Source: Thermococcus gorgonarius
Lineage (GTDB): Archaea; Methanobacteriota_B; Thermococci; Thermococcales; Thermococcaceae
Direction: 5' to 3'
DNA: 64,000 nucleotides
Assembly (NCBI RefSeq): GCF_002214385.1
Contig: NZ_CP014855.1
Coordinates: forward strand, 124,001-188,000
Shown here: in pieces, positions 1 through 64,000 of the stretch
Layout: each line of letters opens with the position of its first letter
How positions within the stretch are numbered: the first letter of the stretch is position 1
Notes under the pieces: model-generated
What the model saw: only the letters and a program-made list of their open reading frames with translations
Database searches by the model: none
Told to the model about the DNA's origin: nothing
Program-made: the position numbers and the translations under genes

Positions 1-579
1 TTTTAGTGGCTTTCTTGGGCAGGTAGTTGATGCCTGTTGGGGTTATCTCCTTCGCGCCCTTCGGGCGCTGTTAGAAGTAAACCCTTATCTCTAAAAAGCC
101 AGTTTAAGTTTGAAAGCCACTGAAAGCAAGAGCACTCGAAAAGCACGTACAAACTTTGATGAAACTTTGCGAAGGCAAAGTTTCCCTCCGTGGGGCGAAG
201 CCCCACTTCGGGGGTTTGAGAGTACAGAGCAAGCTTTAGGAAAGCTTGACCAAAGTTCGTAGCTCTCGTTCTGAAAGTTAATCTGGGCGGGTGATCCCCT
301 CTACTGGTCGCTTTAATTCTGTGGAATTCACAAAGGCAAGTCGCTAAGAGTGAGTTCACTTTAAATCGACGCCCGAAGGGCGTCAGTGGGCAGGAACTCC
401 TAATAGCACTTGCCCGTTGAGTTGAATTCCGTTTTTGGAATGGGCGTTTGGGGAGGGATCACACTCTTAGCTCCGGAAGTTCAGCGATGAGCTACCAACC
501 TTGATCAAACTTCACGGAGGTGAAGTTTGCTTTGCAAAAAAATTTCACACTTCCCAAACCAAAAAAGGGTGGAAAGGTT
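1..579. other. Gene-free, hairpin-rich tract at left edge
   Basis: No open frame here looks like a protein: codon use is poor and there are no ribosome-binding sites. The stretch is packed with short perfect inverted repeats, several with three-base loops: 54-68 (GCGCCC/GGGCGC), 161-184 (10-bp stem), 191-205 (TGGGGC/GCCCCA), 231-247 (AAGCTTT/AAAGCTT), 368-384 (GACGCCC/GGGCGTC) and 507-528 (AAACTTCA/TGAAGTTT). The GCCC-gaa-GGGC element occurs in both orientations. Similar words recur at 55252-55400. No rRNA, SRP RNA or RNase P RNA was recognised. It may be a dispersed repeat tract or a structured noncoding transcript. Confidence 0.6.
161..184. repeat. Perfect 10-bp inverted repeat, GAAACTTTGC/GCAAAGTTTC
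   Basis: GAAACTTTGC (161-170) and GCAAAGTTTC (175-184) are exact reverse complements around a four-base GAAG loop. It is the longest stem in the left gene-free tract. The AAACTTTG/CAAAGTTT word recurs at 55252-55274. Confidence 0.75.
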
Positions 580-597
580 CGAAAGCCTTTTAAATAG
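580..597 (+). promoter_or_regulatory. BRE/TATA promoter of the superoperon
   Basis: CGAAAG followed by CCTTTTAAATAG is a good archaeal BRE plus TATA. Its centre lies about 60 bases before the ATG at 652, which predicts a short leader. It is the first clear promoter ahead of the ribosomal protein cluster. Confidence 0.65.
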
Positions 598-651
598 TCT
601 CCATAGACCCCACTTCAGCGTTGAAGTTAGCAGAGCTAAGGATGACGGAAA

Positions 652-1422
652 ATGGCCTGGCACGTCTTCATTCCAGATTCACTCCTCGAAGAGAGCAACG
701 ACCCGAAGATCAGAACCTACAAAGTTGGGCAAATTGCTAGAGCCTGCTCGATATTTGGCGTCGAGCACATCTGGATTTACAGGGCCGGCGGAAGGGACGG
801 GAAGTTCATCAAAACGATCCTCGAATACGCAGAAACGCCGCAGTACCTCCGCAAAAGGCTGTTCCCCCTGATGCCAGAACTCAAGTACGCCGGCGTTATA
901 CCGCCGCTCAGGACACCGCACCACAAGCTCAAGGGAAAACCCAAGGTGGGCGAAATCCGTGAGGGCTTTGCCTTCAGGAAGGGCAAAAGGGTTTACGCGG
1001 ACATCGGGCTTGAAGAACTCGCGATGGTTGAAGGGGATGTTGAAGGGCGCGCAACGTTCAGGATCGTATCGATAAGACCGCTCAGAGTGGTGCCAGCGAA
1101 GCCAGCTGAATACTGGGGGTACAGGGTGCACCTGACTCATAAGTCCCTGGCGAAAACACTTAAAAAGGCCGGGCTGGATCTGGTCATCGCGACCTCTAGG
1201 AAGGGTCGCGATATTAGAGAGGTGGAGCTTCCCCCGCTGGAGGGGGAGATCGGTTTCGTGTTCGGCTCACCGAGGAAGGGCGTGATGGAGCTCCTCGGCG
1301 GGGAGAAGTTCAACTTCGATCTAATCCTTAACACGATCCCTAATCAGCGGACTGAAACCGTCCGCACCGAGGAGGCGCTCCTCGCGACTCTCGCAATATT
1401 TAATCTCATAAGGAGGGATTGA
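652..1422 (+). CDS. SPOUT-family RNA methyltransferase (MTH1/SPOUT1 type)
   Basis: 256 aa. The C-terminal part carries the signature of the SPOUT trefoil-knot methyltransferases: a glycine-rich loop [10 protein letters not shown] around residues 200-210, then [20 protein letters not shown] near the end, which would bind S-adenosylmethionine. The middle (about residues 85-150) is a beta-rich insertion expected to bind RNA. The family is annotated as putative RNA uridine-N3 methyltransferase; the substrate in archaea is not evident from sequence. Its stop lies one base before uL3, so it leads the ribosomal operon and an rRNA substrate is plausible. A TATA box lies about 60 bases upstream. Confidence 0.88.
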
Positions 1423-1423
1423 G

Positions 1424-2464
1424 ATGGGAAAAGTACACAGGCCTAGGAGAGGTTCACTGGCATATTCCCCGAGAAAGAGGGCCAAGAGCATAGTGCCCAG
1501 GATTAGAAGCTGGCCAAAGGACAGTGAGGTCAGGATGCTGGGCTTTGCAGGCTATAAAGCCGGAATGACCCACATCCTCATGATAGATGACAACCCTGGA
1601 CTCACCAAGGGAAAGGAGATATTCGCGCCGGTCACAATAGTCGAGGTTCCGCCGCTCTTCGTCTACGGGATAAGGGCCTACAGGCAGGGCTACCTCGGCC
1701 TTGAAACAGCGACAGAGGTCTGGTTCCATGAGCTGAACGACTACGTCAAGAGAAGGATAAAGACCCTGCCCAAGGACTACGGCGAAGACGCATTCCAGGC
1801 CAAGCTCGGCCAGCTTGAAGACCTCGTCAACGACGGCGAGATAGTTGACGTTCGCCTTCTCGTCCACACCCAGCCGTGGCTCATCAAGCTCAAGAAGAAG
1901 CCGGAAGTCATGGAGTACGCCATAGGCGGCGACGACGTCAAGGCCAAGTTCGCCTACGCCAAGGAGAAGATCGGCAAGGAGATAAGGGCGAGCGAAGTTC
2001 TCCACGAGGGAGAGCTCCTCGACGTTATAGCCGTAACCAAGGGCAAGGGAACCCAGGGCCCGGTCAAGCGCTGGGGCGTCAAGGTTCAGTTCCACAAGGC
2101 CCAGAGGGCCGGAAAGGGCAGACACATCGGTAACCTCGGTCCGTGGCACCCGGCCCGCGTCATGTGGACTGTCCCGCAGGCCGGTCAGATGGGCTTCCAC
2201 CACAGGACCGAGCTCAACAAGAGGCTCATCGCCATAGGTGAGAACGGAAAGCTCAATCTGGACGGTAACGAGATCGAGATAACCCCGAAGGGCGGCTTCC
2301 CCCACTACGGAATCATAAGGAGCGACTTCCTCATGATAGAGGGCACGATTCCGGGTTCCTTCAAGAGGATAGTAAGGGTTAGGCCAGCCATAAGACCGCC
2401 CAAGAAGAAGCCGCCCGTTGAGAGGCCGCAGATAACCTACGTCAGTAGGGAGTCCAAGCAGTGA
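1424..2464 (+). CDS. rpl3p: Large-subunit ribosomal protein uL3
   Basis: 346 aa, the normal archaeal length. uL3 binds 23S rRNA early in assembly and sends an extension toward the peptidyl-transferase centre. The basic N-terminus, [11 protein letters not shown] near residue 40 and the [11 protein letters not shown] segment near residue 256 are diagnostic. The ATG follows an AGGAGGG ribosome-binding site and lies one base after the methyltransferase stop, so the two are surely cotranscribed. It is the first ribosomal gene of the L3-L4-L23-L2 string. Confidence 0.98.
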
Positions 2465-2474
2465 GGTGAGATAG

Positions 2475-3242
2475 ATGAAGGTTAAGGTTTTCAACCTCGA
2501 AGGCGAGCCCGTTGGGGAGATAGAGCTTCCAAAGGTCTTTGCTACGCCTTTCAGGCCCGACCTCATAAGGCGTGCAGTCATCGCTTCATGGACCCACAGG
2601 ATACAGCCCCAGGGAAGGGACCCGCAGGCGGGTAAGAGAAGGGTTACCGAGAACATTGGAAAGGGCCACGGCATGGCGAGGGTTGAGAGGATAAAGACTC
2701 CGCCGAGGTTCGCGGCCTTCGTCCCGTTCGCCGTTGGTGGAAGGAGAACCCACCCGCCGAAGGTCGAGAAGATAATCTGGGAGGACATCAACAAGAAGGA
2801 GCGCAGGCTGGCTATAATGAGCGCTATCGCCGCAACAGCAAACCCTGACCTCGTCAAGGCTAGGGGTCACATCATAGACAACGTTCCCGCCTTCCCGCTC
2901 GTCGTCGTTGACGACCTCGAGAAGGTCTTCAAAACGGCACAGACCAGGGAGATATTCAAGAAGCTCGGCGTTTGGGACGACATCGAGAGGGCAAAGAAGA
3001 ACACCAAGATAAGGGCCGGAAAGGGCAAGATGCGCGGCAGGAGATACAAGAAGGCCAAGGGACCACTTATCGTCGTTGCCAAGAACGAGGGCATCGTCCA
3101 GGGAGCGAGGAACCACCCCGGAGTTGATGTAGTTACAGTCGAGAACCTCGGTGTCGAGCTGCTCGCTCCCGGAACCCACCCGGGAAGGCTCACAATCTGG
3201 ACGAAGGGAGCAATAGAGAAGCTTAGGGAGATTTATGGGTGA
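2475..3242 (+). CDS. rpl4p: Large-subunit ribosomal protein uL4
   Basis: 255 aa, archaeal/eukaryotic-type uL4. The glycine- and arginine-rich loop [18 protein letters not shown] around residues 57-75 is the extension that lines the peptide exit tunnel. The basic segment [18 protein letters not shown] near residue 185 is also typical. The ATG lies seven bases after GAGGTGAG and ten bases after the uL3 stop. No irregularity was seen. Confidence 0.98.
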
Positions 3243-3248
3243 TGGGAG

Positions 3249-3509
3249 ATGGATCCGTACAAGGTTATCGTAAGGCCCGTCGTTACCGAAAAAGCCGTTT
3301 CGCTCATCGAAAGGGAGAACAAGCTCACCTTCATAGTCGATAGAAGGGCCACCAAGCAGGACATCAAGAGGGCCGTGGAAGAGATGTTCGATGTGAAAGT
3401 CGAGAAGGTCAACACCCTCATAACAATGAAAGGCGAGAAGAAGGCCTACGTGAAGCTCAAGCCCGAGTACAACGCAAGTGAGGTTGCTGCAAGAATGGGA
3501 TTGTTCTGA
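3249..3509 (+). CDS. rpl23p: Large-subunit ribosomal protein uL23
   Basis: 86 aa. uL23 sits at the mouth of the exit tunnel and is the docking site for SRP and other nascent-chain factors; SRP54 is encoded in this window at 49466-50815. The sequence begins [17 protein letters not shown], with the conserved VTEKA motif, and includes the [19 protein letters not shown]-binding helix. The ATG follows GATGGGAG closely, six bases after uL4. Confidence 0.98.
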
Positions 3510-3522
3510 CGGGGTGAGTGAG

Positions 3523-4242
3523 ATGGGAAAGAGTTTGATCCAGCAGAGGAGAGGTAAGGGAACCACGACCTTTAGGGCCCCTTCGCACAGGTACAGGGGC
3601 GCTGTTAAGTACGTTCCGCTCAACATCACGAAGGAGAGGACCATCAGGGGAGTCGTTGAGGAAATCCTCCACGACCCTGGAAGAACGGCTCCAGTTGCCC
3701 GCGTTAGGTTCGAGGACGGGACTAAAAAGCTTATCCTTGCTCCAGAGGGAGTTCTCGTTGGTCAGGAGATTTACATTGGACCTGAGGCCCCGATAGCGAT
3801 AGGCAACACCCTTCCGCTCGCAAAGATACCGGAGGGAACCTACGTATACAACATCGAGGGCATACCGGGTGATGGTGGAAAGTACGTCCGCGCCGGGGGA
3901 ACTTACGCCCTCGTCGTGAGCAGGGAGAAGGACAAAGTCATAGTCCAGCTTCCGAGCGGTGAGCTCAAGCAGTTCAAGCCCGAGTGCAGGGCAACGATAG
4001 GTGTTGTCGCCGGCGGCGGTAGGCTCGAGAAGCCCATCGTCAAGGCTGGTAAGGCCTACTACATCGCCAAGGCCAGGAACAGGTTCTGGCCGAAGCCGAG
4101 AGGTGTCAAGATGAACGCCGTCAACCACCCGCACGGTGGTAAGGAGCACCACATCGGAAGGCCGAGCACCGTTTCCCGTAGGGCTCCGCCCGGAAGGAAG
4201 GTTGGCCACATAGCCGCGAGAAGAACTGGTAGGAGGAAGTGA
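3523..4242 (+). CDS. rpl2p: Large-subunit ribosomal protein uL2
   Basis: 239 aa. The start is the ATG at 3523 after GGGGTGAGTGAG, giving [20 protein letters not shown]; an in-frame ATG at 3478 lies inside uL23 and lacks a ribosome-binding site. uL2 helps join the subunits and shapes the peptidyl-transferase centre. The C-terminal [15 protein letters not shown] stretch (about residues 205-220) contains the functionally critical conserved histidine region. Confidence 0.97.
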
Positions 4243-4244
4243 AG

Positions 4245-4646
4245 ATGGCGAGAAGGAAGGAGTTTAGGTATAGGGGTTACACGCTCGATGAATTACTCAA
4301 CATGTCCCTTGAGGAGTTTGCAAAGCTCCTCCCGGCCAGGCAGAGGAGGAGCCTCAAGAGGGGCCTTAGCCCTGAGCAGAAGAAGCTCCTCAGGAAAATA
4401 AGGCTTGCCAAGAAGGGCAAGTACAAGAAGCCGATAAGGACCCACAGCAGGGACATGATTATACTTCCCGAGATGGTCGGCATGACCATTCACGTCCACA
4501 ACGGCAAGGAGTTCGTTCCCGTCGAGATCAAGGAGGAGATGATAGGCCACTACCTCGGAGAGTTCGCCATGACGAGAAAGGTCGTCCAGCACGGCTCACC
4601 TGGTGTCGGTGCAACGAGGTCATCGATGTTCGTGGCAGTTAAGTGA
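4245..4646 (+). CDS. rps19p: Small-subunit ribosomal protein uS19
   Basis: 133 aa, head of the 30S subunit near the A-site finger. The start at 4245 ([17 protein letters not shown]) follows TAGGAGGAAG, which overlaps the uL2 end. A GTG two codons earlier is less well placed. The C-terminal [20 protein letters not shown] matches the conserved uS19 core with the archaeal ending. The stop is ten bases before uL22. Confidence 0.97.
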
Positions 4647-4656
4647 GGTGGTTTAG

Positions 4657-5127
4657 ATGAGCAGGGGCAGGTTTTCCTACTCATTCCAAAATTTTGACCC
4701 TGAGAGGATGGCTCGCGCCAGCGGAAGGGATCTTAGAATTTCACCCAAGCACAGCGTTGAGCTCCTCAGAGAGATAAGGGGCATGATGCTGAACGACGCT
4801 CTCCGCTACCTCGACGATGTCATAGCGAAGAAGAGACCCGTTCCGATGAAGCGCCACAACGACAGCCAGGGACACAAGCCGGGTAAGGGCTTCGGTCCGG
4901 GTAGGTACCCGGTCAAGGTCGCCAAGGCCGTCAAGAAGATACTCCTTAACGCCAAGAACAACGCCGAGCAGAAGGGCCTCGATGTCGACAGGCTTAAGAT
5001 AATTCATGCTGCAGCGCACCGCGGTCCAGTGCTTCGCGGGTACATCCCGAGAGCCTTCGGAAGGGCCACCCCATTTAACGAGCAGACCACTCACATAGAG
5101 ATAGTCGTCGAGGAGATTAGGAGGTGA
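4657..5127 (+). CDS. rpl22p: Large-subunit ribosomal protein uL22
   Basis: 156 aa, archaeal/eukaryotic-type uL22 whose hairpin lines the exit-tunnel constriction with uL4. Diagnostic parts are [20 protein letters not shown] near the N-terminus, [13 protein letters not shown] in the middle and the C-terminal [20 protein letters not shown] hairpin. The ATG follows GAGGTGG. It overlaps the beginning of the longest uS3 frame, consistent with tight coupling. Confidence 0.97.
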
Positions 5128-5132
5128 GACCT

Positions 5133-5762
5133 TTGGCAATCGAGAGGTACTTCATTAGGGAAGGAGTTAAGGAAATGCTCATCGACGAGTACCTTGAGAA
5201 AGAGCTCAGGCGTGGCGGCTATGGTGGTCTGGATATAAAGAAGACCCCCCTCGGAACCAAGGTCATAATCTTCGCCGCCAACCCCGGTTACGTTATCGGC
5301 AGGGGTGGAAAGAGGATAAGGGATCTGACCAGGATACTTGAGAGGCAGTTTGGCCTTGAGAACCCTCAGATCGAGGTCGAGGAGATAAAGAACCCATACC
5401 TCAACGCCAAGGTTCAGGCCGTTCGCCTGGCGCAGGCCCTTGAGAGGGGAGTACACTTCAGGAGGGCCGCTTACTCAGCCATAAGGGCTATTATGAGGAA
5501 CGGAGCTAGGGGCGTCGAGATTCGCTTAAGTGGAAAGCTCACCGGCGAAAGAGCTAAGAGCGTTAGGTTTTACCAGGGCTACCTTGCCAAGGTTGGAAAC
5601 CCCGCTGAAACACTCGTCAGCAAGGGTTACGCTCAGGCTCTGCTCAAGCTCGGTGTTATAGGAGTCAAGGTCTCTATCATGCCGCCCGATGCAAAGCTTC
5701 CGGACGAGATCGAGATCAAGGAGATAGTGGAGGAAGAGGTGAGCACCAATGAAGCCCAGTGA
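5133..5762 (+). CDS. rps3p: Small-subunit ribosomal protein uS3 (TTG start)
   Basis: 209 aa if started at the TTG at 5133, giving [16 protein letters not shown] at 5124 is in frame but overlaps the GAGGTGAG ribosome-binding site itself, so the TTG, seven bases downstream, is the better choice. uS3 lies at the mRNA entry channel. The type-2 KH domain shows [15 protein letters not shown] near residue 52. The C-terminus is acidic ([11 protein letters not shown]). It overlaps uL29 by 14 bases. Confidence 0.95.
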
Positions 5763-5949
5763 GATTAGGGAGATGAGCATTGAGGAAATCGATGAGAAGA
5801 TCAGACAGCTCCGCCTCGAGCTCGCCAAGGAGAAGGGTATGCTTACCATGGGGACCTCTACCGAGAACCCCATGGTCATCCGCAACCTCAGGCGCGATAT
5901 AGCGCGCCTGCTTACCATAAAAAAGGAGAAGCTTAGGGAGAAAAGGTGA
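5749..5949 (+). CDS. rpl29p: Large-subunit ribosomal protein uL29
   Basis: 66 aa helical protein at the exit-tunnel rim next to uL23. It begins [20 protein letters not shown] and has the conserved [20 protein letters not shown] segment. The ATG lies inside the 3' end of uS3 (14-base overlap) and follows GGAAGAGGTGAGC, so translation is probably coupled. Confidence 0.96.
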
Positions 5950-5955
5950 GGTTCG

Positions 5956-6252
5956 GTGCCAAGGATTGTTAACCCTCTGGATGAGATGCTCTTTAAAGAG
6001 GTGCTGAAGGAGCAGCAGAGAATTAGGGTTTACATAGAAAGGGCCCGCTACGGAAAACTCAAGACAATAATTGAGGGCATAGACGAGAAGGAGTTCGACC
6101 TCGAGGAGATAGCAAAAAAGCTGAAGGCGAAGCTGGCATGCGGCGGAACCGTAAAGAAGGGAAGGATAGAACTCCAGGGCGACCACAGAGACAGGGTCAA
6201 GAAATTGCTGGCAGAACTTGGATTTTCAGAGGAGCTCATAGAGGTCGAGTGA
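5956..6252 (+). CDS. Translation initiation factor aIF1 (SUI1 family)
   Basis: 98 aa with a GTG start preceded by GGTGAGG. It belongs to the SUI1/eIF1 family, which binds the 30S P site near the start codon and polices start-codon choice. The family core is visible in the C-terminal half: [18 protein letters not shown] followed by the [12 protein letters not shown] helix. It sits between uL29 and the RNase P subunit, the usual place in Thermococcales. Its 3' end overlaps the next gene by at least four bases. Confidence 0.96.
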
Positions 6253-6518
6253 CGGCAAAAAACATAATCTGGCACGAACTCATAGGGCTGAAAGCAAAGG
6301 TTATAAGGGCATCTCATCCAGAGCTGGTTGGCATCGAGGGCTACGTCCTTGATGAGACTCGTAATACTCTCACCATAGTTGGTGATAGGGTCTGGACCGT
6401 TCCGAAGGACGTTGCCGAGTTCGAGTTTGAAACGGCCGCCGGCAAGAGGATTAGAGTGAATGGGAGTAAGCTGGTTGGGAGACCTGAGATGAGGTTGAAG
6501 AAGAGGTGGCGGAAATGA
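6249..6518 (+). CDS. rnp1: RNase P protein component 1 (Rpp29)
   Basis: 89 aa from the GTG at 6249, whose GTGA overlaps the aIF1 stop. An alternative ATG at 6138 would give 126 aa but lies 115 bases inside aIF1 and has a weak ribosome-binding site. As I recall, Pyrococcus homologues are annotated at about 127 aa, so the start is uncertain. Rpp29 is a subunit of archaeal RNase P, which trims tRNA 5' leaders. The core [28 protein letters not shown] and [18 protein letters not shown] is intact. Confidence 0.93.
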
Positions 6519-6859
6519 GAGAGATAGGATTGAACGTTCAGCCTCCCGCTGAAAAGTGTAACGATCCAAACTGCCCGTGGCACGGGCACCTCAAAATACA
6601 CGGTAGATACTTCGAAGGAATAGTGGTCAGCGACAAGGGTAAGAAGACGGTAGTGGTTGAGAGACAGCACTACAGGTACCTCAAGAAGTACGAGAGATAC
6701 GAGCTCAGGAGGAGCAAGGTTCACGCCCACAACCCGGAGTGCATAAACGCTAAAGTGGGTGACCGCGTCCTCATCGCTGAGACCAGGCCGATAAGCAAGA
6801 CCAAGAGCTTTGTAGTCGTTGCAGTCGTTCAGAGGGCTGAAAGGTCTGAGGAGGTGTGA
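6515..6859 (+). CDS. rps17p: Small-subunit ribosomal protein uS17
   Basis: 114 aa from the ATG at 6515 ([15 protein letters not shown]), five bases after GAGGTGG. The in-frame GTG at 6506 is part of the ribosome-binding site. uS17 has an OB fold and binds 16S helices 7 and 11. Cysteines in [11 protein letters not shown] and HNPECINAK are typical of the archaeal form. The start overlaps the Rpp29 stop by four bases. Confidence 0.97.
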
Positions 6860-6862
6860 CGG

Positions 6863-7288
6863 ATGGCCAAGAAGGGTGCCGGTGCAACGAGGGGTATAAG
6901 TCCCGTCAGGCCCACTAGGGCCCTTCCGATTGGTGCCTACCTCAAGGTCGCCGACAACAGCGGTGCCAAGGTTATCCAGATCATCGGTGTCGTCGGCTAC
7001 AAGGGTACCAGGAGAAGGCTCGCCTCAGCTGGCGTTGGTGACATGGTCGTCGCTACCGTCAAGAAGGGAAGGCCTGACATGAGGCACCAGGTGGTTAGGG
7101 CTGTCATCGTGAGGCAGAGGAAGGAATACAGAAGGCTTGACGGCATGCGCGTCAAGTTTGAGGACAACGCGGCAGCTATAGTCACGCCTGAGGGCGTTCC
7201 GAGGGGAACCGAGATCAGGGGTGCCATCGCTAGAGAAGCCGCCGAGAGGTGGGTTAGGCTCGGTAGTATAGCGAGCATAGTGCTGTGA
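6863..7288 (+). CDS. rpl14p: Large-subunit ribosomal protein uL14
   Basis: 141 aa. uL14 contributes to intersubunit bridges near the sarcin-ricin loop. The sequence has the family core [20 protein letters not shown] near residue 27 and [20 protein letters not shown] near residue 98. The ATG follows GAGGTGTGACGG and lies three bases after uS17. Confidence 0.98.
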
Positions 7289-7298
7289 GGTGAGAATT

Positions 7299-7664
7299 AT
7301 GAAGCTTGATGTAAAGCAGCCGAGAAAGCAGAGGAAGTTCCTTTACAACGCTCCCCTTCACCTTAGGCAGAAGATAATGAGCGCTCCCCTTAGCAAGGAA
7401 CTCAGGGAGAAGTACGGTGTGAGAAATCTTCCAATCAGGGAGGGGGACAAGGTTAGGGTAATGCGCGGTGACTTCAAGGGGAAGGAAGGCAAAGTTCTCG
7501 AGGTTGACCTCAAGAGGTACAGAATCCACGTTGAGGGCGTTACTCAGACCAAGGTCGACGGTACCGAGGTCTTCTATCCGCTTCACCCATCCAATGTGAT
7601 GATAATCGAACTCAACCTCGAGGACGAGGAGAGGAAGAAGATAATTGAGAGGAGGGCTGCCTGA
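7299..7664 (+). CDS. rpl24p: Large-subunit ribosomal protein uL24
   Basis: 121 aa from the ATG at 7299 ([16 protein letters not shown]), six bases after GAGGTGAG; a GTG at 7290 is part of that site. uL24 nucleates 50S assembly and flanks the exit tunnel. A KOW motif is visible as [20 protein letters not shown] at about residues 47-66. Its stop overlaps the eS4 start by one base. Confidence 0.97.
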
Positions 7665-8395
7665 TGGCGAGAAAGGGTCCGAAGAGGCATCTTAAGAGGC
7701 TTGCCGCTCCAACCTCATGGTATCTCCACAGGAAGGAGTACAAATGGGCCGTTAGACCGAGGCCGGGTCCTCACAGCATGCAGACGTCAATACCGCTGCT
7801 CTACATCGTCAGGGACTACCTCGGCTACGCCAAGACCGCACGTGAGGCCAGGAAGATACTCAACGAGGGCAAGATCCTCGTCGATGGACGCGTTAGGAAG
7901 GACTACAAGTTCCCTGTTGGGATAATGGACGTAGTTTCCATCCTCGAAACCGGTGAACACTACAGGGTTCTTCCAAACAGGATTGGAAAGCTCATACTCC
8001 ACCCGATAAGCGAGGAGGAGGCAAAGCTCAAGCCCTTCAGGATAAACAACAAGCGCATGGTCAAAGGCGCTAAGGTTCAGCTCAACCTCCACGACGGAAG
8101 CAACCACCTCGTTGGTTTTGCTGAGAAGGACTCCTTCAGGACATCTTACACCGTCGTCATGAAGGTTCCGGAGAGGGAGATCGTCGAAGTTATACCCTTC
8201 GAGGTCGGTGCCTACGTCTTCGTTACTCAGGGTAAGAACGTGGCAAGGAGAGGCAGAATAGTCGAAGTCAGGCAGTTCCCGATGGGCTGGCCTGATGTGG
8301 TTACAATCGAAGACGAGAGTGGGGAGAAGTTTGACACCCTGAAGGAATACGCCTTTGTCCTTGGTAAGGACAAGCCCGTCATTTCCCTTCCGTGA
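7664..8395 (+). CDS. rps4e: Small-subunit ribosomal protein eS4
   Basis: 243 aa. eS4 is an archaeal/eukaryotic-specific 30S protein with an S4-type RNA-binding domain (about residues 42-100, [20 protein letters not shown]), a central domain and a C-terminal KOW region near [20 protein letters not shown]. It begins [16 protein letters not shown]. The ATG overlaps the uL24 stop (TGATG), so the two are coupled. Confidence 0.97.
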
Positions 8396-8406
8396 GGTGA
8401 GAAGAG

Positions 8407-8958
8407 ATGGAGATAAACAGAGAGGCCATACTTGCTGACTGGGAAGCTCACCCCATGAGGAAGCCCAGGATAGCTAAGGTCACTATAAACATCGGTGTTG
8501 GCGAGAGTGGTGAGAGACTTACCAAGGCTGAGACAATGCTTGAGCAGCTGGTTGGCCAGAAGCCGATAAGGAGAAGGGCCAAGCAGACCAACAGGGACTT
8601 CGGAATCAGGAGGGGAGAGCCAATAGCTGTGAAAGTCACCCTCCGCGGTGAAAAGGCCAGGCAGATGCTCGACAGGCTTCTTGAGGCTGTCGACAGGAAA
8701 CTTAGCGTCAGCAACTTCGATGAGCACGGCAACTTCTGCTTTGGGATTCAGGAGCACATCAACATACCCGGAGTTGAGTACGATCCGGAGATAGGTATCT
8801 TCGGTATGGACGTCTGCGTCACCCTCGAGAGGCCAGGCTTTAGGGTAGCGAAGAGGAAGAGGCAGAGGAGGAAGATACCGACCAGGCACAAGCTGACGAA
8901 AGAAGAGGGTATTGTCTTCGCTATGGAGGAGTTGAAGGCCAAGGTGGAGGGATTGTGA
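8407..8958 (+). CDS. rpl5p: Large-subunit ribosomal protein uL5
   Basis: 183 aa. uL5 binds 5S rRNA with uL18 in the central protuberance. Typical segments are [20 protein letters not shown] at the N-terminus, [20 protein letters not shown] and [20 protein letters not shown]. The ATG follows GAGGTGAGAAGAG. The start of uS14 follows its stop by one base. Confidence 0.98.
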
Positions 8959-8959
8959 G

Positions 8960-9130
8960 ATGGCGAAGGCCGACTACAACAGGAGGAAGCCGAGGAAGTT
9001 TGGTAAGGGAGCGAGAAGATGCATGCGCTGCGGCCAGTACGGTCCGATAATCAGGATTCACGGCCTCATGCTCTGCAGGCACTGCTTCCGCGAGGTTGCT
9101 CCAAAGCTCGGCTTCAAGAAGTATGAGTGA
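8960..9130 (+). CDS. rps14p: Small-subunit ribosomal protein uS14 (zinc form)
   Basis: 56 aa, short but unmistakable: [20 protein letters not shown], then [20 protein letters not shown] and [16 protein letters not shown]. The two pairs of cysteines (CxxC ... CxxC) form the zinc site of the compact uS14. It lies between uL5 (one-base gap) and uS8 (eleven-base gap), its normal position. The start has GGTGGAGGGA upstream inside uL5. Confidence 0.97.
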
Positions 9131-9141
9131 GGTGAGATGCG

Positions 9142-9534
9142 ATGACTCTGCTTGATCCGCTTGCGAACGCTCTTTCCCACATAACCAACAGTGAGAGGGT
9201 TGGAAAGAAGGAGGTCTACATAAAGCCTGCCTCAAAGCTCATTGGCGAAGTGCTGAGGGTTATGCAGGAGAACGGCTACATAGGGGAGTTCGAGTTCATA
9301 GACGATGGAAGGGCAGGCATTTACAGGGTTCAGCTCCTTGGAAGGATTAACAAAGCTGGAGCAATAAAGCCTCGCTTCCCGGTTAAAGCCATGGAATACG
9401 AGAAGTGGGAGAAGAGGTTCCTTCCGGCGTTCGAGTTCGGTATCCTTATAGTCTCGACGTCTCAGGGCGTTATGACACACAAGGAGGCTATCGAGAAGGG
9501 AATCGGCGGAAGGCTGATAGCCTACGTCTACTGA
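9142..9534 (+). CDS. rps8p: Small-subunit ribosomal protein uS8
   Basis: 130 aa, binds the central domain of 16S rRNA. It starts [20 protein letters not shown] after GAGGTGAGATGCG. The C-terminal [20 protein letters not shown] is the conserved RNA-binding signature. It ends ten bases before the uL6 start. Confidence 0.98.
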
Positions 9535-9544
9535 GGTGAGAAAA

Positions 9545-10099
9545 ATGCCGGTAGACGCTTGGATTCGTGAGGAAATTGAGATACCAGAGGGCGTCGAGGT
9601 TACCGTTGAGGGTAACACTGTCAAGGTCAAGGGGCCCAAGGGCGAGCTTGAGAGGGAGCTCAAGTACCCCGGCGTTCAGATATTCACCGAGGACGGGAAG
9701 GTTGTAGTTTACAAGGAGTTCCCGAGGAAGAAGGACGTGGCCATAGCGAGAACCTTCAAGGCTCACATAGCCAACATGATTAAGGGTGTAACCGAGGGCT
9801 TCACCTACAAGCTCAAGGTAGTTTACAGCCACTTCCCTATAACGGTCAAAGTTCAGGGTGACGAGGTCATCATAGAGAACTTCCTCGGTGAGAAGAACCC
9901 GAGGAGGGCCAAGATACTTCCGGGTGTTACCGTCAAGGTTCGCGGTCAGGAAGTCATCGTTGAGGGCATTGACAAGGAAGCAACTGGTCAAACCGCTGCC
10001 AACATCGAGCAGGCCACAAGGATAACCAAGTGGGATAGAAGAGTGTTCCAGGACGGTATCTACATCGTGGAGAAGGCTGGCAAGCCGATAAAGTTCTGA
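9545..10099 (+). CDS. rpl6p: Large-subunit ribosomal protein uL6
   Basis: 184 aa from the ATG at 9545 ([19 protein letters not shown]) after GAGGTGAGAAAA; the in-frame GTG at 9536 is the ribosome-binding site. uL6 supports the GTPase-associated centre. Two duplicated alpha/beta domains are visible, with the conserved [16 protein letters not shown] in the second half. Confidence 0.97.
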
Positions 10100-10116
10100 T
10101 TGGTGAGGTGTGAGAG

Positions 10117-10500
10117 ATGAACGAGAAGGCGAGACTCTTGAGGATAAGGGCCAAGCTCAAGAGGAAAAAACCGAAGTTCCTCCGCCAGGAGTGGTGGAGG
10201 TATCCAAAGTTCAAGAACGACCCCAAGTGGAGGAGGCCCAAGGGAATCGACAGCAAGATGAGGCTCAAGAAGAAGGGCAAGCCGAGGTCACCGAGCATAG
10301 GCTGGAGCTCACCGAAAGCCGTTCGCGGTCTCCACCCGAGCGGTTACGAGGAAGTCCTCGTTCACAACGTGAAGGAGCTCGAAGCCATAGACCCAACCAG
10401 GCAAGCCGCTAGGATTGCGGGAACCGTTGGAGCTAGGAAGAGGGAGATAATCATTGCAAAGGCCAGGGAGCTCGGTATTAAGGTTCTCAACGCGAGGTGA
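10117..10500 (+). CDS. rpl32e: Large-subunit ribosomal protein eL32
   Basis: 127 aa archaeal/eukaryotic-specific protein. The [20 protein letters not shown] stretch near residue 25 and the [20 protein letters not shown] segment near residue 45 are the family signature. The ATG follows GAGGTGTGAGAG. The stop lies just before the eL19 ribosome-binding site. Confidence 0.97.
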
Positions 10501-10505
10501 TAATC

Positions 10506-10952
10506 ATGCTCAAGACTCAGAGGAGGATTGCCGCCGAGCTGTTGAAGTGCGGAGAGAACAGGGTGTGGATAGACCCCGAGAGGATTGATGATGTCGCTGC
10601 CGCCATAACCCGTGAGGACATCAAGAGGCTGATCCACGACGGTGTCATAAAGAAGAAGCCCGTCAAGGGCCAGAGCAGGGCCAGGGCGAGGGCCTATCAG
10701 GAGGCCAGGAAGAAGGGCAGGCACCGCGGCCCTGGAAGCAAGAAGGGCAAGAAGACGGCTAGAATGGGCAAGAAGGAGCGCTGGATGATGACCATAAGGG
10801 CCTTGAGGAAGGAACTCAGGAAGCTCAAGGCGGAAGGCAAACTAGATGCCCACACCTACAGAAGGCTTTACATCCGTGCCAAAGGTGGCCAGTTCAAGAA
10901 CAAGAGGCAGCTCTACATGTTCATGAGGGAGCACGGTATCTTGAATGAGTGA
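10506..10952 (+). CDS. rpl19e: Large-subunit ribosomal protein eL19
   Basis: 148 aa from the ATG at 10506 ([16 protein letters not shown]), five bases after GAGGTGAT; a GTG at 10497 lies in that site. eL19 has long helices that form an intersubunit bridge. The very basic [20 protein letters not shown] stretch (about residues 58-77) and the C-terminal [19 protein letters not shown] are diagnostic. Confidence 0.97.
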
Positions 10953-10962
10953 GGTGAGATAA

Positions 10963-11568
10963 ATGGCGAGAGGACCTAGATATAGGGTTCCGTTCAGGAG
11001 GAGGAGAGAGGGTAAGACCAACTATCACAAGAGGCTCAAGCTCCTTAAGAGCAAGAAGCCGAGGCTCGTTGTTAGGAAGAGCCTCAACCACCACATAGCC
11101 CAGATAGTTGTCTACGACCCCAAGGGTGACAGGACACTCGTTTCCGCTCACACCAGGGAGCTCATGAGGGACTTCGGCTGGAAGGGCCACGGTGGAAACA
11201 CGCCGAGCGCTTACCTGCTCGGTCTTCTGATAGGTTACAAGGCGAAGCAGGCAGGCATTGAGGAGGCCATCCTCGACATAGGCCTTCACCCGCCGACCAA
11301 GGGATCCAGTGTCTTTGCAGTCCTCAAGGGCGCCGTTGATGCTGGACTTAATGTCCCACACAGCGAGGAGATTTACCCTGAGGACTACAGGATAAGGGGT
11401 GAGCACGTAGCTAACTACGCTAAGGCCCTCAAGGAGGAAGACGAGGCCCTCTACAGAAAGCAGTTCGGTGGTTATCTCATTAAGGGCCTCGAGCCCGAGA
11501 AGCTTCCGGAGCACTTTGATGAGGTCAAGGCCAAGATAATCGAGAAGTTTGAGGGGGCGAGAGAATGA
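10963..11568 (+). CDS. rpl18p: Large-subunit ribosomal protein uL18
   Basis: 201 aa, the archaeal/eukaryotic long form that binds 5S rRNA. It begins [20 protein letters not shown] with [20 protein letters not shown] following. The segment [18 protein letters not shown] is conserved. The ATG follows GAGGTGAGATAA. The stop overlaps the uS5 start (ATGA). Confidence 0.97.
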
Positions 11569-12272
11569 GCGACCCGAGAGAGATCGCCCAGAGGGTTCTT
11601 GAGGAGTGGGAGCCGAGGACAAAGCTGGGTAGGCTCGTCAAAGAGGGGCAGATAACTGACATTCACGAGATATTCAGGAAGGGTTATCAGATAAAGGAAC
11701 CGCAGATAGTTGACGTTCTCCTTCCCGAGGTCAACCTCAGGGAGAACCAGGAGATCCTTGACATCGCCCTTACCGTTAGAATGACCGACAGCGGAAGGAG
11801 GATCCGCTTCCGTGTTCTCGCTGCCGTTGGCAACAGGGACGGCTACGTCGGTCTTGGAATCGGCCACGGAAGGGAAGTTGGAATAGCCATCAGGAAGGCA
11901 ATAGACTATGCAAAGATGAACATCATCGAGATCAAGCGCGGCTGTGGAAGCTGGGAGTGCAGGTGCAGGAGGCCGCACTCAATACCGTTCGCCGTTGAGG
12001 GCAAAGAGGGTAGCGTTCGCGTTAAGCTCATGCCCGGTCCACGTGGTCTCGGCCTCGTCATCGGTGACGTCGGCAAGAAGATACTCACACTGGCCGGCGT
12101 TAAGGACGTGTGGTCCCAGACACTGGGTGAGACCAGGACTACAGTTAACTTCGCCAAAGCCGTCTTCAACGCACTCTACAACACCAACCGCGTTGCCGTT
12201 AAACCAGAGGACATCGAGCGCTACGGCATAATTGTTGGTAGAGAGATGCCCACAAGCTTCCAGGTTGAGTGA
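11565..12272 (+). CDS. rps5p: Small-subunit ribosomal protein uS5
   Basis: 235 aa, archaeal/eukaryotic length. uS5 lies at the mRNA entry channel with uS3 and uS4 and influences decoding fidelity. Core motif: [20 protein letters not shown] then [19 protein letters not shown]. Cysteines in [18 protein letters not shown] are typical of the archaeal branch. Its ATG overlaps the uL18 stop by four bases. Confidence 0.97.
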
Positions 12273-12283
12273 GGTGAGATAAC

Positions 12284-12751
12284 ATGACAAAGCTCGCACT
12301 TATCAGGCTTAGGAGCGGGATTAGGGCTAGGGGTGAAGTGAGAGACACCCTGGCCATGCTCCGCCTTCACAGGATTAACCACCTTGTCATAGTTGATGAC
12401 ACGCCAAGCTACCGTGGAATGATACAGAAGGTCAAGGACTACATAACCTGGGGTGAGATTGACAAGGAGACCCTCGTCAAGCTCCTCAGGAAGCGCGGAA
12501 GGCTCGTCGGGAACAAGCCGATAACCGATGAGTACGTCCAAGAGAAGCTCGGCATGACCCTTGAGGAGTTCGCTGAGAAAGTCATCAATGGTGAGATGAA
12601 GCTCAGGGATCTGCCAAACATAAAGCCCGTCTTCAGGCTCCACCCGCCGAGGGGAGGACTTAAGGGAAGCAAGAAGCGCAGCTTTAAGGAAGGTGGCGTC
12701 CTAGGTTATCGTGGCGAGAAGATTAACGAGCTCATTGAGAGAATGCTCTGA
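12284..12751 (+). CDS. rpl30p: Large-subunit ribosomal protein uL30
   Basis: 155 aa, the long archaeal form (bacterial uL30 is about 60 aa). It starts [20 protein letters not shown] and has the conserved [20 protein letters not shown] core. The C-terminal extension with [20 protein letters not shown] follows the eukaryotic L7 pattern. GAGGTGAG lies upstream of the ATG. Confidence 0.97.
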
Positions 12752-12762
12752 GGTGGCGAGAG

Positions 12763-13209
12763 ATGATAAGGAGAAGGAAGAAGGTTAGGAAGCTCCGTGG
12801 AAGTCACACTCACGGTTGGGGATGCAAGAAGAAGCACCGCGGTGGAGGAAGCAAGGGCGGCCGCGGTATGGCCGGTACCGGTAAGAGGAAGGATCAGAAG
12901 TTCACCTGGACCATCAAGTACGCTCCCGACCACCTCGGCAAGCGCGGCTTCCACAGGCCAAAGGCGGTTCAGTACACTCCGCAGACCATAAACCTCAGCG
13001 ACATCGACGAGAACTTTGAACTCTTCAGGGACATGGGCGTCATCTACGAGGAGGACGGAAAGCTCGTCTTTGATGCAACTGCTCTCGGCGTTGACAAGGT
13101 TCTCGGTACAGGGAAGCTAACCAGAGCACTGGTCGTCAAAGCCTACTACGTTACTCCAAAGGCGGAGGAGAAGATTAAAGCAGCCGGTGGCGAGGTTATC
13201 CTCGCCTGA
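12763..13209 (+). CDS. rpl15p: Large-subunit ribosomal protein uL15
   Basis: 148 aa. The glycine-rich N-terminus ([20 protein letters not shown], then [16 protein letters not shown]) threads through 23S rRNA. The C-terminal globular part ends [17 protein letters not shown]. The ATG follows GAGGTGGCGAGAG. A pyrimidine-rich 44-base gap separates it from SecY. Confidence 0.97.
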
Positions 13210-13253
13210 TCCTACCTTCTTTAACTTTCATCACAGTTATACAGGTGTTGAAA

Positions 13254-14633
13254 ATGGGAGTCCGGGAGGTTATTTACGCCATCGAACGCTGGTTTCCAGA
13301 GGTTGAGAGACCCAAAAGGAGGGTTCCTCTCAGGGAGAAGTTCCTGTGGACTGGGGTTGCCCTTCTGCTGTACTACATCCTGGCGGAGATACCGCTTTAT
13401 GGCATACCTTCGAATTATCAGGATTACTTTGCTTCCCTCAGATTCGTGTTAGCCGGTAGGAACGGATCGCTTTTGACCCTTGGTATAGGTCCAATCGTTA
13501 CCGCTGGAATCATACTCCAGCTTCTCGTTGGTTCAGAGATCCTCAAGCTTGATCTCTCAAATCCTGAGGATAGGAGATTTTATCAGGCCCTTCAGAGGTT
13601 GTTCTCGGTATTCATGGCCTTCTTCGAGGCCTCTATATACGTCCTCGCGGGTGCTTTCGGCAAGATCGGGGTAGACATGACTCTCGCGGTGGCTATATTG
13701 GTCATCATCCAGCTCGGGTTCGGCTCGACGATACTGATACTGCTCGACGAGCTCGTCAGCAAGTGGGGCATAGGGAGCGGTATCAGCCTCTTCATTGCCG
13801 CAGGAGTCTCTCAGACAGTCATGGTCAAGTCTCTCAACCCATTGCCCATACCCGGGAACCCGGATGAACTCAGCGGTGCTATTCCGGCGTTCATACAGCA
13901 TTTGGCCAGGGGAGATCTCAGCGGTGCAATCTACAGGCCAAACCTTCCGGACATGACCAACCTGCTGGCAACTATCGTCGTGTTCCTGATAGTCGTTTAC
14001 CTCGAGAGTATGCGCGTTGAGATACCGCTCAGTTATGGAAGGGTAACCGTCCGCGGAAGGTATCCGATAAGGTTCATGTACGTCAGCAACATTCCGATAA
14101 TCCTTACCATGGCGCTCTACTCAAACATACAGCTCTGGGCCAGGCTTCTCTCTTCCAGGGGGATAACATGGCTGGGAACTTTTGAGGGTACAGTTCCTGT
14201 TTCCGGACTTGCCAAGTATACGGTGCCCCCCTACGACATCTACCAAGTGATTCACCAGCCTGGTCAGGCACTGATCTATGGACTTCAGACGATATTCTGG
14301 TCGGTGATTTTTGGTTTCCTCTGGGTTGAGCTTACGGGTCTGGACGCCAAGAGCATAGCCAAACAGCTTCAGAACGCTGGACTGCAGATACCTGGCTTCA
14401 GAAGGGATCCGAGGATACTGGAGAGAGTTCTCAACAGGTACATCCCCTACGTCACGTTCTGGGGTTCATTCACCCTGGCTCTCGTTGCAGTGCTGGCAAG
14501 TTTCCTCGGTGCACTTGGTACCGGAACGGGAATACTCCTTACCGTTGGTATACTCTACAGGTTTTATGAGGAGATAGCCAGAGAACAGGCCACAGAAATG
14601 TTCCCGGCCCTGAGAAAGTTCTTTTCCAAGTGA
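13254..14633 (+). CDS. secY: Preprotein translocase subunit SecY
   Basis: 459 aa, ten predicted membrane helices. SecY is the protein-conducting channel in the cytoplasmic membrane and works with SecE and Sec-beta. The start at ATG 13254 ([20 protein letters not shown]) follows ACAGGTG; GTG 13245 and TTG 13248 overlap that site. The plug region follows helix 1, and [20 protein letters not shown] is the conserved helix-2 region. Its place after uL15 is universal. T-runs follow the stop. Confidence 0.97.
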
Positions 14634-14635
14634 AC

Positions 14636-14647
14636 TTTTCCTTTTTT
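14636..14647 (+). terminator. T-rich terminator after secY
   Basis: Two pyrimidine runs (CTTTTCC and TTTTTT) directly follow the SecY stop, the usual archaeal oligo-T termination signal. A new TATA box follows at 14651-14666. Confidence 0.45.
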
Positions 14648-14650
14648 CAG

Positions 14651-14666
14651 CTAAATCTTTTAAACC
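14651..14666 (+). promoter_or_regulatory. TATA promoter for adk operon
   Basis: CTAAATCTTTTAAACC has a good TATA core (CTTTTAAAC). Transcription would begin near 14686, about 20 bases before the chosen adenylate kinase ATG. Confidence 0.6.
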
Positions 14667-14708
14667 TGTGCGGCTATTTTTACCGGATTGGTGAAAAAGG
14701 TGGTCGGG

Positions 14709-15299
14709 ATGCCCTTCGTTGTCATGATAACCGGGATTCCAGGGGTTGGGAAGAGCACCATAACCCGGCTGGCACTCCAAAAGTCCCAGGTTAAGTTCCG
14801 GCTGGTGAACTTCGGCGATCTGATGTTTGAGGAGGCCAAGAAACAGGGGTTCGTGAAGCATCGGGACGAGATGAGGAAACTCGATCCCTTGATTCAAAAG
14901 GAACTTCAGCTTAAGGCAGCCCAAAGAATCGTGGAAATTGCCAGAGAGGAACCCGTCCTCCTCGACACACATGCCACAATAAGAACTCCAATGGGGTATC
15001 TTTTAGGGTTTCCAAAAGAAGTCATCGAGACGATACGGCCGAACTTTATCGTCATCATTGAGGCAACACCCAGTGAGATACTTGGTAGGAGGCTGAGGGA
15101 TTTGAAGAGAGACCGCGATGTTGAAACTGAGGAGCAGATAGAAAGGCATCAGGATCTTAACAGAGCCGCTGCAATAACCTACGCCATGCACTCCGATGCC
15201 CTTATAAAGATAATCGAAAACCATGAGGACAAGGGTCTTGAAGAGGCCGTGAATGAGTTAGTGGAAGTGCTGAACTTGGCGGTGAGGGAGTATGATTGA
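14709..15299 (+). CDS. adkA: Archaeal adenylate kinase
   Basis: 196 aa from the ATG at 14709 ([17 protein letters not shown]). A GTG at 14688 would add seven residues, but known archaeal enzymes begin at MPFVVMITG. The enzyme converts ATP + AMP to two ADP. The P-loop GIPGVGKST is at residues 9-17, and DTHATIRTP and [21 protein letters not shown] are hallmarks of the archaeal family, which lacks the bacterial LID. It is cotranscribed with the insertase gene, which overlaps its stop by eight bases. Confidence 0.95.
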
Positions 15300-15813
15300 G
15301 GGAATATACAAGTTCCTTGACGATCTTTTCGGGGGCTACATAGTCCAGCATCCTCTGCTTGCTATAACCTTTGCTGGATTCGTGATCGGTGGTTCGTACA
15401 CTCTGATCTACTACTTCTTCATGGACGTCGAGAAGATGCGGAAGATCCAGGAGGTGTCAAAGCAGCTTCAAAAAGAGATGAGGGAGGCCCAGAAAAGTGG
15501 AGATGAAAAGAAGCTAAAAAAAGTACAGCAGAAGCAGCTGGAGCTCATGAGAATGCAGGGTGACTTAATGAGGCAGCAGACGATTCCGATGCTTTTGACC
15601 CTACCTATATTTTGGGTGTTTTTCGCTTGGCTGAGGAGATGGTACGTCGAAGTCGCAATAGCTAAGGCACCATTTAATTTCTTCCTCTTTGATTGGTTCC
15701 ACAGCTTGTATCACTCTGCTCTCGGGCCAGACGAGCTTGGCTACTTTGGATGGTACGTTCTTTCGAGCTATGTCATCGGTATGGTCCTTAGGAAGTTCCT
15801 CGACATGGGATAA
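15292..15813 (+). CDS. EMC3/Oxa1-type membrane insertase homologue (DUF106)
   Basis: 173 aa. A membrane helix near residues 20-42 is followed by a long charged helical hairpin (about residues 46-95, [20 protein letters not shown] and on). Two further hydrophobic helices follow (near 98-115 and 145-165). This is the archaeal DUF106 family, related to YidC/Oxa1/EMC3, thought to insert membrane proteins next to SecY. Position supports this: SecY, adenylate kinase, then this gene. Its ATG overlaps the adenylate kinase stop. Function in vivo is inferred from family. Confidence 0.88.
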
Positions 15814-15822
15814 ATTTAAAAA
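15811..15822 (+). promoter_or_regulatory. TATA promoter for eL34
   Basis: TAAATTTAAAAA overlaps the stop of the insertase gene and lies about 40 bases before the eL34 ATG, so eL34-cmk-eL14 may have its own promoter as well as read-through. Confidence 0.55.
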
Positions 15823-15855
15823 CGGCCCACTGAAAGGTGTTGCGAGGTGAGAGGA

Positions 15856-16128
15856 ATGAAGCCGATGTACAGGTCAAGGTCATGGAGGAGAAAGTACGTC
15901 AGAACTCCTGGAGGAAGAACCGTTGTTCACTTTGAGAGGAGGAAGCCTAAGGTGGCCCACTGCGCCATGTGCGGAAGGCCGCTCAACGGCGTCCCGCGTG
16001 GAAGGTCAAGCGAACTTAGGAAGCTCCCGAAGACGGCAAAGAGGCCAGAGAGACCCTACCCGAACCTCTGCCCGAGCTGCATGAGGAAGGTCATGAAGGC
16101 CCAGGTAAGGGCTAGCATAGCCCTCTGA
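15856..16128 (+). CDS. rpl34e: Large-subunit ribosomal protein eL34
   Basis: 90 aa from the ATG at 15856 ([20 protein letters not shown]) after GAGGTGAGAGGA; an earlier in-frame ATG would sit in that site. Two CxxC pairs (CAMCG and CPSC) make a zinc ribbon. The [21 protein letters not shown]-terminus is the family signature. Next gene: cytidylate kinase, ten bases downstream. Confidence 0.96.
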
Positions 16129-16138
16129 AGGTGTTTCC

Positions 16139-16720
16139 ATGCCGAAGGGCTGCCTCGTGATAACCGTTAGTGGTCTGGCCGGTTCGGGAACTACAACCCT
16201 ATGCAGAAATCTTGCCAGGCACTACGGCTTTAAACATGTCTATGCAGGCCTAATATTCCGTCAGATGGCCAAGGAAATGGGCATGACTCTCGAGGAGTTT
16301 CAGAAATACGCTGAACTTCACCCCGAGATAGACAGGGAGGTTGACAGGAGACAGATCGAGGCAGCTAACGAATGTAACGTCGTTATTGAGGGTCGGCTCG
16401 CCGGGTGGATGGTTAAAAACGCCGACCTCAAAATATGGCTCGATGCTCCGATAATGGAGCGTGCCAGAAGGGTTGCCAAACGGGAAGGCATCTCCGTTGA
16501 GGAGGCCTTTGTCAAGATAGCCGAAAGGGAGAAACAGAACAGGAAAAGATATTTAAACCTGTACGGTATCGACATCGAGGACAAATCCATCTACGATTTA
16601 ATAATCAACACGGCCCATTGGGGCCCCGATGGGGTCTTCGCAATTGTGAAGGCCGCCATCGACCACCTTTCCCCCGTCGGTGACGCGGGGGAGAAGAAAA
16701 AAGAAAAGGAGGTGGGATGA
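16139..16720 (+). CDS. cmk: Cytidylate kinase
   Basis: 193 aa. It phosphorylates CMP/dCMP with ATP. The P-loop is GLAGSGTTT near residue 12, the archaeal variant with threonine after the serine-glycine pair. EGRLAGWMVKNADLKIWLDA and RKRYLNLYGIDIEDKSIYDL are typical of archaeal Cmk. The last 15 residues are a lysine/glutamate tail that may be poorly conserved. It lies between eL34 and eL14 in what looks like one operon; eL14 starts at the base after its stop. Confidence 0.95.
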   Translation: MPKGCLVITVSGLAGSGTTTLCRNLARHYGFKHVYAGLIFRQMAKEMGMTLEEFQKYAELHPEIDREVDRRQIEAANECNVVIEGRLAGWMVKNADLKIWLDAPIMERARRVAKREGISVEEAFVKIAEREKQNRKRYLNLYGIDIEDKSIYDLIINTAHWGPDGVFAIVKAAIDHLSPVGDAGEKKKEKEVG

Positions 16721-16972
16721 ATGCCAGCTATTGAGGTTGGAAGGCTTGCCGTCGTTATTGCCGGAAGGAGGGCAGGTCAGAAGGTCGTCGTTGCCGACAT
16801 AATCGACAGGAACTTCGTCCTCGTTACCGGCGCTGGCCTCAACAAGGTCAAGCGCAGGAGGATGAACATCAAGCACCTTGAGCCCCTTCCGGAGAAGATA
16901 AACATCGCCAGGGGCGCCTCCGACGAGGAGATAAAGGCTGCCCTTGAGCAGGCTGGAATAAGCCTTGAGTGA
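16721..16972 (+). CDS. rpl14e: Large-subunit ribosomal protein eL14
   Basis: 83 aa archaeal/eukaryotic-specific protein with a KOW-type fold: [20 protein letters not shown] then [20 protein letters not shown]. The ATG follows AAGGAGGTGGGATGA, immediately after the kinase stop. A hairpin with a pyrimidine tail lies downstream, so this is probably the end of the superoperon. Confidence 0.96.
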
Positions 16973-16976
16973 TACG

Positions 16977-17000
16977 GCGGCCTTTGGCCGCTTCTTCACT
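16977..17000 (+). terminator. Hairpin plus pyrimidine tail after eL14
   Basis: GCGGCC (16977-16982), loop TTT, GGCCGC (16986-16991), then TTCTTCACT. A perfect six-pair GC stem and pyrimidine run directly after the eL14 stop suggests the operon terminator. Confidence 0.55.
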
Positions 17001-17004
17001 TCTC

Positions 17005-17016
17005 AACGCTTTTAAG
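17005..17016 (+). promoter_or_regulatory. TATA promoter for SDR gene
   Basis: AACGCTTTTAAG places transcription start near 17036, about ten bases before the ATG at 17047. Confidence 0.5.
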
Positions 17017-17046
17017 TCCTTGTTTTCAAGTTTCCATGGTGGTTTC

Positions 17047-17757
17047 ATGAAGACAGCACTTGTGACGGGTGCAACTGGTGGTATTGGAAGGCTCCTCGTT
17101 GAGAGGCTCATTGAGAGGGGCTATAGGGTTGTTGGTGTGGCCAGAAATGAGGAGAAGCTCCGTAACCTCCAGGATGAGCTGTTGTCCTTTGAATACATAG
17201 TCGCAGATCTGAGTAAGGAGAATTTTTCAGATACAGTCTTGGAAGGGCTTGGGATGCTCGGTATTGAGAGAGTTAACCTTCTTGTAAACAACGCTGGTTT
17301 AGCTGTAAGGAAACCCCTTCTTGAGCACTCAAGAGAGGAGTTGGAGAGCCTGTTTCGGGTTAACACCATTGCACCCATTGAACTTACGAAGGCCCTCATC
17401 CCAATGCTCCCGAAGGGCTCGACCGTAGTGTTCGTAATCAGCGGCGTCGCCTTCATCAACGTCCCTGAACTGCCATCCTACTGCGCCGCCAAGGCCGCGC
17501 TCCACTATCTAACCATGAACCTCGAGAGGGAGCTAGAGGTCAGGGGAATTCATGTCATGAGGGTGTACCCCAAGCAGGTTAAGACAGGTTTCTGGAATGG
17601 TAGAGTCCCGAAGGGCTCAATAGAACCCCAAAAAGTCGTGGATGCTATACTGAGAGGGCTCGATAAGGGCAAAAGGGAGGTCTTCGTGCCCGGCTATCTG
17701 AAGCTCGTTAAGTACCTGTCCAACTGGCCGGTTTTCACATACCACTTTAAATACTAG
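17047..17757 (+). CDS. Short-chain dehydrogenase/reductase (SDR)
   Basis: 236 aa from the ATG at 17047 (MKTALVTGATGGIGRLLVER), right after a TATA-predicted start of transcription; an in-frame ATG at 16969 would overlap eL14. The classical SDR features are present: TGATGGIG cofactor loop (residues 7-14), NNAGLA near residue 81, and the catalytic Tyr-x3-Lys as SYCAAKAAL near residue 150. It uses NAD(P)H to reduce or oxidise a carbonyl; the substrate cannot be read from the sequence. It stands alone between eL14 and Cbf5. Confidence 0.9.
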   Translation: MKTALVTGATGGIGRLLVERLIERGYRVVGVARNEEKLRNLQDELLSFEYIVADLSKENFSDTVLEGLGMLGIERVNLLVNNAGLAVRKPLLEHSREELESLFRVNTIAPIELTKALIPMLPKGSTVVFVISGVAFINVPELPSYCAAKAALHYLTMNLERELEVRGIHVMRVYPKQVKTGFWNGRVPKGSIEPQKVVDAILRGLDKGKREVFVPGYLKLVKYLSNWPVFTYHFKY

Positions 17758-17760
17758 CTC

Positions 17761-17772
17761 AGGTTTATAAAC
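17761..17772 (+). promoter_or_regulatory. TATA promoter for cbf5
   Basis: AGGTTTATAAAC is a strong TATA box; transcription would start near 17791, about 25 bases before the chosen ATG. Confidence 0.6.
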
Positions 17773-17815
17773 TCGAAGACCAAATTAGGGCGATAACGCT
17801 CACCGGGTGATGCTC

Positions 17816-18826
17816 ATGGCGAGGGACGAAGTCAGGAGGATTTTGCCTGCCGACATAAAGCGAGAAGTCCTGATCAAGGACGAGAAGGCCGAGACGAATC
17901 CGAAGTGGGGCTTTCCGCCGGAGAAGAGACCCATGGAGATGCACATACAGTTCGGCATAATAAACCTCGACAAGCCGCCGGGGCCGACGAGCCACGAGGT
18001 TGTTGCATGGGTCAAGAGGCTCTTCAACCTCAGCAAGGCCGGCCACGGTGGGACCTTAGACCCGAAGGTCAGCGGAATCCTCCCGGTCGCGCTTGAAAGA
18101 GCCACCCGCGTGGTTCAGGCCCTCCTTCCTGCAGGAAAGGAGTACGTTGCTCTAATGCACCTTCACGGCGACGTTCCCGAGGATAGAATCCTCGCCGTCA
18201 TGAAGGAATTCGAGGGCGAGATAATCCAGAGGCCACCTCTAAGGAGCGCGGTCAAGAGAAGGCTTAGGACGAGGAAGGTCTACTACATCGAGGTGCTTGA
18301 GATAGACGGCAGGGACGTTCTCTTCCGCGTTGGTGTCGAGGCTGGAACATACATTCGCTCTCTCATCCATCACATAGGCCTTGCTCTGGGAGTTGGAGCG
18401 CACATGGCCGAGTTGCGCCGTACCAGAAGCGGTCCATTCAAGGAGGACGAGACGCTGGTGACTCTTCACGACCTCGTTGACTACTACCACTTCTGGAAGG
18501 AGGACGGCATCGAGGAATACTTCAGGAAGGCGATACAGCCGATGGAGAAGGCAGTTGAACACCTCCCCAAGGTGTGGATAAGGGACTCCGCGGTTTCAGC
18601 GGTCACCCACGGTGCTGATCTAGCGGTTCCTGGCATAGTGAAGTTACACAAGGGTATCAAGAAAGGGGATTTGGTTGCCATAATGACCCTTAAGGACGAG
18701 CTGGTGGCACTCGGCAAGGCCACGATGACGAGCGGCGAGATGCTCCAAAAGAACAAGGGCATAGCCGTCGATGTTGACAAGGTCTTCATGCCGAGGGAGT
18801 GGTACCCCAAACTTTGGGCCAAGTGA
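17816..18826 (+). CDS. cbf5: H/ACA RNP and tRNA pseudouridine synthase Cbf5/TruB
   Basis: 336 aa from the ATG at 17816 (MARDEVRRILPADIKREVLI) after GGTGATGCTC; upstream GTG and ATG codons overlap that site. Cbf5 is the catalytic subunit of H/ACA guide RNPs with Nop10, Gar1 and L7Ae. It can also act on tRNA U55. The catalytic aspartate is in GHGGTLDPKVSGILP near residue 80, EAGTYIRSLIHHIG lies near residue 175, and a PUA domain fills the last 80 residues. Confidence 0.96.
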   Translation: MARDEVRRILPADIKREVLIKDEKAETNPKWGFPPEKRPMEMHIQFGIINLDKPPGPTSHEVVAWVKRLFNLSKAGHGGTLDPKVSGILPVALERATRVVQALLPAGKEYVALMHLHGDVPEDRILAVMKEFEGEIIQRPPLRSAVKRRLRTRKVYYIEVLEIDGRDVLFRVGVEAGTYIRSLIHHIGLALGVGAHMAELRRTRSGPFKEDETLVTLHDLVDYYHFWKEDGIEEYFRKAIQPMEKAVEHLPKVWIRDSAVSAVTHGADLAVPGIVKLHKGIKKGDLVAIMTLKDELVALGKATMTSGEMLQKNKGIAVDVDKVFMPREWYPKLWAK

Positions 18827-18839
18827 GTACGCTTTTGTC

Positions 18840-18849
18840 AACTCTTTTT
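18840..18849 (+). terminator. T-run terminator after cbf5
   Basis: ACTCTTTTTA follows the Cbf5 stop within 15 bases, an oligo-T archaeal terminator candidate. Confidence 0.4.
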
Positions 18850-18913
18850 ACCTGACTTTGCGCAAGCAGAGGTTGCTGAGAGTTAACCCACTCTCCGAAG
18901 TTTGATACGCATA

Positions 18914-18926
18914 AAGCTTTATATTA
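18914..18926 (+). promoter_or_regulatory. TATA promoter for small membrane protein
   Basis: AAGCTTTATATTA would start transcription near 18945, followed by the strong ribosome-binding site AGGAGGTGAG and the ATG at 18966. Confidence 0.55.
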
Positions 18927-18965
18927 TTTTTAAAGTTTGTATACCCCAGTAGGAGGTGAGGCTCT

Positions 18966-19247
18966 ATGAGTGTCTGGGCGTGGATTATTTTAATAGGTTT
19001 GGCGGTCTGGATATTTGATTTCTTCCATAACGAGAGGATAAAACATGCCGAAACAAAAACACTCAAGGTGGCTTACGGATTGGGATATATTGCCCTGGGT
19101 ATTGCGTTTCTACTTGCTGCACTATTGGACTTTGGGCTCATCTCCGTTAATTCCCAAATAACTTGGCTCATGGTAATGCTGCCGGTGATAGCCCTAGCTA
19201 TGATTGCGTTGGGTGTTTGGCATGAGAAATCGCAACGACGACAATAA
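18966..19247 (+). CDS. Small three-helix membrane protein, function unknown
   Basis: 93 aa. Hydrophobic helices lie near residues 3-20, 38-58 and 66-85, separated by a charged loop (HNERIKHAETKTLK) and ending in a basic tail. The ribosome-binding site AGGAGGTGAGG and a TATA box make it a real gene. I do not recognise the family. It has its own promoter and is followed, 163 bases on, by another small three-helix membrane protein with the same layout. Confidence 0.75.
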   Translation: MSVWAWIILIGLAVWIFDFFHNERIKHAETKTLKVAYGLGYIALGIAFLLAALLDFGLISVNSQITWLMVMLPVIALAMIALGVWHEKSQRRQ

Positions 19248-19277
19248 TTTATCCCGTGGAGCAAATCAAAAGCTTTA

Positions 19278-19291
19278 ATGGTTTTAAATAA
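19278..19291 (+). promoter_or_regulatory. Possible upstream TATA box
   Basis: ATGGTTTTAAATAA is a TATA-like element in the 163-base gap before the second small membrane protein; a second, closer TATA lies at 19368-19378. Confidence 0.35.
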
Positions 19292-19410
19292 CATCGGCCA
19301 TATAACCGGATGACCCGAGTCTGTTCCCCTATAGTGGATACAGGTATGCGTTTACATGCTCTGATTTGATTTAAAATCACATGTGGGAGATTATGGTGGG
19401 GGGAAGTAGT

Positions 19411-19677
19411 ATGTATTGGGTAGAATACGGAGCTTACGCAGGAATACTTGGAGGGGCAGTTTACCTCCTTTTGCTTTTTGCGTTTAGGGAATACTTTACA
19501 GGCAGGAATAAGGTCTCATGGGCGGTCCAGCTGGAGATGGCTGTCTTTATGATCCTCCTGGGTCTCATGAACTTGAAAGCTCGCAGTGGAGGCCCTTCCG
19601 AGTACTTGGGAGCAGTTGGATGGGTATGGCTGGTTGTGATTATACTCACGGTGCTTATCGGCTTTAAGCGGCGTTAG
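19411..19677 (+). CDS. Small three-helix membrane protein, function unknown
   Basis: 88 aa from the ATG at 19411, which has GGTGGGGGG six bases upstream; in-frame ATGs at 19381 and 19393 precede that site and are less likely. Helices lie near residues 6-24, 37-51 and 63-82, with a charged loop FREYFTGRNK and a basic end FKRR. A TATA element (GATTTAAAATC, 19368-19378) fits this start. The family is not recognised. Topology resembles the neighbour at 18966-19247, though sequence similarity is weak. Confidence 0.7.
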   Translation: MYWVEYGAYAGILGGAVYLLLLFAFREYFTGRNKVSWAVQLEMAVFMILLGLMNLKARSGGPSEYLGAVGWVWLVVIILTVLIGFKRR

Positions 19678-19702
19678 CCCTATAACCGTTCTACCCCTTC
19701 AT

Positions 19703-19711
19703 CTTTATAAA
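19703..19711 (+). promoter_or_regulatory. TATA promoter, predicted leaderless transcript
   Basis: CTTTATAAA centred 26 bases before the ATG at 19733, with no ribosome-binding site between, predicts a leaderless mRNA for the methyltransferase. Confidence 0.55.
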
Positions 19712-19732
19712 CCCCTTTCCCTACCTCTCACC

Positions 19733-20320
19733 ATGAGCCACTACTACTCTGAAGACCCCAGCACGCCGTTGAAGACCAAAACGATAGAGGTCTGCCTCAG
19801 GGGACACTGCTTCAAGTTCGTAACGGCAAGTGGAGTCTTCTCCTTCGGGAAGCTAGACCGCGGAACCGAACTGCTAATAGAGAGCATGGTACTCGACGAT
19901 GACTGGCGCGTCCTCGACTTGGGCTGTGGTTACGGTGCGATAGGAATAGTTGCCTCCCGATTCGTTGATTACGTGGTGATGACCGACGTTAACCGGCGGG
20001 CAGTTGCTATGGCGAAGAAAAACTTAAAAATCAACGGCGTTAGAAACGCCGAGGTTAGGTGGGGAAACCTTTACGAGCCCGTGAGGGGAGAGAAGTTCGA
20101 TTCAATAATCACGAACCCCCCAGTTCACGCGGGTAAAGAAGTCCTGAGGGAAATAGTTATAAACGCCCCACGGCATCTCAACGACGGGGGGTTGCTTCAG
20201 CTGGTCATCCGCACCAAGCAGGGCGCAAACTATATTAAGGCCCTGATGGAGGAGAGCTTTACCGAAGTGAGAGAGCTGGCTAAGGGGTCTGGCTATCGCG
20301 TGTATGCCGGGATCGCCTAG
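19733..20320 (+). CDS. RsmC-like class I methyltransferase
   Basis: 195 aa. The S-adenosylmethionine motif VLDLGCGYGAIGIV is near residue 60 and the catalytic motif NPPVHAGK near residue 124. NPP(V)HAGK is characteristic of RsmC/RlmG-type guanine-N2 rRNA methyltransferases and of the archaeal MJ0882 group; the actual RNA substrate is unknown. No ribosome-binding site precedes the ATG and the TATA spacing suggests a leaderless transcript. Its last 15 bases, including the TAG stop, are also the first 15 bases of tRNA-Ser. Confidence 0.9.
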   Translation: MSHYYSEDPSTPLKTKTIEVCLRGHCFKFVTASGVFSFGKLDRGTELLIESMVLDDDWRVLDLGCGYGAIGIVASRFVDYVVMTDVNRRAVAMAKKNLKINGVRNAEVRWGNLYEPVRGEKFDSIITNPPVHAGKEVLREIVINAPRHLNDGGLLQLVIRTKQGANYIKALMEESFTEVRELAKGSGYRVYAGIA

Positions 20321-20392
20321 CCTGGGATGGCGCGGGCCTTGAGAGCCCGTGGGCGTTTGCCCGCCGGGGTTCAAATCCCCGTCCCGGCGCCA
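20306..20392 (+). tRNA. tRNA-Ser(UGA)
   Basis: Acceptor GCCGGGA pairs with TCCCGGC, discriminator G, and CCA is encoded. The anticodon stem CGGGC/GCCCG encloses CTTGAGA with anticodon TGA. A long variable arm (GGGCGTTTGCCC) is as expected for serine. The T arm is CGGGG-TTCAAAT-CCCCG. The 5' end lies inside the methyltransferase coding region, so it must be processed from a read-through transcript or from an internal promoter. Confidence 0.95.
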
Positions 20393-20394
20393 AA

Positions 20395-20417
20395 ATCCCT
20401 TTCGTCATCAAAGGGAT
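20395..20417. repeat. Inverted repeat between tRNA-Ser and uS13
   Basis: ATCCCTTT (20395-20402) and AAAGGGAT (20410-20417) form a perfect eight-pair stem with a seven-base loop. It lies just after the tRNA and four bases before the GGAGGTG of the uS13 leader. It could mark 3' tRNA processing or shield the leader. Confidence 0.6.
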
Positions 20418-20434
20418 GTGGAGGTGTGTTGGTA

Positions 20435-20884
20435 ATGACTGAGAACTTCAGGCACATAGTCCGCGTTGCGGGCGTTGATCTAGACGGAAACAAACAGCTT
20501 AGGTGGGCACTGACTGGTATAAAGGGAATAGGAATAAACTTTGCCACGATGGTCCTGAGAGTAGCTGGCATAGACCCGTTCATGAAGGCAGGCTACCTCA
20601 CGGACGAGCAGGTCAAGCTGATAGAGAAAATCCTCGAGGATCCGGTAGCCCATGGAATTCCTGCATGGGCAGTCAACAGGCCGAAGGACTATGAGACTGG
20701 TAAAGACATGCACCTTATCACCGCCAAGCTTGTCATGGCCTGGCGTGAGGACATCAACAGGCTGAGGAGGATAAGGGCTTACCGCGGTATCAGGCACGAG
20801 CTTGGTCTCCCGGTTAGGGGCCAGAGAACGAGGTCAAACTTCAGGCATGGAACTACTGTTGGTGTTAGCAGGAAGAAGAAGTGA
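20435..20884 (+). CDS. rps13p: Small-subunit ribosomal protein uS13
   Basis: 149 aa from the ATG at 20435 ([20 protein letters not shown]). The longer frame runs back into tRNA-Ser and is not real. uS13 contacts the P-site tRNA and the 50S. It has the helix-hairpin-helix [13 protein letters not shown] and the basic C-terminus [20 protein letters not shown]. It opens the S13-S4-S11-Rpo3 string. Confidence 0.97.
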
Positions 20885-20894
20885 GGTGGTGTAA

Positions 20895-21437
20895 ATGGGA
20901 GACCCGAAGAGGCAGAGGAAGAAGTACGAGACTCCCTCTCACCCGTGGATTAAGGAGAGACTCGACCGCGAGAGAGTCCTCATGAGGAAGTACGCCCTCA
21001 AGAACAAGAAGGAGCTCTGGCGCCACGAGACCCAGCTCAAGGAGTTCAGGCGTAGGGCGAGAAGACTCCTCGCAGCCCGTGGAAAGCAGGCCGAGATCGA
21101 GAGGCAGCAGCTCCTTCAGAGGCTCTACAGGCTCGGCCTCCTTCCGGCCGATGCCGTCCTCGATGATGTCCTTTCCCTCACCGTCGAGGACGTTCTTGAC
21201 AGGAGGCTGCAGACCATCGTCTACAAGAAGGGCCTTGCCAGGACCATAAAGCAGGCCAGGCAGCTTATAGTTCACGGACACATCGAGGTCAACGGTCAGA
21301 TAATCCGTTCCCCGGGTTATCTCGTTCTCCGTGAGGAAGAGGACTCGATAACCTACGCCAAGGGCTCACCTTTCGCTAAGGAGAGCCACCCTGAGAGGAT
21401 GGTTATTGAACAGGCTAAACAGGGTGGTGAGGCATGA
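20895..21437 (+). CDS. rps4p: Small-subunit ribosomal protein uS4
   Basis: 180 aa, archaeal/eukaryotic uS4 (like eukaryotic S9). The S4 RNA-binding domain is visible as [20 protein letters not shown] with [20 protein letters not shown] following. GAGGTGGTGTAA precedes the ATG. The stop overlaps the uS11 start by four bases. Confidence 0.97.
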
Positions 21438-21853
21438 GCGAGGAAACCCAGCAGGTTAACCTCAAAAAGAAGGAGAAGTGGGGAGTTGCTCACATCTACT
21501 CAAGCTACAACAACACTATAATCCACATAACTGACATCACCGGAGCGGAAACTGTGAGCAGATGGAGCGGTGGTATGGTCGTCAAGGCCGACAGGGACGA
21601 GCCATCCCCGTACGCGGCTATGATAGCTGCAAGGAGAGCTGCCGAAGAGGCCATGGAAAAGGGTTTCGTTGGTGTCCACATAAAAGTCCGCGCTCCTGGG
21701 GGAAGCAAGAGCAAGAGCCCTGGTCCTGGTGCCCAGGCGGCCATTAGAGCCCTCGCTAGAGCGGGACTAAAGATAGGCCGTGTTGAGGACGTTACACCAA
21801 TACCCCACGACGGTACCAGGCCAAAGGGTGGAAGAAGGGGTAGACGCGTCTGA
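21434..21853 (+). CDS. rps11p: Small-subunit ribosomal protein uS11
   Basis: 139 aa, in the 30S platform near the mRNA exit. It has [27 protein letters not shown]-like [20 protein letters not shown], and the C-terminal [20 protein letters not shown], all typical. The ATG overlaps the uS4 stop. A T-run (CTTCTTTTTTGG) follows the gene. Confidence 0.97.
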
Positions 21854-21883
21854 CCCCCTACAACTTCTTTTTTGGTGGTGCAC

Positions 21884-22666
21884 ATGGAGCCGAAGTTTGA
21901 AATTCTTGAAAAAAAGGAAGATGCCCTGAAGTTCATTCTTCGTGGCGTTGATGTGGCTTTTGCCAATGCCCTTAGGAGGACTATTTTGGCAGAGGTTCCG
22001 ACTTTTGCAGTTGACGAGGTTGAATTTTTCGAGAACGATTCAGCTCTGTTTGACGAGATAATAGCCCATAGGCTGGCTATGATCCCTCTGACAACGCCAC
22101 ACACGAGGTTTTCTCTTGATTCCCTGGAACTGGACGACTACACGGTTACCCTTTCCCTCCAGGTTGAGGGTCCGGGGGTCGTTTACTCCGGCGATCTCAA
22201 GAGCGATGACCCCGAAATTAAGCCCGCCAATCCCAATATCCCAATAGTAAAGCTCGCCGAAGGCCAGAAACTTGTACTCAACGCGTATGCCAGGCTGGGA
22301 AGAGGTAAGGATCACGCCAAATGGCAGCCGGGCTTTGTTTACTACAAGTACCTCACGAGGATCCATGTGAGCAAGGAAGTCCCTGAGTGGGAAGAACTTA
22401 AAGAATTGGCCGAAAAGAGAGGTCTTCCCCTTGAGGAAAATGAAAAGGAGCTCGTGATAGAGACTACCAAGGCTTTCTACCTCCCCCGCAAATTTGAGGC
22501 ATACAAAGGCGAGAAGATCAGGGAAGAAGTGGTGCCCAATACGTTCGTCTTTACTGTAGAAACGAACGGAGAACTCCCCGTTGAGGAAATCGTCAGCACA
22601 GCACTCAAGATACTCATGAGGAAGAGCGATAGATTTATAAACGAACTCCATAAATTAGCCGACTGA
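21884..22666 (+). CDS. rpoD: RNA polymerase subunit Rpo3 (D)
   Basis: 260 aa from the ATG at 21884 ([13 protein letters not shown]) after GGTGGTG. Subunit D, with L, is the alpha-like assembly platform for RNAP. The [20 protein letters not shown] segment near residue 27 is the conserved alpha motif. No cysteine cluster is present, so this D subunit lacks the iron-sulphur domain found in some archaea. It is in the S13-S4-S11-D order usual for archaea; tRNA-Leu begins two bases after its stop. Confidence 0.95.
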
Positions 22667-22667
22667 C

Positions 22668-22752
22668 GCGGGGGTTGCCGAGCCTGGTCAAAGGCGGTGG
22701 ACTCAAGATCCACTCCCGCAGGGGTTCCGGGGTTCAAATCCCCGCCCCCGCA
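22668..22752 (+). tRNA. tRNA-Leu(CAA)
   Basis: Acceptor GCGGGGG pairs with CCCCCGC, discriminator A, CCA not encoded. The anticodon stem GTGGA/TCCAC encloses CTCAAGA with anticodon CAA. The long variable arm (TCCCGCAGGGGTTC region) is expected for leucine. The T arm is CGGGG-TTCAAAT-CCCCG. The gene begins two bases after the Rpo3 stop and lies inside the ribosomal/RNAP operon. Confidence 0.94.
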
Positions 22753-22818
22753 CTATTCACGCTCACCCCGTCTGGACCTGTCGGTTTCCCACTGTGAGAG
22801 AGAACGGGAGGTATGATC

Positions 22819-23184
22819 ATGGTCAAGAGAACTGGACCGACTGACGTGAACCTGAGGAGACTCATCCGCTATCTTCGGAAAAAATCAAACGAAGAGGGAG
22901 TTAAGATCTGGAAGGACATCGCCTGGCGTCTCGAAAGGCCGAGAAGGCAGAGGGCAGAGGTCAACATTAGCAAAATAAACCGCTACACCAAAGAAGGCGA
23001 CATCGTCATCGTTCCAGGAAGCGTCTTGGGCGCTGGAAGGCTTGAACACAAGGTCACCGTTGCCGCCTGGAAGTTCAGCGAGACTGCCAAGAGGAAGATA
23101 GTCGAGGCCGGTGGGGAGGTTCTCACGATTGAGGAGCTCATCGAGAGAAACCCGAAGGGTAGTGGAGTAATCATAATGGAGTGA
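22819..23184 (+). CDS. rpl18e: Large-subunit ribosomal protein eL18
   Basis: 121 aa from the ATG at 22819 ([20 protein letters not shown]), six bases after GGGAGGT; the ATG at 22813 abuts that site. The protein resembles uL15 in fold. [20 protein letters not shown] and the ending [12 protein letters not shown] are family-typical. It begins the eL18-uL13-uS9-Rpo10 string. Confidence 0.97.
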
Positions 23185-23190
23185 TGAGCC

Positions 23191-23619
23191 ATGAGGATTA
23201 TTAACGCTGAAGGACTCATACTCGGAAGGCTTGCCTCAAAGGTTGCCAAGATGCTCCTCGAAGGAGAAGAAGTCGTCATAGTCAACGCAGAAAAGGCTAT
23301 CATCACAGGAAACCGCGAGGACATCTTTGCCAAGTACAAGCAGAGGACAGAACTTAGAACCAGAACCAACCCCAGGAGGGGACCATTCTACCCGAAGAGG
23401 AGCGACGAGATCGTCAGGAGAACCATCAGGGGAATGCTCCCGTGGAAGACCGACCGCGGAAGGAAGGCCTTTAAGAGGCTCAAGGTCTACGTTGGCGTTC
23501 CCAAGGAGTTTGAAGGTAAGGAGTTCGAGACCATAAGCGAGGCTCACATGTCGAGGCTTGCAACTCCCAAGTACGTCACCGTTGGTGAGGTTGCCAAGTT
23601 CCTCGGTGGAAAGTTCTGA
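23191..23619 (+). CDS. rpl13p: Large-subunit ribosomal protein uL13
   Basis: 142 aa, an early 50S assembly protein. Conserved parts: [37 protein letters not shown], and [20 protein letters not shown]. The start follows GGAGTGATGAGCC closely after eL18. The stop is ten bases before uS9. Confidence 0.97.
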
Positions 23620-23629
23620 GGTGAGAAAG

Positions 23630-24037
23630 ATGAGGGTCATCCAGACTGCTGGAAAGAGAAAGACGGCCATCGCGAGGGCCACCATAAGGGAAGGAAAGGG
23701 TCGCGTCAGGATCAACCACAAGCCCGTTGAGATAATCGAGCCCGAGATAGCGCGCTTCACTATAATGGAGCCCCTGATCCTTGCCGGTGAGGAAATCGTC
23801 AGCAAGGTTGACATTGACGTCAAGGTTGAAGGCGGCGGCTTCATGGGACAGGCCGAAGCAGCGCGCGTCGCCATAGCCAGGGCCCTCGTCGAGTGGACCA
23901 ACGACATGAACCTGAAGGAAAAGTTTATGAAGTACGACAGGACTATGCTCGTTGGTGACAGCAGGAGGACCGAGCCTCACAAGCCCAACCGCTCGACCAA
24001 GGGTCCGAGGGCCAAGAGGCAGAAGTCCTACCGCTGA
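23630..24037 (+). CDS. rps9p: Small-subunit ribosomal protein uS9
   Basis: 135 aa from the ATG at 23630 ([20 protein letters not shown]) after GAGGTGAGAA; the longer frame begins inside uL13. The C-terminus [11 protein letters not shown] ends in the conserved positively charged tail that reaches the P-site tRNA. The next gene, Rpo10, follows after 32 bases. Confidence 0.97.
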
Positions 24038-24069
24038 TGGCTTTCCTTTAAAAATTTGAGGTGATGGGG

Positions 24070-24267
24070 TTGATAGTCCCCGTAAGGTGCTTCACTTGCG
24101 GTCGCGTGATAGGCGACAAATACTACGAGTTCAGGAAGAGGGTTGAGGCCGGGGAAGACCCGGGTAAGGTACTTGATGATCTCGGGATAGAGAGGTACTG
24201 CTGCAGAAGGACCCTCCTGAGCCATGTCGAGCTCATAGACCAGGTCATGCAGTATAAGGTGTATTAA
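24070..24267 (+). CDS. rpoN: RNA polymerase subunit Rpo10 (N), TTG start
   Basis: 65 aa, the standard length, if translation begins at the TTG at 24070 ([20 protein letters not shown]). The GTG at 24061 and ATG at 24064 lie inside the GAGGTGATGGGG ribosome-binding site. Rpo10 is a zinc-bundle subunit that stabilises the D-L platform. Ligands are CFTC near the N-terminus and the pair in [11 protein letters not shown]. Confidence 0.95.
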
Positions 24268-24282
24268 AAACCACCTTTCTGG

Positions 24283-24360
24283 GGGGCCGTGGGGTAGCTT
24301 GGTCTATCCTCCCGGCTTGGGGTGCCGGAGACCCGGGTTCAAATCCCGGCGGCCCCACCA
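24283..24360 (+). tRNA. tRNA-Pro(GGG)
   Basis: Acceptor GGGGCCG pairs with CGGCCCC, discriminator A, CCA encoded. The anticodon stem CCGGC/GCCGG encloses TTGGGGT with anticodon GGG. The T arm is CCGGG-TTCAAAT-CCCGG. No intron. It lies between Rpo10 and Rpo6 in the operon. Confidence 0.95.
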
Positions 24361-24396
24361 AAATTTAACCTCATTGGAAGTGGCAGGGTGATAGGC

Positions 24397-24570
24397 ATGT
24401 TCAAGTATACCCGCTTCGAAAAGGCCCGCATTATCGGAGCGAGGGCTCTCCAGATAGCAATGGGTGCCCCTGTGCTGGTAGACGTTCCGGAGGGGGCTAC
24501 TCCGCTCCAGGCCGCGATAATCGAGTTTGAAATGGGAGTAATCCCAATAACAGTCGTAAGACCCGTATGA
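24397..24570 (+). CDS. rpoK: RNA polymerase subunit Rpo6 (K)
   Basis: 57 aa from the ATG at 24397 ([20 protein letters not shown]) after AGGGTGATAGGC; the longer frame reads back through tRNA-Pro. Rpo6 is the omega/RPB6 counterpart that clamps the C-terminal part of the largest subunit. [20 protein letters not shown] is the conserved helix. The enolase-like gene follows within 12 bases. Confidence 0.96.
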
Positions 24571-24580
24571 GGGAATGACA

Positions 24581-25606
24581 ATGACAATCATAGAGAACAT
24601 AGTCGGCAGGGTTGCAGTGCTCAGGGGTGGCAGGTATTCGGTTGAGGTTGATGTCATAACTACTTCAGGCTTCGGCCGCTTCGCCGCCCCTGTCGATGAT
24701 AACCCGCAGCTCTACATAGCTGAGGCCCACAGGGCAGTCAGCGAGGTTGACGAAATAATCGGTCCTGAGCTCATAGGCTTTGACGCGAGCGAGCAGGAGC
24801 TCATAGACAGCTACCTCTGGGAGATAGATGGTACGGAGGACTTCAGTCACATCGGTGCCAACACCGCCTTGGCCGTCTCGGTGGCCGTTGCCAAGGCCGC
24901 GGCCAGTGTAAAGAAAATGCCCCTCTACAGCTACATTGGGGGTACGTTCACAACAGAACTTCCGGTTCCACTCCTTGAGGTTATGCAGGGAGAAGACTTC
25001 GATTACTATGTACTGGTAAGGGACATCATGGAGATAACCGATGTTGTTGACGCCGCGGTTAATCTCCTGGAGGTTGTGGAAAAGCCTTCGCTTGAGGAAC
25101 TTTCCAGGGCCAGCGAGAAGGTTGGTAGTGAGCTGGGCCTCGAAGTAACTCTGGGCATAGTCCAGAAGAAACCTCTCCCGATCGAAGAAGTGCTTTCCAC
25201 AGTTGAGGATCACAACGTGTCCTACATAAAGCCGATGGGCGATGAAGACCTCTTCCTTGAGTTAATAGCTGGAACTCATGGAGTTTTTGTCGATGGGGAG
25301 TACCTCTTCCAGAGGAAGGGCATACTCGACAGACGCTACTACAATGCCCTCTCTATAAAACCCATAAACCTCGGCACTCTCACTGATCTCTACAACCTAG
25401 TTAGCGATGTTAAATCCGAGAGGATAACCCCGATCTTGGCCGAGGCTAGATATGAGTCGGCCGACGAGGCCCTTCCCCACATAGCCCTGGGCCTTCGCTG
25501 CCCGGCTATTATATTGGGGAAGGACTCGGTGGCTAAGCTTAATGAACTCAATAGAATTGCCGAAGATCTCGGTGAAAGGGGTAGGTTGATAACGTTTGAA
25601 GGATAA
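24581..25606 (+). CDS. Enolase-like protein, probably not catalytic
   Basis: 341 aa from the ATG at 24581, seven bases after GAGGG; the ATG at 24575 is an alternative. The sequence aligns by eye with enolase (true enolase is about 430 aa): GRPTVEVD-like RYSVEVDVITTSGFGRFAAP, then SIKPINLGTLTDLYNL where enolase has KVNQIGTLTE. The segment that should read SHRSGETED is LAEARYESADE, so the serine-histidine-arginine substrate loop is lost. It is probably a paralogue without normal enolase activity. Its constant place between Rpo6 and uS2 suggests a role tied to growth, which is inference. Confidence 0.85.
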   Translation: MTIIENIVGRVAVLRGGRYSVEVDVITTSGFGRFAAPVDDNPQLYIAEAHRAVSEVDEIIGPELIGFDASEQELIDSYLWEIDGTEDFSHIGANTALAVSVAVAKAAASVKKMPLYSYIGGTFTTELPVPLLEVMQGEDFDYYVLVRDIMEITDVVDAAVNLLEVVEKPSLEELSRASEKVGSELGLEVTLGIVQKKPLPIEEVLSTVEDHNVSYIKPMGDEDLFLELIAGTHGVFVDGEYLFQRKGILDRRYYNALSIKPINLGTLTDLYNLVSDVKSERITPILAEARYESADEALPHIALGLRCPAIILGKDSVAKLNELNRIAEDLGERGRLITFEG

Positions 25607-25621
25607 AGGAGGTTGGGAAAG

Positions 25622-26227
25622 ATGGAGGGATATCTGGTTCCGCTCGATCAGTATCTGGCTGCCGGTGTCCACATCGGAACCCAGCAGAAGACCCAGGACA
25701 TGAAGAAGTTCATCTACAGGGTTAGACAGGACGGTCTCTACGTCCTCGATGTCAGGAAGACCGACGAGCGCTTAAGGATCGCCGGCAAGTTCCTGGCCAA
25801 GTTCGACCCGGAGAGCATCCTGGCTGTGAGCGTCAGGCTCTACGGCCAGAAGCCCGTCAAGAAGTTCGGTGAGGTTACCGGTGCCAAGACAATACCCGGC
25901 CGTTTCCTCCCTGGAACAATGACCAACCCACAGGTTAAGAACTTCTTCGAGCCGGACGTTCTCATCGTCACCGACCCGAGGGCCGACCACCAGGCTATGA
26001 AGGAAGCCATTGAGATTGGCATTCCGATAGTTGCCCTCGTTGACACCGAGAATTTCCTCAGCTACGTCGACTTGGCCATACCGACCAACAACAAGGGCAG
26101 GAAAGCTTTGGCCCTCATCTACTGGATCCTCGCAAGGGAGATCCTCTACAACAGGAAGGAAATTGAGAGCAGGGAAGACTTCAAGGTTCCGGTTGAGGAC
26201 TTCGAGATGAGGATCATCAGGACTTGA
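25622..26227 (+). CDS. rps2p: Small-subunit ribosomal protein uS2
   Basis: 201 aa from the ATG at 25622 after GGAGGTTGGGAAAG; the in-frame TTG at 25613 falls inside that site. Archaeal/eukaryotic uS2 (SA type): [40 protein letters not shown], and [20 protein letters not shown]. It is followed by a TATA-like AATTTTTAAC and tRNA-Leu. Confidence 0.97.
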
Positions 26228-26233
26228 GGGGAA

Positions 26234-26243
26234 AATTTTTAAC
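26234..26243 (+). promoter_or_regulatory. TATA promoter for tRNA-Leu(UAA)
   Basis: AATTTTTAAC lies 24-33 bases before the tRNA 5' end at 26267, the right spacing for an archaeal TATA. Confidence 0.5.
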
Positions 26244-26266
26244 GCCCCTCACTTAATCTCCCTCGC

Positions 26267-26354
26267 GCGGGGGTGCCCGAGCCTGGCCAAAGGGGGCGGA
26301 CTTAAGATCCGCTGCCGTAGGGCTGCGCGGGTTCGAATCCCGTCCCCCGCACCA
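26267..26354 (+). tRNA. tRNA-Leu(UAA)
   Basis: Acceptor GCGGGGG pairs with CCCCCGC, discriminator A, CCA encoded. The anticodon stem GCGGA/TCCGC encloses CTTAAGA with anticodon TAA. The long variable arm is present (class II), and the T arm has TTCGAAT. It precedes the eL40 gene by 38 bases. Confidence 0.94.
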
Positions 26355-26392
26355 GCTTTGAGAAAACGCGTCAAGATCATGAGGTGATTACG

Positions 26393-26551
26393 ATGGCGAG
26401 ATTCCCTGAGGCTGAGGCAAGGATATTTAGGAAGTACGTCTGCATGCGCTGCGGTGCTACTAACCCGTGGAAAGCCAAGAAGTGCAGGAAGTGTGGCTAC
26501 AGGGGGCTTAGACCAAAGGCGAGAGAGCCGCGCGGTGGAATGGGACGCTGA
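26393..26551 (+). CDS. rpl40e: Large-subunit ribosomal protein eL40
   Basis: 52 aa: [40 protein letters not shown], ending PRGGMGR. Four cysteines in two CxxC pairs form the zinc site. In eukaryotes the same protein is fused to ubiquitin; in archaea it stands alone. The ATG follows GAGGTGATTACG. It closes the second ribosomal/RNAP cluster. Confidence 0.96.
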
Positions 26552-26604
26552 AGTTTTCAATATTTTGTCTTTGTTCATGTTTTCCGTTTGTTTCACTTGG
26601 GGAT

Positions 26605-26931
26605 TCATTTCTTCAATTTTGAGAGTATCTCTTCGAGAAAAGCTACGCCCTCTTCCAGCAGTTTCTCTCCTTTGGGGGTTAGACGGTAATACTTCCTAAG
26701 TGGTTTTCCGGTCTCATTTTCCTGCCACTCCGAAGTTACGTAGCCATCTTTTTCCAGCTTGTATAGGACGACGTAGGAACTCACCGTCGCGGGTTCGAAC
26801 CCAAAGTTTTCCTTTATTCTCTGCTTCAGCTCATATGCGTACATGGGCCTCTCTTTAAGGAGGCTGAGTATATAGAGCCACAGAACTTCCTTTGTTATTT
26901 TAATTTTCAATCTCTCCATTGGGCTCGTCAT
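26605..26931 (-). CDS. PadR-family transcriptional regulator
   Basis: 108 aa from the ATG at 26931 (MTSPMERLKIKITKEVLWLY), preceded by GGTGAGAGC; a longer frame to 26970 runs into the promoter. PadR proteins are dimeric winged-helix repressors. The fold is clear: LYILSLLKERPMYAYELKQR, then FEPATVSSYVVLYKLEKDGY as the recognition helix and wing, and a C-terminal dimerisation helix. It is divergent from the FUN14 gene and may regulate it; the ligand is unknown. Confidence 0.9.
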   Translation of the reverse strand: MTSPMERLKIKITKEVLWLYILSLLKERPMYAYELKQRIKENFGFEPATVSSYVVLYKLEKDGYVTSEWQENETGKPLRKYYRLTPKGEKLLEEGVAFLEEILSKLKK

Positions 26932-26948
26932 GCTCTCACCCTCAAGTT

Positions 26949-26962
26949 TAAACTTTATAAAA
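26949..26962 (-). promoter_or_regulatory. TATA promoter for padR-like gene
   Basis: On the minus strand this reads as a TTTATAAAGTTT TATA element, about 25 bases before the predicted transcript start and 20 bases from the ATG at 26931. The adjacent 26978-27014 holds AT-rich elements for the divergent gene. Confidence 0.5.
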
Positions 26963-27045
26963 TATTTCAAAACTGTGTAATTTAAACCTTTTGCTTTGGA
27001 AAACCTTATTAATTCTCAAGTTCCAGTTACTATTGGCGATGAATC

Positions 27046-27345
27046 ATGGAGTTTAACCTTGGAAGTATGATAGGGGACGTTGGTGTTGGGGGAGTAGCGG
27101 GATTCATCACTGGCTACGCTCTGAAGAAGTTCATGAAAATAGTGATGACGATAATTGGTGCCTATATACTCAGCCTGTTCTGGCTCCAGCAGAAGGGAGT
27201 CATAACAATAAACACACAGAAACTGTTCAACTTGGCTGAGAGTGCAACCTCTCAGACAGTTGGTCTGGCCCAGAAGGCCGTTGGTCTTCTTCCCGGAACT
27301 GGTGCTTTCATAGCGGGTTTTTACTTGGGGTTCCAAAAGGGATGA
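27046..27345 (+). CDS. FUN14-domain membrane protein
   Basis: 99 aa with three hydrophobic stretches (about residues 10-28, 29-50 and 82-97). The signature VGVGGVAGFITGYALKKFMK and GTGAFIAGFYLGFQKG match the FUN14 family, known in eukaryotes as a mitochondrial outer-membrane mitophagy receptor; the archaeal role is unknown. It is transcribed away from the PadR regulator over a 114-base gap with two TATA-like elements, so regulation by it is plausible. Confidence 0.85.
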   Translation: MEFNLGSMIGDVGVGGVAGFITGYALKKFMKIVMTIIGAYILSLFWLQQKGVITINTQKLFNLAESATSQTVGLAQKAVGLLPGTGAFIAGFYLGFQKG

Positions 27346-27365
27346 AAAAGGAAATCAAGGAAATC

Positions 27366-28121
27366 TCAGACTTTTCTATGATAGAGTATCTTAACGATCT
27401 CCTCAGGGAGACCCTCGTTCTTTATCTTTTCCTCGATTAACTTCTTGTTGTACTCGACCTCTATGAACTTCGTATGCAGAGTATCCACGTCCACCAGTGC
27501 AAACGTTGCCTTGTGTTCTCTTCCCGGTGGGTAGCCTACGCTTCCGGGGCAGATAACCCTTCCGTACCTGGTCATTGCGTTCACGGGATACCTCGGGGAC
27601 GAGACGAAGAGTATCTCGTAGTCCTTTACTGGCCTCATTATAGCCTCATAGTAGCTTGTAGGTTGATCTGGTAGTACTTCTCCTTCAAAGGGATTAAGCG
27701 GGCTTCCATAAACGCCGAAGATGTCGTTTTTCCCTATTTTGTCCACTAAGTAAATTGGCAGATCCCTTATGAACTCTCTTCCCTCATGCCCGAGCTTTTC
27801 CCATGTGTACTTTAGGGCCTTTTTGATGTAGTGGGGGAGATCCAGTCTGTCTATGTAACCCGGGCCCTCCGCGTGTGGATCGCTTTCCGCGATGATCTGG
27901 TCGAATTTACCGCGGATCACCTTTACCTTGTTCTCCTTCATTAAGTCCTCTAGCGCGTCAATGGTCTCCTTTGGGTATGGGAAGAGTCCTATAATGTTGC
28001 CTAGGATGTAGTACTTCTCAATTTCATAACCTTCTTCTTTTAACTCTTCAATCCTTTCAAGGGCCTTTGCGAACGCCGGGAAGTTCCCGTTTATGTTTGC
28101 TAGAACAGCCACGTACGCCAT
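27366..28121 (-). CDS. Metallophosphoesterase-fold protein with degenerate metal site
   Basis: 251 aa. It has the layout of YfcE-type calcineurin-like phosphoesterases, but the metal-binding motifs are altered: the first motif reads VLANINGN instead of DxHGN, the second ILGNIIG instead of GDxVG, and the third IRGKFDQ instead of GNHD. The C-terminal GHTH is SSPRYP. A catalytic dimetal centre is therefore unlikely. I recall a close Pyrococcus homologue with a solved structure and the same changes. The start MAYVAVLANINGN has GGAGGTGAGG upstream. Confidence 0.85.
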   Translation of the reverse strand: MAYVAVLANINGNFPAFAKALERIEELKEEGYEIEKYYILGNIIGLFPYPKETIDALEDLMKENKVKVIRGKFDQIIAESDPHAEGPGYIDRLDLPHYIKKALKYTWEKLGHEGREFIRDLPIYLVDKIGKNDIFGVYGSPLNPFEGEVLPDQPTSYYEAIMRPVKDYEILFVSSPRYPVNAMTRYGRVICPGSVGYPPGREHKATFALVDVDTLHTKFIEVEYNKKLIEEKIKNEGLPEEIVKILYHRKV

Positions 28122-28165
28122 TTTTCCTCACCTCCTTTTTTGTTACCTATATTTACTAAAAACTG

Positions 28166-28178
28166 AGGGCTTTTAAGG
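28166..28178 (-). promoter_or_regulatory. TATA promoter for phosphoesterase-like gene
   Basis: CCTTAAAAGC on the minus strand gives a start near 28149, about 28 bases before the ATG at 28121. Confidence 0.4.
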
Positions 28179-28313
28179 TTTTCCGTTCACGCGTGTTCTG
28201 GTATTCCTCTCGTGAATAGAAGCCTTGCAGAAAAACGGCAAGTGCCCCCGATTCTGAAAATTTGTCGTGAGAAAACCTCCATGGAATAAGCGACGTCAGA
28301 AATTATAATATTG

Positions 28314-28390
28314 TGGTGCGGTGGCCGGGATTTGAACCCGGGCCAGCGGCGTGGCAGGCCGCTGTCCTAGCCAGGCTAGACTACCACCGC
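28314..28390 (-). tRNA. tRNA-Gly(GCC)
   Basis: On the minus strand: acceptor GCGGTGG pairs with CCACCGC, discriminator A, CCA encoded. The anticodon stem GCGGC/GCCGC encloses CTGCCAC with anticodon GCC. The T arm has TTCAAAT. A strong TATA (minus strand TTTATAAAGC) lies about 30 bases upstream. Confidence 0.95.
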
Positions 28391-28419
28391 ATCCGACCCG
28401 TTACATACTCACCTCCGGT

Positions 28420-28433
28420 CGCTTTATAAATCT
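28420..28433 (-). promoter_or_regulatory. TATA promoter for tRNA-Gly(GCC)
   Basis: Minus strand AGATTTATAAAGC, 30-43 bases before the tRNA 5' end at 28390. Confidence 0.65.
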
Positions 28434-28449
28434 TTCGGTGACTTCCGCG

Positions 28450-29691
28450 CTAACCACGCCGGAGGACTATCAGGGGCTCAAAGCCCAACTCCAATTTCCC
28501 GTTCCTGCTCCTCACGGCTTCCCCCGTGAGAAGGTTCTTTCCGCTGATCTCCAGTTCGATCTCCCCGATCTTCCCCTCTACGTTGAAGATCCCAGTCGCG
28601 TTATCACACTCTACAACAAGCACGCCGTCTTTGAGTGCCCTCACCCTTTGGTTCTCACATTTCAAGGCCTTCTTGATGGAAATAAGCCTCTTGAAGAACC
28701 TCAAGAACTCCTCATCGCCAGTCTCCCAGAGGATGGGGTCCTTCTCAAAGAGATTCGGGGCCTCTTTTATCGCGTATTCCTGACCGGCATAAACGAGTGT
28801 CGCTCCCTTGAGCATGAAAGCAAGCGCGGTCCAGTTCCTGAGCCTGAATTCATCTCTGAATATAGAGGCCGCCCGTGGGGTATCATGGTTTTCCAGGAAA
28901 CGGAGCTTCGCGTACTCCGCTGGATACAACGCTTCCTGAACGTTCAGATAGTCAGCGTAGCTCTCGAGGCTTTTCTCTCCTCTCAGGTAGGCTTCAAGGA
29001 TTTCTCTCCCGTCGTAGTCGTAGGTGAGGTGGAAAACCGCATGCATTTCCGGATCCGAGTGGACCGCAAACCCCCTGGCCCTCAGCCAGCGCACGAAGGA
29101 GGGATGTACCGTCTCGGCAAGCCAGAGAATGTTGGGGTTCACCTTGGAAACCTCTGCCTTCGCCCTCTTCCAGAACTCAAGGGGAACCAGAGGGGCCACA
29201 TCACACCTGAAGCCATCCACGTATCTGGCCCAGAACTTGAGGGTCTCTATCTGGTAGTCCCAGAGTTCGGGCTTGGAGTAGTCGAGGTTATAGACATCGC
29301 TCCAGTCCGGGACCTTCCGGGAGGGGGATCCGTTCTCAGTATAAAACCACTCGGGATGATCCTGGAACAGGATGGAATCCCGGGAGGCGTGGTTGTACAC
29401 GATGTCTATCATGACTTTCAGACCCAGAGAGTGAGCCTTGCCAACTAAAGCCTTGAAGTCCTCAAAGGTTCCGAGCTCGGGATTTATAGACCGGTAGTCC
29501 TTTATCGCGTAGGGGGAGCCAAGAGTTCCCTTCCTTCCCTCCTCCCCTATTGGGTATATGGGCATGAGCCAGACGTAATCCACGCCGAGGGACTTTATCC
29601 TGGGAAGATCCTCCGTCAGGGCTTTGAGAGTTCCTTCCTCAGTATGATTTCTGGGGAAGACCTCGTAGATGACCAGCTTCTTCGGGTCCAT
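28450..29691 (-). CDS. GH13 alpha-amylase-family glycoside hydrolase, intracellular
   Basis: 413 aa from the ATG at 29691 (MDPKKLVIYEVFPRNHTEEG) preceded by GGTGATACC. No signal peptide, so it acts in the cytoplasm. The four GH13 regions are present: DIVYNHAS, GFRCDVAPL (nucleophile Asp), LAETVH (acid/base Glu) and LENHDTPR (third Asp). It would cleave or transfer alpha-1,4 (or 1,6) glucosidic bonds of maltodextrins. The barrel is compact and the C-terminal beta domain short. No sugar transporter or other amylolytic gene is adjacent, so the substrate is open. Confidence 0.9.
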   Translation of the reverse strand: MDPKKLVIYEVFPRNHTEEGTLKALTEDLPRIKSLGVDYVWLMPIYPIGEEGRKGTLGSPYAIKDYRSINPELGTFEDFKALVGKAHSLGLKVMIDIVYNHASRDSILFQDHPEWFYTENGSPSRKVPDWSDVYNLDYSKPELWDYQIETLKFWARYVDGFRCDVAPLVPLEFWKRAKAEVSKVNPNILWLAETVHPSFVRWLRARGFAVHSDPEMHAVFHLTYDYDGREILEAYLRGEKSLESYADYLNVQEALYPAEYAKLRFLENHDTPRAASIFRDEFRLRNWTALAFMLKGATLVYAGQEYAIKEAPNLFEKDPILWETGDEEFLRFFKRLISIKKALKCENQRVRALKDGVLVVECDNATGIFNVEGKIGEIELEISGKNLLTGEAVRSRNGKLELGFEPLIVLRRG

Positions 29692-29777
29692 GGTATCACC
29701 GGTGGTGTTACACATTTTCCTAAGATAAAGCTGACGTTCCTTTGACATTGCCAACGTTCGGCGACGGCAGAAAAGTT

Positions 29778-29790
29778 AAATTTATAAAGC
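29778..29790 (+). promoter_or_regulatory. TATA promoter for tRNA-Arg(GCG)
   Basis: AAATTTATAAAGC lies 26-38 bases before the tRNA 5' end at 29816. Confidence 0.65.
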
Positions 29791-29815
29791 GTCCTCAGGA
29801 ATGGTTAGCGGGCGT

Positions 29816-29893
29816 GCCCCGGTGGCCTAGTCTGGATAGGGCGCGAGGCTGCGGACCTCGAGGTCCGGGGTTCAAATCCCCGCCGGGGCGCCA
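29816..29893 (+). tRNA. tRNA-Arg(GCG)
   Basis: Acceptor GCCCCGG pairs with CCGGGGC, discriminator G, CCA encoded. The anticodon stem CGAGG/CCTCG encloses CTGCGGA with anticodon GCG. The T arm is CGGGG-TTCAAAT-CCCCG. Confidence 0.95.
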
Positions 29894-29902
29894 GAACAGT
29901 TT

Positions 29903-30388
29903 CTACGGTAAACCTAAAACCCTTCTTATGGGGACTACCTCCTTCTCGCTCAGGGCGTCGCTTGCCACCACATAGAGACTTGACCCATGAAGAGCCGTTA
30001 CGTCTTTTACTTGTCCCAGGAACTTTAGGGTTGGTTCCAATCCGTTTTCTATTATAAGATACTCGATTCCATCAACTATTACTTGGGACCCGTTTGCTTT
30101 TACTTCTCTCTCAATTATTGCCCCAAGTTTATACAGATGTCTTGGGTTAATTGCGTAGGGGCTCTGCGTTTCAACCGTCGTAAGCCATAATGGTTTTACT
30201 TTTCCTGCTGGGACTCTCAAGTAAGAGAAGAGAGCCTTTGGTGGAATCCTGCCGACAAAAAGAACTGGAAACAGTTTAGATACGGAGAGAATCACATCCC
30301 CAAGCTCCATTGGTGAAATTATTCTGGTACCTTTTTCATCAACGTTCTTTTTTGCTCTCCACGATTTTGCTAGCTTTGGGAACATCAT
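29903..30388 (-). CDS. DUF835-domain protein
   Basis: 161 aa with no membrane segment. The C-terminal SLYVVASDALSEKEVVPIRR region and IIVDGIEYLIIENG core are characteristic of DUF835, common in Thermococcales as a stand-alone or sensor-linked domain. The function is not known. The gene stands alone; a TATA element on the minus strand at 30416-30430 serves it. It is convergent with tRNA-Arg. Confidence 0.75.
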   Translation of the reverse strand: MMFPKLAKSWRAKKNVDEKGTRIISPMELGDVILSVSKLFPVLFVGRIPPKALFSYLRVPAGKVKPLWLTTVETQSPYAINPRHLYKLGAIIEREVKANGSQVIVDGIEYLIIENGLEPTLKFLGQVKDVTALHGSSLYVVASDALSEKEVVPIRRVLGLP

Positions 30389-30415
30389 ACTTGGTTCCAG
30401 AGAAAGTTGTAGTTA

Positions 30416-30430
30416 CTGTATAAAAAAGTT
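30416..30430 (-). promoter_or_regulatory. TATA promoter for DUF835 gene
   Basis: Minus strand CTTTTTTATACAG predicts a start near 30399, about ten bases before the ATG at 30388. Confidence 0.45.
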
Positions 30431-30570
30431 ATCGATTTCTAGTGATTATTATAACACTAAGTTCCGCTAAATCCGTACATTTTGCCCAGACGTTTGAATA
30501 CATTTAGAATAAAGCTGGTTGGAGGACAATATGAAAAAAGCTTCAAGAAGAGTGAAACGGGCTGAAAAAT

Positions 30571-30969
30571 TCACTCCCTCTGGCAGAGTTCGAGGAGAAC
30601 ACCTGTTACCGCCTTCGGGTGCACAAAGGCTATCTTTGCCCCGCCAGCGCCTATCCTCGGCTTCTCGTCTATCAGGCGGTAACCCTTCTCCTTCAGCTCT
30701 TTGAGGTGCTCTTCGATGTTGTCAACGCCGAGGGCTATGTGGTGTATCCCCTCACCGCGCTTCGCTATGAACTTCGCTATCGGTGAGTCCTCTGCCGTTG
30801 GCTCCAGAAGCTCTATCCTGCTCTCTCCGATGTGGATTATTGCGGTTCTAACCTTCTGGTCCGGAACCTCTTCAATATCATCAACCTTGAGGCCGAGGCC
30901 TTCCCATACCTTTATGGCCTCTTCAAGGTTCTTAACGGCTATACCGACGTGGTCTATCTTCTTGAACAT
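30571..30969 (-). CDS. mce: Methylmalonyl-CoA epimerase
   Basis: 132 aa from the ATG at 30969 ([20 protein letters not shown]) after GGTGATGGT; a longer frame starts inside MeaB. It is a vicinal-oxygen-chelate enzyme that interconverts (R)- and (S)-methylmalonyl-CoA. Metal ligands are expected at DHVGIAV (His), IELLEP (Glu), HHIALGV (His) and GVLLEL (Glu), all present. It is directly downstream of MeaB and the cobalamin-binding mutase subunit. Confidence 0.95.
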
Positions 30970-30973
30970 ACCA

Positions 30974-31951
30974 TCACCTCCAGAGATCCTCTTTAAGTTT
31001 CTCCATGACGATTTGAGAGGCCGAATATGGGTCGAGCTTCCTCTCCACGACCTCGTCAATGAGCTCCTTGGCCTCTCCTTCCGCGAGCCTCTCCTCGACC
31101 TTTCTCGCTATTGAGGAAGCTATTATCGTCTTCACTTCCTCCCTGGCGCGGAAGGCCCTGCGCTCCCTTAACCTTCCGCTCGACTCCATGTATTCCCTGT
31201 GCTTCTTTATGGCCTCCCAGAGGGGCCTGACCCCCCTAAGGGTAAATGCCGTCGTTTCGACTATCGGCGGCTCCCAGCCCAGTTCCTTCCACTTGTCCTT
31301 TTCGAACTCAAGGGCCATCTTGAGCTCAAGGTAGACCATCTCAACGCCTTCCCTGTCGGCCTTGTTGATGGTGAATATGTCGGCAACTTCCATGAGGCCG
31401 GCCTTTATGGCCTGAACCTCGTCGCCAAGTCCGGGAACGGTTACGAGAACAACCGTATCGGCCGTTTTAACAATGTCCACCTCTATCTGGCCGACTCCAA
31501 CGGTTTCAACGAATATCAGGTCGTAGCCAGCGGCGTCGAGAACCTTTATGGCGTCGTTAGTTGCCTTTGCCAGACCCCCGAGGGCGCCGCGCGTTGCCAT
31601 GCTCCTTATGAATACCCCCCGGTCGGTTGAGTGCCTCTGCATCCTCAGCCTGTCGCCCAGTAAAGCCCCTCCGGTGAAAGGTGAGGTGGGGTCAACGGCT
31701 ATGACGCCGACCTTATGCCCATCATCCCTCGCGAGCTTTATGAGCTTGTCGAGGAGGGTTGACTTTCCAGAGCCGGGGGGACCAGTTATTCCAACGACGT
31801 AGGCCTTTCCGGTGTAGGAGTATATCTTTTTCACTATCTCTCTGGCCTTCTCCTCGTCGTTCTCGACGAGCGTTATTAGCCTCGCTATTGCCTTCTTGTC
31901 GCCTTTGAGTGCGAGTTCGATTAAGCCGTTGAGCCCTTCGGTCATAGGCAT
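30974..31951 (-). CDS. meaB: MeaB/ArgK-type GTPase, methylmalonyl-CoA mutase chaperone
   Basis: 325 aa. G1 is [12 protein letters not shown] near residue 54, with [27 protein letters not shown] (Walker B/G3) and NKADREG (NKxD, G4). The protein protects and reloads the B12 cofactor of methylmalonyl-CoA mutase. A TATA element at 31973-31985 (minus strand) is 25 bases before the GTGATG, so a leaderless start at 31951 or GTG 31954 is likely. It ends four bases before the epimerase. Confidence 0.93.
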
Positions 31952-31972
31952 CACTGGAGAAATTATCCAAGG

Positions 31973-31985
31973 AGAATATAAAGTT
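31973..31985 (-). promoter_or_regulatory. TATA promoter for meaB, overlaps upstream gene end
   Basis: Minus strand AACTTTATATTCT overlaps the stop of the mutase subunit and puts transcription start at about 31954, at the MeaB start codon. Confidence 0.5.
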
Positions 31986-32412
31986 AAGCCCTGAACCTTT
32001 TGAGGTTCTCGACGGCTTTATCAACGGCCTCTATTATGGTTTTCAGAGGTGTTCCGGGGCCGAAGACCTCGAAGACTCCCATCTTTTTGAGCTCCTCGGC
32101 GTCGTCGGGCGGGATTATTCCGCCGGCAAAGACGGCAACGTCCTCTCCTGGCTTCAGACCCCTCTCCTCCAAGAGCCTGAGTATCTTCGGGATGAGAACC
32201 ATGTGTGCCCCAGAAAGTATGCTTATTCCAAGAACTGCGGCGTCTTCCTGGATAACCGTCTCGACTATCTGCTCCGGCGTCTGCCTTATTCCGGTGTAGA
32301 TAACCTCATAGCCTGCCTCCTTGAGGGCCCTCGCAACGACCTTCGCTCCCCTGTCGTGGCCGTCGAGACCGGGCTTCGCTACGACAACGCGGACTTTTGA
32401 GCGTTCCACCAT
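31984..32412 (-). CDS. mcmA2: Methylmalonyl-CoA mutase, cobalamin-binding subunit
   Basis: 142 aa from the ATG at 32412 (MVERSKVRVVVAKPGLDGHD) after GGTGGTG. The B12-binding DGHDRG (DxHxxG) is near residue 18, with SILSGAH and AGGIIPPDD completing the Rossmann-like B12 domain. In Thermococcales the large catalytic subunit is a separate gene; it is not in this window. The module epimerase-MeaB-this subunit interconverts methylmalonyl-CoA and succinyl-CoA. Confidence 0.94.
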   Translation of the reverse strand: MVERSKVRVVVAKPGLDGHDRGAKVVARALKEAGYEVIYTGIRQTPEQIVETVIQEDAAVLGISILSGAHMVLIPKILRLLEERGLKPGEDVAVFAGGIIPPDDAEELKKMGVFEVFGPGTPLKTIIEAVDKAVENLKRFRA

Positions 32413-32441
32413 GAGCACCACCACCCTTAGTTGTCTCCGCT

Positions 32442-32453
32442 GTATTTAAAGGT
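32442..32453 (-). promoter_or_regulatory. TATA promoter for mutase-subunit gene
   Basis: Minus strand ACCTTTAAATAC, start near 32422, about ten bases before the ATG at 32412. Confidence 0.5.
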
Positions 32454-32507
32454 TTGTCAAAGTTCAAGTTTAACCTTTACATTGGATATTTTGTCCAACA
32501 ATAAGAC

Positions 32508-32516
32508 GCTTAAACT
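32508..32516 (+). promoter_or_regulatory. TATA promoter for PHP gene
   Basis: GCTTAAACT, centred about 32 bases before the ATG at 32545. Confidence 0.4.
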
Positions 32517-32544
32517 CATTATCTAACATCATCTGGTGTTTGCA

Positions 32545-33198
32545 ATGAGGTTCCCCCATGATACCCATACTCACACTGTTTACTCCGATGGAAGTGGTTC
32601 TGTAGTTGATAACATAGCGGCTGCTGAAGAAAAGGGCCTGAAACTAGTTGCCATAACGGATCACGTCCACTACCTTGAACCAAAAAACCTAAACAGCTAC
32701 ATCTCCGAGATAAAACGCTGGGCTGGGGAGAGCGAAGTTTTTGTTCTGGCTGGTGTGGAGGCAAACATAATGCCCGGAGGAAGTGATGTCCCGGATTGGA
32801 TGGCGAAGAAGCTTGATTTTGTTATAGCCAGCGTCCACGAGTGGGTCGAGAGGCCTGAAGAGTACTTAGAGCTGGTCAAATCAGCACTTCTCGATGATAA
32901 CGTTGATGTGATAGGTCACTTTGGAGCCAGTTTTCCATATATCGGCTTTCCCGGGGCGGAAGAGCTTGAGGAAATCCTGGAACTCGCCGAGGAGAGGGGG
33001 AAAGCTTTTGAGATAAGCTCTAGATACAACGTTCCCGACGTCGATTTTGTGAGGAAATGTATAAAGCGCGGAATAAAGTTGACCTTTGCGAGCGACGCCC
33101 ATTCCCCGAGAAGTGTCGGGAACGTTGGATGGAGCGAGAGCGTGTTTTTAAAGGCCGGCGGAAAGAAGGAGGATCTTCTGTTTGAGGAGTTTCTTTGA
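32545..33198 (+). CDS. PHP-domain phosphoesterase
   Basis: 217 aa from the ATG at 32545 (MRFPHDTHTHTVYSDGSGSV) after TCTGGTG; an in-frame GTG at 32536 lies in that site. The PHP metal-binding motifs are present: HDTHTH at residues 5-10, ITDHVHY near 40, GVEANIM, HFGASFP and SDAHS near the end. The fold hydrolyses phosphate esters (histidinol phosphatase, PolX-type or related); the substrate is not clear. Its stop codon lies inside the first, degenerate CRISPR repeat. Confidence 0.9.
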   Translation: MRFPHDTHTHTVYSDGSGSVVDNIAAAEEKGLKLVAITDHVHYLEPKNLNSYISEIKRWAGESEVFVLAGVEANIMPGGSDVPDWMAKKLDFVIASVHEWVERPEEYLELVKSALLDDNVDVIGHFGASFPYIGFPGAEELEEILELAEERGKAFEISSRYNVPDVDFVRKCIKRGIKLTFASDAHSPRSVGNVGWSESVFLKAGGKKEDLLFEEFL

Positions 33199-33558
33199 CT
33201 TCTCCTAAAGTCTTATTGCAACAAGCGATGATGGCCTTGATCGCGGCGGCGATCCTCATGTTTCAATTCTCCTAAAGTCTTATTGCAACCTTTCTCATCT
33301 ACAACCAAACGAACAACATCACCGTCGTTTCAATTCTCCTAAAGTCTTATTGCAACTTGCCGTCCACGAAGACTTTGGCATTGACTGTTAGGGTTTCAAT
33401 TCTCCTAAAGTCTTATTGCAACTACTTCAACAGCACGACGGGCTACCCGAGGCTCACTAGGTTTCAATTCTCCTAAAGTCTTATTGCAACCGTTACCGTC
33501 CACAAGCACCTTTGCGTTCACAGTCAAGGTTTCAATTCTCCTAAAGTCTTATTGCAAC
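33193..33558 (-). CRISPR. CRISPR array, 6 repeats and 5 spacers, no cas genes nearby
   Basis: Thirty-base repeat beginning GTTTCAATTC and ending TTATTGCAAC on the plus strand. Copies: 33193-33222 (degenerate, three changes near its left end), 33260-33289, 33327-33356, 33393-33422, 33461-33490, 33529-33558. Spacers are 36-38 bases. On the minus strand the repeat starts GTTGCAATAAGAC and ends ATTGAAAC, matching the Thermococcales crRNA tag. The degenerate copy is therefore the distal end, and the leader lies to the right. A minus-strand TATA at 33606-33622 fits. Spacers 33357-33392 and 33491-33528 encode the same peptide (LTVNAKV-F/L-VDG). Confidence 0.97.
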
Positions 33559-34016
33559 AGGGCGGCTTTTTCCTTCGTTCGTCCAACAAGAGAATAAGAA
33601 CCTCCAGATTTTATAAGCTTTTCCACGAAGGGGTCTTGAAAACACCTCAAAAAGCCCCTGTTATCTTTTATCGGGAACTGGAAATTTGACAAAGGAGACG
33701 TTTTCTAGCCTGTTTTCTCAAATGAACATCTTTGTTCACAAGATTTCCCTGGTGCTTAAAAGGGTTGAAAACGACTAAAATCCGTTTTAAATCAGTAGAT
33801 ACGAAAACAAACGGGTTTCCACTGGAAGAACGTATATTTCCGCCTCTCTCCAACCACCGTTTAAAACTTCGAAAAAATTTCGTTACAGTTTACATCGAAC
33901 CATGTAACTCACCGATATATAATAACTAGAGATTACTAAAGATTTCCAGAAAGCCTGGAGTCGTCCAAATCGCAGTAGAACCAACCAGAAGGGACAAAAT
34001 CTCGATAAAAGGAACT
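33559..34016 (-). other. CRISPR leader and gene-free tract
   Basis: About 458 bases, A/T-rich, with no credible gene on either strand; the small frames here lack ribosome-binding sites. Being next to the intact repeats and opposite the degenerate one, it is the leader. The promoter-proximal part has the TATA at 33606-33622. No cas genes are seen in the window, so the array must depend on Cas proteins encoded elsewhere. Confidence 0.7.
33606..33622 (-). promoter_or_regulatory. TATA promoter in CRISPR leader
   Basis: Minus strand AAAAGCTTATAAAATCT; the predicted transcript start near 33589 is about 30 bases before the first intact repeat (33558). Confidence 0.55.
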
Positions 34017-34577
34017 TCATCGTGATATGACTTCAAAGCCCAGCTCCCTGAGCTTCCAAATTATCTCCATTGGAAAGCCGACGACGTTGTAGTAGTCCCC
34101 TTTTATCCACTCGATGAAGAGGCCCCCAAGCCCCTGTATCCCATAAGCTCCTGCCTTGTCCATCGGCTCGCCCGTTCTTATGTATCCCCATATCAGCTCG
34201 TCGTCCAGCTCGCGGAACTTGACCTCGGTAACGACTTTTCCGCAGTGCTCCTTCCTCGAGTGGATTATGCAGTATCCCGTTGTAACCCTGTGGACTCTGC
34301 CGCTCAGGAGCTTTAGCATTTCGTAGGCCTCGTTTTCGTTTCTGGGTTTGCCCAGAATTTTTCCCCCTACGCTCACGACGGTGTCGGCTCCAATAACCGT
34401 TCCGTTAACTCTGGAGTGGACTTCCCTCGCCTTCCTCCGGGCGAGTTCGAGTGCAACCTCCCCCGGGTCGCTGAGGGAGCACTTCTCATCGGCGTTGCTC
34501 GGTATCACAGCGAAGTCTTTTATGAACCTCGCCAGTATCTCCCTCCTCCTCGGTGAAGCAGAGGCAAGCACTAGCAT
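34017..34577 (-). CDS. maf: Maf-type nucleoside triphosphate pyrophosphatase
   Basis: 186 aa. Maf proteins hydrolyse dTTP/UTP or modified nucleotides to monophosphates, preventing misincorporation. Motifs: LVLASASPRRREIL at the start, SNADEK near residue 27, GADTVV near residue 63, and GAYGIQGLGG near residue 143. The ATG at 34577 has GGTTAGGTTATG upstream (GGTT-type site). The catalytic aspartate in GADTVV is conserved. It stands alone. Confidence 0.93.
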   Translation of the reverse strand: MLVLASASPRRREILARFIKDFAVIPSNADEKCSLSDPGEVALELARRKAREVHSRVNGTVIGADTVVSVGGKILGKPRNENEAYEMLKLLSGRVHRVTTGYCIIHSRKEHCGKVVTEVKFRELDDELIWGYIRTGEPMDKAGAYGIQGLGGLFIEWIKGDYYNVVGFPMEIIWKLRELGFEVISR

Positions 34578-34625
34578 AACCTAACCAACCTCCGAAAAGT
34601 CATTAAAGGAAAAGGAATACTGTAA

Positions 34626-34685
34626 GAGGGCGATGACGACAATTTCGCTAGCTGAATGGTGATGACTACCCTCGCAGCCGAGCCT
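34626..34685 (+). ncRNA. Candidate C/D box guide sRNA
   Basis: Box order and spacing fit an archaeal C/D sRNA: C box GCGATGA (34630-34636), 15-base guide, D' box CTGA (34652-34655), four-base spacer ATGG, C' box TGATGA (34660-34665), 12-base guide, D box CCGA (34678-34681, off the CTGA consensus). The guide before D' (CGACAATTTCGCTAG) is complementary to the nearly universal 23S rRNA stretch UAGCGAAAU of helix 71. That would place the methylation on C of UAGC (E. coli C1934). It overlaps the end of the convergent gene at 34684. Confidence 0.5.
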
Positions 34686-35052
34686 ACGAGAGGCAGTTCT
34701 CTATTTCTTCGATTATTGACTGGATGTCTCTCTCAAATTCAAAAACCTCAATGCGGTTTCCGTTTGCCTTTCCACACTCCCCGGTAACTTTCCTGAGCTT
34801 TACATGAACGATCCCCGTTTTGCCATCCTTGTTGAGTTCGTACTTTCGGTACACAATATCGCAATCATCCCCCTTCACTTCCTCGAACGTTACATTGAAT
34901 TTTGACATTATGGCTTTATCAATGCCGTTGAGCACTTCCATTGCCACGTTGTAGCTCCTGCCCTCTATGACCATCGGCACACAGATGTGCTCCATGTTGT
35001 GCTTGCCGAAGGGATGGAAGCTTTCGGGGATTACAACGACCTCGTATTTCAT
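34684..35052 (-). CDS. Conserved hypothetical protein
   Basis: 122 aa from the ATG at 35052 (MKYEVVVIPESFHPFGKHNM) after GGTGGTG; a longer frame is in the same site. It is acidic, rich in glutamate, with no membrane segment. Six cysteines are scattered (CVPM, DDCD, ECG, NCL) without a clear zinc pattern. The family is not recognised. Its 3' end overlaps or abuts the candidate C/D sRNA on the other strand. Next upstream is the PIN-ATPase gene, 46 bases away. Confidence 0.75.
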   Translation of the reverse strand: MKYEVVVIPESFHPFGKHNMEHICVPMVIEGRSYNVAMEVLNGIDKAIMSKFNVTFEEVKGDDCDIVYRKYELNKDGKTGIVHVKLRKVTGECGKANGNRIEVFEFERDIQSIIEEIENCLS

Positions 35053-35098
35053 TAACACCACCGGAGAAAAGAGGGGAGAGAAAGTTTAAAAGTCTGTC

Positions 35099-36907
35099 TC
35101 ATGTGCTGGCCCATATCGGTATGCCCGCATCGATGAGCCTCTTCAGTTCTTTCCCTATCGGCGTGCTCTTGCTAACCTTGACGAGGCCCTTCTTGCTCGG
35201 AGTGGCAGTGAAGACGTACTGTTCCCCACCGTAGAACTTGAGCGGTTTTTTCGCGTAGTCCGGCGAAACTCTCAGGACTATTGTTTTCTTCTTCTCCTCT
35301 ACCTCGACCGGTATCTTCTCCCTGGGCTTCTCGGCTTCTCTCTCGGCGAAGCTCTTGACGTCTATGCTTATTCCCACCTTCTTCTCCAGCTCGGTTATCC
35401 TCTTGCCCTTCTTTCCTATTATCGCGGGAATGTCGAACTCGTCGGCGTATATCACAGCTTTGTGCGGGCTGACTATCTCGACCTCGGTGTAAACATCGGG
35501 AAGGAACTTCTTTATCTCCTGCTTGAGCCTCTTCTCTGCCAGCTTAAGAGCGGGGGCCTTTTCCTCTTTCTTCACAGGGACGACGCTTACCTCTTCACCG
35601 TAGGTGTATATCTCGTACTCAAGCTCACCCGTCTCGAAGTCGCGAACCTCGATAACGGGCCTCGCTAAGTCCTCCTCCTTCATGCCGCTCGGTACTTTGA
35701 CGAGGTACTCCAGCGTTAGAACCTTCGCAACGCGGCCGGCTTTGATAAAGATAACCGTATCGACTATCTGGGGTATCATTCCCAGCTCGACCCTGCCGAT
35801 GAAGCGCTGGATTGCATCTATCGGCTTGGTCGCATGGACCACTCCAACCATTCCAACACCGGCCAGTCTCAAGTCGGAGTAAATCTTGAAGTCGCTCGTC
35901 TTCCTCATCTCGTCGAATATCGTGTAGTCCGGCCTCACTAGGAGGAGAATATCTCCGGTAAGTTCCATCTTTCCGCTTAAGGCTGTGTACTGGGTTATCT
36001 CCTCGCTAACCTGCAAATCCCTCGGCTTCTCCATCGTCTTTACTATCTTGCCCATGCTCGCGTACCATTCGGCCAAGGCCTGAGCGAAGGTCGTTTTGCC
36101 CTCGCCCGGAGCGCCTGCTATGAGAATACCCTGGGCCTTGTCCTTAAGCCTCTCTAAGAGCCTCTCGCTCAGCTCATAGTCCTCTATGCTGAGTTTCGTG
36201 ACTGGTCTGACGGCGGTTATCTCAATCCTGTCTGCAAAGGGCGGTTTAGCTATAACGATACGGTAGTTCCTGAGCTGAACGACCGTCGCCCCCGGCTCGT
36301 CTATCTCTATAAAGCTCTCTGGATCGCGTCTGGCGCGCTCGACGATGTCATCGGCTATCTCCTCAAGCTCTTCATCGGTTAAAGGTTCGTCCCTGACCGG
36401 GACGAGCTTCCACTCGCCAGGTTTGCCCTTCTTGGCGAGCGGTCTTATGCCTGCTTTAAGGTGGACGCTCATGGTTGTTTCATCAAAGAAGTCTTCTAGA
36501 CGGTGCTTCACCTCTTTTCTGGCCGTCAGGTAGATTACATCGATGCCTTTGGCTATCGCAACGTCCCTCTGAACTTGATCGCCCGTGATGAGGGTGGCGT
36601 TGAGTTCCCTAGCGGCCTCGCGAACCATATGGTCTATCTCGCCTGCTTTAGCTCTTCTAATCTGCCAGAGCTCGGGCCTCTCGCCGTAGAATTCAAGGAG
36701 TATTTCGCCTCTGTCAGCCATGTCGCGGAGCTTTTTGAGCTCTTCAAGGCCGACGTGGCCTATGGCCTTTCCCTCGTTGGCCTGGTGCTCTATCTCCGCC
36801 ACAACTGCCTCGGGAACTACCACCTTCACTTTCTCGCCCAAAGTTGAGAGGAACTGGGTCAGCCTGCCGTCAACTATCACGCTCGTGTCTGGAACGAACA
36901 CCTTCAT
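35099..36907 (-). CDS. PIN domain-ATPase-KH protein (VapC9/PilT-like family)
   Basis: 602 aa from the ATG at 36907 (MKVFVPDTSVIVDGRLTQFL) after GGTGAGAAAA. Order: PIN ribonuclease domain with PDTSVIVDGR and GDQVQRDVAIAKG (about residues 1-140); a type II/IV-secretion-like ATPase with Walker A GAPGEGKTTFAQ near residue 265 and DEMRKTSDF; and a KH domain with FDIPAIIGKKGKRITELEKK near residue 500. The combination is conserved in Euryarchaeota. It may be an RNA-processing or quality-control ATPase; this is inference. It is divergent from MinD. Confidence 0.9.
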   Translation of the reverse strand: MKVFVPDTSVIVDGRLTQFLSTLGEKVKVVVPEAVVAEIEHQANEGKAIGHVGLEELKKLRDMADRGEILLEFYGERPELWQIRRAKAGEIDHMVREAARELNATLITGDQVQRDVAIAKGIDVIYLTARKEVKHRLEDFFDETTMSVHLKAGIRPLAKKGKPGEWKLVPVRDEPLTDEELEEIADDIVERARRDPESFIEIDEPGATVVQLRNYRIVIAKPPFADRIEITAVRPVTKLSIEDYELSERLLERLKDKAQGILIAGAPGEGKTTFAQALAEWYASMGKIVKTMEKPRDLQVSEEITQYTALSGKMELTGDILLLVRPDYTIFDEMRKTSDFKIYSDLRLAGVGMVGVVHATKPIDAIQRFIGRVELGMIPQIVDTVIFIKAGRVAKVLTLEYLVKVPSGMKEEDLARPVIEVRDFETGELEYEIYTYGEEVSVVPVKKEEKAPALKLAEKRLKQEIKKFLPDVYTEVEIVSPHKAVIYADEFDIPAIIGKKGKRITELEKKVGISIDVKSFAEREAEKPREKIPVEVEEKKKTIVLRVSPDYAKKPLKFYGGEQYVFTATPSKKGLVKVSKSTPIGKELKRLIDAGIPIWAST

Positions 36908-36939
36908 TTTTCTCACCTGAATTGAGTGATTGGATGCCT

Positions 36940-36951
36940 TCATAAAGTTAG
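36940..36951 (-). promoter_or_regulatory. TATA promoter for PIN-ATPase gene
   Basis: Minus strand CTAACTTTATG, start near 36920, about 13 bases before the ATG at 36907. Confidence 0.45.
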
Positions 36952-36961
36952 CGTACCTCAA

Positions 36962-36973
36962 AGTTCATAAAGA
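36962..36973 (+). promoter_or_regulatory. TATA promoter for minD-like gene
   Basis: AGTTCATAAAGA, start near 36991, then GGTGAG and the ATG at 37003. Confidence 0.45.
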
Positions 36974-37002
36974 TGAAAAACAAACTCCATACGGTGAGTT
37001 CA

Positions 37003-37740
37003 ATGGGGCATTTGATATCAATAGCAAGTGGTAAAGGGGGGACGGGGAAAACGACGACCACTGCTAACCTCTCGATAGCCCTCGGAAAGATGGGAAAAAA
37101 GATTTTGGCAATTGATGCCGACTTGACGATGGCAAACCTCAGCTTAGTCATGGGTATTGACGATGCCGAACCAACAATACATGACGTTCTCGCCGGGGAG
37201 GTAAAGATCGATGAGGTAATATATCAGACAAGTTACGAAAACGTTGATCTAATCCCCGCCGCTATAGACTGGGAGCACGTTAAAAAAGCTGACCCTAGAA
37301 AGCTCCCCGGGGTTATAAAACCTCTGAAGGACAGGTACGATTTCGTTCTCATAGACTGTCCCGCTGGTCTCCAAATGGACGCGATGAACGCGATGCTGAG
37401 TGGAGAGGAGGGTATCCTGATAACGAACCCTGAAATATCATGTATAACAGATACCATGAAAGTTGGAATAGTCCTCAAAAAAGCTGGTTTAGCCGTTCTG
37501 GGCTTTGTTCTCAACCGCTACGGAAGAAGCGAAAACGACATTCCCCCCGAGGCCGCTGAGGAAGTCATGGAAGTTCCCCTCTTGGCTGTAGTTCCTGAGG
37601 ACCCCAAAGTCAGGGAGGCAACTCTTGAGGGTATCCCCGTTGTGGAATACGCCCCAGAGTCTGAGGGTGCCAAGGCTTTTATGAAGCTGGCCGAGGAGGT
37701 TGTTAGAATAGCAGGCCTTAAGGCAAGGGTCATGTACTGA
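37003..37740 (+). CDS. minD: MinD/ParA-family ATPase
   Basis: 245 aa from the ATG at 37003 (MGHLISIASGKGGTGKTTTT); the earlier ATG at 36973 lacks a site. It has the deviant Walker A GKGGTGKTT near residue 11 and DADLTMANLSLVMG near residue 40. Archaeal MinD paralogues position proteins (chemotaxis, archaellum, cell pole) on the membrane. No amphipathic membrane-targeting helix is obvious at the C-terminus. The GPN-loop GTPase follows nine bases later. Confidence 0.9.
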   Translation: MGHLISIASGKGGTGKTTTTANLSIALGKMGKKILAIDADLTMANLSLVMGIDDAEPTIHDVLAGEVKIDEVIYQTSYENVDLIPAAIDWEHVKKADPRKLPGVIKPLKDRYDFVLIDCPAGLQMDAMNAMLSGEEGILITNPEISCITDTMKVGIVLKKAGLAVLGFVLNRYGRSENDIPPEAAEEVMEVPLLAVVPEDPKVREATLEGIPVVEYAPESEGAKAFMKLAEEVVRIAGLKARVMY

Positions 37741-37749
37741 GGTGGTGCG

Positions 37750-38499
37750 ATGATACTGATTTTCCTGGGCACCGCAGGTAGCGGAAAGACCACTATAACA
37801 GCTTCCTTTGGTGGGTATCTTGAGAAAAACGGTAACTCAGTTGGTTATGTCAACCTCGACACCGGGGTGAAGAAACTCCCCTACAAGCCGGACATCGACG
37901 TCCGTGATATAATAACTGTTGAAGAACTAATGAAGGAAGGTTATGGGCCAAACGGGGCCATAGTTGAGAGCTATGACAGATTGCTTTCCCACGCTGATGA
38001 AATACTTAGTGGAATACTTGAACTGGATGAAGAGCTCGACTACCTCCTTATAGACACTCCCGGACAGATGGAAAGCTTTCTTTTTCACGAGTTCGGCATG
38101 AGAATAACCAGTGGCCTGAAGGAACCCCTGGCCGCTTACCTTTTCGGTCCGGATATTCTTAGGAGGCCTTCCGACTACTGTTTCGTCAAGTTCTTCGCTA
38201 TAATGATAGACCTCCGTCTGGGCACGACAACGGTTCCCGTTCTCAACAAGGTCGACTTAATACGTGAAGAAGAACTATCCTCGATAAGGCGGCTCCTTGA
38301 GGACATAGATTATTTAAACGCCCGTCTTAAGCTCGATCCATCCATGCAGGGCTTTTTGGCCTATAGGATATGTTCCTTCCTTCCCGAAGTTTCCCCGCCG
38401 GTTAGGGTTGTTTATGCCTCCGCTAAAACCGGCGAGGGGTTTGATGAGCTAGAAACCCTCTCCTATGAGCACTATTGCACCTGTGGAGATCTGACCTGA
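37750..38499 (+). CDS. GPN-loop GTPase
   Basis: 249 aa. P-loop GTAGSGKTT near residue 7, the family-defining Gly-Pro-Asn insertion as YGPNGAIVES near residue 65, DTPGQMESF near residue 103, and NKVDLI near residue 169. Eukaryotic Gpn1-3 assist RNA polymerase II assembly and import; the Pyrococcus homologue is a homodimeric GTPase whose role is unknown. It starts after GAGGTGGTGCG, nine bases downstream of MinD. Confidence 0.93.
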   Translation: MILIFLGTAGSGKTTITASFGGYLEKNGNSVGYVNLDTGVKKLPYKPDIDVRDIITVEELMKEGYGPNGAIVESYDRLLSHADEILSGILELDEELDYLLIDTPGQMESFLFHEFGMRITSGLKEPLAAYLFGPDILRRPSDYCFVKFFAIMIDLRLGTTTVPVLNKVDLIREEELSSIRRLLEDIDYLNARLKLDPSMQGFLAYRICSFLPEVSPPVRVVYASAKTGEGFDELETLSYEHYCTCGDLT

Positions 38500-38605
38500 A
38501 TTCCTGGACAGACGTTCACATCCTGCAACTTTTTTGAAAAAACATCTTCAAGTTGGAATTGGCAACGCTTATCTGGCATCTTCATGACTACACTGGGGGA
38601 GTGCC

Positions 38606-40063
38606 ATGTGCCTGATCGCAGGAGGAATGGGATTAAATCTGAAGGATAAGTTCATTCGCATGATCCTCACCGGGAAACACAGGGGTCCTGATTCCTTTGG
38701 CGTGTGGACGGATTTGGGAGTTTTCAAGTCAGGTGACTTTTCAAAGATCAGTGAAATTCCCGAGGGAAGCGTGGGCCTTCTTCAGTGCAGGCTGGCAATG
38801 ACTGGATCGAAGGGCTTTACACAGCCCTTTTTCAATGATATCGTTCTCGTTCACAACGGAGAGATCTACAATTACCGCCAGCTCAGGGATTACCTGGAGG
38901 GCAGGGGTGTTGAATTTGAAACCGATGTTGACAGCGAGGTCGTACTCCGTCTCCTCGAGCACCTACTCTCGAAGGGCTTGAGCGTCCATGAGGCCGTTAA
39001 GAGGGCCATGATAATGATGAACGGTGATTATGCCGTTGCTTTCTTTTGGAGGGGTAATATTTACCTGTTCAGGGATCCCGTTGGAATAAGGCCCCTTTAC
39101 TTTTCTCCCAACGGCTTTTTTGCCAGTGAGAAGAAGGTTCTCTGGGCAATAGGTGAGAAAGCCGTCCCCGTTGGGCCCGGTGAGCTGGTGAGGCTTTCCC
39201 CCAGAGGTGCTGATAGGAAAAAAGTTCTTGACATTAGAGAGCTCCCCTGGTGTGAAAAAGAATTCACCGAGGAAAGGGCTATTGGGGCTTTGGTGAAATC
39301 TCTCGAGTGCTCCGTCAGGATGAGAGCTGGTTCCAGAACTGGGGTTCTCTTCTCCGGTGGTCTGGACAGTTCAATAGTCGCTTACCTGGCCTCAGAGTTT
39401 TCAGACGTTACTCTCTACACTGCCGGCGTTGAGGACAGTCCCGACGTTGAGTGGGCCAGAAAGGCCTCTGACGAGCTTGGTATTCCGCTAAAGGAGGTGC
39501 TATTAACCAAAGAAGATGTTGAAAACATCGTTGAAAAGGTCATCTTCGCCATAGAAGAACCTAGCTTCATGAACCTTGCTATAGGGGTTCCCCTCTATTT
39601 TGCCACAGCACTCGCTGCTTCCGATGGCCTTAAAGTCCTGCTCAGCGGTCAGGGAGCGGATGAGCTCTTTGGTGGCTACGCCAAGTACCTTGAGGATCCA
39701 GGGCTGATGGAGAGAGACCTTCTTGAGCTGGGTGAGAAGAACCTGGCCAGAGACGACAAGATAGCTATGTACAACGGTGTTGAAACCAGGTACCCTTACC
39801 TTGCACTTCCACTCGTTAGGCTGGCACTTAAAATGCCACACGGTATGAAGATCAAAAACAGTGTCAGGAAGTGGGTTCTTAGAAAAGCCGCCGAGAGAAT
39901 GGGACTTCCCACCGATGTAGTTTGGAGGGAGAAAAAAGCCGCCCAGTACGGTAGCGGTTCCCAGAAAATCCTGATGAAGCTGGCCAGGGAGAGAAAAATG
40001 AAGCCCAGTGAATTTGCTGAGTTCCTTTTCAGAAAAGTCTTTGGTTCAGTAGGTTGGCCTTGA
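38606..40063 (+). CDS. asnB: Asparagine synthase (glutamine-hydrolysing)
   Basis: 485 aa. Class II amidotransferase whose nucleophile is the cysteine right after the initiator Met (MCLIAGG). The glutaminase half has HRGPDSFG and VHNGEIYNYRQL. The synthetase half has the pyrophosphate loop FSGGLDSS near residue 250 and LLSGQGADELFGGYAKYL. It makes asparagine from aspartate, glutamine and ATP. A single gene; its last 18 bases overlap the convergent TPR gene. Confidence 0.92.
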   Translation: MCLIAGGMGLNLKDKFIRMILTGKHRGPDSFGVWTDLGVFKSGDFSKISEIPEGSVGLLQCRLAMTGSKGFTQPFFNDIVLVHNGEIYNYRQLRDYLEGRGVEFETDVDSEVVLRLLEHLLSKGLSVHEAVKRAMIMMNGDYAVAFFWRGNIYLFRDPVGIRPLYFSPNGFFASEKKVLWAIGEKAVPVGPGELVRLSPRGADRKKVLDIRELPWCEKEFTEERAIGALVKSLECSVRMRAGSRTGVLFSGGLDSSIVAYLASEFSDVTLYTAGVEDSPDVEWARKASDELGIPLKEVLLTKEDVENIVEKVIFAIEEPSFMNLAIGVPLYFATALAASDGLKVLLSGQGADELFGGYAKYLEDPGLMERDLLELGEKNLARDDKIAMYNGVETRYPYLALPLVRLALKMPHGMKIKNSVRKWVLRKAAERMGLPTDVVWREKKAAQYGSGSQKILMKLARERKMKPSEFAEFLFRKVFGSVGWP

Positions 40064-41245
40064 GAGTCCCTCTGCTTCATAGAGGAGTTCAACGGTTGGT
40101 TTTAGCTCCTCTATGTTCAGCAACACGGAGTTTAGCAGTGTTATTGCTCTTGCGGCTTCTCCCCTTTCAAGGTAGTAGTTGGCTTCCTCAACGGCAAGTA
40201 GGGCGTTTTCATTCTTTTTCTCGGCTCCGTAGACCTTTAGGATAGCGGCCCTCATAAGTGCTTTAGTCTTCAGGTCCCCGATCCTGTTTAGTGCTTCCTT
40301 GTAGACTTTAAAAGCCTCTGTCGTTTTTCCCATCGAGAGGAGGGCCTGGGACAGCTCAAGGAACTTTTCTCCCGCCTTTCTCTCATTTCCCTCTTTTTGA
40401 TGGGAGGATATGACCTGATAGAGCATTCTGGCGTTGTTTAAGCCTATTAGCTTGGCCCTGTTTGCGTTTCCTGCCAGAAGATAAGCGTACTGGGCTTTGA
40501 GGAGATAACTGGTTGTTCCGTCCAAATCGCCCTGGGAGTAGGCGATCTTGCTGGCCTTTTCATAGTTTTTGGCTGCTGTGTCCATCATTTCTATATAGTG
40601 AGAACCGTAGCCGAAGAGCTCCAGAACGTAGGTGGCGACCTTGTAAAAGGCCTCGGCGGCCTTTTCGAATTTTCTATCTTCGAGCATCTTCTCGGCCAGC
40701 TCCCCGTATATGGTTACTAGAATGTCGGCAATCCTTTTGATAGATTCTTCATCCTCAAGTATCTTATAGTATCTGAACGCATCTTCGTACGTCTTGATCG
40801 CCAGCGAGAGGTTTTCGTTTTCCCTGTATGCATTGGCTAGATCCTCGTAAATCTCTGCGAAGTATTTTGCATATTTCTTGAGGTTCTTTTCGTCCCCTAT
40901 GGTCGCGAAAATGGAGAGAGTTTTTGAGATGTACTCGCTGAGCTTATTTACATCAACTTCAAACTTTGCCAGTTCCTCCTCGATGAGTTCTATGTAAAGC
41001 GAGGCGCTCTTGAGAAGCGGTTTTTTGGCCATATCGGGCTTTCTCAATCTCCCTAGAAAGAAATATCCAAAGTACCGGTATAGCCTAGCGGCGTCTTCAA
41101 ATTTTTTTTCTTCCTCGTACTTTTTCGCCGCTCGAAGAATTAGCTTCAATCCTTCCTTTATTTCCCCTTCTTGGAGCTTTTTGAAGCCCATCCTCTCGAG
41201 GTCCTCAGGTGAGGCAAGATCTGGAAGGATAGTCAATTTGCTCAC
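40046..41245 (-). CDS. TPR-like helical repeat protein
   Basis: 399 aa, all helical. Tetratricopeptide-like pairs recur, e.g. DLANAYRENENLSLAIKTYE, AEAFYKVATYVLELFG, LSQALLSMGKTTEAFKVYKE and ANYYLERGEAARAITLLNS. It resembles SNAP/tetratricopeptide scaffolds common in Thermococcales. Partner and role are unknown. The ATG at 41245 has GGGGTGAG upstream. Its 3' end overlaps AsnB by 18 bases on the opposite strand. Confidence 0.82.
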   Translation of the reverse strand: MSKLTILPDLASPEDLERMGFKKLQEGEIKEGLKLILRAAKKYEEEKKFEDAARLYRYFGYFFLGRLRKPDMAKKPLLKSASLYIELIEEELAKFEVDVNKLSEYISKTLSIFATIGDEKNLKKYAKYFAEIYEDLANAYRENENLSLAIKTYEDAFRYYKILEDEESIKRIADILVTIYGELAEKMLEDRKFEKAAEAFYKVATYVLELFGYGSHYIEMMDTAAKNYEKASKIAYSQGDLDGTTSYLLKAQYAYLLAGNANRAKLIGLNNARMLYQVISSHQKEGNERKAGEKFLELSQALLSMGKTTEAFKVYKEALNRIGDLKTKALMRAAILKVYGAEKKNENALLAVEEANYYLERGEAARAITLLNSVLLNIEELKPTVELLYEAEGLSRPTY

Positions 41246-41309
41246 CCCGTGATTTAAAGCTTCAGTCCCTAAAGTTTGATATGGCCCTTTCTATTTAAGC
41301 TTATCCAGC

Positions 41310-42332
41310 TTATACTTTGACAACCCGGTAGCCGGCTGCTTTTCTGAGTCGGTTCATTACGGCCATACCAAGGCCACTTTCCTCCACACCTTCCGCTATT
41401 ATGAGATCTACCCCCCTCCTGTCCAGTTCTCTCAGGGCTTTGAACAGGTTCCTGGCAACTTCTTCAACGCTCCCCCCAAGGTAGAAAAATTCGTCGGCAT
41501 CATGTTCTTCCGTGGCCATTACTCCAACCTTGAATCCCTTTTTTCTGTACTCCTCAACGAGCTCGTCTATCTTCTCCCTGACTTTTTCTCGGTTGCCTTC
41601 TACTACTATCACCTGTGCGTTGGGTGAGTAGTGCTTGTACTTCATCCCTGGGGACCTCGGTATGTCAACTTTCTCTCCCTTCACGGCCGGATGAATGATA
41701 ATCTCTCCGATTACCTTCTTGATCTCTTCAACTGGAAGTCCCCCCGGACGAAGAAGTAGAGGCACTTCGGACGTCAGGTCTATAACGGTTGACTCAACCC
41801 CAATTGGGGTTTCCCCTCCGTCAACTATGCAATCTATCTTCCCGTAGAAGTCCTCGATGACATGGTCTGCGGATGTTGGGCTTGGCCTGCCGCTTATGTT
41901 TGCCGAGGGGGCGGCAACTGGAACGTTGCTGAGCCTTATGAGCTCCAGTGCTATTGGATGGGCGGGCATTCTCAAGGCAACGGTGTCTAGGCCACCGGTA
42001 GTGGTTCTCGGCACGGTATCCCTCGCGGGCAGGACAATTGTCAGGGGCCCCGGCCAGAACTTTTCAGCCAGTTTCCATGCTTTTTCTGGAACTTCCTTTG
42101 CCAGTTTTTCGAGCCATTCTACCTCCGCTATGTGAACTATCAGGGGGTTATCAGCGGGCCTTCCCTTGGCCTCGAAGATCCTTCTGACAGCACTTTCGTT
42201 GAGGGCATCAGCGCCAAGGCCATAAACCGTCTCGGTTGGAAAAGCAACAAGACCACCTTTCTTAAGTATCCTGGCCGCCACGCTCAATTTATCCCTTTGT
42301 ACTCCTTCCCGCATCAGGATCACTATCGTCAT
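41310..42332 (-). CDS. sua5: Threonylcarbamoyl-AMP synthase (Sua5)
   Basis: 340 aa, the long form: YrdC/TsaC domain (about residues 15-205) with FPTETVYGLGADA, KGRPADNPLIVH, and SANISGRPSP, then a C-terminal Sua5 domain (about 235-335). It makes threonylcarbamoyl-adenylate from threonine, bicarbonate and ATP for t6A37 in tRNA, with Kae1/KEOPS. The linker SPGMKYKHYSP is conserved. Its ATG overlaps the stop of the preceding gene (ATGA), so the two are coupled. Confidence 0.94.
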   Translation of the reverse strand: MTIVILMREGVQRDKLSVAARILKKGGLVAFPTETVYGLGADALNESAVRRIFEAKGRPADNPLIVHIAEVEWLEKLAKEVPEKAWKLAEKFWPGPLTIVLPARDTVPRTTTGGLDTVALRMPAHPIALELIRLSNVPVAAPSANISGRPSPTSADHVIEDFYGKIDCIVDGGETPIGVESTVIDLTSEVPLLLRPGGLPVEEIKKVIGEIIIHPAVKGEKVDIPRSPGMKYKHYSPNAQVIVVEGNREKVREKIDELVEEYRKKGFKVGVMATEEHDADEFFYLGGSVEEVARNLFKALRELDRRGVDLIIAEGVEESGLGMAVMNRLRKAAGYRVVKV

Positions 42333-42769
42333 ACCATACCACCGGGATTGTGCCCTTTTACGTCAATCCTTGGCAGGGGTACGTGGTAGGGCAGGCCCAT
42401 CTCCTTGGCTATTACGAAGAGCATCGGCGCCACAGAGTGGGTTATAAAGTTGACGACCTCGGTAAAGACCTCGGGCTTGACTTTTCTCTCGCTTTCCCAC
42501 GTGTCCAGGATCTCATCGATTTCTTCCCTTCTTGGGGGGAGGTACATCACAGCCCCCTCGATGAAGCCCTCAGCTATCTCGGGCCTGTAGGTTATCTCGT
42601 ACTTGAACAGGATCTCAATACCCTGTGTCTTCCCCGTGGGGGTTCTTATCTCGCCGAGGCGCATATCCTTAACTTTGGGGCTTAAGTTTACCTCTATTCT
42701 GCCGCCGGGAAAGGGCGGAATTTTCTTTTCGAACTCTATCCTTGTGATGTTTATGCCTATAACCGGCAT
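42329..42769 (-). CDS. Hypothetical protein, possible SecB-like chaperone fold
   Basis: 146 aa from the ATG at 42769 (MPVIGINITRIEFEKKIPPF) after GAGGTGAGGGA. The N-terminal ITRIEFEKK strand, the central ILFKYEITYRPEIAEGFIEG and the C-terminal NFITHSVAPMLFVIAKEMGL followed by PYHVPLPRID resemble the SecB pattern (a helix, then a proline-rich strand). An archaeal SecB-like protein is known in Methanocaldococcus. The match was made by eye only. It is translationally coupled to Sua5. Confidence 0.55.
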   Translation of the reverse strand: MPVIGINITRIEFEKKIPPFPGGRIEVNLSPKVKDMRLGEIRTPTGKTQGIEILFKYEITYRPEIAEGFIEGAVMYLPPRREEIDEILDTWESERKVKPEVFTEVVNFITHSVAPMLFVIAKEMGLPYHVPLPRIDVKGHNPGGMV

Positions 42770-42798
42770 TTCCCTCACCTCAGACCTTTTTTGGAGAG

Positions 42799-42812
42799 GC
42801 TTTAAAAAGTTA
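42799..42812. promoter_or_regulatory. Shared bidirectional TATA element
   Basis: GCTTTAAAAAGTTA is near-palindromic: it lies about 26 bases before the plus-strand ATG at 42830 and 36 bases from the minus-strand ATG at 42769. No other TATA lies in the 60-base gap. Confidence 0.5.
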
Positions 42813-42829
42813 AAGTGATAGCTAAAGTG

Positions 42830-43534
42830 ATGCCGAGGGAAAAGGTCGTCCGGGTATGGGATGAGAGAGAGGTGGTTTATCCCCCAAAAAGATGGCGCTA
42901 TCTGTGGGAGAAGCGTGAAAAAGCCCTGAAAATAATGGAACGCCTTTCCCAGTTCGACCCGCAGCTCTACGGTAGTGTGGCCAGAGGAGACGTGAGAAAA
43001 GACAGCGACATAGACATATTCATCCCGATAAAGGTTCCCAGTTACCTCATCGAACTCGCCCTTGAGGGCCTCGTGCGGAGGAGAAAGATAGTGATGGCAA
43101 CGCCCTGGCACCTCATAAAGGGCGTCATCGAGATAGACGAAGAAACGACCGTTACCTTCCCGCTGATCGAGCCAACCGACAGGGAGCTTGAGTTCTACCG
43201 CTGGGGAGGGATGATTGACCTGTGGGGAGTCAAAACCAGGGAGCGCGTTCCCGGGGTGAACAAGAAGCTCATACTCATAATCCCGACCGAGAGGGGGCAC
43301 ATTGAAAGGGAAGTCGTTGGCAGGGAGAGCGAGGTCGCGAAAATTCTTGGCGTGAGCATTGACATCGTGACGGAGCGCGTCCATGTCCTCATGAGGAGGG
43401 ACAGAATAGGGAGGACGGGAATCTATCTCAACGAAGAAGTGCCCGACTGGATGAGCTTTGAGGAGGCCCTGAAAATCATCGCCGACCGCGACCCGAACGT
43501 GAGGAAGAAGGTTAGGGAGAGGGGAGGAGTTTAG
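42830..43534 (+). CDS. Nucleotidyltransferase-domain protein
   Basis: 234 aa from the ATG at 42830 (MPREKVVRVWDEREVVYPPK), which sits where transcription would start, so it may be leaderless; GTG codons at 42815 and 42827 are alternatives. The pol-beta-type motif is YGSVARGDVRKDSDIDIFIP (GSx..DxD) near residue 47. This is a minimal NTase-like fold; substrate unknown. The C-terminal half contains RVHVLMRRDRIGRTGIYLNE. Confidence 0.85.
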   Translation: MPREKVVRVWDEREVVYPPKRWRYLWEKREKALKIMERLSQFDPQLYGSVARGDVRKDSDIDIFIPIKVPSYLIELALEGLVRRRKIVMATPWHLIKGVIEIDEETTVTFPLIEPTDRELEFYRWGGMIDLWGVKTRERVPGVNKKLILIIPTERGHIEREVVGRESEVAKILGVSIDIVTERVHVLMRRDRIGRTGIYLNEEVPDWMSFEEALKIIADRDPNVRKKVRERGGV

Positions 43535-43538
43535 CAAC

Positions 43539-43550
43539 CCTTATATCTTT
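43539..43550 (+). promoter_or_regulatory. TATA promoter for vapBC
   Basis: CCTTATATCTTT, start near 43569, followed by GGTGGAGAGA and the ATG at 43580. Confidence 0.5.
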
Positions 43551-43579
43551 CAAAACAGAACCAACCTTGGGTGGAGAGA

Positions 43580-43750
43580 ATGGAAACCGTTAAGGTTGAG
43601 GTTCCCAAAGAGTTTGAGAAAAAAGTTAAGGAGTATCTTCAGGAGCTTGAAAAGAGGCGTGAGATTCTGAAGAAGACGGCAGGGATACTGAAAACCGAAA
43701 AGTCCGCCAAAGAGCTGAAGGTGGAGATTTATGAAGAGCTTTATGGTTGA
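43580..43750 (+). CDS. vapB: VapB-type antitoxin
   Basis: 56 aa: METVKVEVPKEFEKKVKEYL, then QELEKRREILKKTAGILKTE, then KSAKELKVEIYEELYG. A short N-terminal strand and two charged helices are typical of small archaeal antitoxins. The strong site GGTGGAGAG, a TATA box and the 20-base overlap with the PIN toxin gene make it a real gene. The antitoxin would bind VapC and repress its own promoter; this is inferred from position. Confidence 0.8.
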   Translation: METVKVEVPKEFEKKVKEYLQELEKRREILKKTAGILKTEKSAKELKVEIYEELYG

Positions 43751-44189
43751 TTCCACCGTTCTTGTCGAGCACTTGAAAGGGAACCCAAAGGCCACTGAAC
43801 TTCTTGAGGCACTCATTGATGGAAATGTAGAGGGATATATCAATGAAACCGTTGCCTCAGAAGTCATTTTTGTATATTTAAAGCTCAAAACTGGCAGGAG
43901 CTTTAGAACGCTCAAGAAAAAACCGAATTTAGTCAAGAAAGTCCAAAAAGAACCTGTTTACGAGCTTCTCTCACTGTTCAAGTTCCTTGACACAAACGAA
44001 TTCGTGTTTGCCGTTTCCAAAAGGCTGGTAAATGAATATGGTCTCCTTCCTAACGATGCAATTATTGCTGCAACGGCCATCTTCTACAAACTCGATGGGA
44101 TAATAACCCTCGATGAAGACTTTGAGAACATAGCCCAAAACGAGAATCTTCTGTTAATTTCGTCCCCCGAGGAACTCTCAAGGATATAG
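43731..44189 (+). CDS. vapC: VapC-type PIN-domain toxin
   Basis: 152 aa. The PIN ribonuclease acid residues are in MVDSTVLVEHLKG (first Asp), NETVASEVIF (Glu), LPNDAIIAATAIF (Asp) and TLDEDF (Asp). VapC toxins cleave tRNA or rRNA. The ATG overlaps the antitoxin by 20 bases and has AAGGTGGAG just upstream. The next gene, convergent, is SerS. Confidence 0.87.
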   Translation: MKSFMVDSTVLVEHLKGNPKATELLEALIDGNVEGYINETVASEVIFVYLKLKTGRSFRTLKKKPNLVKKVQKEPVYELLSLFKFLDTNEFVFAVSKRLVNEYGLLPNDAIIAATAIFYKLDGIITLDEDFENIAQNENLLLISSPEELSRI

Positions 44190-44276
44190 TGAACTGTATA
44201 CACAACAACCTCGTATGAACCCCTGTATTGCGCACAGAATAATGCTCCAAAGGGAGATTTGGAAAAGGAAGAAAAA

Positions 44277-45644
44277 TCAATCCTGGCAGCAGCGCTCCTT
44301 CATGTGGGCTGGCAGGATTTCCTTGAAGCCCGTGTACTTCCACAGGGCCCTCGGGAGCTTGACAACGCCTTCCTCCGTCTGGTGGTTTTCCAGGATAGCG
44401 ACGATGGCCCTTGAGGTGGCTATGGCAGTTGAGTTCAGCGTGTGGACGAAGCGCGGCTTCTCGTTGGTCTTATCCCTGAAGCGGATGTTCAAGCGTCTTG
44501 CCTGCCAGTCGGTGCAGTTGCTGGCTGAAACGACCTCCCTGAACTTGCCCTGGCCGGCCATCCAAGCCTCGATGTCGTACTTTTTGGCCGCGACGTAACC
44601 GAGGTCGCCGGTGCAGATGTTGACGACGCGGTAAGGTATCTCAAGGGCCTGGAAGAGCTCCTCCGCGTTGGCTATAATCTTCTCGTGCCAGTCCCAGCTC
44701 TCCTCCGGGCGGGAATAGACGAACTGTTCGACCTTGTGGAACTGGTGGACGCGGAAGATTCCCTTGGTGTCCTTTCCTGCAGTTCCTGCCTCCTTCCTGA
44801 AGCAGGGGCTAACCCCGACGTAGAGGAGCGGCAGGTCTTTTCCGTCGAGTATCTCGTTGGCGTGCATTCCAGCTAATGGGTGCTCGGCCGTCGGGATGAG
44901 GTATAGGTCTTCGCCCTCAACCTTGTAGATTACGTCCTCGAAGTCCTCAAAAGTAGTTGCTCCCTCTTCCACGAAGCGCCTGACCATATAGGGCGGAATC
45001 ACCGGGGTAAAGCCCTTCTCTATGAGCTTGTCAAGGGCGAAGCGTATCAAAGCTAAATCGAGGATGACCAGCTCGTTGAGGAGGTAGTAGAACCTCGCCC
45101 CACTCACCTTAGCGGCCCTCTCAAGGTCGGCTCCCCTCAAAAGTTCGAGCATGTCAACGTGAAGCCTCGGTCTCCAGCTCAGAACCTCGTACTCCATCTT
45201 CCCGAGGCTCTGCTCCTTAAAGCTTTCAAGGAAGCCCTCCCAGACCTTAGCCTTGCCCCAGAACCTTATCGGGACGTTGTCCTCGTCGCTCTCTCCAACC
45301 GGGACGCTCTCGTGGGTTATGTTCGGAAGCCTCCAGAGGTAGTAGTCGATTTTCTTCTTCAGTTCCTCGACTTCCTTTTCGAGTTCCTCAATCTGCTTCA
45401 CTATTTCATTACTCCTCGCGAGTAAATCGTCTATTGGCTCTCCGGCCTTTTTGCGCTTTCCTATCTGTATTGCCAGCTGGTTGCGCTCCTTTCTCAGGGC
45501 GTTTATCTTCTTTAAGTTCTCGCGCCACTTCCTGTCCAGTTCAAGGATTTCATCGATCCACTTGACCTTCTCGGTTTCGCCCCTCTTGAGGAGGTCTTTC
45601 TTTACCAGCTCCGGGTTTTCGCGGATGAGCTTTATGTCGAGCAT
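44277..45644 (-). CDS. serS: Seryl-tRNA synthetase
   Basis: 455 aa from the ATG at 45644 (MLDIKLIRENPELVKKDLLK) after TAGGTG. Class II synthetase: the N-terminal coiled-coil arm (about residues 25-105), motif 2 region FRKEAGTAGKDTKGIFRVHQ, and motif 3 SRAIVAILENHQTEEG. It charges tRNA-Ser; a tRNA-Ser(UGA) gene is also in this window. It is the standard type, not the methanogen variant. It is alone, with its own TATA. Confidence 0.97.
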   Translation of the reverse strand: MLDIKLIRENPELVKKDLLKRGETEKVKWIDEILELDRKWRENLKKINALRKERNQLAIQIGKRKKAGEPIDDLLARSNEIVKQIEELEKEVEELKKKIDYYLWRLPNITHESVPVGESDEDNVPIRFWGKAKVWEGFLESFKEQSLGKMEYEVLSWRPRLHVDMLELLRGADLERAAKVSGARFYYLLNELVILDLALIRFALDKLIEKGFTPVIPPYMVRRFVEEGATTFEDFEDVIYKVEGEDLYLIPTAEHPLAGMHANEILDGKDLPLLYVGVSPCFRKEAGTAGKDTKGIFRVHQFHKVEQFVYSRPEESWDWHEKIIANAEELFQALEIPYRVVNICTGDLGYVAAKKYDIEAWMAGQGKFREVVSASNCTDWQARRLNIRFRDKTNEKPRFVHTLNSTAIATSRAIVAILENHQTEEGVVKLPRALWKYTGFKEILPAHMKERCCQD

Positions 45645-45675
45645 AGCCAACACCTAAGGTTGAGAAACGAGCGGG

Positions 45676-45690
45676 ACTTTAAAAAAGGTT
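45676..45690 (-). promoter_or_regulatory. TATA promoter for serS
   Basis: Minus strand CCTTTTTTAAAGTCC, start near 45655, about 11 bases before the ATG at 45644. Confidence 0.5.
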
Positions 45691-45717
45691 TTGATGGGAA
45701 ATTGAAGGAATGGAAAG

Positions 45718-46920
45718 TCAGCCGAAGAACGTTACCTCGACCTCTTCTCCGGCCTCAAGTATCTCCACCGTCTCAGGGATCTCGATGAAGCCGTCGGCCT
45801 CGACGAAGCTCGTCACGGCTCCACTTCCCTTCAGTATTGGTACTGCCTTTTCGCCTTCAATCTTAACCGGGAGGAACTGCCTTCTTCCCTTAACGGAGAA
45901 GACCTTGTGGACGAGCTTTTTCCTGACCTTCCTTACTTCGCTCTCCCTTCCGATGAGCCTCCTCAGGAGGGGCGCGACGAGAAGGGTGAAGTTGGTGAGA
46001 CAGCTAGTGGGATAACCGGGCAGGCCGAAGACAGGCTTTCCGTCCACGACGCCTATTATCGTCGGCTTTCCTGGTTGGATTGCTATGCCGTGTATATAGA
46101 CCCTTCCGAGTTTTTCTATTACCGAACTTGTGAGATCCCTCATTCCACCGCTTGCGCCGCCGCTTATTAACACCATGTCGCATTCGGCAACCCCTTTTAT
46201 CATCAGATCCGCGAGACTTTTCTCGTCATCCCTCGCGATTCCCAGAAAGCAAGCTTCGCCGCCGAGCTCTCTTATGGCGTCTGTGATGGCCCTTCCGTTT
46301 ATATCATAGATTTTTCCCGGCTTGAGTTCTTCCCCTGGCAGGACTATCTCGTTCCCCGTGCTTATTACTGCAACCTTTGGCTTTGCGTAGACTTTTACCG
46401 TGTTGAATCCCAGGGCAGACAGTAGGGCTGTCTCTTTAAACCCCAGTCTTGTACCTGTTTCGAGGACCAGTTTGCCCCTGGGAATATCGGTTCCGGCTTT
46501 CATGACACCCAGGCTTGGGTATGCTGGTTTGTAGACTATTACCGTATCGTCCTTCCTGTCAACGTCCTCAAACTGGATTACCGCGTCTGCTCCTTCGGGA
46601 AGCGGGGCACCCGTTGAGACGTAGACTGCTGTACCTGGGGCGAGCTTGATTTTGGGTTCTTCTCCCGCGTGAACTTCTCCTATTACCTTTAGTTCAACGG
46701 GGTCGCTTTCGCTCGCCATAAATGTGTCCTGGGCCCTTACCGCGTAGCCGTCCACCGTGGCCCTGTCGAAGGGGGGCACGTTTATCGGAGAAACGATGTT
46801 TTCTGCGAGAACCCGTCCAAGGGCTTCGTCTAGGGATACTTCTTCGACTCGGGGCTTGAGTTTGAATGAGTTCACGATTCTTAAAGCCTCTTCCAGCGGG
46901 ACTACCTTAAGGAAAGCCAT
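45718..46920 (-). CDS. moeA: Molybdopterin molybdenumtransferase MoeA
   Basis: 400 aa from the ATG at 46920 (MAFLKVVPLEEALRIVNSFK). MoeA inserts Mo or W into adenylated molybdopterin; in Thermococcales the product is likely tungstopterin. Landmarks: PPFDRATVDGYAVRAQD, YVSTGAPLPEGADAVI, SGGASGGMRD, and PGYPTSCLTNF. The C-terminal domain IV (about residues 330-400) is complete. A TATA (minus strand TGATTTATAT) is at 46949-46960. Confidence 0.95.
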   Translation of the reverse strand: MAFLKVVPLEEALRIVNSFKLKPRVEEVSLDEALGRVLAENIVSPINVPPFDRATVDGYAVRAQDTFMASESDPVELKVIGEVHAGEEPKIKLAPGTAVYVSTGAPLPEGADAVIQFEDVDRKDDTVIVYKPAYPSLGVMKAGTDIPRGKLVLETGTRLGFKETALLSALGFNTVKVYAKPKVAVISTGNEIVLPGEELKPGKIYDINGRAITDAIRELGGEACFLGIARDDEKSLADLMIKGVAECDMVLISGGASGGMRDLTSSVIEKLGRVYIHGIAIQPGKPTIIGVVDGKPVFGLPGYPTSCLTNFTLLVAPLLRRLIGRESEVRKVRKKLVHKVFSVKGRRQFLPVKIEGEKAVPILKGSGAVTSFVEADGFIEIPETVEILEAGEEVEVTFFG

Positions 46921-46948
46921 AATACCACCGGGGAGAAATGGAATGTGG

Positions 46949-46960
46949 GCATATAAATCA
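46949..46960 (-). promoter_or_regulatory. TATA promoter for moeA
   Basis: Minus strand TGATTTATATGC, start near 46930, about ten bases before the ATG at 46920. Confidence 0.55.
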
Positions 46961-46991
46961 GTTTTGCTAAATGGAAGCATTAACAGAATTG

Positions 46992-47069
46992 TGGCGGACC
47001 GGCGGGGCTTCGAACCCCGGACCTGCGGCTTAGGAGGCCGCCGCCCTATCCTGGCTAGGCTACCGGTCC
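46992..47069 (-). tRNA. tRNA-Arg(CCU)
   Basis: Minus strand: acceptor GGACCGG pairs with CCGGTCC, discriminator G, CCA encoded. The anticodon stem GCGGC/GCCGC encloses CTCCTAA with anticodon CCT. The T arm has TTCGAAG. The TATA is shared with the divergent Lrp gene. Confidence 0.94.
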
Positions 47070-47095
47070 AGACCCGTTTTTCCCTTTAGCGGAGG

Positions 47096-47107
47096 GTATT
47101 TAAAGTT
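47096..47107. promoter_or_regulatory. Shared TATA element between tRNA-Arg and Lrp gene
   Basis: GTATTTAAAGTT lies 27-38 bases from the tRNA 5' end (minus strand) and 28-39 bases before the Lrp-like ATG at 47135 (plus strand). It is the only TATA in the 65-base gap. Confidence 0.5.
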
Positions 47108-47134
47108 TACGGTAAACTGTAGGCGGTGGTGAAT

Positions 47135-47587
47135 ATGGATGAGCTGGACTTAAAGATACTCAAACTCCTTCAAGAGAACGCTAGGTACTCCTATAGAGAG
47201 ATAGCCAAGAAACTTGGCGTTGCGGTTGGAACAGTTTACAATCGAATAAAAAAGCTGGAAGATGCGGGAGTTATCAGGGGCTTCTGCGTTGATGTGGACT
47301 ACGAAAAGCTTGGTTTTGGCCTTACTGCGGTTATCGGGATAAAGGCAAGGGGGAAGGACATAGTCAGAATAGAGAGAGAACTCTCAAAAAGTCCGAGGGT
47401 AATGCAGGTGTACGACGTTACAGGCGAGTATGATATAATCGTGGTTGCCAAGTTTAAGGACAGGGCGGACATGAACAAATTTGTCAAATGGCTGCTCTCT
47501 CTTGACGGAGTGGAAAAGACAAACACAAGTGTCGTCATGGATATAGTTAAAGAAAAGTTTGCGCTCTCTCTGTTCACAGAAGAATAA
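47135..47587 (+). CDS. Lrp/AsnC-family transcriptional regulator
   Basis: 150 aa from the ATG at 47135 (MDELDLKILKLLQENARYSY) after GGCGGTGGTG. A DNA-binding HTH covers residues 1-50 (EIAKKLGVAVGTVYNRIKKL), followed by a RAM domain for an amino acid effector. Close to Pyrococcus LrpA in layout. It may autoregulate from the promoter shared with tRNA-Arg. Its 3' end overlaps the convergent gene at 47574 by 14 bases. Confidence 0.92.
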   Translation: MDELDLKILKLLQENARYSYREIAKKLGVAVGTVYNRIKKLEDAGVIRGFCVDVDYEKLGFGLTAVIGIKARGKDIVRIERELSKSPRVMQVYDVTGEYDIIVVAKFKDRADMNKFVKWLLSLDGVEKTNTSVVMDIVKEKFALSLFTEE

Positions 47588-47909
47588 GGTTATTCTGGTT
47601 TTCTATAAACCTTTTTGCAAAGTCCACCAAGCTTTCGGCTGGGAGCTCAACTTCTTTCCCGTTTACCCTCCCCCTGAACACGTACTTTCTCACTTCTATT
47701 TTTTCGATTGGTTTGAAGTTTGGGTCTTCCTCTATAGTGCTCTCTAGGGCTTTATTGAACTCCGCCTCGGAGACTTCGATTATTATCCCCTCGAGGACAA
47801 CCTTCTTGCCGCATTCTTCTTCGGGGCACTCAAAATAAAAGGGGGAACCAACTTTGGCCTCCACAGGTAGTGTGAGGCCGGCCGTGTTGTAGACCATGAA
47901 CTTTGCCAT
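47574..47909 (-). CDS. Conserved hypothetical protein
   Basis: 111 aa, acidic, without membrane segments. It begins MAKFMVYNTAGLTLPVEAKV. Two cysteines in YFECPEEECGKK could be a half zinc knuckle. The middle SEAEFNKALESTIEEDPNFK is helical. The family is not recognised. Its start follows the GfcR-like stop by three bases, so the two are cotranscribed. Convergent overlap with the Lrp gene. Confidence 0.75.
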   Translation of the reverse strand: MAKFMVYNTAGLTLPVEAKVGSPFYFECPEEECGKKVVLEGIIIEVSEAEFNKALESTIEEDPNFKPIEKIEVRKYVFRGRVNGKEVELPAESLVDFAKRFIENQNNLILL

Positions 47910-47912
47910 AGT

Positions 47913-48632
47913 TCATCTCTCCAGGGCCACGATGCTCTCTACAGGAATTCCGTATTCTTCCCTGAGTCTATCAACTATGTCCCCAACGCTCACCAGGAAC
48001 ACCATTCCGACGGGTTCTGCACCGGCCTGCCTGCAGAGGTCAACGAGTGCTCTCTGGGTCTCTCCGCTCCTGACGACGTCGTCGACTATGAGGACTTTCT
48101 CCCCCTTCGACAGCGCCCACGATGGGAGATAGAGGGTTGTTATGCTCCCCGAGGCGCTTGGGACGTAGTTGACCTCGTAAAACTTCTCCACACCGACCTC
48201 TTTTTTCTTCTTGGCGTAGACAACGTCAACGCCGAGCTCTCTTCCAAGGTGAACTGCCAGTGGAATACCGTCGGTGGCCGCTGTCAGTATCTTTTCGATT
48301 TCAACGTCCTTAAGCCTGCTCGCTATTTCCTCGGATAGGAGGGTCATCAGTGATGTGTCGCTGAGTACGGACATGCTGTCGAAAAAGCCCCTGCTGTCAA
48401 AGCGAAGCCTCTTTTTCACCTCATTTTCGAGGTTCACGTACTGGGACAACAGCTGGGTAAGCTCTCTGGTTCTCTCGCTGTTGGGAAGGACCTTTCCTCT
48501 TACGTATCTGTTGAGGACAGTTATTGGGAGTCCGGTTATCTTTGAAAGCTCTTCGTAGGTGTAGCTTTTCTTCAGGAGCCTGAGTAAAGTAATAAGTCTC
48601 AGTTTTTCCTTAACTGACTTCAGCTGGCTCAC
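47913..48632 (-). CDS. gfcR: GfcR-like HTH-phosphoribosyltransferase regulator
   Basis: 239 aa from the GTG at 48632, preceded by GGAGGTGATAGC. The N-terminal HTH (about residues 15-60: SYTYEELSKITGLPITVLNR) is fused to a type I PRTase domain with the PRPP loop VLIVDDVVRSGETQ near residue 190. This is the archaeal orotate-PRTase-like family, in which Haloferax GfcR controls sugar catabolism. Here it is probably a transcription factor sensing a nucleotide or sugar phosphate, not a pyrimidine biosynthetic enzyme. Confidence 0.88.
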   Translation of the reverse strand: MSQLKSVKEKLRLITLLRLLKKSYTYEELSKITGLPITVLNRYVRGKVLPNSERTRELTQLLSQYVNLENEVKKRLRFDSRGFFDSMSVLSDTSLMTLLSEEIASRLKDVEIEKILTAATDGIPLAVHLGRELGVDVVYAKKKKEVGVEKFYEVNYVPSASGSITTLYLPSWALSKGEKVLIVDDVVRSGETQRALVDLCRQAGAEPVGMVFLVSVGDIVDRLREEYGIPVESIVALER

Positions 48633-48667
48633 GCTATCACCTCCGGTGCTCCGCATTTAACAAGAAA

Positions 48668-48681
48668 ATGTATAAATATGT
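48668..48681 (-). promoter_or_regulatory. TATA promoter for gfcR-like gene
   Basis: Minus strand ACATATTTATACAT, start near 48650, followed by GGAGGTGAT and the GTG at 48632. Confidence 0.6.
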
Positions 48682-48693
48682 TTCGGTTTTGCT

Positions 48694-49218
48694 TCACTTT
48701 CGCTCAGCGAGTGTCCCCGACTCTTTCGTGGTTTTGGTGTGGTATTCTTCAATCACTTCGCCGTACTCTCTCAGGATGAACTCAGCCGTTACGGGTTCTC
48801 CCTCGGGATGGTCTATTCCGGGGCAGAGAGAATCAAGCTTGATGTGAACCTCCATTTTGTCGCCTTTTTTTATGAAAACAAAGGGGTAAAGCCGGCAGGC
48901 CAGGGGTCTGTGCTTGTATATTCTGCATCTTTTCGTCTCAGGGTCCAGGAAAACACATGAATCATCAAAGGGTCTCTTTTTCAGGCCGTAACCCAGGAAT
49001 TTGTCCCCCCTATAGAACAGTTTTTCATAGTCCACGAATTCCCATGCGTTGTACCCGAGTTCTTCTATTCTCTCTATATCCTCGTCTCTGAGTGGTATCT
49101 CCAGCTCTCGGCAGCATTTTCCGCAGTTCTCAACGCATTTAAACTTCACTCTGGAGTGAATTGTAACATCTAGAGTCTTCAGGTCTATTGTGGCCACGAG
49201 CCTCGTTTCGAGGTTCAT
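48694..49218 (-). CDS. YkgJ-family cysteine-cluster protein
   Basis: 174 aa from the ATG at 49218 (MNLETRLVATIDLKTLDVTI), five bases after GGAGTGA. The cluster CVENCGKCC (residues 28-36), CVFLDPETKRCRIYKHRPLAC near residue 80-100 and CPG near 130 form the YkgJ Cys pattern, thought to bind zinc or an iron-sulphur cluster. The function is unknown. It directly follows the RAM protein and SRP54 on the minus strand. Confidence 0.85.
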   Translation of the reverse strand: MNLETRLVATIDLKTLDVTIHSRVKFKCVENCGKCCRELEIPLRDEDIERIEELGYNAWEFVDYEKLFYRGDKFLGYGLKKRPFDDSCVFLDPETKRCRIYKHRPLACRLYPFVFIKKGDKMEVHIKLDSLCPGIDHPEGEPVTAEFILREYGEVIEEYHTKTTKESGTLAERK

Positions 49219-49223
49219 GGCCT

Positions 49224-49469
49224 TCACTCCTTGGCTCCGTAGGTACTGGCTATCAGTGTCTCAGTTGCCTCGATCTCTTTTATTTTTCTAAGGACGTTGT
49301 CGTGGAACTCATCGAGGTTCCTTATGTCTTCAACTTCCACCCGGGCAATGAGGTCGTACTCTCCGTATACTTGGTAGACTTCCTTTACTTTGGGGTGGTT
49401 TTTAAGCTGGTCGTAGACCTTTTTCTCTGCCCCGGGTCTCGTAACTATAAGGATTATGGCCTCCATCAT
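49224..49469 (-). CDS. Stand-alone Lrp/AsnC ligand-binding (RAM) domain protein
   Basis: 81 aa, a single alpha-beta RAM domain without [23 protein letters not shown] then [15 protein letters not shown] and [10 protein letters not shown]. Such proteins form decamers that can sense amino acids and may join Lrp dimers. The ATG at 49469 overlaps the SRP54 stop. Alternative start at 49466. Confidence 0.87.
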
Positions 49470-50815
49470 ATTCCAAACCCTCCCAGCCCTCCAAACTTCT
49501 TCGCCATTTTTGCGAGCTTCCTCTTATCAAGGTTTTTGAACATCTTTCTCATCTGGTTGTACTGGGCTAGTAATTCTCTTACCTCCTTTGTTGAAGTCCC
49601 TGATCCTCTGGCAATTCTCTTTATCCTGGAGTAGTTTATGATGTCTGGGTTTTCGAGTTCTTCCTCGGTCATGGAGTCCATTATAACCTTGTAGCGCTTG
49701 AGTTTTTCTTCACCGACTCTAATGGCCTCGTCCGGTAGGGAGTAGCCCAAACCGGGAATCATCTGGAGTACTTTCTGGAGGGGCCCCATCTTCTGCATAG
49801 CCTCTAGTTGCGCGTACATGTCCTTTAAGTTGAACTTACCTTTGAGGAACTTCTCTAGATCTTCTTCCTTGATCTCCTGTTCCTGGGCCAGTTCCTCGAA
49901 CTTTTCAAGAAGGCTCTCTATATCTCCTAGCCCGAGAAGTCTGGAGACGAACCTCTTGGGGTCAAAGGGTTCCAAATCGTCTATCTTCTCTCCGGTACCT
50001 ATGAACTTTATGGGTGCTCCAGTTGCAGCGACTGCCGAAAGAGCTCCACCGCCTTTAGCGCTTCCATCCAGCTTCGTGACTATTATTGAGCCTATTGGTG
50101 TGGCCTCTTTGAACGCCAGGGCTTGATTGTAAGCCTGCTGGCCGATTGTACCGTCTATAACCAGTATGACTTCATCGGGCTGGATGACTGAGCTTATTTG
50201 CTTCATTTCCTCTATCAGGCTGGCCTCTTCCTTGTGTCTGCCCGCGGTGTCGACTATGATAACGTCTACACCCTTGTTCTTAAAGTACTCAACTCCTTCT
50301 TTAGCCAGCTTTATTGCGTCCTTCTCTTCTGGATTTCCAAACACCTCTATCCCTAGGGGATCAACGAGCTGTTTGAGCTGGAAGTAGGCACCTGGACGCC
50401 ATGTGTCTGTACACACGAGACCGACCTTGTAGCCCCTCTTTTGGAGGTATCTTGCAAGTTTGGCTATGGTCGTGGTTTTTCCCGATCCCTGAATTCCGAC
50501 CGTGAGTAGAACTGTGGGTTTCTTCTTTATCTCCAGGGGCACGGCTTCCCTACCGAGGAGATTAGTGAGTTCCTCGTACACTATCCTGATAACATGCTCC
50601 CTTGGGCTCATCCCTGCCGGTGGTTTCTCTTTTAGTGCTCTTTCCTGTATTCTTCTGGTGAGCTGAAGAACCAGCCTAACGTTCACATCCGACTGGATTA
50701 GGGCCCTCTGTATGTCCCTCACGACCTCTTTTATTAAGGCTTCGTCGATTGTGCCTGCCCTCGCGAGTTTTCTCAATGCACTGTTCAGTGCCTTTCCCAG
50801 CCTCTCTAGAGCCAT
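49466..50815 (-). CDS. ffh: Signal recognition particle subunit SRP54
   Basis: 449 aa from the ATG at 50815 ([20 protein letters not shown]); a longer frame runs into the promoter. N domain (about 1-85), G domain with [28 protein letters not shown] and [10 protein letters not shown], and a C-terminal M domain (about 300-449) that binds the signal sequence and 7S RNA. GTPase of the SRP in the cytoplasm. A TATA (minus strand GGGTTATAAAG) is 20 bases before the transcript start. Confidence 0.97.
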
Positions 50816-50847
50816 TCTCAACCCTCCGGGGTTAAGTGTTCCGCCAT

Positions 50848-50858
50848 CTTTATAACCC
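50848..50858 (-). promoter_or_regulatory. TATA promoter for srp54
   Basis: Minus strand GGGTTATAAAG, start near 50828, about 13 bases before the ATG at 50815. Confidence 0.55.
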
Positions 50859-51027
50859 TTCCTTCGTGTTTTTGCGAGTTTGATGTTCATGATTTTTGAT
50901 TAAACTCCGTTTTAAATCGTTGAATTTTTCCAATTATGTACATTATAGTAAAACTTGGAGCAACCATCCTCTTTAGGTTTAATCTCTATTTTGGAACGAG
51001 CATTGACGAAGAAAGCAGAGTTGAAAA

Positions 51028-51039
51028 CTTTTTTAAACC
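51028..51039 (+). promoter_or_regulatory. TATA promoter for 36-aa protein
   Basis: ACTTTTTTAAAC, start near 51059, then GAGGAGGTGAGAGA and the ATG at 51085. Confidence 0.5.
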
Positions 51040-51084
51040 TAAAACCCATATTCTCTTCCGGAATAGGTGAGAGGAGGTGAGAGA

Positions 51085-51195
51085 ATGGAGTGGCTGATTG
51101 CACTTTACAATTACAAGTATCTAAAGGACATGGAGCGCCGCAGAAAGAAACCCATACCCGAGGAAATGGAGTACGTTGAAGCACTTCTCCGGTGA
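51085..51195 (+). CDS. Microprotein of 36 aa, function unknown
   Basis: MEWLIALYNYKYLKDMERRR followed by KKPIPEEMEYVEALLR. The ribosome-binding site GAGGAGGTGAGAGA is near-perfect and a TATA box lies upstream, so the frame is very likely translated. It has a short hydrophobic helix, a dense basic cluster and an acidic C-terminal helix. The family is not recognised. A strong hairpin with a T-run overlaps its stop codon. Confidence 0.65.
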   Translation: MEWLIALYNYKYLKDMERRRKKPIPEEMEYVEALLR

Positions 51196-51221
51196 TATCG
51201 TCGTTTGACGATATCCTTTTT
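51194..51221 (+). terminator. Hairpin-T terminator overlapping a stop codon
   Basis: GATATCGTC (51194-51202) and GACGATATC (51207-51215) are perfect reverse complements with a four-base loop, followed by CTTTTT. The stem includes the TGA of the microprotein gene. It looks like a rho-independent-type terminator, rare in archaea. Confidence 0.6.
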
Positions 51222-51242
51222 AACAATTAACTTTCCGAAATC

Positions 51243-51253
51243 TTTTTATATAT
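51243..51253 (+). promoter_or_regulatory. TATA promoter for 69-aa protein
   Basis: TTTTTATATAT, start near 51274, then GGTGAGTACC and the ATG at 51283. Confidence 0.5.
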
Positions 51254-51282
51254 TGAAGTTGTAGTAACTATTGGTGAGTACC

Positions 51283-51492
51283 ATGACCACGGTTATTAAA
51301 AGAAACCCCCTCCTGTTTTTGAAGGAGCTTAGAGAATACTACGACGACATCTGGAAGCTCCCTGACAGTCAGTACCTGGTCGATCCTGATTTCCTGGTTG
51401 TCGACCCAAAAACTGGAAAAGGAGCAAAGATTGCTTTTGTAGTTCTTGACGACGGAGAAACTGTAAGCGTCGTCTACGACGATATAAGTTGA
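51283..51492 (+). CDS. Small conserved protein, function unknown
   Basis: 69 aa from the ATG at 51283 (MTTVIKRNPLLFLKELREYY) after GGTGAG. Sequence has an N-terminal helix and a beta hairpin (AKIAFVVLDDGETVSVVYDD) with acidic tail. No domain is recognised. Own TATA box; the next gene has its own promoter. Confidence 0.72.
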   Translation: MTTVIKRNPLLFLKELREYYDDIWKLPDSQYLVDPDFLVVDPKTGKGAKIAFVVLDDGETVSVVYDDIS

Positions 51493-51553
51493 TATTAGTG
51501 CACGCTAAAATTCCCCACATAAAATAAGTTTTTAGCTGTATTTTCTCCGGAAA

Positions 51554-51564
51554 AGTTATATAAC
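51554..51564 (+). promoter_or_regulatory. TATA promoter for helical-repeat gene
   Basis: AGTTATATAAC, centred about 26 bases before the ATG at 51585; a leaderless or very short-leader transcript is possible. Confidence 0.5.
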
Positions 51565-51584
51565 GCTGACTCCTTAAAGAACTA

Positions 51585-52931
51585 ATGGGTGGTACTGTGA
51601 ATACAAGTTCTCCAGAGCGGATAAAACTACACTCTCAGGTTATAAATGTCGCTCAGGAGATCCCTGATCCCTACGTGCGGGCTGTAACCCTTGCTAGAAT
51701 TGGCCACAGGCTTTATCTTGCTGGTGACGCCAACTACGGGAAGGCTTTTTCCCTTGCTCTCTCTGCCATCAATGATATTGATAATCCATTCATGGTTCTG
51801 AAGGCCATGGTGGACATTTCCAAGTATTTTCACCTTTCTGGAATGGAAGAGAAGGCAAAGGATTTACTTAGAAGCGCCTATGAGGGTTCTCTTCTTTTAA
51901 AAGGTCCTGCAAGAGACGTGGTCCTTTTGGATATAGCAAGGGGTGCTCTGGCTATCGGAATGCCCGATGAAGCTCTTCTTTACTCAACTGACATTCAAGA
52001 CATCCAAAGGCGGGACCTTATTATGGCGGAAGTCGTTCAGTTTTATATCAAAAGGGGTGATCTGAGAAGGGCGTCATCCCTCTTAGATGGGGTGTCTTCG
52101 GAGGAGGTAAAGTCGAGGATTTCCTTTGAGCTTCTTAATGCTTACCTTAGAAGGGGGGAATTTGCAAGTGCCCTGAGAATTCTTCCCAAAATAGAGGTTT
52201 ATTACTGGGTGGACTCTTCTATTGAGGAGATCGCTAAAAGGATCAGTGAAGAAGATGCTTTCGAGGATGTTTACTGGAAGTTTGTTGAGGCCATAACGGA
52301 GCTCTCCATGACCTCGGGGAAGGATTATTTGACAACGTTTCTAATCGGGCTCTCCCGTGGGGGGAAGGCAAGGTTTGTAGCCAAGGTTTTGAACTCTCTG
52401 GCCGATTTTCCACGGGCTGAGGCTGTAAAGAGGATTGCCATGGCCCTTATCTCCAGTCCTAGAAATCTTGAAGAGTTCATCCGTGAGCTATCTCTTCCAC
52501 CCGAGGAGTTTGATCCCCTTGCACGTGCGGTAATGGATGAGCTGTTGAAGGGACCGGTATCACCCGCTTACCGGGAGGTTGCTCTGATTATAGGGCGGAG
52601 AACTGAGGACATGGCTGTCCTCGTTAAAGTTTCCACTTATCTTTCAAAGATTGGCTATCCCGAAGAGGCCAGAACTTTTGCAGAACAGATCATCGACCCA
52701 TATTTAAGATCCCTGGCGTTTGGTGCCATAGCGCTCGCCCATCTCAAGAGGGGAGACATCGATAGCGCCATTGAAGCGGCTGCCGAAGTTCGTGACAGGG
52801 ACTGGGGGTCATGGTTGATGGGAGAAATACTCGTCAAGGTAGTTGAAAGCTCTATAGGAGAGAACGCTGAGGAAGAGTTAAGCGAGAGGGCTCGGAAGCA
52901 TAAAAAGTGGAGAGAAGATATTGGCCCCTAA
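51585..52931 (+). CDS. Helical-repeat (TPR-like) protein
   Basis: 448 aa from the ATG at 51585; a GTG at 51597 has GGTGG before it and is an alternative. It consists of repeated helix pairs such as AVTLARIGHRLYLAGD, ALGALAIGMPDEALLYS-like units and LRSLAFGAIALAHLKRGDID. It is likely a tetratricopeptide-type scaffold, cytosolic. Partner unknown. It is the second such protein in the window (the other at 40046-41245), but sequence similarity between them is low. Confidence 0.75.
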   Translation: MGGTVNTSSPERIKLHSQVINVAQEIPDPYVRAVTLARIGHRLYLAGDANYGKAFSLALSAINDIDNPFMVLKAMVDISKYFHLSGMEEKAKDLLRSAYEGSLLLKGPARDVVLLDIARGALAIGMPDEALLYSTDIQDIQRRDLIMAEVVQFYIKRGDLRRASSLLDGVSSEEVKSRISFELLNAYLRRGEFASALRILPKIEVYYWVDSSIEEIAKRISEEDAFEDVYWKFVEAITELSMTSGKDYLTTFLIGLSRGGKARFVAKVLNSLADFPRAEAVKRIAMALISSPRNLEEFIRELSLPPEEFDPLARAVMDELLKGPVSPAYREVALIIGRRTEDMAVLVKVSTYLSKIGYPEEARTFAEQIIDPYLRSLAFGAIALAHLKRGDIDSAIEAAAEVRDRDWGSWLMGEILVKVVESSIGENAEEELSERARKHKKWREDIGP

Positions 52932-52973
52932 ACCTTTTTAATGAATTCGGGCTGATTGTTTTAGGTGGTGTGC

Positions 52974-53777
52974 ATGCCGAGGATAGCGATAATAGGTGGT
53001 TCTGGAGTTTACGACCCTTCTTTGCTCTCTAACATCCGGGAGCAGGTCGTTGAAACGCCCTACGGTAGGGTTAAGCTGAAAATTGGTGAGTACGAAGGCG
53101 AAGAAATAGCCTTCCTCCCAAGACACGGCGAAAAACACAGTGTTCCGCCGCATAAGATAAACTACCACGCCAACATATGGGCCCTTTATGAGCTCGGCGT
53201 TGAGAGGATTCTTGCCACCTCAGCTGTTGGTTCCCTGAACTTGGATATGAAACCAGGAGATTTTGTAATACTCGACCAGCTGATGGACTTCACCAAAACG
53301 AGGCACTACACCTTTTACGACGGAGAGGACAGCCCTCACGATAGGAAATTCGTCGCCCACATAGACTTTACGGAGCCATACTGTCCGGAACTCAGAAAGG
53401 CTCTGATGAGTGCGGCTAAGGAACTGGGTCTCAATTACCACCCGACCGGAACCTACGCATGTATGGAGGGTCCGAGGTTCGAAACCCGGGCGGAGATAAG
53501 GGCACTCAAGATACTCGGTGCCGACGTCGTCGGAATGACTCAGTGTCCGGAGGCAGTTCTGGCAAGGGAACTTGAGATGTGCTACGCCAGTGTTGCTGTA
53601 GTTACCAACTACGCCGCTGGAATAAGCAGGGAAAAGCTGACCCACACTGAAGTAGTGGAGCTCATGGAGAAAAAGGGCAACGAACTCAAGTTGCTCTTGA
53701 TGAGTGCCATCAGGTATATCCCCAAAGAGCGCCGCTGTCCGTGCAAGGACGCCCTGAAGGGCGCGACCGGTGAGTGA
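52974..53777 (+). CDS. mtnP: S-methyl-5'-thioadenosine phosphorylase
   Basis: 267 aa from the ATG at 52974 (MPRIAIIGGSGVYDPSLLSN) after GGTGGTG. It phosphorolyses methylthioadenosine to adenine and methylthioribose phosphate. Motifs: PRHGEKHSVPPHKINYHANI and TYACMEGPRFETRAEIR, typical of class I MTAP/PNP. The C-terminal CPC (RRCPCKD) matches the disulphide-forming CxC that stabilises hyperthermophile MTAPs. Confidence 0.95.
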   Translation: MPRIAIIGGSGVYDPSLLSNIREQVVETPYGRVKLKIGEYEGEEIAFLPRHGEKHSVPPHKINYHANIWALYELGVERILATSAVGSLNLDMKPGDFVILDQLMDFTKTRHYTFYDGEDSPHDRKFVAHIDFTEPYCPELRKALMSAAKELGLNYHPTGTYACMEGPRFETRAEIRALKILGADVVGMTQCPEAVLARELEMCYASVAVVTNYAAGISREKLTHTEVVELMEKKGNELKLLLMSAIRYIPKERRCPCKDALKGATGE

Positions 53778-53840
53778 TGTCCTCTTTTCTTCATCTCTCT
53801 TCCAAAAAGTGCTTACGTTGAGAACTTAAGGTTAAAGAAA

Positions 53841-53850
53841 GCGTTTAATA
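53841..53850 (+). promoter_or_regulatory. TATA promoter for flavoprotein gene
   Basis: CGTTTAATAA, centred about 25 bases before the ATG at 53870, so the mRNA may be leaderless. Confidence 0.45.
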
Positions 53851-53869
53851 ATCAGAAACCCCGTTCTTT

Positions 53870-55219
53870 ATGGTGATTGAAGTGAAGTACGACGTCGTGG
53901 TTATTGGAGCCTCCGCTGGAGGATTGACGGCAGCAATTTCCGCCAAGAAGTTCTACCCTGACAAGACCGTCCTGGTCATCAGAAAAGAAGAAGTCGGGAT
54001 GATACCCTGCGGAATCCCGTACATATTTGGAACCCTGAAGAGCGTTGACGATGACGTTCTGCCTGTTGAAAGATTCCTGAAACCCCTCGGTGTTGACATT
54101 CTGACCGATGAGGTCGTTGAAATTGACCCCAAGAGGAAAGTCCTCAAAACTAGGTCGGGAAGGGAAGTTGCCTGGGAGAAGCTCGTCATCGCAACGGGTT
54201 CGAGGCCGGCAAAGCCGAACTTTCCGGGTGTTGAGCTCGATGGTATCTACACAGTTCCCAAGGACTACGAATACCTCAAAAGGCTCAGGGAGAAAATTGA
54301 GGAAGCGGAGAGGGTTGTTATTGTCGGTGGTGGCTTCATAGCCCTTGAAGTTGGAGACGAAATAAGGAAGCTCGGAAAGGAAGTCACGCTTGTTGTCAGG
54401 AGCAGGCTTTTGAGGAACTCCTTTGATCCGGAGTTCAGTGAGATGATTGAGGAAAGACTGAAGGAAGTCGGGGTTAATATCGTCCACGGCCAGGTTGAAG
54501 CGTTTGAGGGAAGCGGAAAGGTCGAGAAAGTTAAGCTCCTCGGTGGGGAAGAAGTTCCCGCGGATTTGGTAATTCTCTCGACCGGCTACAAGCCAAACGT
54601 TGAGCTCGCGGTTAAGGCCGGGCTCAAGGTTACACGCTATGGTATCTGGACCGATGAGTACATGCGGACTTCTCATCCGGACATCTTCGCAGTTGGAGAC
54701 TGCGTTGAGCACAGAGATTTCTTCACAGGGAAGCCCTACGGCCTTATGCTCGCCTCGACAGCGACCTTCGAGGCTAGAATAACGGGTGCGAACCTCTTCA
54801 AGCTCCAAATCGTGAGAGAGAACAGGAGGACGATAGGTGTTTACTCCACCCACGTTGCAGGATTAACCCTCGCTGCTGCTGGATTGACTGAGGAGAAAGC
54901 CAGGGAAGAGGGCTTTGAGGTTATAGTCGGCTACGGAAAGGGCCCCGACAGGCACCCCGCGAAGTTCCCGGACACCTCGATGGTAACGGTCAAGCTCATA
55001 TTCTCCCGCGACAGGGGGGCGATACTCGGCGCCCAGATAGCGGGAGGAAAGAGCGTCGGCGAGATGATAAACATCCTCGCCCTGGCGATCCAGAAGAGGC
55101 TGACCGCGAGTGAGCTCTACACTCTTCAGATAGCCACCCACCCGCTCTTAACGGCTTCCCCAGTAGGCTATCAGATTTTACAGGCCGCCGAGGACGCGCT
55201 AGCGAAGCTGAGGGCTTGA
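53870..55219 (+). CDS. NADH oxidase/CoA-disulfide reductase-type flavoprotein
   Basis: 449 aa. FAD site VVVIGASAGGLTAA near residue 8, a redox-active cysteine in GMIPCGIPY near residue 48, the NAD site VVIVGGGFIALEVGDE near residue 150, and the FAD-ribityl segment HPDIFAVGDCVE near residue 270. This places it in the CoA-disulfide reductase/NADH oxidase group with a single cysteine; Thermococcales use these in sulphur and oxygen defence. The C-terminal dimerisation domain is complete. The alternative GTG start at 53882 has GGTGATT upstream. Confidence 0.88.
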   Translation: MVIEVKYDVVVIGASAGGLTAAISAKKFYPDKTVLVIRKEEVGMIPCGIPYIFGTLKSVDDDVLPVERFLKPLGVDILTDEVVEIDPKRKVLKTRSGREVAWEKLVIATGSRPAKPNFPGVELDGIYTVPKDYEYLKRLREKIEEAERVVIVGGGFIALEVGDEIRKLGKEVTLVVRSRLLRNSFDPEFSEMIEERLKEVGVNIVHGQVEAFEGSGKVEKVKLLGGEEVPADLVILSTGYKPNVELAVKAGLKVTRYGIWTDEYMRTSHPDIFAVGDCVEHRDFFTGKPYGLMLASTATFEARITGANLFKLQIVRENRRTIGVYSTHVAGLTLAAAGLTEEKAREEGFEVIVGYGKGPDRHPAKFPDTSMVTVKLIFSRDRGAILGAQIAGGKSVGEMINILALAIQKRLTASELYTLQIATHPLLTASPVGYQILQAAEDALAKLRA

Positions 55220-55524
55220 AACCTCTTGCCCTGTTTCTGCTCTCTTTTTAGCAAACTTTTCAGTGCAAAGTTTGATCAGAGAGATTCTTTTCCCTCCAAG
55301 AGCAAAAGGTCAGTTGTGCCTTATTCAAGGGCAAGTTTTGAGTGGGTTTAACGTTAAATTACACTCTCCAAGCAGTTTCAACTTTATTATCGACGCCCGA
55401 AGGGTGCCTTTAGAGAGCGAAACACTCACCAAAGGAGCAAGCAAGTAAAAAACCCTTCAAGACCTGAAGCTTGTAGAGGAGGCACCTAATTTTCCGCCAG
55501 CGCTTTCGTCAGAAAGGGCTGTAA
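55220..55524. other. Gene-free tract resembling the left-edge tract
   Basis: 305 bases without a credible gene. It has the inverted repeat at 55252-55274, the word ACGCCCGAAGGG (about 55392-55403) that also occurs at 369-380, and the word AAAGTTTGATCA near 55268. A pyrimidine run (CTCTCTTTTT, 55241-55250) after the flavoprotein may terminate it. The shared vocabulary with 1-579 suggests a dispersed noncoding repeat. Confidence 0.55.
55252..55274. repeat. Inverted repeat CAAACTTT/AAAGTTTG
   Basis: CAAACTTT (55252-55259) and AAAGTTTG (55267-55274) with a seven-base loop, followed by ATCAG. The same CAAAGTTT/AAACTTTG word builds the stem at 161-184. Confidence 0.7.
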
Positions 55525-55602
55525 TGGTGCGGTGGCCGGGATTTGAACCCGGGTCACCGGCTTGGGAGGCCGGTGTCCTGGACCAGGCTAGACTACCACC
55601 GC
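55525..55602 (-). tRNA. tRNA-Gly(CCC)
   Basis: Minus strand: acceptor GCGGTGG pairs with CCACCGC, discriminator A, CCA encoded. The anticodon stem CCGGC/GCCGG encloses CTCCCAA with anticodon CCC. Acceptor and T arm are identical to those of tRNA-Gly(GCC) at 28314. Confidence 0.95.
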
Positions 55603-55620
55603 GCGTCCTCATTATGGGAT

Positions 55621-55640
55621 GTGAAATTTAAAAGTTTTAC
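55621..55640 (-). promoter_or_regulatory. TATA promoter for tRNA-Gly(CCC)
   Basis: Minus strand AAACTTTTAAATTTC, about 25 bases before the tRNA 5' end at 55602. Confidence 0.6.
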
Positions 55641-55748
55641 GCGGACTAAGATGGACAGAGTAGTTCATTGAGGGTGCTTTTTGGGTGTGAAACCTCTCTT
55701 AAACTTTTCGTAAGGCCTATAAACCCTTCACCTCACTTCTACCTCGAA

Positions 55749-55761
55749 AAGCTTATATAGG
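55749..55761 (+). promoter_or_regulatory. TATA promoter of the RNA polymerase operon
   Basis: AAGCTTATATAGG, start near 55781, about 40 bases before the Rpo5 GTG. A second AT-rich element (CTTAAAAAAC) lies at about 55794. Confidence 0.5.
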
Positions 55762-55822
55762 TGAACCTGAACCGGTGGATAGTGGCGGTCATTCTTAAAA
55801 AACTGTAAGGGGGCATTTCTCG

Positions 55823-56068
55823 GTGGCGGCGAAAAAAGAATTTAGTGTGTTTATGCACGAACTGGTTCCAGAACACAGGATACTTAGCGAGGAGGAGAAG
55901 GAGGAGCTCCTCAGGAGGTACAGGATCAAAATCTCCCAGCTCCCCCAGATACTGGCTTCTGATCCAGCAGTAGTGGAACTGGGTGCAAAGCCCGGCGATG
56001 TTATTGAGATAAAGAGAAAGAGTCCTGTGGGCACTTCCTACTACTACAGGCTCGTTGTTGAAGGCTGA
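55823..56068 (+). CDS. rpoH: RNA polymerase subunit Rpo5 (H), GTG start
   Basis: 81 aa, the standard length, starting [20 protein letters not shown]. Rpo5 corresponds to the C-terminal part of eukaryotic RPB5 and sits at the downstream DNA jaw. [20 protein letters not shown] and the ending RLVVEG are conserved. It leads the H-B-A'-A'' operon. Confidence 0.96.
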
Positions 56069-56083
56069 TTTTGAGGTGAGACC

Positions 56084-59000
56084 ATGAGCGCGAGAGGACC
56101 CACTCTTGTTGATGTTACCCCCGACGACCTCTGGCTTGTTATGGAATCCTACTGGAAGGAGAAGGGACTTGTTAGACAGCACCTCGACTCTTACAACGCC
56201 TTCATTGACTATGGCCTTCAGGAAGTAGTTGACGAGTTTGGCGGTGTTAAGCCAGACATACCCAACTTCGAGGTCAAGTTCGGGAAAATAAGGATAGGGG
56301 AACCAGTATTTCAGGAAGCCCAGGGACAGAGAAGACCTCTTTATCCCATGGACGCCAGGATAAGGAATCTCACGTATTCTGCGCCACTGTTTTTGGAACT
56401 CATTCCAGTAGTCAACGGGATTGAGCAGGAACCCGTTGAGGCGAGAATTGGAGAGCTCCCAATAATGCTCAAGTCCAAGATATGCAGGCTTTACGGCCTC
56501 AGCGATGAAGAGCTCGTGAAGCTCGGTGAGGATCCAAAGGATCCGGGAGGATACTTCATCATCAACGGTTCTGAGAGGGTTATTGTTTCTATCGAGGATC
56601 TCGCACCCAACAAGACCCTCGTCGAAAGAGACGAAAGGCAGGACAGGATAATTGCCAAGGTCTTCTCTTACAGACACGGTTACCGCGCACTTATAACCGT
56701 CGAGAGGAGAAAAGACGGGATTCTTTACGTCACGATTCCGAACGTTGCTAAACCAGTCAAGTTCGTTTACGTAATGCGCGCCCTCGGTCTTCTCAGCGAT
56801 AAGGAGATAGTCGAAGCGGTTAGCGACGACCCGAGGATTCAGCAGATCCTATTCGACAACTTGGAAGATGCCAGCGATATAAGAACACAGGAGGATGCGC
56901 TCGATTACATAGGCAAACTTGCCCTGCCGGGACAGCCAAAGGAGTACAGGCTTAGAAGGGCCGAGCACATAATAGACAACAACCTCCTGCCACACATGGG
57001 CGTTGAGCCCGAGAATAGAAAGGCCAAGGCCTATTACCTCGGAATGATGGCCCTCAAAGTTCTTGAGCTCTCACTCGGCCTGCGCGGTGAGGACGACAAG
57101 GATCACTACGCCAATAAGAGGCTCAAGCTGGCTGGAGACCTCCTTAAGGATCTCTTCCGCGTTGCCTTCGGCCAGCTCGTCAAGGACATGCAGTACCAGA
57201 TGACCAAGACTTACCAGAGGAAGGGAGAAAGATACACCTTCCAGAACATACAGCGCTTTGTCAGGAACTCGATAAGGCCCGACGTGTTGAGCGAGAGGAT
57301 AGAGCACGCCCTGGCGACCGGTTCATGGCCGGGCGGAAGGACGGGTGTCAGCCAGCTCCTCGACAGAACGAACTACATGTCGACTCTTTCACACCTGAGG
57401 CGCGTAACGTCTCCACTAAGCAGGGATCAGCCCCACTTCGAGGCGAGAGATCTCCACGGAACTCACTGGGGTAGGATCTGTCCGACCGAAACGCCTGAAG
57501 GTCCGAACTGTGGTCTCGTTAAGAACCTCGCCCTGATGGCCCAGATCACTACAGGACTCCCGGAGGAGGAGGTAAGGGCTTATCTGGAGAAACTTGGCAT
57601 AGTCCCCATTGAGGAGAGAAGACCTGCTCCAGGCCTTTACAGAGTTTACCTCAATGGTGTTCTTATTGGCACGGTTGAGAACGGACGCGAGCTCGTCGAG
57701 AGAATAAGGGCCGACAGAAGAGCGGGTAAGATAAGCGACGTAATCAACGTGGCCCTCTACGAGGAAGAGGACGTTAAGGAGATTTACATAAACAGCGACG
57801 ATGGCAGGGTCAGGAGGCCGCTCATCGTAGTTGAGAACGGAAAGCCGAAGCTCACCAGGGAGCACGTCGAGGGCATAAAGAACGGAACGCTTACTTGGAG
57901 CGACCTCATCAAGATGGGAGTCATAGAGTACCTCGACGCCGAGGAAGAGGAGAACGCCTACGTGGCAACATGGCCATGGGAAGTTACCGAGGAGCACACC
58001 CACCTCGAGCTCATGCCTGCTGCGATACTCGGAATTCCGGCTTCACTCGTCCCCTATCCGGAGCACAACGCGGCCCCGCGTAACACCTACGGAGCCGGTA
58101 TGGCCAAGCAGAGCCTCGGTCTCGGCGCTGCCAACTTCCGCATAAGGGTCGACACGCGCGGCCACCTCATGCACTACCCGCAGGTTCCGCTCGTCAACTC
58201 ACGCATAATGAAGGCCGTTGGTTTCGAGGACAGACCTGCGGGCCAGAACTTTGTCGTTGCAGTTCTCAGCTACCACGGGTACAACATGGAGGATGCTGTT
58301 ATCATCAACAAAGCATCAATAGAGCGCGGGTTGGCTCGTTCGACCTTCTTCAGAACCTATGAGGCCGAAGAGAAGCGCTACCTCGGTGGCCAGATGGACC
58401 GATTCGAAAAGCCAGACCCGACCATCAAGGGCTATCTTGGAGACAGATACTACCGCAATCTCGATGAGGACGGTATAATCTTCCCAGAGTCAAAGGTCGA
58501 AGGCAAAGACGTCCTCGTTGGAAGAACTTCCCCACCCAGGTTCCTTGAAGAGCAGGGTCGCCTCGGTGGAATCGCCCTCCAGGAGAGAAGAGAAACCAGC
58601 GTTGCAGTTAGACCGAGTGAGAAGGGTATAGTCGACAAGGTGATAATCACCGAGACAGGTGATGGAACCAAGCTCGTCAAGGTTACGGTGAGAGACCTCC
58701 GCATTCCGGAGCTTGGAGACAAGTTCGCTTCAAGGCACGGTCAGAAGGGCGTCATCGGTTTGATCGTTCCGCAGGAGGACATGCCTTGGACCGAGAGCGG
58801 TATCGTTCCGGATTTGATTGTCAACCCGCACGGTATCCCGAGCCGTATGACCGTCGGACAGCTCATTGAGGCCATCGGTGGAAAGGTAGCCTCGCTCAAG
58901 GGCAGGCGCGTTGACGGAACTGCCTTCATCGGTGAGTCCGAGGAGAAGCTAAGAAAGGAACTTGAAGAGCTCGGCTTCAAGCACAGCGGAAGGGAGGTCA

Positions 59001-59452
59001 TGTACGACGGTATAACCGGAAGAAGGCTTGAGGCTGACATATTCATAGGCGTCATTTACTACCAGCGCTTGCACCACATGGTTGCCGACAAGATGCACGC
59101 GCGCTCTCGCGGTCCGGTTCAGGTTCTCACCAAGCAGCCAACCGAGGGAAGGGCCCGCGAGGGAGGTCTCAGGTTCGGTGAGATGGAGCGTGACGTACTC
59201 GTTGGTCACGGTGCGGCAATGCTCCTCATAGAGAGACTCCTGGAGGAGAGCGACAAGACGGAAGTATTTGTCTGTGAGAACTGCGGACACCTTGCCCTAG
59301 AAGACAAGCGCCGTGGTAAGGTCTACTGCCCGGTCTGTGGTGAGGAAGAGAGGATAAGCAAGGTTGAGATGAGCTACGCGTTTAAGTTGCTCCTCGACGA
59401 GTTGAAGGCGATGGTCATTAGGCCTTCCCTCAGGCTGAAGGATAGGGTGTGA
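56084..59452 (+). CDS. rpoB: RNA polymerase subunit Rpo2 (B), undivided
   Basis: 1122 aa. Not split into B' and B'' as in many methanogens. Landmarks: [20 protein letters not shown] near residue 455 (fork region), [18 protein letters not shown] near residue 728, [10 protein letters not shown] near residue 883, and a C-terminal zinc ribbon with CENCG and CPVCG near residue 1065. It forms the DNA cleft with Rpo1. GAGGTGAGACC lies before the ATG. The stop overlaps the A' leader. Confidence 0.98.
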
Positions 59453-59457
59453 GAGCC

Positions 59458-62181
59458 ATGCAGTCGATGAAAAAGGTCATCGGAAGTATTGAGTTTGGAA
59501 TCCTCTCACCTCAGGAAATCAGGAAAATGAGCGCCGCCGAGATAACAGTTCCGGACACCTACGACGATGACGGCTATCCGATAGAAGGCGGCCTCATGGA
59601 CAAGCGGCTCGGTGTTATCGATCCTGGACTGAGATGTGAGACCTGCGGTGCCAGAGCGGGCGAGTGTCCCGGTCATTTCGGACACATAGAGCTGGCCAGA
59701 CCAGTCATCCACGTTGGTTTTGCCAAGACTATCTTCAGGGTTCTCGAGAGCACCTGCAGGGAGTGCGGCAGGATAAAGCTCACCGATGAGGAAATAGAGG
59801 AGTACATGAAGAAGTTTGAAATAGTCGGCGACAGAAAGAAGGCCAAGGATAATTTGATCAAGGAGATCCACAAAAAGGCCAAGGAAAGAATGGTATGCCC
59901 TCACTGTGGCGCCCCACAGTTCCCGCTTAAGTTCGAGAGGCCAACAATTTACTGGGAGCTCAGGAAGGACGAGGAAGGCAACGACTACAAGCACAGGATG
60001 ATGCCGAGCGAGATAAGGGACAGGCTTGAGAGGATCCCCGATAAGGATCTGCCGCTCCTTGGCCTTCACCCGGAGAAGTCCAGGCCGGAGTGGATGGTTC
60101 TTACGGTCCTTCCAGTTCCGCCGGTCACGATGAGGCCGTCAATCACCCTTGAGAGCGGCATCCGCGCAGAGGATGACCTCACCCACAAGCTGGTCGACAT
60201 AATCCGTATCAACAACAGGCTCAAGTCCAACATAGAGGCCGGTGCACCGCAGCTGATCATCGAGGATCTCTGGGATCTCCTCCAGTACCACGTCACCACA
60301 TACATCAACAACGAGACCTCGGGCATTCCACCGGCCAAGCACAAGAGCGGAAGACCGCTTAAAACACTCTCCCAGAGGCTTAAGGGGAAAGAGGGGCGCT
60401 TTAGAGGCAACCTCAGCGGTAAGCGTGTCAACTTCTCCGCCCGTACGGTCATCAGCCCTGATCCCATGATAAGCATCAACGAGGTCGGTGTTCCTATAGC
60501 CATTGCAATGGAACTCACCGTCCCCGAGAAGGTCACCGAGTTCAACTACGAAAAGCTCAAGCAGAGAGTCCTTAATGGTCCTGACAAGTATCCGGGTGCC
60601 AATTACGTCATTGATCCTGAAGGGAGAAGGATACGCCTGATGGAGAGCAATCTTGAGCTCATAGCTGAAAAACTGGACATAGGCTGGACGGTGGAGAGGC
60701 ACCTTGAGGACGGTGACATAGTCCTCTTCAACAGACAGCCTTCCCTGCACAGGATGAGCATAATGGCCCACCGCGTCCGCGTTATGCCCTACAAGACCTT
60801 CAGACTTAACCTGTCAGTGTGCCCGCCCTACAACGCAGACTTCGATGGTGACGAAATGAACCTCCATGTCCCGCAGACGGAGGAGGCCCAGGCGGAGGCA
60901 AAGATACTCATGGAAGTCCAGAACCACATAATCTCGCCACGTTACGGTGGGCCGCTGATTGCTGGAATCCAGGATCACATCTCGGGCGGCTATCTCCTCA
61001 CCAGAGAGGGGGCGTACTTCACCAAGCTGGAAGTCAGTCAAATGCTGACCTTTGCAGGTGTTGAGATTGACGAGCTCCCTGAGCCGGATAAGTATGAGGA
61101 CGGTCAGCCCCTGTGGAGCGGAAAGACGATCTTCTCACTCCTCCTTCCCGATGACCTAACCATCTGGTACCGCAACAAGCTCTGTGATGAACTGGAGAGA
61201 TGTGAAGCCTTAGAGAAACTAATCGAGGAGAAACTCGTCCCCGATCCGGAGGAAGTCAGAAAGTTAGCCTACGATGGCTTTGTCTACATCCAGAACGGAA
61301 AGTTACTCAGCGGTGCGATAGACAAGAAGGCCTACGGAAGGGAGGACGGAAAGCTCCTCGACATAATAGTGAGAGAGTACGGCGTCGAGAGGGCCAGACA
61401 GTTCCTTGACCAGGTCACCAAGCTTACGATCTGGGTCATAACCCACAAGGGCTTTACCACTGCCATAGACGATGAAGATCTCCCAGAGGAGGCTTTGGAC
61501 AGAATCAAGGAGATAATCCGTGAGGCCGAAGAAAAGGTTCAGAAACTCATCGAGGCCTATGAAAGGGGCGAACTTGAGCCCCTCCCGGGCAAGACACTTG
61601 AAGAAACTCTCGAGAGCAAGATAATGGCTGTCCTCGCCGAGGCACGTGACAACGCAGGTAAGGTTGCGGAGAGATACCTTGGTATGGGCAACCACGCGGT
61701 GATAATGGCCAAGACCGGGGCAAGGGGTAAGATACTCAACATCACCCAGATGGCGGCAATGCTCGGTCAGCAGTCAATACGTGGAAAGCGTCTTTACCGC
61801 GGCTACCGCGGAAGGGTACTAACCCACTTTAAGCCAGGAGATCTTGGAGCGAGGGCTAGGGGCTTCGTTACCAACTCCTACAAGAGCGGTCTAACTCCTC
61901 AGGAGTACTTCTTCCATGCCATGGGTGGTAGAGAAGGTCTCGTCGATACCGCGGTTAGGACTGCACAGAGCGGTTACATGCAGAGGAGATTGATAAACGC
62001 CCTCCAGGACCTCAAGGTGGCCTACGACGGAACGGTCAGGGATCCAACGGGAATCATAGTCCAGTTCAAGTACGGTGAAGACGGTGTCGATCCAATGAAG
62101 AGCTGGCAGGGCAAGACGGTTGACGTTGACAGGGTCATTGTGAGAACCCTTCTCAAGGTGAGGGGGAACGGAAAGGCGTGA
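59458..62181 (+). CDS. rpoA1: RNA polymerase subunit Rpo1N (A')
   Basis: 907 aa from the ATG at 59458 (MQSMKKVIGSIEFGILSPQE) after GGTGTGAGAGCC; a GTG at 59449 is part of that site. The catalytic Mg-binding YNADFDGDEMN is near residue 459. The N-terminal zinc-binding CETCGARAGECPGHFGH and a second pair CRECG/CPHCG are present. The bridge-helix region HAMGGREGLVDTAVRTAQSG is near residue 820. The split from A'' is the normal archaeal one. Confidence 0.98.
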   Translation: MQSMKKVIGSIEFGILSPQEIRKMSAAEITVPDTYDDDGYPIEGGLMDKRLGVIDPGLRCETCGARAGECPGHFGHIELARPVIHVGFAKTIFRVLESTCRECGRIKLTDEEIEEYMKKFEIVGDRKKAKDNLIKEIHKKAKERMVCPHCGAPQFPLKFERPTIYWELRKDEEGNDYKHRMMPSEIRDRLERIPDKDLPLLGLHPEKSRPEWMVLTVLPVPPVTMRPSITLESGIRAEDDLTHKLVDIIRINNRLKSNIEAGAPQLIIEDLWDLLQYHVTTYINNETSGIPPAKHKSGRPLKTLSQRLKGKEGRFRGNLSGKRVNFSARTVISPDPMISINEVGVPIAIAMELTVPEKVTEFNYEKLKQRVLNGPDKYPGANYVIDPEGRRIRLMESNLELIAEKLDIGWTVERHLEDGDIVLFNRQPSLHRMSIMAHRVRVMPYKTFRLNLSVCPPYNADFDGDEMNLHVPQTEEAQAEAKILMEVQNHIISPRYGGPLIAGIQDHISGGYLLTREGAYFTKLEVSQMLTFAGVEIDELPEPDKYEDGQPLWSGKTIFSLLLPDDLTIWYRNKLCDELERCEALEKLIEEKLVPDPEEVRKLAYDGFVYIQNGKLLSGAIDKKAYGREDGKLLDIIVREYGVERARQFLDQVTKLTIWVITHKGFTTAIDDEDLPEEALDRIKEIIREAEEKVQKLIEAYERGELEPLPGKTLEETLESKIMAVLAEARDNAGKVAERYLGMGNHAVIMAKTGARGKILNITQMAAMLGQQSIRGKRLYRGYRGRVLTHFKPGDLGARARGFVTNSYKSGLTPQEYFFHAMGGREGLVDTAVRTAQSGYMQRRLINALQDLKVAYDGTVRDPTGIIVQFKYGEDGVDPMKSWQGKTVDVDRVIVRTLLKVRGNGKA

Positions 62182-62190
62182 GGTGAGAAA

Positions 62191-63366
62191 ATGGTAGCGG
62201 CCAAGACCATTAAATCTTTAGTTGAGAAGACTCCCCTCCCGGATGCGGTTAAGGAAGAGCTCTACAACAAGCTCATCGAGTACAATAAGAAGTACAAGCT
62301 CAAAAAGGCCGAGGTAGAGGCTATCGTTGAGGAAGTGGTGAAGGAGTACGAGAAGGCCCTTGTTGAGCCGGGAGAACCTGTTGGTACTGTTGCGGCACAG
62401 TCAATAGGTGAGCCTTCAACGCAGATGACCCTCAACACCTTCCACTACGCGGGTGTCGCTGAGATAAACGTTACCCTCGGTTTGCCCAGAATTATCGAAA
62501 TTGTCGATGCCAGGAAGAACCCATCAACACCAATCATGACGGTTTATCTTGACGAGGAGCACAGGCACGACATGGCCAAGGCCCTTGAAGTCGCCAGGAG
62601 AATAGAGGGAACCACCCTTGAAAACCTCGCCAGAGAGGAGACAATAGACATCCTTAACTTCGAGTATGTAGTTGAGATTGATCCTGAGAGGCTTGAAAAG
62701 GCAGGTCTTGACATGGAAAGGGTGCTGAAAAAACTGTCCAGCTCTTTTAAGAGCGCTGAGTTTGAGGCCGACGGGTACACGATCATCGTCAGGCCCAAAA
62801 AGGTTGGTAAGCTCTCAGACCTGAGAAAGCTTGCCGAAAAGGTTAAAAAGCACCGCCTTAAGGGTCTCTCTGGCGTCGGGAAGACCATCATAAGGAAGGA
62901 AGGCGACGAGTACGTGATATACACCGAGGGCTCGAACTTCAAGCAAGTACTAAAGGTCCCCGGCGTTGATCCAACCAGGACGAGAACCAACAACATCTGG
63001 GAGATCGCGGAAGTGCTCGGCATTGAAGCCGCCAGAAACGCCATAATAGAGGAAATAGTGAGCACAATGCGTGAGCAGGGTCTGGAGGTTGATATAAGAC
63101 ACATCATGCTCGTCGCCGACATGATGACTCTGGACGGGGCAATCCGTCCGATAGGGAGACATGGTGTGGTCGGAGAGAAGGCGAGCGTCCTGGCTAGGGC
63201 CGCCTTTGAGATAACTACCACGCACCTCTTCGAAGCAGCCGAGAGGGGTGAGGTCGATCCCCTCAACGGTGTCGTTGAGAACGTCCTCATCGGCCAGCCA
63301 ATCCCCGTTGGAACCGGGATGGTCAACCTGAAGATGGGCCTTCCCCTGAGACCGAAAAGGGAGTAG
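62191..63366 (+). CDS. rpoA2: RNA polymerase subunit Rpo1C (A'')
   Basis: 391 aa, the C-terminal third of the largest subunit. The trigger-loop region [20 protein letters not shown] followed by [20 protein letters not shown] is near residue 55, and [20 protein letters not shown] near residue 305. GAGGTGAG precedes the ATG, nine bases after the A' stop. No intein is present. Confidence 0.98.
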
Positions 63367-63379
63367 GGAGGTGTGAAGT

Positions 63380-63685
63380 ATGGATCTTGCGTTTGAACTG
63401 AGAAAGGTATTGGAAACCGGAAAGGCAGTGCTCGGTTCAAGGAGGACAATACAGCTCGCAAAAACCGGTGGGGCTAAGCTCATTATAGTGGCTAAAAACG
63501 CCCCTGCCGAGATAAAGGAGGACATCTACTACTACGCGAAGCTGAGCGGGATACCCGTTTACGAGTTCGAGGGAACGAGCGTCGAGCTCGGCACTTTGTT
63601 GGGTAAGCCATTTGTCGTGGCTTCCCTGGCCATAGTGAACCCTGGCGAGAGCAACATACTCGCCTTGGCTGGGGGTAAGGAGTGA
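63380..63685 (+). CDS. rpl30e: Ribosomal protein eL30
   Basis: 101 aa of the L7Ae/eL30 fold: [20 protein letters not shown], then [20 protein letters not shown]. It lies directly after A'' (GGAGGTGTGAAGT) in the conserved archaeal order A''-eL30-NusA. Its stop overlaps the next start by one base. Confidence 0.96.
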
Positions 63686-64000
63686 TGCCGCTCAAGCTCA
63701 ACACGGACCAGATCAAGTACATAGCCCTCTTCGAGAGCATGACCGGAGCGACTGTCCTCGACTGCCTCATCGATAACAACAGAAACAGACTCATCTACGT
63801 CATAAAGAAAGGAGAAATGGGCCTCGCCCTTGGAAAGAAAGGAGCAAACGTCAAGCGCGTTCAGAACATGCTCGGAAAGGAGGTAGAGCTCATAGAGCAC
63901 TCCGAAAATCCTGAGGAGTTCCTCAAGAACATTTATAAGAGCCTTGGGGTTAAGGTTAAAAAGATCCACATCACTGAGAAGCGTGATGGTAAAAAGGTCG
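63685..64000 (+). CDS. nusA: NusA-like transcription/KH protein (partial, cut by window end)
   Basis: 105 codons are present, the rest lies beyond the window. Archaeal NusA consists of two KH domains without the S1 and N-terminal parts of bacterial NusA. The first KH shows [20 protein letters not shown] near residue 45 (GKKG loop). It starts [20 protein letters not shown]; the ATG overlaps the eL30 TGA. uS12 normally follows. Confidence 0.92.

What the first reader, a model, noticed from the sequence alone, without database searches (positions are those of the whole stretch)
33357..33528. Two CRISPR spacers target diverged copies of the same coding segment
Spacer 33357-33392 read on the minus strand encodes LTVNAKVFVDG; spacer 33491-33528 encodes LTVNAKVLVDGN. 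In that frame about 11 of 35 bases differ, and nearly all differences fall at synonymous positions; only one codon (F to L) changes the peptide. Chance cannot easily explain this. It means the array was loaded twice from the same conserved gene of two related mobile elements, or from two paralogues. The peptide may identify the virus or plasmid protein being targeted.
Basis: seen in the sequence. Interest (0 to 1): 0.8.

Follow-up and report, generated by a model that had tools for sequence, protein, structure and literature searches.

The report
Two spacers from one conserved gene
A small CRISPR immune-memory array in a heat-loving archaeon stores two memories of the same protein-coding spot, taken from two distantly related copies of a gene that very likely belongs to an invader absent from the databases searched, so the pair preserves a piece of an unknown protein.

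Summary
Spacers 33357-33392 and 33491-33528 match at 25 of 36 bases in perfect register. In the frame LTVNAKV(F/L)VDG, 10 of 11 residues are identical and 9 of 11 differences are at third positions. The pair ranks (tied) first of about 121,000 spacer pairs by peptide similarity. Apart from exact duplicates, it is the only related pair among 9,715 within-array pairs.

Refinements: leader and promoter lie to the right, so 33491-33528 is the newest spacer and 33357-33392 the third. Both start at the same homologous base, suggesting one shared PAM. Third positions are saturated, so the sources are distant homologues or paralogues, not a virus and its recent escape mutant. In this frame the crRNAs have mRNA sense, so they could target DNA but not the mRNA.

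The target was not found in 115 Thermococcota genomes, IMG/VR, GTDB contigs, phages or plasmids. The window's genome has no Cas1, PF01905 Cas7 or PF03787 RAMP match, only a stand-alone Cas6, so the array looks orphaned. A PEGA-like target is a weak lead.

Verdict: a real, clean example of a known kind of event, with the invader unidentified.

The parts
33193..33558 (-). CRISPR array: five identical 30-nt repeats (33260, 33327, 33393, 33461, 33529) plus one degenerate repeat at 33193-33222 (leader-distal end); five spacers of 36-38 nt
33491..33528 (-). Spacer 1 (leader-proximal, newest), 38 nt, encodes LTVNAKVLVDGN in crRNA sense
33357..33392 (-). Spacer 3, 36 nt, encodes LTVNAKVFVDG in crRNA sense; same start base as spacer 1
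33423..33460 (-). Spacer 2, unrelated; open frame YFNSTTGYPRLT on the opposite strand
33290..33326 (-). Spacer 4, unrelated; open frame FLIYNQTNNITV on the opposite strand
33223..33259 (-). Spacer 5 (oldest), unrelated; open frames MRIAAAIKAIIA (crRNA sense) and AMMALIAAAIL (opposite strand)
33559..34016 (-). Leader region, 39% G+C; last bases before the array (GCCGCCCT in crRNA sense) shared with leaders of relatives
33609..33625 (-). BRE/TATA promoter motif TGGAAAAGCTTATAAAA, at the same place in leaders of relatives

Best explanation
The array took up the same PAM-adjacent site of one conserved gene twice, from two distantly related invading elements. The older spacer (33357) came from element A; later, after one unrelated spacer, the newest (33491) came from element B, whose gene encodes the same peptide with almost every third base changed. 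The crRNA made from the first spacer would mismatch element B at 11 of 36 positions, including positions 2, 4 and 7 next to the PAM, so it would be expected to give little or no protection and a second acquisition would pay. Shown here: homology of the two source segments, common start base, order of insertion (from the leader side), coding-sense orientation in the favoured frame. Inferred: that the sources are two elements rather than two paralogues in one element; the NGG-type PAM (which would make the preceding codon GGC, Gly); loss of protection by the older spacer. The array now sits in a genome where no adaptation or effector genes were found, so it is probably a relic of past immunity.
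For: 25/36 identity in register with 10 of 11 residues identical. Best, tied, of about 121,000 spacer pairs by peptide similarity and the only non-duplicate related pair among 9,715 within-array pairs. Identical start base of both spacers. 9 of 11 third positions differ, i.e. saturation. Leader and promoter on the right, conserved with relatives. The other three spacers are unrelated to the pair. Precedent: viral populations carrying the same peptide at about 70% nucleotide identity to a spacer (PMC2612747). Many undescribed Thermococcales viruses exist (PMC12934983).
Against: No protospacer, gene or element was found in any collection searched. The PAM is therefore unread. Hitting exactly the same site twice in a five-spacer array is unlikely if uptake is uniform along an element, which leaves room for repeated domains in one element or a hotspot. 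The genome lacks the cas genes tested, so uptake must predate their loss or the array was gained with its spacers.
Confidence: 0.6

Rival explanations
1. Both spacers come from one element that carries two paralogous copies, or repeated domains, of the segment, for example a multi-domain surface, lectin or PEGA-like protein.
For: Exact same start base is easier to hit if the site exists in several copies per element. Lectin proteins with repeated domains are core genes of Thermococcales spindle viruses (PMC12934983). The only Thermococcaceae near-matches to the peptide are PEGA domains, a domain that occurs in tandem repeats.
Against: 10 of 11 identical residues with saturated third positions needs old paralogues under strong constraint. 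The PEGA match is only to the A-K-V-x-V-D-G core; the peptides score 2 bits against a mean of 36 for true PEGA windows.
Confidence: 0.27
2. The source gene is read on the other strand (LPST[K/S]T[L/F]A[L/F]TV[R/K]); the pair is still homologous coding DNA but the targeted protein is a different one and the crRNAs would be antisense to the mRNA.
For: That frame shares the wobble positions with the favoured one and keeps 8 of 12 residues.
Against: It needs four replacements instead of one; the two-fold codons Asn and Lys of the favoured frame both change synonymously. A degenerate search for this peptide in IMG/VR found nothing, as did the favoured frame.
Confidence: 0.08
3. One spacer is a duplicate of the other that diverged inside the array.
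For: Exact spacer duplications occur in arrays of relatives (five cases).
Against: Spacers are not translated, so mutation in the array would not fall at synonymous positions; the duplicates seen elsewhere are identical over their shared length; the two spacers differ in length (36 and 38).
Confidence: 0.01
4. Chance resemblance of two unrelated spacers.
For: Short sequences; one of 2.87 million random window pairs also reached 25 of 36.
Against: 0 of 200,000 random substitution placements keep the peptide; maximum peptide identity of about 3 million in-frame coding pairs was 8 of 11.
Confidence: 0.01
5. Anti-cas orphan array: the spacers target cas genes of incoming CRISPR systems, as in the E. 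coli orphan I-F arrays.
For: No Cas1, PF01905 Cas7 or PF03787 RAMP match in the genome; orphan anti-cas arrays are known in E. coli (PMC8616872).
Against: None of the five spacer peptides tested matches six-frame translations of 40 cas1-containing regions of relatives beyond background. No whole-genome match to the shared peptide at 2-3 mismatches in 115 genomes, 101 of which carry a cas6-family gene, other than the two spacers and unrelated genes.
Confidence: 0.01

Closest known systems
Silent variation of viral protospacers in Yellowstone Synechococcus mats (Heidelberg et al. 2009, PMC2612747)
   Same: The same peptide encoded by DNA about 70% identical to a spacer, with changes mostly silent or conservative
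   Different: There the variation was seen among viral reads compared with one spacer; here two spacers of one array record two such variants, with the same start base, and the viruses are unknown
Spacers of different Thermococcales hosts against overlapping homologous segments (L064/L071 and L068/L069, this work)
   Same: Peptide-level similarity between diverged spacers
   Different: Those pairs lie in different hosts, on opposite strands and offset; here same array, same strand, same start base
Primed or interference-driven adaptation in Pyrococcus furiosus (Garrett et al. 2020, cited in PMC7694759)
   Same: A partly matching old spacer can stimulate uptake of new spacers from the same or a related element
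   Different: Priming as described enriches for uptake from the targeted element in general, not specifically the identical site; not testable here because the target and the cas genes are missing
Orphan CRISPR arrays (reviewed in PMC8616872)
   Same: Array kept while adaptation and effector genes are not found in the genome
   Different: Leader and promoter look intact, and a stand-alone Cas6 homologue remains elsewhere in the genome

Membership tests
Genuine Thermococcales CRISPR array | 30-nt repeat of the Thermococcales family, regular 36-38-nt spacers | tested here: met
   median Thermococcales spacer length is 37 (PMC12934983)
Genuine Thermococcales CRISPR array | Leader with promoter next to the array | tested here: met
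   BRE/TATA and GCCGCCCT leader end as in relatives
Genuine Thermococcales CRISPR array | Adaptation and effector genes in the genome | tested here: not met
   No Cas1, PF01905 Cas7 or PF03787 RAMP match; a stand-alone Cas6 only. Cas2, Cas3, Cas4, Cas5 and Cas10 not searched. This lowers 'active system', not 'is an array'.
Pair of spacers against homologous protospacers | In-register similarity with mainly synonymous differences | tested here: met
Pair of spacers against homologous protospacers | Protospacers found in homologous genes of mobile elements | tested here: inconclusive
   No protospacer found in any collection
Pair of spacers against homologous protospacers | PAM next to both protospacers | not testable with these tools
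   No protospacer, so no flank to read; common start base is indirect support
Target is a PEGA-domain protein (PF08308) | Peptide fits the PEGA profile | tested here: inconclusive
   Top 0.014% of background 13-mers but far below true PEGA windows; only the core matches
Anti-cas orphan array | Spacers match cas genes of relatives | tested here: not met
   (40 cas1-containing regions of relatives)

The most novel reading that the evidence does not exclude
Spacer uptake hit exactly the same base of the same codon-conserved site in two elements whose synonymous sites are saturated, because a conserved PAM-bearing motif (for example a GGC-Leu step in a hallmark protein) acts as a recurrent acquisition or selection hotspot across a whole virus family. 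The peptide GLTVNAKV(F/L)VDGN would then be a usable probe for a Thermococcales virus family not yet in the collections searched.
Probability: 0.2. Interest if true: 0.5.

Novelty: new member of a known kind. Interest (0 to 1): 0.35.

Why it matters
Two spacers that are synonymous copies recover a reading frame, a peptide and its tolerance to change from an invader that may never have been sequenced. Such pairs can be mined systematically from arrays and used as protein-level probes, where nucleotide spacer matching leaves about two thirds of Thermococcales spacers without a target (33% matched; PMC12934983). The pair also suggests a host storing a second spacer against an already represented site after the older one was too divergent to work well.

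Tried and rejected
Degenerate-codon searches for LTVNAKV(F/L)VDG and shorter cores: own genome (only the two spacers), 115 Thermococcota genomes with 2-3 mismatches, IMG/VR (all 8 scans used, including the other spacers and the opposite-strand frame), GTDB contigs (6 unrelated hits, two of them sharing the VNAKVLVDGAQ motif in what looks like a cysteine desulfurase), phages and plasmids by blastn (chance-level matches only). All five spacers against 115 genomes by DNA: only weak matches of 18-25 bases (E 0.002-0.07); those translated fall in ordinary-looking chromosomal frames. Plasmid pTBMP1 (first 50 kb) scanned for the peptide: nothing convincing. PAV1 and a T. nautili plasmid record were not in the collections under the accessions tried. 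P. furiosus PAM papers were not held, so the NGG PAM rests on memory. A first version of the ORF script was wrong and was redone; one pairwise script timed out and was redone. Duplicated-then-mutated spacer and anti-cas array were considered and rejected.

Full report
What is there. The window holds one CRISPR array at 33193-33558: five identical 30-nt repeats and a degenerate sixth at 33193. It is the only array of this repeat in the 1.67-Mb, single-contig genome. The repeat belongs to the family used by relatives. The array is read on the minus strand: an A+T-rich leader (33559-34016) lies to its right, with a BRE/TATA motif TGGAAAAGCTTATAAAA about 59 nt upstream of the first repeat and the leader end GCCGCCCT. 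Similar elements stand at the same places in the leaders of most relatives compared. The degenerate repeat at the other end overlaps the stop of a PHP-domain gene. From the leader, the spacers are 33491-33528 (newest), 33423-33460, 33357-33392, 33290-33326 and 33223-33259.

The observation. In crRNA sense the third and first spacers are C CTA ACA GTC AAT GCC AAA GTC TTC GTG GAC GGC AA and C TTG ACT GTG AAC GCA AAG GTG CTT GTG GAC GGT AAC G. They align without gaps from the very first base with 25 of 36 identities. Of 11 differences nine are third-codon positions, one is the synonymous first base of Leu, and one changes Phe to Leu. With 8.7 of 33 sites synonymous, ten or more of 11 random differences being synonymous has a probability of about 1.3e-5, on top of the improbability of 25/36 identity itself (1 of 2.87 million random window pairs reached 25). 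Random placement of 11 substitutions kept 10 of 11 residues in none of 200,000 trials. The opposite-strand frame shares the wobble positions and keeps 8 of 12 residues. The sense frame is therefore favoured by one versus four replacements, but the wobble pattern alone does not fix the strand.

How unusual it is. I extracted 493 spacers from 19 arrays (this one and arrays near cas1 in relatives). Apart from five exact duplicates, the pair is the only related pair among 9,715 within-array pairs, and it shares the first rank of all roughly 121,000 pairs by peptide similarity. Two cross-genome cases (L064/L071 and L068/L069) show spacers of different hosts against overlapping homologous segments, but on opposite strands and offset. 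So convergence on one gene occurs in these archaea, while same array, same strand and same start base is rare in this sample.

What it means. Spacers are not translated, so synonymous divergence must have arisen in the source genes before uptake. Nine of 11 third positions differ, which is saturation: the two sources are distant relatives or old paralogues under strong protein constraint, not a virus and its recent escape mutant. The common start base suggests that the same PAM position was used. If the PAM is NGG, as I recall for Pyrococcus furiosus (papers not held), the preceding codon is GGC and the peptide becomes GLTVNAKV(F/L)VDGN; this is a prediction. In this frame the crRNAs have the sense of the mRNA, so they could guide DNA but not RNA targeting. 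The older spacer mismatches the newer target at PAM-proximal positions 2, 4 and 7 and eight others, so by general knowledge of type I seeds it should have protected poorly; this is inferred.

The state of the system. No Cas1, PF01905 Cas7 or PF03787 RAMP match was found in the genome, whereas 45 of 61 genomes of the genus set have Cas1. The only cas gene found is a stand-alone Cas6 homologue at genome position 882,802-883,557, closest to the solved structures 3ufc and 3qjj (PH0350), among unrelated genes. No cas genes lie near the array. The array therefore looks orphaned: leader and promoter intact, machinery apparently lost. Cas2, Cas3, Cas4, Cas5 and Cas10 were not searched individually.

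The target. No protospacer or gene with the peptide was found in the genome, in 115 Thermococcota genomes, in IMG/VR, in GTDB contigs, or in the phage and plasmid collections. This is not surprising: a 2026 preprint reports that only 33% of Thermococcales spacers find a protospacer even in vent metagenomes and describes 620 viral genomes, most of them previously undescribed (PMC12934983). The only Thermococcaceae near-matches to the peptide pattern, SNVKAKVFVDGK and YPENAKVSVDGK, lie in PEGA domains. A PEGA profile scores both spacer peptides in the top 0.014% of 13-mers but far below true members, and the comparison was made after seeing those hits. I hold PEGA as a weak lead.

Verdict. It is a clean instance of a known kind of event: synonymous divergence of protospacers between related invaders is documented (PMC2612747). 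Two features are worth keeping: the identical start base in one array, and the fact that the pair gives a protein-level probe for the unknown element.

Noticed in passing
genome G000 C1:882802-883557 (L028:9803-10558, -): A stand-alone Cas6 homologue, closest to PDB 3ufc and 3qjj (PH0350), sits among non-cas genes and is the only cas-type gene found in this genome.
   Followed up: partly
whole genome G000: No Cas1, PF01905 Cas7, PF03787 RAMP or PEGA match in a complete 1.67-Mb genome whose relatives mostly carry them, while an array with an intact leader remains.
   Followed up: partly
L064 spacer 4 / L071 spacer 8; L068 spacer 28 / L069 spacer 28: Spacers of different Thermococcales genomes encode overlapping near-identical peptides (for example FLVIGSIAMLAM / LVIGSIAMLAM) on opposite strands, so they target homologous genes.
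   Followed up: partly
L060, L061, L062 (arrays of relatives): Five exact spacer duplications within arrays, some differing only in the length of the 3' end.
   Followed up: no
34629-34683 (+): C/D box RNA sR39 lies between the Maf gene and the next gene, a few hundred bases beyond the array leader.
   Followed up: no
30571-32424 (-): Cluster of a glyoxalase-family protein, the MeaB GTPase and a B12-binding protein, probably methylmalonyl-CoA epimerase and mutase parts, next to the array.
   Followed up: no
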